Assembly: GCA_963965975.1 (NCBI GenBank)
Contig: OZ014425.1
Location: forward strand, 4,601,501-4,665,500
DNA length: 64,000 bases
Direction: 5' to 3'
From: Xestospongia bergquistia
Taxonomy: Eukaryota; Porifera; Demospongiae; Haplosclerida; Petrosiidae
Shown in pieces: positions 1-64,000 of this stretch (position 1 is its first letter; each line of letters begins with the position of its first letter). Both the position numbers and the translations under genes were made by a program. The notes under the pieces are model-generated. The model ran no database searches. It was not told the origin of the DNA and saw nothing but the letters and a program-made list of their open reading frames with translations.

Positions 1-1203
1 TTTGTCTCAACATGCAGAGGACTTCTAGAAATGGTAGATTTTGAACGAAGGATTATACCTACCTATGGACTGGATGAAGTTGTGTTAGAGACTTCAACGC
101 ATAAACAAATTGAAGTTATAATAAATGCTGGTATATAAATGAATCATTATTGGCATTATTGCTATATAGATCTGTCTTTCTAGGCAAAACACACAAGTTT
201 ATTAGTACACAATGGGGTTTCAATGGAGTAGCTGGTGAAAATGTAGCACTGGTTGGTGGCATTGTTTGCTTGTTATGTGGACCAGCTGGTGTTGGAAAGA
301 CTGCTATAGCTCACTCTATTGCGTATGAATTGGGACAACCGATAAAAGTAAACAGAGATGTTCTGACTCTTCTTTTTTCACTCGTGTTTTTTTAGGAAGC
401 TAACTGTACTGAGCTTCTCTCTCACACTGTGTCCACTAATCCAAGAGGTGGTAGAAGTATTTCCATCTTTTTCCGTGATGCTCAACGCGCTAATGCTATC
501 ATTGTGTTGGATGGAGCTGAGTTCATTCTTGGATCTGCATCAAGTAATGATGTTGTATTGAGTGTGCAATGTAAAGCTTATCATTAAATGACTTAGGTTC
601 TCTTCTCAGTGGTCTTATAGGATGTGAGAGTTACTCATTGGCTTATCAGATAGAGCATTATCCAGGTATGGTTATTTTAACATCTCGACAAGAGGCAGGG
701 CTGTTAGATTTAGGAAGACTACCAGGACTGAGGTAAACAGAGGTGTTTCAGTATAACCAGTGTATGTTGTGTTCTTTTGTAGATTTGTTGTACCTTTGAG
801 GCCACCTGGAATAACTTTGAGAGAGAAAATATGGAGGAAATTGTTGCCTAAAAAAGCACCTGTAGCTATAAATATTGACTTTGCACAGTTAGCAGAAAGG
901 TACATAACATTACAACACTGCTGTGGGTTCAGTCCATAATGTCAACTCTCATAATTCCATTCCCATATGTTCATTCCTATAATATCATTTTGGGAGTTGA
1001 CATAATATGTATTAATTCATCCTTGTAACCATAGATTTACTCTTACTGGTGGAGAGATAGCCAGGGTGATTTGTTCTGCAGCTGAGATTGTAGCAGCTGC
1101 TAGTGAAGTGCACATCGATACAGCTTTACTTGTAAAGGCTGCAGAAGATCACATGATATCGAGCGTTTCTGGAAGAACTCAACACTTGTCATTATTTTTA
1201 TAG
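1..1203 (+). CDS. AAA+ ATPase-like protein of bacterial type, 3' part (5' end outside the window)
   Basis: Six exons can be joined in one frame (roughly 1-130, 185-383, 405-551, 598-732, 781-899, 1035-1203). They give an AAA module: Walker A GPAGVGKT after GGIVCLL, then a Walker B strand read as IIVLDGAEF, a sensor-1 region VILTSRQEAG, and a C-terminal lid beginning FTLTGGEIARVICSAAEIVAAA. The order and wording resemble the stand-alone AAA ATPases common in bacteria (family pattern AGPPGTGKT, DEAD, ATNLRQN, FALAGGNIRN), rather than the usual animal AAA families; this is from memory of the family. The Walker B glutamate is replaced by glycine and the sensor-1 asparagine by serine, so hydrolysis may be lost while nucleotide binding is kept. 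The protein ends SGRTQHLSLFL. The N-terminal part, and so the cellular role, cannot be seen. Its 3' end faces the dynein gene. Confidence 0.72.
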
Positions 1204-1720
1204 CTTATGCACTATATCTGATAATGTTATGTATTGTTTGAATAACTCTAGCTAATTTATGAAAGAAATCCCAACAATATAAACAACAGGGAATTTTATT
1301 TAAGGGAACAAACTTATCTTTGTTCATTTTTATAACTGGCCTCCTACATGGAACCAGGCATCATCAATTTTTTTGTTGTATATTTTAAGGATACCAAGAT
1401 ACTTCAATATTAATTGCTCCCTAACTTGCCAGGCATCATCAATTCTGTTGTGTTTCTTATATTGATATTAACCATACAAGTTTAAAATCAATGTATTATT
1501 TTAAGTGAGGGAGCTCCAGTTATATACCTTCTCCCAACACTCCATTCTTCAACATTAGCAACAGCAGTAGTACCATCAAAAAATCTTAGTACAATTTATT
1601 ATTAATACTTGTTTAAAGTACTTATTTTAATTGAAGGGTTAAAAATACTCATTTATAAACTATAAGTCCATTATAATTATTACCATTTAATAACCTGTGC
1701 ATTATTAATTATAATAAACG
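1204..1720. other. Convergent intergenic region between the AAA gene and the dynein gene
   Basis: AT-rich sequence between two converging 3' ends. It holds two copies of CCAGGCATCATCAATT (near 1354 and 1430) and a 35-codon open stretch on the minus strand around 1495-1605. No gene can be supported. Confidence 0.5.
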
Positions 1721-4700
1721 TTATTCACTGAGCTGACACAGCAATGCTCCTCCCATTGATATCCAATAATCTTGAGACTTATTTGAAGGAATTTGGACTG
1801 CCACTACAAAATTTGTGGAATGGCCTGTAGAGAGAAAGAAAGAAACAAACTACTACTTATACAGTATTATTAATGAGTAAATTGATAGGAACAGATCTAA
1901 AACACTTTAGACAAAGAATGCTATCAATTAACAGTATATGTGACCTGATTTGCAAAAAAGGACCACTTCTGTCAAAACATTTGTGACTTGATTTGTAAAC
2001 AAACCACACAGTTAAAATATCTCAGTTTTTAAAAACATAATAGTAGTTATAGATGCATAACTACTCTCTATATATGCAAAACCATTTTTTGATATGTTTT
2101 AACAGTGTTTTTTCACAAATCACATCACAAATGTTTTGACAGAAGTGGTCCCTTTTTGCAAATCAGGTCACATATAGTTAGCATATCTAGTAGATAACCA
2201 GCTCTAGCAATAGGAATGTTGATAAATATATTACCAGTAGTTGAGAGGACTCCAGCGCGAGCTCCAGTCTTGTAGAGCGGTGCATTATAATTAGTTGGAT
2301 CAGGTGTGAAGTTCTGTTTTGGTTCCATATGAGTTACTGGAAGTGGCTACAAGAGAGCAAGACAATGCAAAATGAAGATATATCCTTTTGTGGTGGACAT
2401 ACTGGATTCATTTCTCCAGGCAATGGATCAATAATTTTCATAGTATCGTCATCCCATTTCATAGCATCCATAAACAGTCCATGTATCAAGACACCATCTT
2501 CAGGTTTTTCCAACTACAATCAATGAACATTGATGCAGTAACAATTGATATAGTCTATGTAATCTTACATTCATTACTAAGCTTTCTTCCTCTCCCTTCT
2601 GACAGGCATTGTAATACACTTCTTGATGGAGATAGTGAGGTAAGACTGTGAACTGGAAGCTCAGTTCATCGATTGGTAGATTGTACTTCCTAGCGTGATT
2701 CTGTAATGTACCTGTCAGAAAACCTAGAATGGATTTAAGTAAAATGAAGCTGCTACACTTGACATTACCTTGTGGGAAGAAAAATCCAGACATCCAATAT
2801 GATTTGGGTGGTCCAAGTGTAATCCAGCGCTAGTAAGAATGGAGTGTTTTTGTACAGTAGTGTATTAGTGTTACTTACCTCAATAAAGTCTAACCGCAAG
2901 ACTAAATCTTTTACCCAAGATGACAGTGGTTTTAATGATGGATATGCAGCATTGGCCCACAGCTCTGGCACCTAAACACAATTGTAGAGTCATATGACAT
3001 AAATAATGTAGTGTTGTACCTGATTGTTAAGAAAACTGGTATAGACTCTCTCTAGCTCTTCAGACATCACTACCAAACCTTTGATGGCTTTCTGAATACT
3101 CTTTAATGAACTCTGTACAATTATAATATAATTGTCTACACTTTTATTAGCAGTATACCTTGATAACTCTAAGGAGATTATTGAATCGATCAACCTCTTG
3201 ACTTAGTACAGTAGATAGTGAATTAATTTGACCATTAGGACCAGGCTGTAAGTACAAATAATATTATCATGAAGATATGTTAATGGCTTCTTACCTCAAA
3301 GAGTGATGCTTCTGCTTTGTCTAAATCCAAGACATCTGGAAGACGATTTAAAATGTTGTCTGCTAAATCAAAAACTATCTCATCATTTGTTTTTCCACCT
3401 CCACTGCTAGCTAATCGAGGTTGTACATCAAGTATAGTTGTGATAAGTGTAACAGTTTCTTGTGTCTAAATGAGTAAGTTATATCACAATTTGTCTTAAT
3501 GTATGAAGTCATAATGTACCTGAAAAGCAAGGTTGGCATTATCGTGCATGCCAAACACCTCAGGTTCATCATTGTAAGGTAAATTCTCAATATATTCTCT
3601 GTAAGTTTTAATGGAGTCTGCTTCAGGAGAATAATAGATAGCTTTATGGAGAGAGAGAGAGAGGTTATATTCCACTGTCAATTATTGTGTGAACTAACCT
3701 GAAGGTGAGTATTTGTAGTGTTGGACTAGAGTCTCTGGAGAGAAGAATCGTTTGAGGACAGTTCTGAGACAACGTTGGTCCCATGCATCAGTAACACGTC
3801 CACCATATGTAATCTGTATGTGTGAGAGATCATGTATCTTGTGTTTATTGGAGGAATAAAGAACTTACCTCTCCTGTAATAAATGTCAATGCATCCCAAG
3901 GTATCTCGTTCTCCTCAAGGAACATTTTAAGGTTGTCCAGAGCACACTCACGATCGCTGTCATTAAATTCATACTGGAGAATCAGGAGTAATTGTTCATT
4001 AATTATTATAATAATCATTACCTTGATGTTCCAGCCAAGAGGACCAAACTTCTTTCTTTCGAGTATAATAGCATGAAAGAAACAGATACCAAAGATTAAT
4101 TTACGCCAAGTAAGACCAAGATCTGAAATTATAGAGTTAGTAAAATAGTTGCTGCAGTATTTTGTCATACCATGTTCTTCAAAAAATGAAGGCTGCAATT
4201 CAGTAAAGGCTCTCTTCATATTAGCACGTAATCCTGTAATCACAACAATTGTATTATAATATTATTAGTAAACACAGTTAATAACTAACCTTTAGGTGGT
4301 TCATTGGTGACTTTGACTGCATTTTGTAGCACGGAGACTGGGAAGCTACTGGTTGGCATTGAGGAGAGAAAGAGTCGGAAATCATTGTGAATATGAGCAT
4401 CAGGTGATGTAAAGTTTTTAACAATATTTTCCATTGACAACATCCAAGAGGCAGCAAGATGGCAGTTCTATTATATATAAACATTAAGTTTATATTTGCG
4501 TTGCTGTCAGTAGCTACTGACCTGTAAAAATACCCAGTCTCCATTTTGTGTGGCATTATTGATCATTTTCTCAGCTACTGGTCCCTGTCCTTGACCAAGA
4601 GATATAGCATGAATGCGTTCTATGTAACCTTTCTCTTTGGCAAACCGTTGAAAGTTACTCATTGGATCTGAGCCCTGAGAGAGAATAAAGACGAGAGGAG

Positions 4701-6283
4701 TTATTGATGACATGTCATTGAAGAGAATTGATAAATCAATTGATGGACTTTCAACAAAAGTTTTGCCAAGGTTCTCTGACACAAAATCACCGACTGCAAA
4801 TACAACCTGAAAATGACAGCAATATAAACAATATTGAGTGTTAGTATCTCTTACTTTTTCTTCTTTAAAACATTTTATTAATATGAGTTTCTGAAATGAA
4901 GTAAGTCGTTCGTCCCAGTGACCAGTAATATGTGGCATCTCTGTGTTGTCATTTTCTTCAGTTGTGGAGTCTTTAGCAAGAGGTAGTGGCGGATTTAACT
5001 CAGTATAGCCATCCCAATCTTGAGGATTAGCATGAATCTATAGAGACCCAAACACAATAAAAGTTTGTTCTATGTTTCTCTAGCACTGCTCACCTCCAAG
5101 CGTCCCATTTTACAGTGGACAGGTGTGGAGATAATGTCTTTACAAATACCTTTGAATGCTGGAATAAGTTCCTCTAGTTGGCAACATATCTTCCATTGAG
5201 CTAATGACAGCCAAGACACATCAGGCTTTTCAGGATATTCCTGTATCATAATGACAAAGACTGCATATGATATTGTATCTTACTTACCCTTTCTACTCCT
5301 GAAGCTCCTCTAAGGAAGTAGTTCCATTCACCATCTGTAATTTGACCTGCTTGGCGCATAATATCGATACATAATGTAAAGGAAAAGACGATCTTGTGCT
5401 GTTCAAATAGACCCCTACAAGAAATTTAAAGATCCTTGAGTGTTCAGTATTGTGTGTATGTGTCGCACAAATTATATTTTGCCCCTTTAATTAAGACAAT
5501 TACTAGTATCTAACTATTAAAAGTTCATTCTTGTCTAGAGGATGTCCCTTTAATTAAGACAATTACTAGTATATCCAATAAGGGAGGCTCTACCATTATA
5601 TAATAATAAACCTATTAATCACCTTGCCACATTAGTATAGACAGAGCTAGTGATGTTTTTGAGTAGCGTTTGCAGTCTGACTTGTAAATCAGACGAAGGT
5701 TCACTGTTTTCGATACATAAATTGAATAGCTACAATACAAATTGTATAATACTTATTATTCAAATTGTTTTGTTTTATAGACCTGGTTAAAGTATTTTAG
5801 TGAGAACTGGTACATAGGATCAACATCAGCTAATGTAGCCACTACAAAGTACATTACTGAACCTAATAGAACAGACAAGTTAGTAGATATTCATTGTACA
5901 ATAATACCTCTAGTGGCTACTGTACGATATTTCTCTCGAGCTGATGAGATTTGTAGTTCAGTTTGTTCTGCCTCTGCTAACCGTTTTGATATTTGCATTG
6001 ATGTTCTCTGTCAGCAACAGTAAGTTAATATTATATTTTTTGTATGGTGTACCTTTGAAGCATCGAGAGTTTCTATGAGTTTCTCATCATCCAAAATATT
6101 GCCTTGAGATTCAAATAATAATTTTAATATTGTGTCTTCAATTGACTACAAGGATATGATACAATAAAGTGATGTTAGCATATAATGTTGTACTTTTAGT
6201 TCATTTTTGGCAGAGTTGATATTGACAATAAGTTCATTTCTCTGTTTTTCCAAGTCCGGTCTCTCTAACCGCACAACATCACT

Positions 6284-6317
<34 letters not shown>

Positions 6318-9300
6318 TACTCACGTCATATCATTGTTACCTCAATAACTGGTCCTCTAGTCCTGACTTTGTCACAGTGAAGTTAATAATGGTAACTTTG
6401 ATGCAGATTTCTGGTAGATAGTGTGGATTTGCCATTTTGGTTGTCATGTAGAACCTATATTATAATTATAAAAATTGTATAACAAAAGATCCTCAGTGAT
6501 CTCAGAAATCTTTTGTGGTTAATATTGCAAAGGTTCTCACCTGAAATTCTTGTCATAATCAATGTCACTATCTCCGAGACGTATCAATAGTCGTCCTCCT
6601 TGTATGAAAGTTTGTTTTAATAATACTGGCTCTAGTGATGGGTCAAGATGTTCTTCTACCTATTAAGAGAGAGAGAGAGAGAGTGAGAGTAAGCTGAGGA
6701 ACTGTTTGTGTGTCATTCTTGACCTCTTCAATTAGGACTGGTGTACCAATTCTAATAGCATTCTCCAATGTTCTCAAATAGTTAGGATCAGTTAGTTTTA
6801 TGATTTTGAGACCATTCTTTCCTTCTGTGTTACGAACCCAACGATTAGCCTACAGTAAATACATAATGTGTAAACTATTTAAGTTCATGTGAAACTAAGA
6901 CCAGTTCTATTTTCAACTATGAGCCTAAATTCATACGCAAACATAACATTTCACATTATCGTTCAATTTCCAATCATAATCTGAACACTTCATTAAAAAA
7001 ATAATAATTTTGTGTGACCTGCTCTTGTGGATCAATCATCAATGGCCATCTTCGTCCTCTAGTGACAAGTATAGCATTCTCTGTAGATACATTGTCTCGT
7101 GGAAGCCCATTGGCATTCCATTGTCTGATCTCATAGGGATCTGCTAATACTGAGATGAGACTGATGTCATCAGAGACTGGAACATCAAGCTCTTTACAAC
7201 GTGTGATCCATTGGCTCATTAGCTGTGTGTGTGTGTGAGAGAGAGATGATATAGACAATAGCATGGAGGAGAATACTCACTCTTTCCCTGTATAGTGATG
7301 TAAATGCACCATAGTATGCTACACACGCTGCTGCTACAAAGACATTTCCAACAACATTATTAATCTCCTCTTCAAATCTCTAATATAGCAAAGAGAGAGT
7401 CATGTCATACTGTATGCAATATAGTTATTACTTTGACTGATTCTGCCCATCTAACTTGTTCATCTGCAAGACCAGTGGTTAATTTGCCAGCTCTGTTCAG
7501 TCTGGACTGAGTCTGAGCTATACTGTGAGTTAGTTCTTCTTTCTCTGATACACTCTTCTCATATGAAGCCTGCAAATGAGCAATCTATAAAAAGAACAAA
7601 AATCATAAGTTAACTGTCTTATTCACAAAGATCTCTGACTTTAGCTTCAACTTCTGCTAATGCATCTTGTTTTTCTTTAAGTTGTGACATCATTTTTGCA
7701 AGTTCTTCTTGTGCACCTCTCAATCTAGGGAGAGAGAGAGATCATGTAATGACTAAGCAGTCAAGAAGACTTACCTTTCTCTCTTAGGTTCAACTGTGCG
7801 ATATACTTTAGAATATAAATCCATGGCTCTCACCCACATACACATTGACTTACAAGCCTATTATTGAGAAGATTGTCAAATATCTTCTAATATAACAACA
7901 ATATACTTTTGAAGTTTTCTCTACAGTTTCTGGCAAAAATTTTGGATTATCTATATATTTCTTTAGCCTCTTAAGAGTTGAGTCTGATATATTGTCCTAT
8001 ATACAAATATATAAGTGTTGCTCTTAATAACAACTTATTTATACCTTATCGTATTCTATCATCTTTTTCATGAGCGCAGGGTCTCCAAGCAGTTGTTTAG
8101 CACTTGGCCAACTAGGAGGTACATTGAACAGAATACAAATGCTTTCCATAACAGTGTTAACTAGTTCAGGAGGTTTTGTAAAGACACGTACTTCAGAGAT
8201 ATCATTCTTATCTAGAGCATCCAATGCCTTTAAAGAATAGAGAGTAATTAGATATTGTATTGTGTGATTGTAGTACTTTATTTGCAGATTGCAAGGCAGG
8301 CAGAGCTTGGTCTAAGTCCTTTTGAGCATCATTAGCAATTGCTTCTGTCTCTTCTGCTTTTGTCTTGGCTATTGCTTCTTCTTCCTTTACTACAACTCTA
8401 ACCTGTTAATGTTAATAGTATTAGTTACAAAAAAGTATGAGAGAGAGAGAGAGAGAGAGAGATTACAGGCCTTGTTAGCTTTCTTTTGATCCACTTCAAG
8501 CCTGCCCATCAATTCCTCAGTCTCAGCTGATTTCTTTTGGAGTTCTGGTTCTAATTCTTTCAACTCAGCCTAAGTAGCAATGATCAGTAAATACAGCAAT
8601 ACACCACTTACCTCCATGTTGACAACCAGTTCATTAGTCTCTAAAATCTTCTTCAAACCAGTAGCTATACGATCTCTAGCTACAGTCAGTTGTCTATTAC
8701 AAGGAGACACTTTATGTAATAGTTTAGTAAGCACTTACTTTTTCTTTGTTTGTAGCATGGAGAGGTAAAGATTAATCAGTTCTAAGTATGAAGTTGGTGT
8801 GGTATAGTAACGTCTTCTCAGTTCAGCATAAAAGACTTCAGCCATTGTACTGACACTAGTATGTATTTCAACACACATTTGAGCAATTTTACCCTGCAGT
8901 AAGAGAGAATGAGATGGTGAAACAAATAGCATATATAGACCTTCATGGAGTCATCTCCTAAGTCGACATGTTCAAAGAAGGTTTCAGCTACTGAGAGCAG
9001 AGCCTCTTTAGGCCATTCAGTAAACCAGTCAATAGTACAACAGTTAACAAGTGATGGGAACATACGACAACGAGCACGGAAGGAGTCTCCTACTGGACTC
9101 ATACACAAAACAATGTGCAGTTTGTTCTGTACAAGATTGATGAAGTAAGCAAAGATACCATCTCTATAGAAATAATGCACCAGTATTTAAAGTTCAGTAG
9201 AAGATGCTAAATATCATACTTACCTATCTTGTTCTGATACACCAGCCTCTTTGGCTTTAGGTCTTGTAACTTGTATAATTTGCTCATATTCATCAGCAGG

Positions 9301-12300
9301 GAAGAGGTTAGGTACTTCACCAGAATTCAGCATATTATTAATGTCTTCTAGAAACTCTTCAACAACAATCTAATGAAAGATAATGATGAGGAGGTGTGGA
9401 TACATTATCTGACCTGTGTATCTGTGAACAAGAAAACAGTATCCTCTCCTTTAACACCAGCCATATCATACAGCTTCTTTAAGTCTTCATGAAACGACTC
9501 ATAATTGTAGCCTCGTGTTAACTCAATCTAAAAACATTATTAATAAATTTATTCAAGACATCAAATGATTTACTTGGAAACAACGATAGCCACACATATG
9601 AGAGGCTAGTCGAGTCAAGCTCTGTTTTCCCGTCCCCCCTACACCCACTAGGAGAGCATTACCACGTGGTTGACGTACCATACGAGCAATCCTACAAGTA
9701 CAATATATAGCAGTATTACTTTACTCTCAGTACCTGGAGACATGTTGTATAGCATCTAAAAAGAATACTAGCTTCATTTCTTTGGATGAGTTGAGGTTGA
9801 AGTCATCAAGATACTATATACAAAATCCAGTTATATTGTTCCATCAGATATTGTGTGGACTTACTTCATTTAAGACGTTTGTAATTTTCTTCATATTGTC
9901 CAATTCTTCATAGATTTTGTCTGCAGGAGCAGCTCCAATTTTGATAAAATCTCCGAATATAATTGGAGACTCTTCAAATTTATCAGCACTGATATCCTGA
10001 AATATAAAACAAAATTATGAGTATATGCAATTACTACTTTAACTTCTCACTTTTGAAAAGTATTTTGCAGACATTTCTGAGAGAATGCCATAAAAATATT
10101 TCTTGTCTGTTTTATCGACTAATCTATCATGAAACACACGTTGACACTCGTGGCAGAACAGACGAAAAATGTGTTCTTGCTCTCTTATTACTCCAGGATC
10201 AGCTTGAAGCACTCCTAAATGTGCAAGATAAAAAGGCGTGTAGTATTGTATTGTACATGTTGTGTTCCAATACCTTGTATGCACTTGGACAGATCTCTAA
10301 GATTAAAGATATAATGAGACTTGGCTGGTGTAGGTAAAAGATCAGTACTCAATCTTCCATATATCTCAACACTATAGTATTAAGTTTAAAATAATCCATA
10401 TAAATATTATAGACCTGGCATTGACAATAGCTTCAGCAGCTTCCTTCACAGGAGGAGGAAACTCAGCAAAGAACCCTGTCGTTATGGCCTATTAATGAAT
10501 AGAGGAAGTTTTTATCATACTATTGTTAGTGTAGTTGATTCTTACTTTAAATATGGCCTTCAGTGACACTTCTGAAGGAGATGGAAGACAGAACATTGCA
10601 AAGTGACGTATGAATCGTGGTGTGACAGGGTTACGACCTCCACCAGGTGGAGCACAACCAGCACAAATGGTGACATCCTTCAAAGAGAAAATTAATGTCT
10701 ATTTTTTATCAACTAAAGTTTATTACTTTTATTTGTTTCCAAAAGAGTTTCTCTCTATCATAGAACCCTCTAAAATCTTGGTATTGTCTAAGAAGCTCAA
10801 TAGGAGGTTGTGAACCATATCGATCAAGTTTAGGCATGTTAAGATCATCAACAAAAAGGGCAACATGTTTACCAACAGGAGCACCTGACAGATCAAAAAT
10901 GATTAAGACAATAATAAAAATTGATAGTACCTAGGACAGTTTTCCTCTTTTTCTCTAGTTTTGATTCAATGATTTCTTGTGTTCTTATACTACTTGTTTG
11001 AGCAGAAAAGTTGATAAAAATGGGAACATAAGTCCCTTTCTCTTGTAAACTGTTCAATAAACCTTTAGCAATCACAGACTAAAAAAGAAAGGGTAACAGT
11101 CATACAGACAGACAAACAGAGAAAGAAAAGAGGTACTTACTTTTCCCACTCCAGTTGTACCAGTAAATAACACAGAATATCTTATATCAAGTAGTTTCTC
11201 CATTAAAAACCCATATCGTACAGTATCAATAGTTGGTACTAGTAAATCAAAATAAGGCACTTCAGGATCATAGGAAAATTTAGGAATAATTTTCTCCCAA
11301 GATTCCAAATGACGAGTTTCAAAGTCCACAAAATAACTATACAGATCACCTCCTCCAGGAATCTAGTACAAGAAAATATTAACTCTTTGCTCACTTGATG
11401 TACACGTAATGAACATTTATGTTTATACCTTGACATCCTGCACTTCACCAAAGAGCTCTCTTGTAAAGTTTTCAAAAGTTTCCATAGACTTCTCCACTAA
11501 GTTGCCACCCATAGCCCAAACATAGCAGAAGAGAAATGTTGTGCAAAGAAGTGGATGGAGTTTGGATGGTTCTACTTTCCAATCTATTTTGGTGTTCTCT
11601 CCACAGAGAAGAGATTCATATAATTGACAGAGTGTGACAACACGATTAATATCGACCTGAGAATGAAAAAATCACAAAATATCTTCTTAATATATATGTG
11701 TACATTTAAGTCGTAATATCTACCTGGTCAATAGCTTGTATACATTGTTTCTTAATAAATTTCAATCCAGGATCAATAAAATTGTCAAAAAGATCAGCTA
11801 TATATTTCTAAAGAATGAACCAGCAAGAACAATATATATATACATGAACATGTATATATGTACCTTGGTTGCATCTGTGAGTTTAGCAGGAAACTTGTGA
11901 TCTAACCAGGTCTGTACATAAGGCTTCCATCTTAACTCACCAGGATCAACATAAACCATACCACACCTAGAAAACAAAGAAATTATTTTGACTCAGTAAA
12001 ATATTGTATTTAAAATCTTAGCCATTTTTCACTTATGAGTGAATCTTAGGTTTAGGGTGATCTATACAACTTACCTGCTGACTGTGGCTGGAGAGGCCAC
12101 TGCAAGATCTTGCACTTCAAACACCATATGTATACTATTAGTAAGTTTAATTCTCTCTGAGTTAGCCAGACATAACATTTTATTGTCATCCAGTACAGTG
12201 TTCATGTTCTCAATCCAGAGGGCATCTACTGGCCCATCACAAATCACCCACTTATGATCATCAGTTGTATCCTAACAGACAAAAAGATCAATGAGACGAG

Positions 12301-13645
12301 AGATGTGTTCTTAACTCACCTTGACACAGTGTCTCACTGTAATAGCCATCAAACCATCATTCCATTCCAAAGTCAACTTGTTAACTTCTCCATATAATTC
12401 ACCCATACTGACAGACTACATGAATACATAATATATACATTACTACAAATGTTAATGATGCTGACCTTTGGATTGAGGACATATGTATGAACTGGTTGAT
12501 AGTCTGGATGTTTGTGACCTCCAGCATGTAAAGCAGTCAGGGCATCCTTCAATATCTATAATAATAGTGAGTATATCAGTTGGTACAATGAAGACTAGAC
12601 TGACCTCATAACAAGTTGTCTTTCCACCTCCAGTTGGTCCAACCAACATAAGTCCATGACGTACTAACATTGTCTCATATAACTGGATTACTTTCTTTAT
12701 TTGAGATGGAACAACTTGAAGATTTCTGTTTTTTGCAGCATCTTCAATTGATGACTGTAATATACCATAATTGTGTTCAGGTAACTCAATACCAGGAAAC
12801 AAATCTTGTAAGATACCCTAAGATAACGAGATAGATTAGACTTGAGTTTGTGTTGTTCTGAACCATATCATGTTAAAGATTTTAAGTCATAATAAATGTA
12901 CCTTAAATAGAAGAGCATCATCTGCCAAAAATTTGGGCAAGTTGCTGTCCCTTAAAGCACGAATGAGCACCACGTCTTCCCTCAAATGAGGGTTTTCACG
13001 TTTTAATTGACCTGCCATAACTAATACCTATAAAAGGTAATAATGTTAATAGTACTACAGTAAGTAGTACTTACAGATTTGACAGCTCTCATGCCAAAGT
13101 CATAGTGATCTTGTTGTGAGAGTTGTTCACTACATAGTTTGTACATCTGAACCATCTTTCTGGCCAAATTCTTACTGGATTCAAATCCTTCAGAATAAAG
13201 AATAACCTCAGCAATGAGTGCTGTAGGAAAGAAACAGAATAAATTGGTAAAGACTTGTACAAATGTATCTTCTTTATTGAGTTATCATGGATTTAAAACA
13301 CTTACCATAATCTGGTACCATCATGGCAAAGGGTCTGAAAAGTGCTTTCAAGTTATCAGGTAGCTCAGTACGACCAGCATATCCTGGATTCATAGTAACA
13401 AATGCTGCACATGTTCTAACTAGTTTGATCTCTCTGCCTTCAAACATAAATGTTTTAGCCTAAAGAATTGTAATGTTAGATATTCTTTGAGTTGTGATCT
13501 TCTTACTCTTGCAGCCTTTGCATTTCTGATTGTCAACAGTTGCTGAGCAATAACAGAGAGAACTTCAATGTCAATACGATTGAATTCATCAAAACAACAC
13601 CATGCTCCTGATTGAGCAAGACCTGAAAAGAAACGTCCCATCATC

Positions 13646-13683
<38 letters not shown>

Positions 13684-16600
13684 ATTTGATTTTCGTTATA
13701 TAAAGAGTATTAAAGACATTACATGCATGTCACCATAGCAACAATTACTATAGCAAAAATACACATGTTAGCATAGCAACTGTTACCATGTTGGCAATAA
13801 CAGATCACCATAGTAACAGTTACCATAGCAACTATGTAAGTCTCTCACCATAGAAACTATTACTATAATAACAATCACCATAACAGTATTACTGTACCCA
13901 GAACATATATGTACATGTACCTTGAAATCAAGCCCTTCTGAGCAGTTAAACACTACACATTGTTTAGCTAATCCTTTAGCTAAGTCTTTAGTTGTCTCAG
14001 TCTTGCCAGTACCAGCAGGACCAGCTGGAGCTCCACCAAGATCAAGCTGAAGAGCTCCCATGAGGCAGAGATAACAACGATCCTAAGAAAAAAGATACCA
14101 CAATTATCTTGACATCTTAAACATACTGTAAGAGGTGTAATCACAAGACGTGGGGAAGCACCCAAGTACTCATAACCATAAATGTAATGTGAATTAGACA
14201 TACGAACAACACAGTCATCAATATCTGGGTCCCAGTAATAGCGAAGGTTTTTCACCCACTCAAAATCTCCTAAACCAGAGACCTATAGATTAATAATAGT
14301 TTGTTAAAGGAGAGACATATAAGTCTATTAAAACTAACCTGATTCTCCACCATTTGAGTAACAATATCTCGTGCATGTACATCAATAGTAATAAGAGCTC
14401 CAATAATGTTACGAATTAACTTTGGCAATGTTCCACGAACTAGTTCTGCTAACTTGTTTAAATTCTAATATACAATCAAAACTCATTTTAAATATAGACA
14501 ACTTTCATAATATTTCTTACTCCAAAACATCTCTGTTCAGCTCCTTTAACTGCCTCTTGGACTTCACTAGAAGTTAGACATTCTGTCAAATCTTTACACC
14601 ACATTATCTGTGACACAGTTAAAACCACCTATATGTGTACGCAGAAAACAATAGAGTAATACTACTAATACAACTTTTCCTACTTGACTAGCATGCTGTG
14701 TGGCCCATTCATGTCTTGGTCGAGTTTCAAAATCAGCTATGGAAGCTTTTGTCAATTTTCTTAATGATACTACCATGGATTCTTCTACATTGGTCAACCA
14801 ATTCTCAACATTGCCTCGAGCTTTAAGACCCTATCATAGAAAAAACAGAAAATGCATTGCATGGAAAATATGATAAGTTTGTACGACTTACTTTCTGAAG
14901 TGGTACTCGCTCTTGTTCCGGTGACAACATAGCTAGAATATCATTAGTTATAGTGGGCGGTCCATTTGGTTCAGTTGGAGGTCCTTTATTAAACTCCAGT
15001 CTAGAGATATTAAAGAGAACGTATACATTATATTGAACTCTATAAAATGGATGGCATATCGTCTTATAATACCAAGAAAATATGCAAATAAGTTGGCAGT
15101 GTTCAAGAAGTTTACTGGGAATTGAACCCAGATCTATTGTTTGGAAGGCAACAATGTTAACTATTACTCTATTGATACTTTCTTGGTGGTAAATGCAACA
15201 ATTTGAGGTATTACTATTGACAAAGACATTCTTGTAATGTCTAAGAATTGTCTACATAGTTTAACATACTTGGCAATAGCATCAAAACATTTACGAAGAT
15301 GTGGTTGTACAGCTTGTGGATTCCGAGTCTGAGAGAGAATCTCCAATAATTCATCGTTGGAGAGAAAGAAGAATCGAGGAAAGAGAAGACGTTTGCTCTC
15401 CAAGTAATCCTCTAGACATTTCTGAATCTGCTCCAAAAGAGAATTATTCTTCTTAAACTCTTCCAGCAAACCTGCAATATTAAAAGTTATATTAACTAAT
15501 GTTATGTTCTGAAAACAGGAGTGTGCAAGGTATCAATTGTAATGACCTGGTGTTGTCCCTGCTCTGATGGCCAGTGGATTTTTATGAACACGTCTCATGA
15601 TCTCCTTCCACGATTTATCAACTTGACTGAACATCTTTGCTTCATCAGGCAGTTGTCTTTGAATGTCTGGTGCACCAAAGATGCTCTCCAGATAAAGCCA
15701 ATTACGCTGACAAGTCAGCCATTCCTCCTAATATAATAAAGCATGTTAATCCAAAACATACAATGCAGATACTATGATGGAACCTATGGAATATATAGTA
15801 CTGACCAGTGTTTCTGAGAAAAGAGCTAGCTGTTTCTCCCAGTCGTCCACTCTTGGTTTAATGGGTCCAACATGACGTGAGCCAGCTATTGTACTGATAT
15901 TGACCTAGATAGAGTATATAGGATGTCATTAGTTCTTTATAATGAGAGGGGCATTTATTAATAACTTACAATACTATCATCTAATTGGACTTGTATGTCA
16001 TCAGTACCACCAAGTATAAAAACATCTTTAGAGTCACGATGAGAGAGGACAATAAATTCCATTGTCTTCCAACCATCTTCTACCTATTAGTGAATAAATG
16101 CATAAATGAAAGAATGGATGGACATATAAACATATGGATGAATGTTTAAATGAATGGATGGACAATAAATAGATCGATGTATAGATAAAACAGTTAGAAA
16201 AATGGATAGATACAAGAATATAGTGAGGTTACCTTCTTTAATATTCCTTCCAAAGAGGCCTCAGAAGATGCCTGTCCAGACACTTCTTGTATCTCCTCTC
16301 CATATTCAAATGCTTTAAGTTCATTAAGCAGCTTTAAAGATTTCCCCTCATCAGGGTTAAATTTATAATCGAGTATCTTTTCAATCAATTCCCAGTGTCT
16401 AGCTTTCAGAGATGGATTACACAAGTCTTGTATTATTGGCATTTTCTCTCTCATATTTTCAACTTTAGCTTTAAGTTGTGGTACAATTGTGTTTGGTGGA
16501 AGACCCTTCTCTAACTGGTAGACACTCTTGGCAAACTTAAGTACCTGAGCATTCATTGTATCAGGCACTAGTTCTTCAAAAGGAATCTATAAAACACATA

Positions 16601-18372
16601 ACAACAGTATATAGGATAATATTTAATGATAACCATCATCCACTCTTCATATGAGACATCCCATTCTTTCTGTGAGTCCCAGAGAAGTTGTTTCAACTTC
16701 ACTTCGGTGTGTGTTTCATCCAGTTCCTCAAATCGAGTCACTTCCACCTAAGTACCAGAAATATCACAATACTACATTTGTACTGCAGTCCACTACATCA
16801 TTACTGCACCAATAGTGGCTATTGTACATGTAGTAGTAATCCTTTGTTGATATTTACCTTAAAGTTCTTTTGATAATTCTTGTATGTTGTTGCTTTTTCA
16901 TGCAATGACTCTAATTTACCAAGCAATTCTGCCAGTAATGGTCTGACTTTTTCTTCTTCTGCTTCACTATCCAATATTAATGGATTCTAAGAACATTATA
17001 TATATAATAACAGTAGTATTAATACTCTGTGGTACTTGAGCTTCATTCTTTATATCTTTCAATTCTTTGCCCAGTTCGGTAATATCACGATCAAGATGGC
17101 GGCAGAATTTACTAATGTATTGCTCTCGTTGGCTGACTACTCTATCCACTGAGCTTCGTAGACCTTGCACAGCTGGTTTGAGGGTGGAGAAAATAGCCTG
17201 GTCTTCAGGTGGTACTGGAACTTGATACTTGTCAATCAAATCATATAACTCTTTAGTAGTTTCAGATTCATTTTCAACACTATCAACCTACAGTGTTAAA
17301 CAGTAAATTATAGAAGATGAAATAGATGGAGAATCAAACCTGTGTTTGAATTTCTTCAAGGAAGGTTAATAAATCGACATATTGTATTGTTGTGGTTGGT
17401 TCGGTTTCCAGTTTAAAGACTGCATCTTGAGAAAGTTGAATAAGTCGATCCATCATGTCTTTAGCTTTGGTTGGCATTACTTCATGAATAGACTATAGGA
17501 TGAATGGAAGAAGATAAATGGATGGATGGATTAGATAAATAGATAGTGAATGGATTAATGGAAGGAAGAATGGATAAATAAACAGCTGAAAACAATTGGA
17601 AACAAACCATTGGATCTTACCTCTAAACATCTGACTGGTGATGGGATCAATCTGGCTTTCAGTTCTTTTGTGTCAACCATTAACAATCCCAAATTTTTCT
17701 CTGTTGGACAAGATAAGGCTTGAGCATGTTGACGTCGATAACGATATAGTCTTTGACGATAAAAAGTGACATCTAGAAATCAAATAAAATAAAAATGGAG
17801 AGAGAGTTTGGAGTCTAATGTACCATGATCCTCTTGCAACATATCCATGTCAAGATCTTCATTTTCTGCAAAGAATTTTTGAAATAATTCAAACTTGTTG
17901 GCATATTCATCAGCAATAGAGAATGCTTTTATCACACAGTCCTGATAATAAAATATAACGAACAGTCATATAATGTACTGATCTAACCTGAATGTTCTGA
18001 GCCAAATTCATTAATTTATTATCATCTTCAAATATTCCAGCTAGACTAGGGCCTTCTCCACAGGTTTTCTCTTCTTGTTTTTGATTTATTGTAGGTCTAA
18101 AATAAATGAAACTGACTAAAACCTTTATAGTACAATGTTCACTACAGTACCTTGTAAATGCATTAAAGAATGAATCAGGAATAAGATTTGGAAGTGCTAG
18201 GGTGCAGTCCTGAAATTTTTCCACAATATCAGCAAGAATTTGTTGGAACATATTTACATCAGGCTTGTAATGAAGGGTCTCTGTTTCTAATTGCAAATGA
18301 GTAATAAATAAACATTTATAACCAGGTTTTTGAGTATCTTCTAGTGTAAGAGTGCTACGACGACTGATATGC

Positions 18373-18442
<70 letters not shown>

Positions 18443-20200
18443 TTAAAATACAAACATTCAACTAAATAATCTTACAGAAGGAGTGTTCTGATTCGATGAT
18501 ACTGGTGTTCTCAGTGGAAGTAGAGGGACTTTTTCGTCTTCCATTTCATCTTCTGGTATTGGCTCAGCTATGTCCTCAATCTCTACAGGTTGATCTACTA
18601 ACTTCTGGAAACTTTGTAGGAGATGTTCAATAGAGAAGTGGGTCAAATTATGAAGCATTGTCACAACTAAATAATCACAGAGGCGAATATAACACGAGAG
18701 TCGATAGCAATGATTGCGTTTGACTGCTTGCATCGTGTATGATCTCATTTCTTCAGAATCCAATTGAGGATGAGTTCCTTCTGAATGCTGTACTTCTTGA
18801 TCAACTGAATAGGAAGTAAAGATACATTATTGTATTATGAATATCTGCTAACAGTCATTAGAAAAGCTATTTGGAACTATTAGCTGTAACCACTGATGCT
18901 AATGTACCTTTTGTTACATTGTCTTCTACTGGATCTGGAACAAATCCTTCCTTCTTTAGTGCATTTTCACATGCTACACGAACTATCTCTTTCACATCAT
19001 TATGGAATTGAGCAAGATTCATTGACACCTATTGATAATATGACACAGTACTGGATATGTGAATGTCAATACACTTACTAATCCCATCTTGCCCAATTGA
19101 CAATCTTTAAAGTCTTGTAATGTGTAAGTAGTTCCCAAATCAATGGCTACCATTAACTCCTTCTCACAAATTGTTTCAGCCAATCTCTTCACTTCTAAAA
19201 GAGCTGGGCCAAGGCTGGCATGAAGAAGAAAGAGATTTTCCTTCAGAGATTTTTGACAACGATTCATTTTTCTGGTACGAACATTCTTTCTCCATGTGGC
19301 AAATGCTTTCCACATGCGAAACACTGCAAATGTCTTTATTTTAAGGAGCTGATTGAAGTGATTGTAGTCTTGAATCCATTGGTTGAGTTCAGTAAACTCG
19401 GCTTCTTTTCCATTCCTTAGTCGAGTAACTCCTCTTAAACTAAGTGTGCTGTAGTCATTTTTATCCACTTTAGAATGAACAACTACTCTGTGTGAATCAA
19501 TGCATAAAATAAATAATATGGATGAATAAACAGATAATTGGATATATGTTGAATGAAGGTCTTACCTTAAATTGTATGGATTGTAATGGAAAGAATCATT
19601 GACTGGAGTCAAATAAACGAAACCTAATTGTGGCTCTTTCTTTAAGCGTTCCACAATGAGCAAAGGGTCTGTGATTGATTCCAAAGGTGGGAAATACTTG
19701 GTGATAACCATACTTGGATCTGTGTTAACAAAGAGAGCACTTTGATTTAGTCTACGAGAGGACGTTCGTCTCTTCTGGAGCTGATAAAAAGACTCTGTTG
19801 GATGAGAGCGCACAAAAGGATGTGTTTGAGAGCTCATTCGAAGAGATGGCAAAGCATGTTGATTCAAAGATAGTTCACCAGGCAATTCTGGCAAGGAAGG
19901 AGTCTTAGATATTCTCTCAAAATGTCCTTCTTTAACATGTTTTGCAGGAAGTTCTTCATCTTTTGTAAATTTTAACATCTCTTCATTTTTTCTTTTCTGG
20001 TAAGCTGAAAGAGCTGGTAGTGGTTCCAATCTGTGTTGTGGAAGCTTTGTGCTGTGTTCTTGTTGAGGGGGTTTACGATGTATCACTTTCATAGCCCTAG
20101 GTTTGTTAGGAGAAAGAACCTCAGGTTGACCACAAAGTCGATCCTGCAAATCTCTCTTGTCCATCCCAACTGGACGTGAAGTACTATGACTATTGAACAT
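1721..20200 (-). CDS. DNAH6: Axonemal dynein heavy chain, inner-arm type (DNAH6-like)
   Basis: A motor ATPase of ciliary inner dynein arms, read through dozens of short introns and about 4,000 residues by estimate. In order: a variable N-terminus (start taken as the first ATG, 20200-20198, just after a possible acceptor), the linker (14,600-17,500; [10 protein letters not shown]), then the AAA ring. P-loops are AAA1 GPAGTGKTE (about 14,000), AAA2 GPTGGGKTT (about 12,620), AAA3 GTTGVGKS (about 11,140) and AAA4 GVGGTGKQ (about 9,650). The stalk coiled coil and microtubule-binding tip lie at 7,430-8,800, AAA5 near 6,550-7,250, AAA6 near 4,000-5,200, and the C-terminal domain ends [21 protein letters not shown]...LLCQLSE. 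Subfamily is judged from the N-terminal region ([20 protein letters not shown] and [12 protein letters not shown]), which I recall from DNAH6; DNAH3, DNAH7 and DNAH12 are the alternatives. All four P-loop sites look intact, so the gene is probably functional. Confidence 0.93.
1928..2180. repeat. Foldback (inverted-repeat) element in the last dynein intron
   Basis: Two arms of about 75 bp (1928-2003 and 2106-2180) are near-exact reverse complements around the core ATGTGACCTGATTTGCAAA, with weaker complementarity continuing inward to about 2020 and 2078. The whole unit lies in the intron before the final dynein exon (1721-1824). No coding capacity. It looks like a MITE-type palindromic element or its remnant. 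Confidence 0.75.
13729..13880. repeat. Cluster of degenerate X-box-like 14-mers in a dynein intron
   Basis: The intron between two AAA1 exons holds repeated variants of GTTACCATAGCAAC: 13729-13742, 13767-13780, about 13782-13797, 13804-13817 and 13819-13832, with weaker copies to about 13880. The best copy fits the RFX X-box palindrome (GTTRCC-ATGGYAAC type). It may be a decaying minisatellite, a regulatory cluster, or both. Confidence 0.6.
18375..18440. repeat. (GA)33 microsatellite abutting a dynein splice acceptor
   Basis: An unbroken run of GA on the plus strand, 66 bp long. On the dynein strand it reads as (CT)n immediately followed by CCAG and the next exon, so it forms the polypyrimidine tract of that intron. 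Confidence 0.95.
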
Positions 20201-20466
20201 AATGTTGATCTGCAATGATACACATGTAAAATGCCTCTGGTTAGAAATGATTGCCTGTGGCTTTGAGCCTGAGGCAGAATAAAATTACTTAAAACGCTCA
20301 CCTGTATAAATTACTACTCTTTATAAGATCGCTTCTTTGAGGCTGTCTTCAAAAAACAAAGCAAAAATTACACTATCATGACCATGTTTCTAATTGCCAT
20401 AGCAACAAGATCTCCAGCCACACCTTATCTTGACAATCAAGGGGTGTGGCTGGTGTCTCACCTAAC
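20201..20466. promoter_or_regulatory. Divergent promoter region, dynein / fused transferase, with X-box-like site
   Basis: The two start codons are 266 bp apart and point outward. At 20395-20406 the sequence TGCCATAGCAAC (minus strand GTTGCTATGGCA) matches the RFX X-box pattern found upstream of ciliary genes, about 195 bp before the dynein ATG. A possible 5'UTR intron acceptor (ATTGCAG) lies just upstream of that ATG. Confidence 0.5.
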
Positions 20467-22545
20467 ATGTTGCCTATCTATCTTGCAGTGGCCTATTACT
20501 TGATTTTTACCAGAGTAATTCCAGGACTTTATCAGAAATGGAAAATACACAAAATGCTTCAATCAAAAAGGCGAGTTGTACTTTTCACCAGATATCCTGC
20601 TCCAGGTAAAACAAAGACCCGACTGATGTCCTCATTAGGTTCATTAGGAGCAGCTGCCTTGCAGTTACTAATGGTAAATCATTCATATACAAGAGATACT
20701 GACTTTTTGTTTCATCCCAAAGACTAACCATCTTCTAGATGTCCTTAACAACTCTTGCAAGAAACTAAGCCAACTTTGTATTGAGGTACGCTATCATGGT
20801 AGCACAGCTCCTCAAATGGAACATTGGCTTGGACAAAGAGTGTTAGTATGCAGACCTCAAGTGGGTAGTGACTTAGGATCACGAATGGCTAATACAATTA
20901 CTGAAGCACTAAATGAAGGAGCTAAAACTGTGATAATTGTGAGTGACACAGCAATAATTATCATTAAAATAGGTATGATAGTTTTATCTTTATTATTAGG
21001 TGGGTTCTGATATACCTGGTATTTCAGTTGAGATCGTAGAGGAGGCATTTCAATTACTGGAAGAGCAAAAAGCAGATGTAATTCTTGGACCAGCTGTTGA
21101 CGGAGGATATTATACAGTTGGAGCCTCATATAAGACTAAAGATAATATCAGTAGGCGTGTCACAATGTGTATAATATAATATTATTGTCATTTCGTGATC
21201 TTGTTGTAGATCAGTTTTTTGAAGGCATTGACTGGGGAACAAATAAGGTATTGCAGCAACAAGTTGAAGTTGGAGAGAAACTAGGAATAAAATTAAAATT
21301 ATTATCAACCAAATTAAATGATGTGGTAAGATCATTCATCCATCCATTCATTCATTTGTCCGTTCTTTCTCATAGGATATTGAAGATGATCTTCCTGTTG
21401 TTGAGAAATACCTTGGCATTACCAAAAATGACATACTCAAACCTCATTGGTCAATTATTATACCTATTTTAAATGAAGCTCGCAATCTTGATAAAGTGAT
21501 CAGAACATTGATTGAGGTAGGCCATCAACTAATAGAGGATATATACCAGCAGTTAGAGTAACTGTACAATAGCTCATTAATTAATACATTAATATAATTT
21601 ATTTTATGCTATAGAATGCTGATTCTCCTGAAAGACTGGAAATAGTCATAGCAGATGGTCAATCTGAGGACAAACCTGAAGAGGTAATACAAAGTTTGCA
21701 GAAAGAGTTCAAATCAACAGGAGTTGATATAAATATAATTACATGTACTAAAAGAGGTAAATTAATTTTTATATTATATAGTCGGGTTCATACTGGTTGC
21801 CCTAGGAAGAGGAGATCAACTCAATGAAGGAGCTGCAGTTAGTAGACACAAATTGATGATGTTTCTTCACGCTGATAGTCAACTGCCATCTCATTATGAC
21901 ACAATGGCATGGCATACTCTTGTAAAACCAGGTATAGCAGCTGGTGCTTTCCAATTTGGTTTGGATGTTGTACACGTGGAAGAGAAAAGGTTGAATACAA
22001 CATTAGATCCACTGAGTAGATCTCTCTCTTAACAGGAAACAAATATCATGGTGGTTTCTGCAACAAATGAGACTATTGGAGTGGGGTACTCGTAAACGCT
22101 CATTAAAAATGGGTTAGTATTTCAACAACGTAGCTAGCAGATTTATAATTTCTCTAGAATTACCCTATGGTGATCAGGGATTGTTTTTATGGAGAACTAC
22201 ATTTGATAAGGTTGGAGGTTATCCTCCTTATAGATTAATGGAAGATTATGAAATGGTTAGGTTTATTTGTGCAACTTCAAGCTATTGCTATTTACAAAAT
22301 TTTGCTAGATAACCAAACTCAAAAAAGAAGGCCGTATAGGTCATGTCACTGGACCACCACTTCTTACTTCAGCTAGACGTTGGCAAAAACATGGCTACAT
22401 GAAAGTAAGTAAATGAAAACACAACAAGTAGTAAATACATTTCTCTCTCTCTCTTTAGATCACGGGTATAAATACTTTTATTATTACAGCATACAAATGT
22501 GGTATTCATCCTAACACACTAGCAAGATGGTACTATGGACAATAG
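20467..22545 (+). CDS. Membrane-anchored fusion of two glycosyltransferase-type domains (DUF2064 plus family-2-like)
   Basis: The first ATG gives an N-terminal hydrophobic anchor (MLPIYLAVAYYLIFTRVIPG) followed by KWKIHK. Domain 1 has the marks of the bacterial DUF2064 'transferase 1, rSAM/selenodomain-associated' family: VVLFTRYPAPGKTKTRL, EVRYHGS, GSDLGSRM, VGSDIPG, LGPAVDGGYYTVG and FEGIDWGTNKV. Domain 2 begins HWSIIIPILNEARNLDKVI and has IVIADGQSED, FLHADSQLP, LPYGDQGLF and RLMEDYEM, as in the 'transferase 2' family (glycosyltransferase family 2 fold). In bacteria the two are usually separate neighbouring genes; family names are from memory. Donor sugar and acceptor are unknown; bacterial context suggests seleno- or arseno-compound glycosylation, which is inference. 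Exon 2 starts at 20723 (acceptor CCCAAAG), the only nearby acceptor I found that keeps the frame. The protein ends ARWYYGQ. Confidence 0.88.
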
Positions 22546-22605
22546 TTGTGTAATGGTACTATGGACAATAGTTGTGTGATGGTACTATGGACAATAGTTG
22601 TGTGA
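22528..22605 (+). repeat. 26-bp tandem repeat, three units, overlapping the stop codon
   Basis: Units 22528-22553, 22554-22579 and 22580-22605 share TGGTACTATGGACAATAG plus TTGTGTRA. The first unit contains the last codons and the stop of the transferase gene; the other two are noncoding copies. Confidence 0.95.
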
Positions 22606-22777
22606 TGTTAAAATTTTTTAGTTTAGTTGTAATTTTTATAAAGGTATCTACAATATATTGTTTCAAATATTTTTGTCATCTGTTATTGGGAAGAATATGT
22701 ACATTATGTTTATATGTGTGTGAAGTACAGTAAGTAAGAGGTAAACCAGTGGGTGTGGTCAATATGAGTACAACCTT

Positions 22778-26624
<3,847 letters not shown>

Positions 26625-26883
26625 TGTTTAACACTTTCAGGGTGTGCTTTCCTTTCCCGCGACTTTCCCGCTAATAGCACGTGATTAGTACATATTTTGG
26701 AAGGCGGGGTTAATCATACAAGCTTGCTGGTGTTGCAATAGTGTTTGAATTTTTACACTCTTTTGTAAGCTTTCTTGGAACTTCTTCAAGTTCAAAAACT
26801 CAGTTTTATATATGAACTTGCTGGTGCTAGATCCAGACATTCCTGCTTCCTCTATGCAGCTGCCTATTGATCACTAAACCAGG
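26625..26883. promoter_or_regulatory. Divergent MCM2 / TPRA1-like promoter with paired E2F-like sites
   Basis: Two exact TTTCCCGC motifs lie at 26653-26660 and 26664-26671, 11 bp apart, starting 29 bp upstream of the MCM2 ATG. They fit the E2F consensus TTTSSCGC, and MCM genes are known E2F targets in animals. A GGCGGGG box follows near 26704. Confidence 0.6.
26812..26877 (+). other. Possible upstream ORF of the TPRA1-like gene
   Basis: ATG at 26812 opens a 21-codon reading frame (MNLLVLDPDIPASS...) that stops at 26877, six bases before the main ATG. Whether it lies in the mRNA depends on the unseen start of transcription. Confidence 0.35.
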
Positions 26884-28053
26884 ATGGACTTAGAGAACTA
26901 TGCTGATCACCATAACAAAACTATGACATGGTGTACTGATCTGTCTGCTAATACAGGCAAAATATTCTGTGTACTAATTCAGACATATACTATTAAGTCA
27001 TCAAAGTAAGTATATCAATTTAATAATACTATATTACATTTTCTCCTATAGTGTACGAGTCTATGACCTAATTATTGTTCTTCCAAGTATCCTATTCCTC
27101 TTGTTCCTGCTGATGAAAGTAGTGCCTACTTGGAAAAAACTTAGGTTGAGTTGGCCTCTATTTATCATTCTTTATTGTTTGGTGAGTAAAGAATCATTAA
27201 GAATAGTACCTATTAGTTTACTATATATGTCATTCACTTATTAAGTTGTCATCTCCATTCAATAAAGAAGACATTGTTGATTTAACATAACATGTATTAC
27301 GAGTACCTTTTCAGAATAATAAAAGCTGTTTTTTTAAGAAACTACCTTTTGAATCCTTTGATTCCCTATATATATATAGTCTATACTGTGATATAATACA
27401 CTCATATAGTATCACAAGTATACTCTATTACATGTGTCAGTAGTACATAAGAGTAAGTGGTTGTTACAAGAGAGTTTGTATAAACAGTTTTGACCAATAA
27501 CTATTAGATCATATATTCTCATGATTTCTGATTTTGTGTTAACAGACTATTTATGGGAATTTTGTTAACTAGTTACAAATAACATTAAAATGAGTTTAAA
27601 GGAGCCAATTTCAGTTTTCCACGATATTCATTTGATAATAGTGTGTTTATTATATATCTCTATTCAGATTATTATATATAATATACTATATATAATATAT
27701 TATATTATATAATATACTATATATATATAATATATTATATATATATATTATAATATATATATTATAATATATATTATATATATTATTATATTATATTCAG
27801 ATTGTTCTTATACCTGTTGTCTGTTGTATTCGAGGAATATTTGCAATGGCTCTAGGACATCAACATCTTTCTGCTAAGGTATACAACATAATATGTCATT
27901 GCTTTGTCAGAGTAAAAAGTAATTCATTCGTTCTTCACTAGATTACACATTATATCTTAAGAGGAACTATACTTACCACAGAGATATCAGTTGTCGTCTT
28001 TGGATTAGCTATCAGTGAGTCATACATGTTACATGTACATTGTTATATATATA

Positions 28054-28095
<42 letters not shown>

Positions 28096-31000
28096 ATTAG
28101 TCACGCCCACTAATCTCACGAGTACATTACAAATACTATTGTTAATAGTGCTACAATTGGTAATCATAGTCACGTGTATTTAGAGGTGATAATATGTTTT
28201 CATAAAGCAACATTACTGTCATAATAAGCTAATATTATACCAAAATAACATACCAATTGATTTTAAGCACAAATTTAATAAAGAATATAATATTATTTAG
28301 TTCCTATAAAAGCTAATGAGACAAGCGTTGATATAATGTATCAATAAACAATGGTGACATAACCTCTTCAAGTGTAAAATAATAACTAGCTAGATATCCC
28401 TTAACAATATTTACTAGTCGAGGTGGTTGAGGTTTGATTTTCATATTAACTAACTGTACTAATAACTCTGCATCTTCTCTTAACACTTCTGGTACATACC
28501 ATGGAAGACAGGTGAGGTAATCTGTTAGCTCTTCTTTCTCTATTATGTCTTTGTAATCCTCTGATAAAGACATGTTTTGAAGACTAAATATTCCAGCTCG
28601 TACACTAGTTAGATACAAATCTTTTAACAATTGGTTTTGATTGGCTAATAAACTGCTGCTATGCTTCTCATAACAAAAATAAACCAGACGGACAAATGGT
28701 TTGATAGTTGACCAAAAATACGTGGCCTTTTCCTCTGCCTCGTGTACCTGCTCGTATGTTGTGTTACAAAGAAATCTGTGCATGAATGAGACAATATCAG
28801 GTATAAATTGTTGAAATTCTTCCTTTGAAACACAATTTGAAGAGCCAGTACTTACCAGAGCAAAGAAAAGTGTAGTGAAATACCTAGTAAAGAAATATAA
28901 ATTGTCTATGAAAGTTATACACAAGAAGTATAGCAGCTGGTACATTATAATATTACTTACTTTAAAATGGTTATGTCTATTGCTTGTACTCTCTGCCTAC
29001 TTAAAGAGGGCATATATTCTTGTGAAAATTTCTTACATGCAGCTAATATTCCATGAACAATAGGAGGCCTGGTTAACTGCAAATGAGTATCAGGTGAATA
29101 GCTCAAGCAGAGAAAGGTAGAGATAACAATTTGAGCACAGAATACTGAATATGACGGAGACAACATGGCTGATGTCATTTGATCAATTATCATTGGAGTA
29201 TTGACAATTTCTAGTCTACATTCACTTAACTCAGCTAGGCTAGTGGAAACAGAGTGATATATAAGTTAAAAGTAAAGTAAAACCCATAAATAAAGTCATA
29301 TCTCTTACTTTGTTATTACACCCATTCCTTTAAACATAGTTTCACCAAGTATGAGATTTTGATTCTCAGTAGTAACATGATTTGCTACACGTTGATTGGT
29401 TGGAGCTTGTATTTTCATGTATGGAAAAGCGGATGCTCGAAGTAAGGACTTGCTCAGTTGTTTTATGAGCATAGAATATCGGAATAAGAGGCAACGAATG
29501 CCGATAGTTGAAGAGAGATCCCATATCACTCTTAATACAGAATGCTCTAATAATTGCATTTCAATGATGTGTTTTTCCCAGGGGATTTCCGTTAAAAGTT
29601 GATGAAGGTGTAATGTTATATCTATGCCTTTGTTATGTACAAAGTAAAGCCGATTCACTTTCGCAACCTGAGATGTTACTGGAGTAAAATATTTCACTAT
29701 TAAACTTTCTATTAGTGCAGGATTTAGGCAACTTATAAGCTGGTTTTCAGTTGAGGGAGTGAGTGTGTCTTTAATCTCCTCAGAAGATGTTTCTAATACT
29801 TTGATCATAGCTTCCATTGAATCTAAGATGGCTTGTATTTCATGTAAGTTTCCTTGGGTAGTAAAATTGACTGTTAATATGTCACCATCTCTTAAGTGAA
29901 GCTGATTAAAAGACTGTTTGTCACTGATTTCTAAGGATTGTAAACTTAGTTTCTGAAGACAAACTGGAATTTGGAATTCTTGTTGTATAAATAACTTAAC
30001 ATCAAGTCCTGTTTTAGGATATTGTGATAATGTGACTGTCTTCTCTTTTGGTTTAGTCTCTGTAACAACTGAAGGTTGTAGTTTGATGGTAAGTGTTATT
30101 GGATCTGTCTCTTCTTCCATTGCTTCCTTGTCTTCACTCTTTCTCTCCTCACTCTCAATTGGTGATTCATTTTCTTTCTGTCTTTCTTTACTTACAACAT
30201 CATCTTTCTTTAATTGACTACTGTCTTCTTTTTCATGGTTGTCATTATCTTTACCAAGTTGCTTGTTTCCCATTATACTGACATGGCAAATTGTGACCAC
30301 GCCCACGAGTGTTAATAATTATTAATTTTTTAATCTGTACTAGAATAACAAAGGGTTAAAAATATTTAATACATAGTTTTAAAAAAATGATATATCTCAT
30401 TGTGACAAACGTTGATATAATGTATCAGTAAACAATGGTGACATAACCTCTTCAAGTGTAAAGCAATAACTAGCTAGATATCCCTTAACAATATTTACTA
30501 GTTTAGGTGGTTGAAGTTTGATTTTCATATTAACTAACTGTACTAATAACTCTGCATCTTCTCTTAACACTTCTGGTACATACCATGGAAGACAGGTGAG
30601 GTAATCTGTTAGCTCTTCTTTCTCAATTATATCTTTAAAGTCATCTGATAAACACATACTTTGAAGACTAAATATTCCTGCTTGTACGCTACTTAGATAC
30701 AAATCTTTTAACACTTGGTTTTGTTGAACTGCTAAACTGTTGATGTGCTTGTTGTAATGAAAGTAAACTAGATTAACAAATGGTTTCATTGTAGACCAAA
30801 AATAAGTTGCTTCTTCTTCTGCACTATGTACTTCATTATAAGTTGTACTACATAGAAATGTTTGCATGATGAAAACAATGTCAGGTAGAAATTGTTGACA
30901 TTCTTCATTTGTTATACAATTCAAAGAACTTGTACTTACCAAAGCAAAGAAAAGTGTTGTGAAATGCCTAATAAACAGAAGGGGTATTGTTAAGTAATCA

Positions 31001-34000
31001 TTAAAGTAAATACTATATCATAACTTGAGTGAACAATTAACTTACATTAAAATTCTTTTTCCCAATATTTGTATATTACAATCTTGTAAAAAGTTCTTAC
31101 ATGCTGCTAAAACTCCATGAATGATTGGGGGTCTGGTTAGCTGTATGTGAGTGTCACATGAATAGCTCAAAGCGAGGAATGTACCAATAATAATTTGAAC
31201 ACCATAAATGTTGAAAGTTGGACACAACATGGCTGACACCATTTGTTCAATTATGTATGGAGTATTGACTATTTCTAACTGATGTTCACTTAATTCAGCT
31301 AAACTAGAAGGGAGAGAGAAATGTATAGAAAATCTTTAAATATTAAATAAACTAAATACTGCTTTTCCACATGGCACACATAACATGTTAAGTAATCCTA
31401 AGATTGTTTTTTGTCCTCATGTTATACATATACACTATGTTTGTTGCATGTGACCTTTGAGAGCAACAAATGAATGAAATTAACTAGTATAAAGTAAATA
31501 ACCACTGATACACATAGTAACATAAAAATTATAACTGCTATAGATTTTGGAATTAGACATGACTGATCAAGCAATCCGAGTTTGTAATTTAAGAAAACAC
31601 TTGATCAGTTCCAGCCATATAGTTCTGTCAACTTAACTCTCATATCTTTAAACTTAGTGATAATATAGTTCCTTATTGTTACAACATTACTATTAAAATT
31701 ATCTTGGAATGATTTTATATTATTATATTAATTATTTTTCTTTCATTTACTTTAATATTATTGCCATTCCTTTAAACATAGTTGCCCCTAGTATGACATT
31801 TTGAGTATCTTGATTGGCATGACTTGCTGCACGTTGATTAGGCAGAGCTTCAATTCTCTTATATGGTAATATAGGTCTTCGAAGTATGGACTTGCTCAGT
31901 TGTTTTAAGATTGTGGGATGTTGGAATAAGAGCCTGACAATGCCCATTTTTGCAGAGAGATAACAGAGTGTTTTTAATAACTTTTCTTCCATAAATTGCA
32001 TTTCGATGATGTGTTTTTCCCAGGGGATTTCTGTTAGAAGTTGATGAAGGTGTAATGTTATATCTATGCCTTTGTTGTGTACAAAGTAAAGCCAATTCAC
32101 TTTCGCAACCTGAGACCTTACTGGAGTAAAATATTTCATTATTAAACTTTCTATCAGTGCAGGCTTTAAGCAACTTATAAGCTGGTTTTCAGTTGAGGGA
32201 GTAAGTGTGTCTTTAATCTCCTCTGAAGATGTTTCTAACACTTTGATCATAGCTTCCATTGAATCTAAGATGGCTTGTATTTCATGTAAGTTTCCTTGGG
32301 TAGTAAAATTGACTGTTAATATGTCACCATCTCTTAAGTGAAGCTGATTAAAAGACTGTTTGTCACTGATTTCTAAGGATTGTAAACTTAGTGTCTGAAG
32401 ACAAACTGGAATTTGGAATTCTTGTTGTATAAATAACTTAGCATCAAGTCCTGTTTTAGGATATTGTGATAATGTGACTGTCTTCTCTTTTGGTTTAGTC
32501 TCTGTAACAACTGAAGGTTGTAGTTTGATGGTAAGTGTTATTGGATCTATCTCTTCTTCCATTACTTCCTTGTCTTCACTCTTCATCTCCTCACTACCAG
32601 GTGATGATTCATTGTCTTTCTGTCTTTCTTTACTTACAACATCATCTTTCTTTACTTGACTACTGTCTTCTTTTTCCTGGTCATCATTGTCACTATCTTT
32701 ATCTAGTTGCTTATTATCCATTATGCTGACATGGCAAGTTGTGACGACCACGCCCATTTGAGTTAATAATTATTTTAAAGGAGTCATTCCCAGAATGTCT
32801 AATCCCAAAATGTCTAATCCCATAATGTCTAATCCCATAATGTCTAATCCCATAATGTCTAAAGGTGATAACTGAGGTGTTAATATAACAGAGTATTTCA
32901 AGAGTTCTTTTTGCAACAAGAAGGTGATGCTGACAAGATCCTTATTTTTGCAGCAAATAAGAACCTTCATCTCTTAGCAGAAGCAAACTCTATTTATGTG
33001 GATGGTACTTTTGAGGTTTGTCCAAGGCTTTTCTTCCAAGTATTCACAAATTGATGCTTTTATTCAAGGCCAACAGTTTCCTCTTGTGTATGGTTTACTA
33101 CCTGGGAAGTCAAGAGACGTATATAATCGATTTTTTATGTGTATAAAAGAAGAAGCTTTGAAATGTGATCTTCGCATCTCTCCTGCTGAGATCATGTCTG
33201 ATTTTGAGCTTCCTTTAGTGCAATCACTTGAACTTCAATTTCCCAGTGCTTGTATTCATGGCTGCTACTTTCATTTTACGCAGTGTCTGTGGAGAAAAGT
33301 ACAGAGTCTTGGACTAGTGGAAGAGTACAAAGAAGATGGCTCTATTAAGCAATTTATACAAAAGAGTGCAGCCATTGCTTTTGTGCCATCCAATTTTGTT
33401 CGAGTTGCTTGGGATGGATTAAAAACTGAAATACCAGATGATGACAAGATGAACTACTCAGATTATTTCGACCAAAACTGGATGAATGGTCAGTTTAAAC
33501 TACGTATGTGGAACTACTTTGCTCACAGTGGCCCAAGAACCAATAATCATTTAGAAGGATGGCACAATAGGTTAAAAAGAATAGCGAGAAAGGCACACCC
33601 TAACTTTTATGAAGTGCTTGAACTCTTTCCAAAAGAACAAGCAGCTACTGAAGTCACTATTTTACAGCTACAAGCGGGAGGATTGCACAAAGCTAAAAAA
33701 CGAAAGGTAATTCAAAGAGAAGAGAAGATGAACTTACTATGGGAATAGAGGCATTGAATCATACATTTCTGCAATTAGACACTGTGTTGTTTCATTTGAT
33801 TTTTAAATATAGCTTTTCAGATTAAACAATCAATTCATTAACACCTCAGTTATCACCTTTAGACATTATGGGATTAGATATTCTAGGATTAGACATTCTG
33901 GGATTAGACATTTTGGGATTAGACATTCTGGGACGTTTCCTTTTAAAAGTAATCTGTATTAGAATAACAAAAAGGTTTAAAATGTAAAATTTAATACATA

Positions 34001-36373
34001 GTTTTAAAAAAATGACACTCCTCATTGAGACAAAAATTGATATAATGTATCAGTAAACAATGGTGACATAACCTCTTCAAGTGTAAAACAATAACTAGCT
34101 AGATATCCCTTAACAATATTTACTAGTTTAGGTGGTTGAAGTTTGATTTTCATATTAACTAACTGTACTAATAACTCTGCATCTTCTCTTAACACTTCTG
34201 GTACATACCATGGAAGACAGGTGAGGTAATCTGTTAGCTCTTCTTTCTCAATTATATCTTTAAAGTCATCTGATAAACACATACTTTGAAGACTAAATAT
34301 TCCAGCTCGTATGCTAGTTAGATATAAATCTTTTAACACTTGGTTTTGTTGAACTGCTAAACTGTTGATGTGCTTGTTGTAATGAAAGTAAACTAGATTA
34401 ACAAATGGTTTCATTGTAGACCAAAAATACATTGCTTCTTCTTCTCCATTATGTACTTCATTATAAGTTGTACTACATAGAAATGTTTGCATGATGAAAA
34501 CAATGTCAGGTAGAAATTGTTGACATTCTTTATTTGTTATACAATTCAAAGAACTTGTACTTACCAAAGCAAAGAAAAGTGTTGTGAAATGCCTAATAAA
34601 CAGAAGGGATATTGTTAAGTAATCATTAAAGTAAATACTATATCATAACTTGAGTGAACAATTAACTTACATTAAAATTCTTTTTTCCAATATTTGTATA
34701 TTACAATCTTGTAAAAAGTTCTTACATGCTGCTAAAACTCCATGAATGATTGGGGGTCTGGTTAGCTGTATGTGAGTGTCACATGAATAGCTCAAAGCAA
34801 GGAATGTACCAATAATAATTTGAACACCATAAATGTTGAAAGATGGACACAACATGGCTGACACCATTTGTTCAATTATGTATGGAGTATTGACTATTTC
34901 TAACTGATGTTTATTTAATTCAGCTAAACTAGAAGGGAGAGAGAATTATATAGAAAAATCTTTATATATTAAATAAACTAAATACTGCTTTTCCACCTAG
35001 CACACATAGCATGTCAGGTAATCCTAAGATTGTTCTTTGTCCTCATGTTATACATATACACTATATTTGTTTGTTGCATGTGACCTTTGAGAGCAACAAA
35101 TGAATGAAATTAACTAGTATAATGTAAATAACCACTGATACACATAGTAACATAAAAATTATAACTGCTATAGATTTTGGAATTAGACATGACTGATCAA
35201 GCAATCTGAATTTTGTAATTTAAGAAAACACTTGTGCAGTTCCAGCCATATAACTTTTGTCAACTTAACTCTCATATCTTTAAACTTAGTGATAATAGTT
35301 CCTTATTGTTACAAAATTACTATGATAATTATAATTATTTTTTGTTTCACTTACTTTGATATTACCCCCATTCCTTTAGACATAGTTGCCCCTAGTATGA
35401 AATTTTGAGTATCTTGATTGGCATGACTTGCTGCACGTTGATTATGTGGTGCTTCAATTCTCTTATATGGTAATATAGATCCTCGAAGTATGGACTTGCT
35501 CAGTTGTTTTAAGATTGTGGGATGTTGGAATAGGAGGCTGTCTATGCCAATGTTTGCAGAGAGATCATAGAGTGTTTTTAATAACATTTCTTCCATAAAT
35601 TGCATTTCAATGATGTGTTTTTCCCAGGGGATTTCTGTTAGAAGTTGATGAAGGTGTAATGTTATATCTATGCCTTTGTTGTGTACAAAGTAAAGCCGAT
35701 TCACTTTCGCAAACTCAGACTTTACTGGAGTAAAATGTTTCATTATTAAACTTTCAACCAATGCAGAATTAAGGCAACTTATAAGCTGGTTTTCAGTTGA
35801 GGGAGTAAGTGTGCCTTTAATCTCCTCTGAAGATGTTTTTAACACTTTGATCATAGCTTCCATTGAATCTAAGATGGCTTGTATTTCATGTAAGTTTCCT
35901 TGGGTAGTAAAATTGACTGTTAATATGTCACCATCTCTTAAGTGAAGCTGATTAAAAGACTGTTTGTCACTGATTTCTAAGGATTGCAAACTTAGTTTCT
36001 GAAGACAAACTGGAATTTGGAATTTTTGTTGTATAAATAACTTAGCATCAAGTCCTGTTTTAGGATATTGTGATAATGTGACTGTCTTCTCTTTTGGTTT
36101 AGTCTCTGTAACAACTGAAGGTTGTAGTTTGATAGTAAGTGTTATTGGATCTGTCTCTTCTTCCATTACTTCCTTGTCTTCACTCTTCATCCCCTCACTC
36201 TCAGGTGATGATTCATTTTCTTTCTGTCTCTCTTCACTTACAACATCATCTTTCTTTACTTGACTACTGTCTTCTTTTTCCTGGTCATCATTGTCACTAT
36301 CTTTAGTAAGTTGCTTGTTTCCCATTATGCTGACATGGCAAATTGTGGTGACCACACCCATGACTTGATATTT

Positions 36374-36413
<40 letters not shown>

Positions 36414-39400
36414 GTATGTTTTTAAGAACTATAACAAAGCTAAAAAAAATTGGTGAAAAAACATGGTTTATTCCTTTTAGTGGCTAAATCATTGAGACAA
36501 ACGTTGATATAATGTATCAGTAAACAGTGGTGACATAACCTCTTCAAGTGTAAAATAATAACTAGCTAGATATCCCTTAACAATATTTACTAGTCGAGGT
36601 GGTTGAGGTTTGATTTTCGTATTAACTAACTGTACTAATAACTCTGCATCTTCCCTTAACACTTCTGGTACATACCATGGAAGACAGGTGAGGTAATCTG
36701 TTAGCTCTTCACTTACTAGTACATCTTTACAATCATCAGATAGGCACATATTTCGAAGACTAAATATTCCAGCTCGAACACTAGTTAGATACAAATCTTT
36801 TAGTAACTGGATTTGTTGAACTGCTAAACTATTGATGTCCTTGTTGTAATGAAAATAAATTAGACGTACAAATGGTTTCATAGTACACCAGCACCAATGA
36901 TATTCAGCTTGTTCCTCTGCCTCATGTACTTGTTGGTATGTTGTTCTATGGATAAATTTATTCATAAAGGAGATAATCTCAGGTAGAAATTGTTGAAATT
37001 CCTCTCTTGCAACACAATTTGAAGGACTTGTACTTATCAAAGAGAAGAACAGCATTGTAAAATGTCTATTAGGAAAAAAATAATATAATATATTAATATT
37101 GTATGACCAGATTGCATTGTACAGCTTACTTTAAAATAATTATATTGGCTGTTTGTACTCTCTGCCGACTTAGAGAAGGCATATATTCTTGTGAAAACTT
37201 TTTACACGAAGCCAATATTCCATGAATTATAGGAGGTCTGGTTAACTGCAAATGAGTATCAGATGAAAAGCTCAAACAAAGAAAACAACCAATAACAATT
37301 TGAGCACAGAGAATGGTATAAGATGGAGACAACATGGCTGATGTCATTTGTTCAATCAATAATGGTGTGTTGACTATTTCTAGTTGACGATCACTCAACT
37401 CAGCAAAACTAATGGGAATAAAGTTAAATTAAAGGTATATAGTAGAATATTGTTTGTTAATATATACTTTGGTATACTTAGTTGCTTACTTTGTAATCAC
37501 ACCCATTGCTTTAAATATAATTTCACCGACAATCAGATTTTGATTATTAGGATAAAGTACTGCATGTTGATTGGGTGGAGCTTCGATTCTCTTGTATGGA
37601 AGTATGCGTGCTCGCAATAAGGATTTGCTCAGTTGTATTATGGCTGTGGGATGTTGGAACAGGAGACAACGGATGCCAGTAATTGAAGAGAGAACCCAGA
37701 CCACTCCCAGCACGGAACTTTCTAGTATTTGCATTTCAATGATATGTTTTTCAAATGGTATTTTTGTTAGAAGTTGATGAAGGTGTAATGTTAACTCTAT
37801 GCCTTTGTTATGTACAAAGAAAAGCTGATTCACATTTGTAATCTCAGATGTTTTTGGAGTAAAATAGTGAATTAAATGTTCAACCAGAGCAGCATCTAGA
37901 CAATTTGTAAGCTGTTTTTCAGTTGAAGGAGTGAGTGTGCCTTTAATCTCCTCTGAAGATGTTTCTAACACTTTGATCATAGCTTTCATTGAATCTAAGA
38001 TGGCTTGTATTTCATGTAAGTTTCCTTGGGTAGTAAAATTGACTGTTAATATGTCACCATCTCTTAAGTGAAGCTGATTAAAAGACTGTTTGTCACTGAT
38101 TTCTAAGGATTGTAAACTTAGTGTCTGAAGACAAACTGGAATTTGGAATTCTTGTTGTATAAATAACTTAGCATCAAGTCCTGTTTTAGGATATTGTGAT
38201 AATGTGACTGTCTTCTCTTTTGGTTTAGTCTCTGTAACAACTGAAGGTTGTAGTTTGATGGTAAGTGTTATTAGATTTGTTTCTACTTCCATTGGTTCCT
38301 TGTCTTCACTCTTCATCTCCTCGCTCTCAGGTGATGATTCATTGTCTTTCTGATCTTCCACTTTGTACTCTTGACTACTGTCTTCTACATTCTGGTCATC
38401 TTTACCAAGTTGCTGATTACCCATTTCATTGATATATGATTCGTTGACCACACCCATTATTGTTAAATCAACATTGACTAACAACAATAATAATACAGAA
38501 TGTATTTGTAAAAAAAGCACATCATAAAATTAAGATTTAATTTAGGTAATATTTGGTGAATTTAAAGATACCATTATAAGTGAGTCATTGAGACAAACAT
38601 TGATATAATGTATCAATAAACAATGGTGACATAACCTCTTTAAGTGTAAAATAATAACTAGCTAGATATCCCTTAACAATATTTTCTAGTTTAGGTGGTT
38701 GAGGTTTGATTTTCATATTAACTAACTGTACTAATAACTCTGCATCTTCTCTTAACACTTCTGGTACATACCATGGAAGACAGGTGAGGTAATCTGTTAG
38801 CTCTTCTTTCTCTATTATGTCTTTAAAATCATCTGATAAACACGTACTTTGAAGGCTAAATAATCCAGTTCGTACACTACTTAGATACAAATCTTTTAGC
38901 AATTGATTTTCCATAGCTGGTAAACTATTTCTATCCTTATAATGAGAGTAAACTAAATTAACAAAAGGCTTCATTGTATACCAATAATAATTAGCCTGTT
39001 TTTCTGCCTCGTGTATCTCTTCATATGTCGTGTAAAGAAGTAAATTGTCAATTAAAGAGGAGATCTCAGGTAGAAATAATTGAAATTCCTCTTTTGCAAC
39101 ACAATTAGAAGTCCCAGTGCTTACCAAAGCAAAAAAAAGAGATGTGAAATGTCTAATAACAAACAATGCAAACGTCATATTATATTAAAAGTAGTGAATT
39201 GTAACATACTTTAATGCAGTTGTGTGCACAGACTGTACTTGCTGTGAAAATTTCTTATATGAGGCCAATATTCCATGAATTATAGGAGGTCTGGTTAACT
39301 GCAAATGAGTATCAGATGAATAGCTCAAACAAAGAAAACAACCAATAACAATTTGAGCACAGAGAATAGAATAAGATGGAGACAACATGGCTGATGTCAT

Positions 39401-41382
39401 TTGTTCAATCAATAATGGTGTGTTGACTATTTCTAGTTGACGATCACTCAACTCAGCTAGACTAAAGTCGAAGAAAGATTAGATATTAGAAATGAAAGTT
39501 TAAATAATTAGCTTACTAGTACTACTACATTTGGAACATTATATTGATGAGGTATATTCTTATACTTACTTTGCTATTGTTACCATTGCTTTGAACATAG
39601 CTTCACAGAGAATACGACATTGAGTATCTTGATCAGCTTGACTTGCTGCACGTTGATTAGGTTGAACTTCAATTCTCTTGTATGGTAATATAGGTACTCG
39701 AAGTACAGACTTGCTCAATTGTTTTATGATTATGGGATGTTGGAACAGAAGATGACGCACACCCATAGTTGCTGAGAGCTTCCAGGTTACTGCCAGTATA
39801 GAAGATTCTAAAATTTGCATTTCAATGATATGTTTTTCCCATGGTATTTCTATTAGAAGTTGGTGAAGGTGTAATGTTAGTTCTATGCCTTTGTTGAGTA
39901 CAAAGTAACTCTGATTTGCTTTAGTAATCTCGGATGTTTCTGGGAAATAGTGAATTAAACTTTCAATCACCATAGCAGCATCTAGACAATTTGTAAGCTC
40001 TTTTTCAGTTGAGGGAGTAAGTGTGTCTTTAATCTCCTCTGAAGATGTTTCTAATACTTTGATTATAGCTTTCATTGAATCTAAGATGGCTTGTATTTCA
40101 TGTAAGTTTCCTTGGGTAGTAAAATTGACTGTTAATATGTCACCATCTCTTAAGTGAAGCTGATTAAAAGACTGTTTGTCACTGATTTCTAAGGATTGTA
40201 AACTTAGTGTCTGAAGACAAACTGGAATTTGGAATTCTTGTTGTATAAATAACTTAGCATCAAGTCCTGTTTTAGGATATTGTGATAATGTGACTGTCTT
40301 CTCTTTTGGTTTAGTCTCTGTAACAACTGAAGGTTGTAGTTTGATGGTAAGTGTTATTGGATCTGTCTCTTCTTCCATTGCTTCCTTGTCTTCACTCTTT
40401 CTCTTCTCACTCTCAATTGGTGATTCATTGTCTTTCTCACCATCCACTTCCTTTTCTTTATTAGTTGTCATAGCCAAGCTAGGTTGCTCAAAATTTATGC
40501 TGATGGAGCAAATATGTACCACGCCCATGTTGTATCATCAATGTAGCAATAATTTGTGTCACTATAAATAGTCCCTTAGCAATGGCCCTGTTGTGTTCCA
40601 GAGTATGTAAGTGATATAGAGCAATAGAACTTCATGTTTAAATACTTTACAATTATTATCATATCCTAAAATACTCATCATACTTCAAGTTTATGTTAGA
40701 GTAGCACAAACTATAATTGTAATAGAAATATACATAACATCAATGACAAAGTGCTTATTATAAATAAAATAATGTATTTTCATTACATAAATAAGATAAA
40801 AAAAGTATAATTGTTTATATTAATTGTCATAATACAATTCTACCAGTAATTCTGGCACATTGAGTTGTAATACTTTCTCCAATCCACAATAATATCTTGC
40901 TATGACAGCCTTTGTCATGTTAAGTAATGAAGGTGGTTGAAGTTGGACATCAGGAACTTGTTGTATCATATTTACTAGTACCTTAGCTCTTTCATGCAAT
41001 GACCCTGCTTTATGCCAGGGTAGACAAGTGATATAGTCCAATAGACCTTCGTGTTTAAGGACTTCACGATGATTTTCACATCCTAACATGTTCTCTAAAG
41101 CAACTAAAATAGTTAATTGGCTGTTCTCTTGAATTCTTTGTTGTTCTTCTTTGGCAGGGAGTAGCGAGGGAAGGTCAGGTAAGTAAAATAATTTAATGTA
41201 AGGTAAAAATGTTTGCCAGATATACCATTCTTCTTTCTCTGCTTCTCTTAACTCATCAGCATTAGCAGTAATTATAAATTGAGAAATACATGTTCCTACT
41301 GTTTGTAATTGTTCCTGTGAAAAATAATTAGGAGACTCAAGAGCCAGCATAGAAAAGAAAGTAGCTCTGTGGTAACTGTGTA

Positions 41383-41439
<57 letters not shown>

Positions 41440-43934
41440 TTGTTAGTCCGTAGATAGATCATTTAAGTTATTTATAATATATTCAGTAGACAATACTTGA
41501 CTTACCACATCAATAGCCAAGACCGTTCAACATTAGGTTGTCCATCATTAGCAGTAAATTCTACTGACACAAGTCTCTCTGTTGTATCACACTGTATTAA
41601 ATGAGGGTGTGTGGCTGATGTATAGCTAAGTACTAATAACAATATGGCAATCATTTGAACTGTTCTTAAATCAAACATTTTGGACTGAATGACATTCATC
41701 ATTTGATCAATAGCTTCTTTGTTGCTAGCCAATTGTAGGTGTGTCTCTGGTAACTCACATAAACTAAAGTAGAAAAATATAAATATTTTAGGAATAGATA
41801 GCAGTGTGTAATGTTAATGACAGTTAATTGATTGGGTGACATTTTTTTTAGCAGTTCGTTAAATGATAGTCACCACTGTTGTGTGTTAATGTAAATCTAT
41901 TATCAGTATTGTTAACACTATAGCCACAAGTGATAATAAATTAGGTGAAAAAGAAACTAGTTAACTTCTTACTTTGATAAGGTACCCAAGGCAGCTCCAA
42001 TAGTCTCATACAAGACTAAAAGCTGTTGTCGTTCTACAGAACAATATCGATTTATTTCAGTAAACATTTCTGGCTCCACGCGTACTTGTACTAAAGATCT
42101 GACACATTTTTCTAGACCTCCATGTTTTAAAATCTCACGTCGTAAAGGACAGGTTTCTGCCAAGTTCCATAAAGCACACAACAACAGATATTGGACTATT
42201 TGCAATTTCATTGGGAGTTGATGCCACGGTACAGAAAGGAGAAGTGAATATAACTCCATCATTACATCAAGACCATTTTTGTCGATAAAGTACAGCTTGT
42301 TGGCATATTTTTCTGGTTTCATCCAAGGCAAGAACAATTGGAAACCAAGATCAATAATAAACTGTTCTTCTTGAGCAATCATATCTAACAACTGTTGTAC
42401 TTCTAATGAAGGTAATCCTGATGTTTTTTGTGGCACACCATATGTATTGAGTGTGTTGACTAATAGTTTAAACCATCCTATACAGTCATCAACACCAGAA
42501 CATTCTGCCGTGGCAAAATACTTAACTGTAATAGTGTCATAATTACGTAGTCTTAATTTGTTTAATTCAGTGCTTGGGTTAAGTGTAACTGATCCAACTT
42601 GGACTGTTTGCAATGCAGCTGGTATGTGGAGGTCTTTCTCGATTTTTGTCTGGATTTCTCCTATTGTACAAGGAGGAGATGGAAAGGATATTGTTTTGAG
42701 AGGAGAACTACAGGCCTCCTTATCTGATGTACATTCTAACTTGAGAGTATAAACGGTCTCTCCTTGCTGTTGAGTCATAATAACAATTTAGCCAACTTTG
42801 CATAATAACTACTAGTCACGCCCTGGTTGTAGTTATTAATAATAAAAATTAATTAAGCTTAATTAAAAATGCTTTCTTTTCTTTTCCATACATTGCACAC
42901 CACACAGAGCAATACCTGAACTCTCTGTGTAAATTAATAGCTACAATGTTAATAATCGTTGCTGTTTCAATCACCTTTACAGTAACACAGGTACCATGAT
43001 AAACAATGTTTCCCACACTATTGCTTGCCTTTCCAGTTATTAATGGATATTTTAAATGTCTATGAACCATTGGTGTGTAAGAGCCATGATCTCTTTACAC
43101 ATGGAGGAATGATCTTTGTTTTTACAAGCTCAACTCTCTTTGCAATAGTGAGAGACAAATAATAATGAAATCAGTTGGACTGACATATTTTTTTCACAGG
43201 TATACATGACCATCTTTTGTCTTTATGTATTTGAATTATATAAACGTTGGAATCTTCCATGTGAGTGTAATGTTTTATAATATGTCATATCTTTTTATAT
43301 TTATTAGCTAAAAAATCTTTCTATCGATATGCCCTATTTCTATCTATTGTAAACACATTTCAAGCTATTGGTAGCATGTTGTGGTTTTATGGTACAAGAC
43401 ATCAACAAATGGGTCATGTTGGGATATGGTATGTTTGAACAAAGACACTTGACTTTAATGATTATATGACATTATTTTGACATTATTTTTCTAGTTTTAT
43501 AATGCTTACTAGCGATGTTTATTTGATCTCATTTGCCCCTGTCGTTTATTGGATATTCTTAAGTAATTATTTTAGGTGAGTATGCCACATTGCTAAGATA
43601 CTTTGACAAAATTCCTATGCTTATAATATTACTAGGAACCCCCTAGCTATGGGTCCTGGTAACATATAATAGACCCTTTGAGTTTTTAAATTTTTTTTAC
43701 AGAATGACTAAGTCTTTCTCTGGTGATAATTCAAATGTCAATGTCAATGAAGAGGAGGGAAAACCCTCTCGTAATCGTTGGCGGGGTTGGTCTCTTAGAC
43801 CAGCACAATCTGTTGTTGTCCCAATTTATAAACAAACTTATTGTGAAGAGTCATCAAGATTAATTGATAAAAGTACGCCTAGTTCTATTGAGAATTCATA
43901 CAGTAGTATCAATTCTGATGATGTAATGAGTTGA
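26884..43934 (+). CDS. TPRA1: TPRA1-like seven-transmembrane protein, split by a 14.9-kb intron
   Basis: 5' exons (26884-28014) encode MDLENYADHHNKT, then membrane segments such as DLIIVLPSILFLLFLLMKVV, IVLIPVVCCIRGIFAMALGH and TEISVVVFGLAI. The frame stops at a GTGAGT donor after 28014 in phase 1. It resumes at 42908, after a CACACAG acceptor, with a matching phase, giving GLAI-KQYLNSLCKLIATM and LIIVAVSITFTVTQ. Further exons start at 43037 (LLMDILNVYEPL...HGGMIFVFTSS), 43200, about 43308 (SFYRYALFLSIVNTFQAIGS) and 43496 (SDVYLISFAPVVYWIF), then a Ser-rich cytoplasmic tail. These blocks follow the animal TPRA1/GPR175 family in order (ITTVLSLAYSVTQG, SFYVYAGILALLNLLQG). The protein should sit in a membrane; ligand and role are not evident. 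The long intron (28015-42907) contains six minus-strand genes. Confidence 0.85.
27663..27800. repeat. AT-rich simple repeat
   Basis: Alternating TATATA/ATTATA low-complexity DNA within a TPRA1-like intron. A second (AT)n run is at about 28040-28093, just inside the long intron. Confidence 0.85.
28313..30273 (-). CDS. Ubiquitin-like/ARM-like family protein, nested copy A
   Basis: Three exons: 29309-30273, about 28956-29235, and 28313 to about 28885. Exon 1 has an acidic, Lys/Glu-rich start, then a beta-grasp pattern read as a ubiquitin-like domain (ITLTIKLQPS, VKLFIQQEFQIPVCLQKLSL, FNQLHLRDGDILTVNF), then helices resembling armadillo repeats (NKGIDITLHLHQLLTEIPWE, VLRVIWDLSS). Exons 2 and 3 continue helical and end EEVMSPLFIDTLYQRLSH. 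Phases match at both junctions (phase 2). I recognise no named family. The start is set at MGNKQLGKD because the upstream MGVV start of copies B-E is GTG here. It lies inside the TPRA1-like intron on the opposite strand. Confidence 0.7.
30397..32757 (-). CDS. Ubiquitin-like/ARM-like family protein, nested copy B
   Basis: Same three-exon plan as copy A: exon 1 about 31750-32757, exon 2 near 31040-31306, exon 3 30397 to about 30968. The start MGVVVTTCHVSIMDNKQ uses the upper ATG; MDNKQ (ATG at 32721) is the alternative. The ubiquitin-like block is nearly identical to the other copies, and so is the exon 3 end (EELTDYLTCLPWYVPEVLRE). The first intron (about 31,306-31,750) is longer than in copy A and closely matches that of copy C, so B and C are the most recent duplicates. 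A MULE element is inserted just upstream. Confidence 0.7.
32780..33940. mobile_element. MULE-type DNA transposon, 1,161 bp, with about 103-bp terminal inverted repeats
   Basis: Left end 32780-32884 and right end 33838-33940 are inverted copies. Both contain tandem 15-bp units around ATGTCTAATCCC and share the inner stretch AAAGGTGATAACTGAGGTGT. TTTTAAA flanks the element on each side (32773-32779 and 33941-33947), a likely target-site duplication. The flanks match, across the insertion, the uninterrupted spacer between copies A and B (about 30,300-30,390), which serves as an empty site. Inside is a decayed transposase. Confidence 0.85.
32895..33748 (+). pseudogene. MULE transposase remnant, truncated and frameshifted
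   Basis: Catalytic-core signatures are visible: VDGTFEVCPR (first Asp), MSDFELPLV (second Asp), GCYFHFTQCLWRKVQ, and RTNNHLEGWHNRLKR (Glu). The first part is read in one frame from about 32895; a frameshift near 33035-33055 moves the rest to the frame open to 33748. The N-terminal DNA-binding part is missing, because the coding sequence starts almost at the terminal repeat. It is therefore a non-autonomous, internally deleted copy, or one relying on transposase made elsewhere. Confidence 0.8.
34022..36361 (-). CDS. Ubiquitin-like/ARM-like family protein, nested copy C
   Basis: Exon 1 about 35354-36361 (start MGVVTTICHVSIMGNKQLTKD; the lower ATG at 36325 is the alternative), exon 2 about 34667-34931, exon 3 34022 to about 34593. 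The layout matches copy B through exons and introns, with scattered substitutions (for example HNGEEEAMYFWSTMKPFV against HSAEEEATYFWSTMKPFV), which points to a recent duplication. It has the same acidic leader, ubiquitin-like block, ARM-like helices and LCLxWYVPE-type C-terminal block as the others. All three exons are open, so it is probably expressed; the function is unknown. Confidence 0.7.
36489..38457 (-). CDS. Ubiquitin-like/ARM-like family protein, nested copy D
   Basis: Three exons: about 37489-38457, about 37125-37410, and 36489 to about 37063. It starts MGVVNESYINEMGNQQLGK. The acidic leader is shorter, and the helical part of exon 1 differs more from A-C (FTPKTSEITNVNQLFFVHNK, VLGVVWVLSSITGIRCLLF), while the ubiquitin-like block and the C-terminal block are nearly the same as in the other copies. 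Exon 2 reads FAELSDRQLEIVNTPLLIEQ, shared with copy E. Intact in all exons. Confidence 0.7.
38585..40528 (-). CDS. Ubiquitin-like/ARM-like family protein, nested copy E
   Basis: Exon 1 about 39569-40528 (MGVVHICSISINFEQPSLAM), exon 2 about 39207-39463, exon 3 38585 to about 39150. It lacks the MGNKQ start of A, C and D, so the MGVV start is the natural one here. The ubiquitin-like block matches the others; the region after it (ETSEITKANQSYFVLNKGIE, ILAVTWKLSATMGVRHLLF) is closest to D. Exon 2 is shorter than in D at its end (QVQSVHTTALK). It ends EVMSPLFIDTLYQCLSQ. Confidence 0.7.
40573..40690 (-). pseudogene. Relic of an F-like exon 3
   Basis: Plus-strand sequence from about 40573 (GCAATGGCCCTG, then GTGATATAGAGCAATAGA and CATATCCTAAAATACT) follows copy F exon 3 at about 40981-41095 (GCAATGACCCTG, GTGATATAGTCCAATAGA, CACATCCTAACATGTT) with many substitutions and no open frame. 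It marks a dead family member, or a decayed duplicate of F, between E and F. Confidence 0.6.
40820..42778 (-). CDS. Ubiquitin-like/ARM-like family protein, divergent nested copy F
   Basis: Exon 1 about 41971-42778 (MTQQQGETVYTLKLECTSDK), exon 2 about 41510-41766, exon 3 40820 to about 41380. The exon plan and domain order equal those of A-E but the sequence is far more diverged: a ubiquitin-like block (IQTKIEKDLHIPAALQTVQV, LNKLRLRNYDTITVKYF), then clear ARM-type helices (LLCALWNLAETCPLRREIL, KHGGLEKCVRSL) and, in exon 3, LGCENHREVLKHEGLLDYIT. It probably represents the older member from which the A-E expansion split. No acidic leader. The function is unknown. Confidence 0.75.
41379..41439. 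repeat. (TG)n(AG)n microsatellite at an acceptor of copy F
   Basis: On the gene strand this is (CT)n(CA)n ending in ACAG directly before the exon 3 coding sequence of copy F. Confidence 0.9.
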
Positions 43935-44231
43935 AAATTAAAATTACTTGTGCCAACATCACCATGATTAGGTCTAAAAATAAGTTTTTAGTTTTATATA
44001 TATTATATTTTTCTTGTCTATATTGTTCTGTTTTTACAAAATGAGTGTTTTTATGATCATATTCTGCTAACAATGAATTAGAAGAAGTTAATATATCTGC
44101 ACTGTATTTAATAGTGTGTCAATTTGAGAAATACTTATAACATTTTTTTAAAAAAGTAAAACAATAAAAAATTGCTAAAGCACTATAATGTTAGTATTTT
44201 CATTGAAATAAAATTGAATTTGTTTCAATAT
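43935..44231. other. Convergent 3' region, TPRA1-like / VIT-VWA gene
   Basis: AT-rich sequence between two facing stop codons. AATAAA-like motifs occur on both strands (for example near 44163 and 44206). I see no gene or repeat. Confidence 0.5.
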
Positions 44232-46871
44232 TTAAGACAGAAACTGTTCTGCTATTTGATAGAGATCATTGCTAGACATCTCATCAGGTAACTTTTGGGT
44301 TTTCAACCAACCCTCAGCTTTCTTTACAACCAATTCCCATTCATCTTGCTGGGATGGGAACCAAATTCGAAATGCAATCACAGCTAATACAGTCACCCAA
44401 ACATTTACATCACATTCTGGAGGGCAAGAATCTTGAATAGAAACTAAGCTCTTGTCTAATACTATAGCAAGAGTATCATCAAGTATCCAGGATCCATTAG
44501 CTTGCTGTAGAATAATTAAGGAGGAAGGATCATTGTTATTGACAGGTATAACATTAACTGATTTACGATTCTCCCCTGGGGAAGAGGTTCTTTCTTTATC
44601 ACTGGTGGTAGACTCTGGTGAAGGTGAGTGTGATCGTCGACCTCTGGATGTAGATCTGAATTCTTGTTCTGGTTTTTCAACTCTTGAACTTCGAGAAGAA
44701 AAACTCCCTATCAAAGATGATACAGCAGAACCCAAGTTTGAGAAAAAACCACCGCTTGACTTTTTACTGGCCTTGTAAAACATAGCACTGTGTCCTCCAA
44801 GGTCTGATAGGTGATCTGATAGGTGATCTAATTTGTCACATCGAGTCAGTACTGAATCAATATTAGCAGACATTAAAACTTTTATATTCTGGATATTTTC
44901 AGACATAATGTCATGTGATGCCAAAGAGGCTTTGACTGGAGTGCAAGTGTCTTCATCCACAGCTATAAAGGCAGTTTCATTGGAAATAACACCAGCTTCA
45001 ATGCTCAGCTTTACTATATCTTCTTTAGGTTTCTTCTCATCTTCCATCTCTGTAATTAGAGCTTTAGCAGCAAGATGGTGGACTGGAAGTAGATTAGTTT
45101 GAGATGAATTGCTTTCAAATTTAAAAGATACTAAATGAGATATTTCTTGATCCCCTAGAAAACCATGTAGTTTTGCTATGCCTTCTATTGTTTTCATTGG
45201 TTGATCTTGTACGTTGTAGAACATAGCATAAGTTACAAATTTATCACCATCAAAAATGGGAGGGAGAGAATTGGGTATTTGTTTTACGCATATTCCAGCT
45301 GGTAAATCATAAGTTAGAGAAACACCTGTGATTGCTGGCTGCATAGCATGCTTTAAACTTCTTACAACCTAAAAATAACAATAAAAATAAACTAAGAAAA
45401 ATTGTTAACCTTTGGTTGAAGTCTCTCTCCACCTTTAATAAATTCAGCTGTACCTTTACCTGCTTTTGCCATTCCTTCTACCAAGGCTGATGAAGCACCA
45501 GACCCAATACCAAATGTAAAACATCTATGAATGAATGTAAGTATTGTTTAAATTATTGCTTTAGTATTCTTGTTCAAACTAATATTGAAAATAAAAACAT
45601 ATTATTAGAGCAATAACAAGGACGTTTACTTTATCTCTCACAAACCTGGCTTTGTAAGCATTCCGTTGAACTTCATCAATACATTGACTAGTATTGCTAA
45701 CAGCTCCATCAGTCAGGATAAATATCTGGCGAGTCAGGCCTTTGATGAGAGGTTGTTGAAATATTTCTTGTAGAGGAGGGAGGATTTCGGTACCTCCTAA
45801 ATTAGCTTTTAGATTTTGTGCGTGATCTGTTGCTTTTTCTAGATTCTTCTGATTGTAAGGGACACTTGATGGAAACAAATGCTCATAGCGAGATCCAAAA
45901 CCGTAAATATTGAAATAGCTACTCTCAGGTAGACTTTTAAGGAACAGCACAAGTGTTTCCGAGGCACTCTTTATAAACCCACCAGACATGCTCCCACTTC
46001 GGTCAACCAGAAATATGAATTCGCAAAGTGAAGGCTCAGCAGTTTGAAGGTCCTTTGGAAAGAAGTTAACCATAGCAATGTGGTTAGTCATAAAGGTTGT
46101 AGTTTTGTTTGTGTCTTCCTTTGAAGGCTGACCACATTCAACAATAACTGTAGGTAAATGAGGAGAGTTGGAAGTTATTTGTATAACTAAGTCACCACGT
46201 AAAGTCTCTCCTTCTGAGAGAGTGACAACCATTACTCCCTTGATATTTTCAACCTTAATTGAGTGAGTATCTGACATTACAGAAGCAATGTTGCCTGCCT
46301 CATGTATTCTGAGAAGGAACTGATGTAGTCCATGAATTATTCCAGACACTGTCCCTACATTTGGAGCAGTTTGTGACAGAGTATTGCTCTGCTGAGGTGT
46401 GTATCGATCTTTGAGAGCAGTAGGAAGAGAAAAACGAAGCTTGCCTTCAGCATCTAGGGGCAAATGGCCGACTAGTAGTAACTCAACTTCAGCTTGACTT
46501 CCACCTGGAAGATTACCTAAAGAAACTGAGAACACGTCCTTGCTTCTTTCTACACCCATAGCAGCTGTAAATCCACTAGCAATAGCATCGTCATAAACTG
46601 CTTTTGCCTCTTCTTTTTCCTTCATCTCAGCACGTATTCTCCTGCCATCTACTACAGCTGACAGACCAACCACAGCTTGAGATGCCTCTAGGGGCATACG
46701 AAATAGAACTTCAATTGGATCATTTTGATTGTTCTCATAAATCATTTTAGCTTGAAGGCCTACAACATAACCTCTGACATCTCCTTCCAATGTAAGAGAA
46801 CGTAATGGAAGACCTTCACCATTACTGCTGAAGAGTCCAGCTCTCGGTTCAGCGTCTGTAGCTTCAGCCAT
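44232..46871 (-). CDS. VIT and VWA domain protein with an R-SNARE-like segment (VWA5A/PARP4-related)
   Basis: Exon 1 (to about 45645) starts MAEATDAEPRAGLF and holds a VIT domain (LTLEGDVRGYVVGLQAKMIY, EVLFRMPLEASQAVVGL) followed by a VWA domain. The metal-site motif is DRSGSMSGG, followed by FILTDGAVSN. A short exon (about 45411-45525) completes the VWA fold (CFTFGIGSGASSALVEGMAK). The last exon (44232 to about 45368) continues the VWA5A-type C-terminal half and has a Ser/Arg-rich linker. It ends with a conserved block (GSWILDDTLAIVLDKSLVSI, VTVLAVIAFRIWF, DEWELVVKKAEGWL) like the C-terminus of VWA5A and PARP4 proteins. Unusually, a stretch near 44765-44910 (VLMSANIDSVLTRCDKLDHL) resembles a synaptobrevin-type R-SNARE motif. 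The role is probably protein-protein scaffolding in the cytoplasm. Confidence 0.85.
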
Positions 46872-47022
46872 TTTGACACTGGACCCTACTACGGAAATAT
46901 TGGCCCAGTAATTATTAGTACATTTATTCTCACCCTCTATGGTTTGTGTAAGAGCAGATATTTATTTAAAATTAAAATTTTGTTTTAAAATGTAATAAAA
47001 ATTCTACATAAAATTAATATAT

Positions 47023-49320
47023 TCACAGTAGTGTATTATTTCTATGTAGTACGGCCTCAAATTTTTGAATGGGAGCACTTGACTCAAATTGTAGCGCAGT
47101 CTTAAAACAATTCGAAGCATGTTCTTGGTCATTCTGATCCACAAACACCTTTCCTAGCCAAAACCAAGCCTCGTGGTTCAATTTATCAATAGCTAACGCT
47201 TCTCTTAAATGTTTCTCTGCTGGCTCATTCTTGCCACTCAGATGTAAAAGACGTCCAATACTAGTAAGAGCTATTGTATTGAAAGGTTTTAAAACTAATG
47301 CATTATTATACTGGTCTAGTGCTATTTCTAACTGGTTCTCACTTTCCAGAACTTTTCCATTGGTAATGGAAACTATGGGTAAATATGGCGCTAAAAATTG
47401 AGCTTCTTGAACACAGAGAGATGCATCAGAAAACTTCTTGTTTTTAATAAAAACATTTGCTATTGTGCACCATAATTGTGCCTGGACTAAGATGGGAGTG
47501 TTGAGAGAAGGTGCATTTGAGATACTAAAGTGAGAGGACCCAGCGTCAGATGCAACTTCAGGGCTCATTGTATAAGATGGCAGCTGCTCATCGCGATCTA
47601 TTGTTTTCAACTGTAGATCAGATAAGGAGCGCTGGTCCTGAGTAATAGCGCCAATAAGTCCAGTACTTTCTTCAGAATATAACCTTTGCCAGATTTTTAG
47701 GGCATTTTTACACGTTTGTAGTGCAGGCTGAACACCAGATACAACCACTTGTAGAAGGATCTTAGTTTTAGTGAGACTTAAATTGTTAGGATCTTCTTGC
47801 AAAGCTAGTTCACAAATTTTCAGAGCCTCTGTATATTGCTTGTCCGCTGACAGAAGAAGAGCTAAAAGATGGAGACAGCCGGTATGATCATGACGCAATG
47901 CCAGTGCCTGCTGTATTTGTTCACGAGCAGCTGCTATTTCTCGTCCTATTGCTAATTGGATGGCATAATAAAAAATAAAATCAACACCATGTGGATCAAG
48001 TTCTGTAGCATGTTTAAGGGAGTCTAGACTCTTCTTCAAGAGAGTTTGACGTTTCTCAAAGGTCAGTTCTTTCTCTGCTAGCAAACCTTGTGCTTTACCC
48101 AATATAAAATATAGCTTGGGTTCTAAAAAATGACCGACAGCTGACTCAAGGACTGGTTGTATCCACTGGATACTCAGTTCTGGTTTGTTCAGGGACTCTA
48201 GAGTGAAGTTTGAGCCCATCAATATGACACGTGGATCAGATGGATATATGCGTACACACTCATGAAAAACTGCCTCAGCTTGACAAAGAAGATTATTGTT
48301 AATCAAAGCTAAAGCAAAGTGCAACCACAAATGTGGGCCAGCAGATGTAAATGGCATACTGTCTTCGAGAGTCTGTACTAGAATTCCTGGCAATCTGGCA
48401 TCGGTGAGAGCTAGTGTAAGCATATCAAAAACAGTCATAGCATCTTGTATTTTTGTGTCTTGTAAATTACCAAGAAAGGTTTTCATCAAGCTTGTGGCAA
48501 GAATGGCTTCTTCTGCCAACTGTGATGGTGAGTATGTACTTTGTGAGAAGGTAAATGGACGATATGACCCGGGAGAAATGAAAAAAAGAAGAGACGAGGC
48601 AAGGCCAGTTGCACAAATTTGACGAATCTGTGGTAGGATGTATTCTTCTTTAGCCATGAGGACGCGTCGAAAGAAACCCACAGCACGTGTTGGTTCACCT
48701 AATTTTATACACAATATAGGACCTCTTTCAAGCGATGTACGGATAGATCGAAACACAGCTGGATGGACAACAAGTCCTGAGCTCTTTGCCAGTACTGTTA
48801 TATCCAGTGCTAAACGTAAACATTCTTCATAGGTGCTTACAGCAAGTGGTAATTTATCTGGTTCCTCACTATGTATAATCTCCATGCACAGTCCTGTGTA
48901 CAGGCTTCCCTCCATATAAACTTTACTAGTGTGGATGGGAGCATTGTCCACTCTAGCTCCAGAGATTTGAGGGAATTTACTGAGGGCTCTACCTATTTCG
49001 TTATTGATCCAGGCAAGTTGACCTTGTTTAATTTTGATCATTACTCGTATGAGTGCATGATCTTCTGTGAGGCAAGAGTCTAAAGCTGTTTTCAAGAGCT
49101 CTTCTATTTCATGGAGAGGGCGGGTTAGTTTTTCCATGGTATAGTCTTCAAGATATTGCAGGGCTTCTATGAAAGGTGTATAGACTGGTGGGTTGGGTTT
49201 TTTCTTTGCCTTTTTTCTGAGAATATATTGAACATCTTGCCATTTGCCTTCATAGAGAGGTCTATCTAATTCTTCTAAAATAGATGAAATAGTATTTCCT
49301 CTCTTCTTAGAGGTGGCCAT
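47023..49320 (-). CDS. TTC7: Tetratricopeptide repeat protein 7 (TTC7), intronless
   Basis: A single 765-codon open frame. The N-terminus (ISSILEELDRPLYEGKWQDV, LRKKAKKKPNPPVYTPFIEA) and the body (KVYMEGSLYTGLCMEIIHSE, AVGFFRRVLMAKEEYILPQI) follow TTC7A/B. The C-terminal half holds TPR helices (LEIALDQYNNALVLKPFNTI, EPAEKHLREALAIDKLNHEA, HEAWFWLGKVFVDQNDQEHA). Animal TTC7 scaffolds the PI4KIII-alpha complex with EFR3 and FAM126 at the plasma membrane. The length is slightly short of the vertebrate protein (about 840). The absence of introns is odd beside neighbours with dense introns. Start: first ATG, MATSKKRGNT. Confidence 0.92.
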   Translation of the reverse strand: MATSKKRGNTISSILEELDRPLYEGKWQDVQYILRKKAKKKPNPPVYTPFIEALQYLEDYTMEKLTRPLHEIEELLKTALDSCLTEDHALIRVMIKIKQGQLAWINNEIGRALSKFPQISGARVDNAPIHTSKVYMEGSLYTGLCMEIIHSEEPDKLPLAVSTYEECLRLALDITVLAKSSGLVVHPAVFRSIRTSLERGPILCIKLGEPTRAVGFFRRVLMAKEEYILPQIRQICATGLASSLLFFISPGSYRPFTFSQSTYSPSQLAEEAILATSLMKTFLGNLQDTKIQDAMTVFDMLTLALTDARLPGILVQTLEDSMPFTSAGPHLWLHFALALINNNLLCQAEAVFHECVRIYPSDPRVILMGSNFTLESLNKPELSIQWIQPVLESAVGHFLEPKLYFILGKAQGLLAEKELTFEKRQTLLKKSLDSLKHATELDPHGVDFIFYYAIQLAIGREIAAAREQIQQALALRHDHTGCLHLLALLLSADKQYTEALKICELALQEDPNNLSLTKTKILLQVVVSGVQPALQTCKNALKIWQRLYSEESTGLIGAITQDQRSLSDLQLKTIDRDEQLPSYTMSPEVASDAGSSHFSISNAPSLNTPILVQAQLWCTIANVFIKNKKFSDASLCVQEAQFLAPYLPIVSITNGKVLESENQLEIALDQYNNALVLKPFNTIALTSIGRLLHLSGKNEPAEKHLREALAIDKLNHEAWFWLGKVFVDQNDQEHASNCFKTALQFESSAPIQKFEAVLHRNNTLL

Positions 49321-49497
49321 ATTTCTAGTAGATCGATTTAAGTAGAGTAAACGCCTACAGTCACACCCCTAATTAAGGCCTAATTATAATAATAATACTG
49401 ATCACGTAATAAGAAACAAACAAAACACTACATGTAAACAACAACAGGAGCAACAAACAAATAACTAAAATTTTGAATAAAAAGTGCCAAATGTTTA

Positions 49498-52400
49498 TTA
49501 CAAATCAACTTCTCCTCGAACAGCTTTATAAAGAACTTCTAACCAACTGAGAGAGAGAGAGAGAGACAGAGAGAATATACACTTTTCAATACAGTACAAG
49601 TCCACCCTATACCTTTCTAGTTGTGATTCATCTTCAGTTTTAAAGAGCAAGACTTTCTTAGTTCCAGGATGTTGAAGGGAGAAGACAAAAGGATCACTCA
49701 GTCCCTGAAAAAGTTATAAAAAACACGACCAGTGCAAGAGATGACACTTACAACTACAGGATTAGTAACTTGATAACTTGGTAGAGGAATACTTTTTTGT
49801 GCTGACACATCCTTGGAAAAATTAAATTTATAATGCTAGAGTTTTTTGTTCTTACTTCATGTCGCTTGAATTCATACATCACTAAGTCATAAATAACAAA
49901 CCAGTTCTTCTTCCATTGTCGGGACTTCTCCTCTCGATACAAAAGATATCCACTAACCTGAGCACTCTGATCTCTTGCTCGTACCTGAATCAAAAGCATA
50001 ACCATCAATGATAAACATATTAGTCTGGCCACACCCACCTCAGTTAATACTGATGGCATGCTAATTTTTTTCTGTGATGTACGTAGCGGTTTCTTTTTTG
50101 ATGGTCTCTGATGGATTGTTTCATCTACACCCTCGTTGAGTGTGGAATAACAGGTTTGACAGACTCGGCTTAATTTATTATTGTTATATTTTAAGGGAGT
50201 CATATATCCCGAACACTCGCCACAAAAAATCTGCAACAGAGAAATAACACATTCTAACTAAGCATTGTTGTGTAGCTTTTCTTTCTCACCTGACCACATG
50301 CTCTGCAATGATGTCTTCTTCTTGTGACAGTAAATCGAATACTACACAATTGACACATGCTCACTGAACTGTCCGGTAGCCAAGGAGGTGCCAGAGATCC
50401 TAGATTAGCTGTTTCACTGCCTTCAATGTCACCATCTGTCATATCCTAAAGAAAAGAGCACATTCTTTGATAAATAATATTTCTCTTTTTCATCCTTTTT
50501 TGTTCCCATTGCACTAGGGAGGTGTTTTTTCTACTCACTGAAATTGTGTTTCTTCTATTGATTTGTCTGCTTTTAATTCTTTGTACATGATCTTTAATAG
50601 CTGTGTCAAAAGCCTAGTAGTAGGTAGAAAACAAGAGTGCCATGAATTAATTGAAGGGGGTTTGTCTCACCTGTATCCACTGGTGTCTCTCCTCCATTGT
50701 ACTGGTATCGAGTCGAAAAGATTTACAAGTAGAGATAATTTGAAAACCATGTTTTAATTCAGGGTCATCAAGTAATTCAACCTGTTGTGTGGAAACAGTA
50801 TTAATGAAGTACAATAATATTACTATTATTAAGATAACATTACATTTGATGTTATATTAATATGTACTTACCTTCATACCGTCTAAAGGTATTCTTTTTA
50901 TTACTCTAAATGTTGTATTAGCTGGTGGGATAGCGGACGCATAAATAAGGAGATCAGTAAACTAAACAAGATAAGAAAAATGTACAATGATCTCCTGATA
51001 AACTAGATTACTTACCAAGAAGAACATTCGAGGTTGTTTCTCTTTCCTTGAACTTTTAATAAGTTCACCTTCTTTTAGTAATTTCTATTATAGACACAGG
51101 TACAAAGTATAAAGTACAAAGTACTAAAGACTTACTCTGTGTGGAGATATAAGAGAATCTCCAACATCTCCAATAAGTTTCTTGCTGACTTCAACTGTCT
51201 TTCTAAAGTTATCCATTTGTCTAATGGTCTCGTTGACGTGGGTAGCAACAGATGAAATAATACTTAAAGCCTCTGACAAAGAAACAACACAGTTAATGTC
51301 AACAATACTTGATAATAAGTACACTTACTCTCACTATCTGTTTTGTCAATGGAATCTTCTGGCAAATGTTTGATGTAGTCTGTAAAAGGAATGCATGTAA
51401 TTAAAAGGCTAATGTTTCTACATTAAGAAATATGAACTTTTGGCATTAATCTTAATTACTCATGCCTTATTTAGAGATTGGGAGATATCTAGTATTACCT
51501 AACTTGTACACACAGCTACTGAAATCTAAATTATTAATAACTATATAGTTCCATATTTGATATTACAGGAAGAATTGGTGACCAGCTGGTAAGGATATAT
51601 ATCATGCCAGCCTCCATGTCTACTAAGAACAATGATATCAGGACAGCTGGGTATCTATTGTTTCCTGTCATTGACTGTACCTGCCAATAGGAGTTTATAT
51701 CGTGGTATTCTCTGGACAGTTTCCAACAGATAAGACGCAACAGTCAAATTAGAGCATTTAGGTTCTAACTCAAATTCTTTCAAGACCTGACTGAAGAGTG
51801 GATTCTTCTTTTGCTGTTCCTCCAACTTCTTGAGAGCATTGTCAAAATTACTGATGTATTGTGAGTACATCTGTCAGAGATAGAAGTAATGATAAAACTA
51901 CACGTGTATCCATAGCAACTGATTGATAAATAGGTAAATAAATGGATGAATGGGTTTACACATGGACAGATGGTTATCTCTCTTCCTCACCTTCAAGTAA
52001 GGAGCTCTACGTACAAATATGTCTCCTATTCTTGGCTCAGAATCCCTATTAGAAAAATAACAGAGCAATATTATGAGATGATGCATTAAAGTGTAGATAT
52101 AATAGTAAATAACATAAATAACACATCTGTTTAAAGTAAATATTAAATTTTAAATAAATTAATGGTTAATGTACCATGTGCTCATACGAGTCTCCAATTC
52201 TTTTAAGAGTTCTGAATTCAACATATACAAACTACCAACGTTAGACAATATTTGAGTGAGTATCTCATCAGATATAACTTGTTTTTCGTGCGCATTATTA
52301 GCAGATAACATATGCTTACGAAAATCATTATGAAGCAACCCCAGACCCTTTACAAACCTGTCAATAAAATAATAAATAAATAGGAAGGGGTCTTGTAAAT

Positions 52401-55400
52401 AAGTAAGTACACACACTCACGTTCTTTCAGTTGTGAGTATTTCCTGAGCAATGTAGAAAATTTTAGACTTGGGAACCTACAGCAAGTGCAATAAATCAAT
52501 GATACTGTACATTATAACATGGTTAAGGTAACACTAACACAAACAAGAAAATCTACCAATAATACTTCTGACACTATAAAAAATATAGTCTAGTCAAGTT
52601 CATACATGTAGTACAAAGTATACTGAAGTCAATTTATCTCCAGCCCTTTATAATCACTAGACAACTTTTACCTTCTCTTCTTCTTCTTCCTCAGCAGAGG
52701 ATTGATCCCAGTCAGTACTAACATCACTATCATCATTAACTTCCATAACACTACTCAATGTACTAGAACTAGCACTGGGACTAAGTGGAGCCTGACTATC
52801 ACCAGCCTAGTAGAGAGAGAGAGTTTGTAAACAGCTGCTGTAGTAGTAGTGGTAGTAGGAATATGAAGGCTAGACTACAAAAGAAGTGTTTAAAATACTA
52901 ACCAACTGAACACCTGCATATGCCATGACAAAACTGTTACGAAGTCAGTATAATTTTATTATATAGGGAGTATATTATGTAATGTAGTACTATTATACAG
53001 GTACATGTATAATGTATTATGCATATAGCCAATACAATTGAGATAGTATTACAATATCATTCCAATGAAGTCATCATGTGATTGTTCTTGATATGTGTAC
53101 ACAACTTGTGTTTATTGCCACACATTTCAGAGATGACTGAACCACTAACCACAGCCATCAATATGATTCTCCTCCAGACACTAGTACATGTAATAATACC
53201 CTTTACATAAATCCTTATTTTCTCTAGACAAAACTACCATACATTTCCAAGTATTATTATCTACAAATTAATGATTTAATAATTTAGTAAATTAATAATA
53301 ACTTTCCCAACTTTCGATAACTTTCCCTAAACAGTCCATTACACAATTATTGTTTAACATATAAACAAGTATGTTCTTGGTATTTAATCTTACTTCAATA
53401 AAACTAACTGTTCTTCCATCAGGAAACAAGAACTGAGGAGATGGTAAGTCCAAACATCGTGATTTACCTCCTCGTTTACTAGGAGACTGCAGAGATAAGA
53501 CAACAAACAAACAATTATACTATAATTGATATCGAATCAATATATTAAAAATTACTGGAGATTAGAGACAATACTTTAGTTTATATGCAGTATTATTAGT
53601 ATACAATAAATGAAAGTGAAACTAATGTACAACAAACAGTATATTTGATGGATAGATACCTCTGTTGGAGTGGAAGATGCTGGACTGCCAATATGATCAG
53701 GTGAAGAGCTTGCTTTGTTATCACCTATTGGTTTTAGTTTCTTAACAAATGGAGGGGGAGGAGCTGGTCGTTCTTTGGGCTTCAATTCACGAAGTTTTCC
53801 CGGTTGAATAGGTGCTACAACAGTAGATGTTACATGAGATGAAGGAATAGAAGACATTGGGTTATCAAAATCAACTTGTTCATAGTCATGAATTCGATTT
53901 TTTTGAAGTGTAGCAATGTCAAAGGAATGAGTCTTTTGTACAGAGGGTTTTTGAAGCTGAGAGGTAGTAGTGGGTGTGTCCTCAGGAGGAGATGGTGGAC
54001 TGTGGGAAGGCGGAGATGAGGTCAACAAATGACTAAACTTGGAACTAGCTTTTGTAGGTGTGGCTGCAACTACCGGAGACGAAGAGACATTATTAGATGG
54101 AATATAAGGCTTAGGCTTAGGAGGTGCTCTTCTTTTTGGTTGCGGCGAAGAGGTTTGAGTTGTTCGTGGTGGAGATGATGTATCGATCTGATTATGCAAC
54201 TGTTTTTCTGAAATTACAGGATTATCAGGAGGCTCATCCCCTAACATATTAACCACCTTGCTAACAACAGCATACACCTGTCCACCTTCAGCAGTGACAT
54301 GATAAACAGGGATGGGAGGTGGCACCTCTTCATGTTCTCCTTTTTCTTCTTCATCGACTACTTCTTCTCCTTCTGGTTCTTTCTCTTCTTTCGTCTCTTC
54401 ATTCTCTTGATCGACGATTTGTTCCTCAACAACCTTGTTACTTTTAGGCTTATTTATTGTAGCATAGATATGAAGTTCATCACTCAAGTCAGGAATGGAT
54501 GGAGACTTTACTATTGGCGAGGGAGAACGATAAGATCGTTCAGCAGAGTCACACAAGTGTTCGACAGATCGTGACGCTCGTAATCCCAAACCTTTTTTTC
54601 CTTTTTTCTGTCTTTGTATAATAGTTTCTGTATCAATAACACAATAAGGAAATGCTTGTGGTATCACTTCCTGTCCACCTCCTTCCTAAAGAGTAAATGA
54701 GTGATAAATACATAACTATATAAACACCTTATTCATAGATGAATGTAATATGGTGAAACTATACATATATAGATTGGAGTAACAATGTATATATAAATAC
54801 ATTAGATACATTTAAGTGGCTGACAAGCTATATCAATTAACTAACCTACCTCTGTGTCACCCATTAACGAATAAATTCCAGTGACATCATTTGACATGTA
54901 AGGATCTAATGATTTACCACGAGGACGATTAGGTAAGGTCAAAGATGTTGAATTAGTTGTCTCCATTGTTTCAGTTGGACTAGTTATTGTCATAGGATTT
55001 TTGTTTTTCTTCTTTCTAAAGGACCCTTGTCCTGTAAATGTATCATCTCGAGAACCACGGAATAGAGTCTTCAATTTGGTTTTTAAACCTGGAGAAGCAC
55101 TAGCAGACATTTTCTTTTGAACATTGGGAGATATTTGTTCCTCATGGTAAATTTTTGAAATATTTCTTGGAGAGCGTCCCAGTGTGAGGGACTTTGATTC
55201 TGGAGCAGGTTCTGTTCTCCTTTCAACAGGTGGAGACCATTTTGGAATTGGGGGTGGAGGGGGTTTTCTTCTTGGAGGAATCTTTACTCTTTTCCCTTGT
55301 TCTTTATCATGTTCATCCAAAGAAGGAGAAGAAAGCTGTGAATTGGTAGAAGAGAGATCTATGTCATCATAAACATGACGATGCCTAACAGGCAACACAT

Positions 55401-56808
55401 GGGATCTTTCACTGACAGGAATTACTTGCGGTGAAGAGGATGATCTCTCATGTCCTGTGTCACCATTAAAATGTGGAGATTGAGGAGTAGAGTGATCAGA
55501 CTGTACTTTAAAGTCTTCAGTTTTGGTACGTGAGATAATAGCATCAATGTCAACCACACAGCGATGGCTAGGAGATGGAGGTCTTTTTGATGGAGAATCA
55601 GTAGAACACTCTTTAGCTGCTACTGGTGGGACAGGACTAGAACGATCTGATCCTGAACTGTTACGATCAAGATGAGGAGGTTTTGGCGCAATTGCAGGTT
55701 TACCAGGAGTTGGAGGCTTCCGGCGAGCAGAGGGTGATGATTTGGCATCTTTAGAGTCTCTTAGAGGGGTAACACTAGATTTCTGAACAGGTTTTACAGG
55801 TAGACCTGGATCATTATGAGCATCAACATTAATTTCATCATATTGAGGTAAGTGATGGCGAGGAGAGCTAACCCCAGATTGATTGAGTACAGAGTATTCT
55901 TGAAAAGGAACTATATGGGGCGGAGACTTTTGAAGATGAGAAGTGACATCGTATTCAGTAGAAATATCAGTAACTGTTGGCATTGGAGGGTCTGCTAATG
56001 TTGGAGGCGTTGCAAGACCCTTTATAGAGACCTCAGAATAGGCTTGTCCGGGTTGTTCATTTTGAGCAACAACTGTGGCAACATCATATGTCATTGCGTA
56101 CTTGTCATCACCAAGAGGTGACCCTGTGAACTGAACAGGAGAACTAGGGGGTGGAGTCTTAACAAAGGGAGGTGTATCTATTTTAAGAGGACTATCAATG
56201 TCATCTGTCTTCATATCAGGAGATGGAGTTTTAATAATACATGGTATAGGAGGTGTGACCATCTTGGGACGACTATCAATGTCTACTGTCTCAGTATCAG
56301 GAGATGGAGTCTTAAGACTATGTGATATAGGAGGTGTGTCCATATTGGGATGATTACAAATATTTTCAGTCTCTGTTTTTTTAAAAACAGGAGTGTCAAG
56401 TCGAGGACGAGCCTCTATTTTACTAAGAGTATTAGGGCTTAATGGACGTGGGTCAGTGCCAATTTTAATTGTCATCGTTGAGCCAGGTGCTGCTCCATTA
56501 TTTGAGCCATTATTGTCTGAGGATGATGGAGACAATTGATTGATGGGACTGTTCTCCCGAATGGGTTTATAGGGAGGTGGTTTTGGTGGAGGAGGTCGAC
56601 GCTGTTTAGAAGAGGGTTTAGTAGCCATGGGTAGAGATACTTCTGTTGAAGGAGAGGTGTGCTTTTTCTCAGCAGTTACTACAACAAGTGATCGACAACG
56701 TCTTGCTTGTTTGTGAGGTTTTAATAATGAGGAAGATGTGCTGAGAGAGAGAGAGAAATTAAACCTAGTAATATACATCTACAAAACTTTACCTTGTAGC
56801 AACAGATC
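49498..56808 (-). CDS. FYVE, RhoGEF and PH domain protein (FGD5/FGD6-like)
   Basis: A guanine-nucleotide exchange factor, probably for Cdc42. The N-terminus is two long exons (54841 to about 56750 and about 53660-54665), rich in Ser and Pro with SH3-ligand runs (RRPPPPKPPPYKP, RRKPPPPPIPKW, RAPPKPKPYIP, RPAPPPPFVKKLKP). Then follow an acidic linker (about 52680-52810), the DH domain (about 51370-52490; LLHNDFRKHM, ILSNVGSLYMLNSELLKELE, VASYLLETVQRIPRYKLLLA), PH1 (about 50680-51160), the FYVE finger (about 50130-50440; WLPD, RRRHHCRACGQ) and PH2, ending WLEVLYKAVRGEVDL. Domain order and DH wording match human FGD6 as I remember it. The start is uncertain: MATKPSSKQ at 56628 is the first internal ATG, but the frame stays open upstream to an acceptor near 56750 and a possible 16-nt microexon at 56793-56808. 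Confidence 0.88.
56793..56808 (-). other. Possible 16-nt microexon of the FGD-like gene
   Basis: Between ACACAG and GTAAAG the minus strand reads GATCTGTTGCTACAAG, a well-bounded 16-nt exon candidate just upstream of the first large FGD exon. A further donor (GCAG followed by GTATGG) lies near 56880. Confidence 0.4.
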
Positions 56809-56921
56809 CTGTGTATCAATTAGACAAGTAGAAATAAATAATTAAAAATAATTATATAATTACATAATTACATACCATACCTGCTAAAGTCTTACTATTG
56901 TACTTGAAAACTAATACACAG

Positions 56922-56960
<39 letters not shown>

Positions 56961-58037
56961 TTTAGTCATTAATAAACCTTAGTACACTTTAACAACAAGT
57001 TATTGTTATTAAATTAATAGTTAGTTTAGTGTATAAAAACTAAACTATTATAAAGAACATCTTAAACTCTTTATCACACAAATATAAAATATATTGTAAA
57101 CTATACATTCCTCTCACTCAATTATCAATACTAATAAACAGACATGCACAACAAACGAACAAGATACACATGCTAATCACATGCTAATAGTTAATGCATT
57201 AACGATACAGAATGATTTATAAACTATCTCTATGTTTACTTATGTAAGGGAACAAAATCAAAACTTTCCTAGTATCATTACCATCATCAAAAATCTCATA
57301 CCTCCTAGTAATATTCTACTGATTAGTAGTTACAAAGGAAGTACACTCTCAATTGACAGAGAATGTATAGTAGGGTACTAATTACTCTAACAATAAGTAA
57401 ACTGATAGTCCCATTGACTGATAGCAATTCTCTCTCAAAAGACCACTTCAGTATACATTATAAATCATCTCTATACTTCTATTGGTGCTAAACATAATAC
57501 AAAACAAACTGGAATCCAATACTGGATCAAATATATAGGATAAATAGATAGTGAACATTGTCTATATAGATATAGTATATATATATTATATATATATTAA
57601 TTTCTCTTGAGGGTGTAGTCTAAGAGTTTACTACTACTCTATTACTACTAAAAGGTCTCTTATAAACTAAATGTACCAATTAATGTAGTTAATATATGTA
57701 CATATACCAACTACACATAATCTACTATAACAATTGTGTAAATGTACTTGTGAATAACAAAGTGTTATAGTTGACTAAAATAATACATACGTCTCTATAG
57801 TAAAACAGAGATATATTAACATATAAAACAACTTCAATAACACCACACTATTACATCACATGACACACTATTACATCACATGACACACTATTATATCACA
57901 TGACCAAGTGATGAATTAGAAAAGCTATAAGCGTATAATATTTAACTGATATTTGTTATGTATATGGACAATATAGTTTTGTTATACATTTAATAAGACC
58001 AGGACAAAACAAATATTCATTATCAATATTCACAAGA

Positions 58038-58080
<43 letters not shown>

Positions 58081-59903
58081 TATATATATTATAATTATAA
58101 GGAGTACTAGAGTAAAAGGAATGCATTAGTTTTGGGATTAATCTAACTTAATTTAAAAGTAAAGTCAATTTATCAAGCCACAAGAGGCCACTCGTTGTAG
58201 CAAGATGTGTATAACTTGTATTGATGACAAAACACTATAGGTGAAGTAGTATTTCTATCTAATAATATGATAATATGGCCCTATAGCATGTTTGTTGACA
58301 AATTAACAATTAAGAACACTTTCAGTGAATAGAGTCAGTAAACAAAGAACACATGGAAATATTTCTATTATTTATTTCCTCATAAGTCAACCTCACTTTC
58401 TTCATTTGTATGGTAACTATTGTGGTTTAATAGGAATTGATGGTAGCAACAAAGATGATAATAACCTTTCTACCAATAAAATAAAGCTGACTAAGGTTGT
58501 ATTGATATTATTACTCAATATATATATACATATATACAGTTGTGTGAGCAAACACACACACACACGCATTTTATCAGACAGTTGAAAAGTACTGAAGTTT
58601 CATTGTTATCATAGCTAAAAAGATAACCAAACGACAGACGATATGAAATTGATATAAATTTAAAATTTATTAACATTGGTAAGCTTTACTGATAGCTACT
58701 CTGCTACTGAACAAGGGGTGTGGTTTAAGGCTAACTGGTCCAAGAAGATCATAAAGATAATATCAACAAAATTATGTCCAACCTCCATAAACCTCTTCTT
58801 TCTGAAGACCTAGCTGCTTTTTAATATCAGACAAACGTTTTTTGGGTTGATTCTCCATCGTCAATACAATTAGCTAGTACTGGCTTCTTTCTTGGGCAGC
58901 TGTTACCACTTGAGAACAACCAAACCACCAGGTACAAATAAACTGCTAACTCATAAACAAATTAGTTCAGCTAAACTAGTCAGCTGAGCTGGTTACAAAA
59001 CATCAATGTGTAGATTTCTCTGTCCACATAGACTAGCTGAACACGACTAATAGATACAGTATATTATAACTCTAGCTTATCACCAAGGGAATAGAGAACA
59101 GAAGACTAGTACTAACTGAACTGAAGAGAGGATAAATTCACTGACGCTTAGACTAGTCAAAAGCACGCAGGGAAAACTCAATTTGTAGTACGCAATAAAG
59201 TAAACATTGTTAGGAAAGAATGCAACACAATATAACAACAACATACGTTATTAATACATGTGAAATATACTATAGTTATACTATAACATACTTGGAAGTT
59301 TTTTCGTGCCTCTTTCGAAGGTTCAGGTTACCGATTTTTACAAACTACTACAATGATATATAAGATGAGGCTTGACTGCATGCTCAAAACAATCGCCCAC
59401 TATCGTATACGCCTAGTATATCGCCCACTACTGTAAAACTTCCGTTTATCACACTATGAATAATAATAAAATAATTATAATTATTATTATTATTATTATT
59501 CTTAGTTATAATAAATTATTACTAGAGACAAAATTAATATTATTAAAATTAAAGAAAAGATTTGTTAATATCACGACTGGTTATGTAGATTTCAGTAAGA
59601 AGCTGAAATGATTATATTAATTTAATAATAATTAATTATTCATAATTATTAAGAGCAATAATATTTATTGCTATAGTTATGATACTGTGTACATCTAATT
59701 TAATTCAATTTTAATTTGCCATGTTAAATTTTAGATAGTCATATACAAAAAATAGAATAAAATGACAGAAGATAGACAAACATATATCTATAAGATCTGG
59801 TCTAAAAACAATCTAGTTCATGTATCCGTGTCCTTGCTAAAACAACTTAGATGATAAACAGAAAATATAAATGATCTTGTTGAGAATTCTGATGTTCCAA
59901 TTT
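56809..59903. other. 5' introns/promoter of the FGD-like gene and intergenic DNA
   Basis: About 3 kb without a convincing gene. It holds a (GA)n run (about 56923-56959), three tandem 20-bp units CACACTATTACATCACATGA (57844-57903; the third unit has one change), (AT)n/(AC)n runs near 58041-58090 and 58550, and one 28-codon ORF (58772-58858). First exons of the FGD-like gene probably lie here but could not be fixed. Confidence 0.5.
58772..58858 (-). CDS. Short ORF, 28 codons, hypothetical
   Basis: ATG at 58858 opens a small basic reading frame (MENQPKKRLSDIKKQLGLQ, ending EEVYGGWT) that stops at 58772; an in-frame TAG lies upstream. It could be a micropeptide, a leader of the FGD-like transcript, or a first coding exon using a weak donor (GAG followed by GTTTAT). 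I recognise no family. Confidence 0.3.
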   Translation of the reverse strand: MENQPKKRLSDIKKQLGLQKEEVYGGWT

Positions 59904-60818
<915 letters not shown>

Positions 60819-61008
60819 TCTTGGCTTGAGGATGAAATACGGAAATATGCGAATCGTATACTTCCTAATTATTAAAAACTTTTATTAACAGTAATAATTA
60901 TTATATTTGCACAATTATATTAATAAATTAATTACATGTAATCGTTATTGGTAGTTACATTAACAGTGAAAACGTCATTGCAATTATCATAAGAATAATA
61001 TTCATTAT

Positions 61009-61836
61009 CTATTTCATAGCATATCGTCGAGTCCATTCTTTGGCTATAGAACAGAAATAAAGAAAATTATATGCAATTTATGTGACAATATTTCCATCCT
61101 AGTTGACATGATGAGGTAGTGTTACCTGTTTGAATGGCTAAATGTTCATTGGTTTTCCATGCATCAGCTACATCATTTGCTAAAGGGTCATCAGGATTAG
61201 GAGCGCTTAATAAAGCTTGAATTGATAACAAAACAGTTCTAATTTGAAGAGCTGGACTCCATTTATCTGGACCGATAGTATTAGAGATGATAGATATTTA
61301 ATTTCTTTTAGACTCACCTTTTAGAATGTCTAAACAAATTCTACCTATTTTGTCAATATTCGGGTGATAAATTTTAGTCATAAATCGGACAATGGGTGGA
61401 GCCATGGGATAGTCCTCTGGCAGAAATAGTTCTAAATTAAACGTGCCTTTCTCGTAAGGAGACTAAAGTGATAAGATATCTACTAATTATTAAGATAATG
61501 AAATATTAATTGCATTAAGGATTGGCCTAATTAATGGGATGACACCTCCCATATGACGTATAAAAATTATTACTATCTAGTTTTGTGATCTTACATCTTT
61601 TGGTCCAGCTACTACAACATGAAAGTATCTAGCATTGTTTTCATCTGGTACTGCATGAATACCTTGTACTGGCTCTGACATTAGACGTTGAGTTTCCTAT
61701 AATACAATAAAGATGCAGATATTGAGCCTGAACACTAGTCTAAGTAGTTTTTGTCAGTTCTTAGATAATAACAGAGTAGTTTAGGTTTGTCCTTAATATT
61801 CCCAACCTTCGTTATTCTTCTTGGAAGTCCTGCCAT
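61009..61836 (-). CDS. UBE2N: Ubiquitin-conjugating enzyme E2 N (Ubc13)
   Basis: Exons join to [83 protein letters not shown] (catalytic Cys), [20 protein letters not shown] and [11 protein letters not shown]. This is close to human UBE2N throughout, so it is taken as the orthologue-like copy. With Uev1/Mms2 it builds Lys63-linked ubiquitin chains in DNA-damage tolerance and immune signalling. The first intron uses the unusual donor GTTGGG after AAG. It is divergent from ELP4, with only 29 bp between the start codons. Confidence 0.95.
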
Positions 61837-61865
61837 TGCTTAGCACACAGTCTCCCAACTCAAGG
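61837..61865. promoter_or_regulatory. Minimal gap between divergent UBE2N and ELP4 starts
   Basis: Only 29 bp separate the two ATGs (80 bp if ELP4 begins at 61917). The two transcripts must therefore overlap in their 5' ends, or have their core promoters inside each other's first exon or intron. Confidence 0.55.
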
Positions 61866-63773
61866 ATGACACAACACCAGAAAACGGAAATATCCGGAAA
61901 TAACAAGTTAGTCTGCATGGCTGTTACCAGCTTCAAAAAGAAAACCAGTTCTAAGCCTCAGCATCCCAGAGGTACAAGACCATCTCTGCATAATGCACAA
62001 CTACTTGTATCCACTGGTGTGCCATCACTAGATGCTTTGTTAGGTCAGTTAAATACTTTACCATCATAAATTTACATCATAATTATGTCTTGATATTGCA
62101 AACTTCTAATACAGGTGGTGGATTGACAGTTGGCACTACCTTACTTATTGGTGAGCTAATAATCTGTGTATTAAATGCAGGGTCACACCAATTTATAAGA
62201 TGTCTTGGCAGTACATGTATTGATACATGTACTGAATGTTTTTTTTTTGTTTAAGACATTATTAGTACTGTAAACAATTAATGTTATTAGCCCAATATAT
62301 TGAATGTTATTTCATGTAAATCCATCTGTTGTAGAGGAAGACTTGTACGAGTGTTATTCACGACTTCTACTGAAATATTTCATAGCTGAAGGTGTCATGT
62401 GTGGCCATGTTCTTGTGTTATGCAGTGCCAATGAAGACCCCAATAACTTAATACAAGTTCATTAATATACCGTCACATTATCGGGTGTTATTAAAACTGT
62501 AGGATTTACCTGGAGCGGTACAAGAAGGTCAGGTTGGTGGTAGTATGCCAACAGTAGCTGAAGATCCATCTGAGTTAGAAGAAGGAGAATCAGAAATGAA
62601 GATAGCTTGGAGATATCAGAGTTTACCAAAAGTTCAGGTATGAAGGAAGCAATCTGCTGGATTTTTACCATATTCTATGATAGTCTTCTTTTAGTAATCA
62701 ATTTGGACACCATTTTGATTTGACAGTGAACATGGAAAGAAAAAGAATTGATGCTGTAGATAAGAGAATATTGAATTTAGAGGACACAGACATTAGGTAA
62801 TTCTTTAAAAACATAGTCTATGCAACAAGGCAGTGGTGGCCGAGTGGTTAAGGCGATTGACTAGAAATCAATTGGGGTCTCCCCGCGTAGGTTCGAATCC
62901 TACCCACTGCGTTTTTCTTTTCTTCTTTATTATAATGATTATTTTCCTTTATTTTGATGCAGAACATCAAAAGGGATGTACCTGGATCTTTTAGCAACAA
63001 TAGAACAAGCTATTAAAAGTGTAGAATCAAGCAACAGCAGCACTACACAAGTACTGTTACAATTCTTTTCTGATATTAATGTTTTTTGTATTCTAGCCAG
63101 GTACAATTTTGCGTGTTGCTATTCGTTCATTGGGATCACCATTATGGCAAGAAGATGCCACTACTGATTCTACTGACTTGACTTGTTTCTTTCATGCTCT
63201 AAGAAGCCTTTTACGATCAGCAAAAGCAGTGGCCACTATTACAATGCCTACCCATTTGTTTCAAGTTAGTTAACAAAGATAACAACAACTTGTTTATTAG
63301 TGTTTAGAATCCTGCTTATGTTCGGAGGTTGGAAAGGCTTAGTGACTGTGCTATTAGACTAGAAGCTTTTGGTGGTTCAGAGAAAGAACATAATCCTCTT
63401 TATAAAGAGTATCATGGTATGTCTCTAATAGTCAAGATGAAATTGATTGGTCAAATCTGCTCAAATTAATTGTTACAGTTATTATGTTATTACAGGTCTA
63501 TTTCATCTTGTTAAATTGCCCAGACTGAATTCTCTAATATGCCATTATCCTCAAACACTGGATCTTGCATTCAAATTGAAAAGAAAGAAATTTACAATAG
63601 AGGTTTTTCTAAATTCTCAGCTTTTCATTATCTTTATCTTTTGATAGAAACTCCATTTACCTCCAGAATTATCAGAAACAGTAAATAGAGCTCAAGAGGA
63701 CACACATCAAACTAGTCATCAAACTGGAATAATTGGTAGGAAAACAATAACTGGTAACAAGATTGACTTTTAA
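61866..63773 (+). CDS. ELP4: Elongator complex protein 4 (ELP4)
   Basis: Subunit of the Elp456 RecA-like hexamer of Elongator, which modifies the wobble uridine of tRNAs. Readable blocks in order: GTRPSLHNAQLLVSTGVPSL, DALLG-GGLTVGTTLLIEED, EGVMCGHVLVLCSANEDPNN, MKIAWRYQSLPK, SNQFGHHFDLT, ILRVAIRSLGSPLWQED, LRSLLRSAKAVATITMPTHL, NPLYKEYHGLFHLVKLPRLN, LAFKLKRKKFTIEKLHLPPE, ending TITGNKIDF. All follow human ELP4 as recalled. As is usual in Elp4, the Walker A loop is not a classical GKT site. The start is taken at the first in-frame ATG (MTQHQKTEIS); MAVTSFKKK at 61917 is the alternative. An intron near 62797-62962 contains a tRNA gene. Confidence 0.93.
62830..62911 (+). tRNA. tRNA-Ser (anticodon AGA)
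   Basis: An 82-nt type II tRNA. The acceptor stem GCAGTGG pairs with CCACTGC, followed by discriminator G. The D arm is GCCGAGTGGTTAAGGC, the anticodon loop CTAGAAA, the long variable arm GGGGTCTCCCC, and the T arm GTAGGTTCGAATCCTAC. TTTTT follows directly (62912-62916) as a Pol III terminator. It is nested in an ELP4 intron on the same strand. Confidence 0.96.
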
Positions 63774-63863
63774 AATTATTTTTTTAAATTCTATAAATCA
63801 TTATATTAGTTATAATGAATTAACAATGAGAAAGAAATGTTGTTATAGTAGATTAGTATATCA

Positions 63864-64000
63864 CTATCTATTACTGGAACTTCCCAAAAAATAAGGTGAT
63901 ATTGTTACTCCTGTAGTGTCAATATTCTTACTAATACCTGGTTGTATCACAGTATCATGTGGTAATATACTTGGAACATTATTACTAGGTAGTGATGTGG
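63864..64000 (-). CDS. Probable 3' end of a further gene, function unknown
   Basis: On the minus strand an open frame of 45 codons enters from the window edge and stops at 63864 (NNVPSILPHDTVIQPGISKN, ending ISPYFLGSSSNR). The other two frames are closed early. The composition looks coding, but nothing identifies the protein. It would converge with ELP4. Confidence 0.4.
   Translation of the reverse strand, partial: TSLPSNNVPSILPHDTVIQPGISKNIDTTGVTISPYFLGSSSNR

Follow-up and report, generated by a model that had tools for sequence, protein, structure and literature searches.

Several antisense genes within one intron are familiar from the human NF1 gene, where EVI2A, EVI2B and OMG lie on the strand opposite to their host, and tandem gene families under gene conversion show conserved alongside variable segments. 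Nested intronic genes as such are numerous: Hormiphora has 2,357 in 1,654 hosts, Aphrocallistes 2,432 and the Amphimedon annotation 3,358, and several nested genes per host occur (PMC8527503, PMC10282587). In Drosophila, 727 of 1,651 nested genes are host-oriented, most of the others being antisense (PMC3890989), and a review describes intron colonisation as probably neutral (PMC3488318). Gene nesting itself is ordinary and common in animals, a point that the initial annotation of the present locus overlooked.

The locus described here lies in a 64,000-nucleotide stretch of the genome of the sponge Xestospongia bergquistia (the window; Table 1). Wnt matches at three loci identify the genome as that of an animal, and the combination of three Wnt genes, compact genome and short introns is suggestive of a demosponge. 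Like other animal nested genes, which sit as whole genes within a single intron of another gene, its six nested coding regions (28313–42778) lie wholly inside one intron (28015–42907) of a gene encoding a TPRA1-like membrane protein. As in NF1, multiple antisense genes share a single intron, but the NF1 intron holds three genes and not a six-member tandem family. The animal nested genes cited above differ from this case, in which six paralogues form a tandem antisense array with mosaic homogenisation. Like converting tandem families, the array shows homogenisation that is local to the cluster; unlike them, the cluster is located within an intron of a host gene, its homogenised parts being found towards both protein ends. 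The locus is remarkable for how many tandem paralogues share one intron and for their mosaic homogenisation. A wording-dependent search of the titles and abstract openings of open-licence papers returned no tandem array nested in one intron. The explanation that we favour as a whole, and in which we have good confidence, is an old antisense array in the host intron that duplicated in place and underwent conversion at two blocks.

Table 1. Positions of the host gene, the nested array and associated elements, numbered from the first letter of the window.
Feature	Position	Strand	Details
Host gene, TPRA1-like membrane protein (PF10160)	26884..43935	+	10 exons, 363 aa
Host intron 4, phase 1	28015..42907	+	14,893 bp; 28313–42778 (97%) is nested array
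c1	28313..30273	-	604 aa; exons 30273–29309, 29239–28961, 28883–28313
c2	30397..32721	-	599 aa; exons 32721–31751, 31303–31046, 30967–30397
c3	34022..36325	-	599 aa; exons 36325–35355, 34928–34671, 34592–34022
c4	36489..38424	-	596 aa; exons 38424–37490, 37408–37130, 37065–36489
c5	38585..40471	-	573 aa; exons 40471–39570, 39461–39210, 39152–38585
c6, most diverged copy	40820..42778	-	539 aa; exons 42778–41973, 41763–41506, 41375–40820
Relic, decayed further copy	40579..40672	-	94 bp, 78% identity to c6 exon 3
Block A in c3	35834..36145	-	homogenised; covers ubiquitin-like domain
Block A elsewhere	c1 30099–29788, c2 32541–32230, c4 38271–37960, c5 40357–40046	-	
Block B in c3	34061..34225	-	homogenised; near C-terminus
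Block B elsewhere	c1 28516–28352, c2 30600–30436, c4 36692–36528, c5 38788–38624	-	
MULE-like transposon	32773..33948		1,176 bp, between c2 and c3
GGGYGTGRYY 5' of c6	42814..42823	-	
GGGYGTGRYY, further copies	38446 (c4), 36350 (c3), 32746 (c2), 30295 (c1)	-	

Splice junctions of host and nested genes were set by eye from the sequence in a frame-keeping manner. The nested genes were thereby modelled as six intact three-exon frames of 539–604 aa with GT-AG borders at all 12 introns and identical intron phases. This agrees with the initial annotation, which had described an antisense array of tandem copies within one host intron, comprising six complete genes, a transposon and a relic. Judging by its match to c6 exon 3, the relic is the trace of another c6-type copy. 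Upstream in-frame ATGs offer possible extensions of 12 aa in both c2 and c3, 11 aa in c4 and 19 aa in c5. Synonymous divergence (dS) amounts to 0.059 for c2/c3, 0.31–0.38 for the nine other pairs among c1–c5, and 1.37–1.90 for comparisons with c6. Should diverged paralogues exist elsewhere in the genome, the family may extend beyond the array. Intron 1 measures 447 bp in c2 (31304–31750) and 426 bp in c3 (34929–35354), while the other copies have 69–209 bp; as both are long and the others short, an insertion there probably predates the c2/c3 duplication.

A point overlooked in the initial annotation is that the five copies c1–c5 are mosaics, homogenised at two blocks, probably by gene conversion. 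Blocks A (about 310–345 bp) and B (about 165–185 bp) are 96–99% identical in all ten c1–c5 pairs, whereas the coding sequence between them is 75–80% identical in nine pairs and 95% identical in c2/c3. Counted as differences, block A shows 3–9 per 345 columns in each of the ten pairs and block B 1–8 per 185 columns, as opposed to 85–128 per 450–460 for exon 1 outside block A in nine pairs (38 per 470 in c2/c3). The same contrast is seen at fourfold sites, counted only in codons that are invariant among the five copies at their first two bases: 2 of 37 vary in block A, 26 of 56 in the middle and none of 21 in block B (29 of 118 overall). The longest invariant run of 32 such sites was reached in 11 of 10,000 permutations, the permutation tests used here assuming exchangeable sites. 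Per 25-codon stretch, the mean synonymous difference ranges from 0.000 (codons 76–100 and 126–150) to 0.620 (codons 451–475). DNA searches of the genome found block B only in the five array copies and block A at full length only in these copies, together with one 57-bp piece on contig C8. With both blocks at full length confined to the array, exchange seems to be local. A run test on the ten pairs detected a c4/c5 tract at codons 331–358 (0 of 2,000 permutations) and a c1/c2 tract at codons 194–205 (3 of 2,000) and was weak in the eight other pairs (35 to 1,408 of 2,000); as it uses polymorphic sites only, it has little bearing on blocks A and B.

The blocks could alternatively stem from strong nucleotide-level selection on a shared regulatory or RNA element, or from a recent duplication after which the middle changed fast, readings that we consider rather improbable. 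Block B is indeed closer to c6 than the middle is (39–41% versus 24–25% identity to c1–c5), which points to some constraint on this block, and c1–c5 taken alone leave, strictly speaking, room for selection on synonymous sites. Block A, however, is no more conserved relative to c6 (22–24%) than the middle, so that it does not represent a slow region of the family. Recent duplication should have left introns and spacers alike, yet these are diverged as much as the middle or more and barely align outside c2/c3, suggesting that the c1–c5 units are old and that their blocks were equalised later. Fast change of the middle is likewise at odds with the mean pN, which lies below pS in 15 of 15 25-codon stretches across codons 176–550 and thus does not point to forced change in that region; pN reaches or exceeds pS only in the block stretches 51–75, 76–100 and 576–600, where both are near zero. 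Conversion at the two blocks is therefore our preferred reading of the mosaics.

Contig C8 contains, at about 2170861–2171088, a patchwork of array fragments. A sense piece resembling c1/c5 exon 1 (about 92%) is followed by a reversed stretch of 29 bp that matches c5 exactly, close to where exon 2 ends, and then by a reversed c4 piece (90%) spanning the exon 1/intron 1 border. The arrangement looks like templated filler, copied at the DNA level from several units.

The host gene was read in the initial annotation as leaving its frame at 28014 in phase 1 and re-entering it at 42908 in the matching phase. Our models concur, as the last base of exon 4, at 28014, is the first of a codon and exon 5 starts at 42908, with GT-AG borders at nine of nine introns and ten exons joining into one 363-aa frame. 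The introns measure, in order, 46, 619, 63, 14893, 46, 52, 47, 66 and 127 bp; the contrast drawn earlier between one very long intron and short neighbours accordingly holds for the other eight (46–619 bp), intron 2 exceeding the other small ones, yet still being short. Against PF10160 the joined protein scored 108.8 bits (cut-off 25, E 4.2e-31) over model positions 3–244 of 255. Since exons 1–4 alone cover positions 3–98 and exons 5–10 alone 107–244, the two halves form complementary parts of one membrane protein. A search of the 146 Mb assembly with the host protein gave ten matches, all at the host locus. The PF10160 family search of the same genome returned nothing at E up to 0.001 and missed the host locus itself, probably an effect of exon-by-exon reading; because even the known locus was missed, a diverged second TPRA1-like copy may exist. 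From the frame and the profile we infer a single host gene spliced across the 14.9-kb intron 4, as had been claimed before.

Two separate genes, a truncated left one and a right one with its own start, would turn the array into an intergenic one. The junction is indeed derived from the sequence, and just some 130 bp separate exon 5 from the c6 start. Each gene would, however, encode a partial membrane domain, matching non-overlapping parts of PF10160, the agreement of frame and phase across the gap would have to be fortuitous, and the host protein query found no second locus in the 146 Mb assembly, making this arrangement very unlikely. Least probable of all is a misassembly that put the array into the host gene: tandem copies are hard to assemble and the window comes from one assembly, but it contains no N, the 146 Mb are held in 21 contigs, and a collapse or misjoin becomes less likely with copies that, except for c2/c3, differ by 20–25% between the blocks and are interrupted by the transposon and the relic.

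Under the favoured explanation, intron 4 of the TPRA1-like gene would carry an old tandem array of separate opposite-strand genes, coding for proteins with ubiquitin-like and armadillo-like parts, that grew by duplication in place, probably through unequal exchange, with c6 and the relic representing the most diverged type and c2/c3 the latest pair. Conversion among c1–c5 would keep the ubiquitin-like domain and the C-terminal stretch alike while the middle diverges. The host would be expressed by transcription through the array and subsequent splicing out, while the nested genes would probably be transcribed leftwards, each from its own promoter. A family expanding, decaying and exchanging sequence in a foreign intron would provide a natural test of intron growth without host breakage and of antisense interference, and the two homogenised blocks flanking a diverging middle would illustrate, on a local scale, how conversion shapes a family. 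There is also a slim chance that the host intron serves as an inherent antisense RNA against each of the six nested mRNAs. If so, every host transcript would yield a strand complementary to these mRNAs, a single antisense or small RNA could hit c1–c5 alike through blocks A and B, and host transcription and family would be tied oppositely, leaving the middle of the proteins free to diversify.

Candidate promoters are suggested by the element GGGYGTGRYY, which is found 21–35 bases ahead of the ATG in five of the six nested genes (c1, c2, c3, c4 and c6) and upstream of c5 with one change. The window holds 13 sites compared with 0.55 expected. The narrower pattern GGGYGTGGTC occurs 3,088 times genome-wide versus 141 times for the reversed pattern (about 22-fold) and likely has a general regulatory role in this genome, so that the nested copies may each come with a promoter of their own. 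Two observations weaken this promoter reading: in c2–c5 the element, which directly follows or overlaps the upstream in-frame ATG, could belong to the coding sequence, and eight of the 13 sites are not ahead of a nested start, one being in c4 exon 1, another 3' of c1 and the remaining six beyond the host gene. The site 3' of c1 (28099–28108, minus strand) stands alone near the left end of the intron in the form seen before c6 (GGGCGTGACT) and could be the remnant of a lost additional unit.

A poly(A) signal of the form A[AT]TAAA occurs within 200 bp after the stop in five of six nested genes, a raw count in AT-rich DNA; on the host strand, intron 4 contains 16 AATAAA and 25 ATTAAA. In Drosophila, poly(A) signals in introns are silenced (PMC3890989). 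The initial annotation proposed that the array would make transcription of the host more costly and may lead to interference between the strands. As the signals of the nested genes would lie on the other strand and intronic ones are silenced in Drosophila, one cost to the host may be lower than was implied there.

The nested proteins show a ubiquitin-like fold first, followed by putative armadillo-like helices. Their N-terminal part has the beta-grasp, i.e. the ubiquitin-like superfold rather than the family: in a profile scan covering c3 and c6, PF00240 scored 24.2 bits on c3 (E 2.8e-5), below the ubiquitin family cut-off of 25.4, and gave no match on c6 at E up to 1. The best Foldseek rows were ubiquitin-fold chains, and a PDB sequence search with c6 returned no match at E up to 1. 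Foldseek alignments to ELMO2 and FHOD1 were set aside as long but loose (rmsd 13–18), and the fold obtained for exon 3 was of insufficient quality to serve as a query.

The transposon contains a frame (32978–33748, plus strand) of 256 aa that matches the MULE transposase domain PF10551 with 30.5 bits (cut-off 27.6), and its terminal inverted repeats have 112-nt arms that are 90% complementary. On either side, its flanks carry the repeated 7-bp sequence TTTTAAA; the target-site duplication of MULEs is about 9 bp. Searching the genome with the element gave at least 149 match rows, with the best 40 of 131 candidates scored, and at least 16 rows besides the element itself cover 696–1,034 of its bases at 92–97%. 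We infer a recently active MULE-like family and a late arrival of this member in the c2–c3 spacer.

A search of a phage collection with the intron gave no match, and in Rfam and tRNA scans the window yielded tRNA-like hits only, all outside the array. Elsewhere in the window, at 22529–22606 on the plus strand, the 26-bp unit GGTACTATGGACAATAGTTGTGTGAT is present in three tandem copies with small changes.
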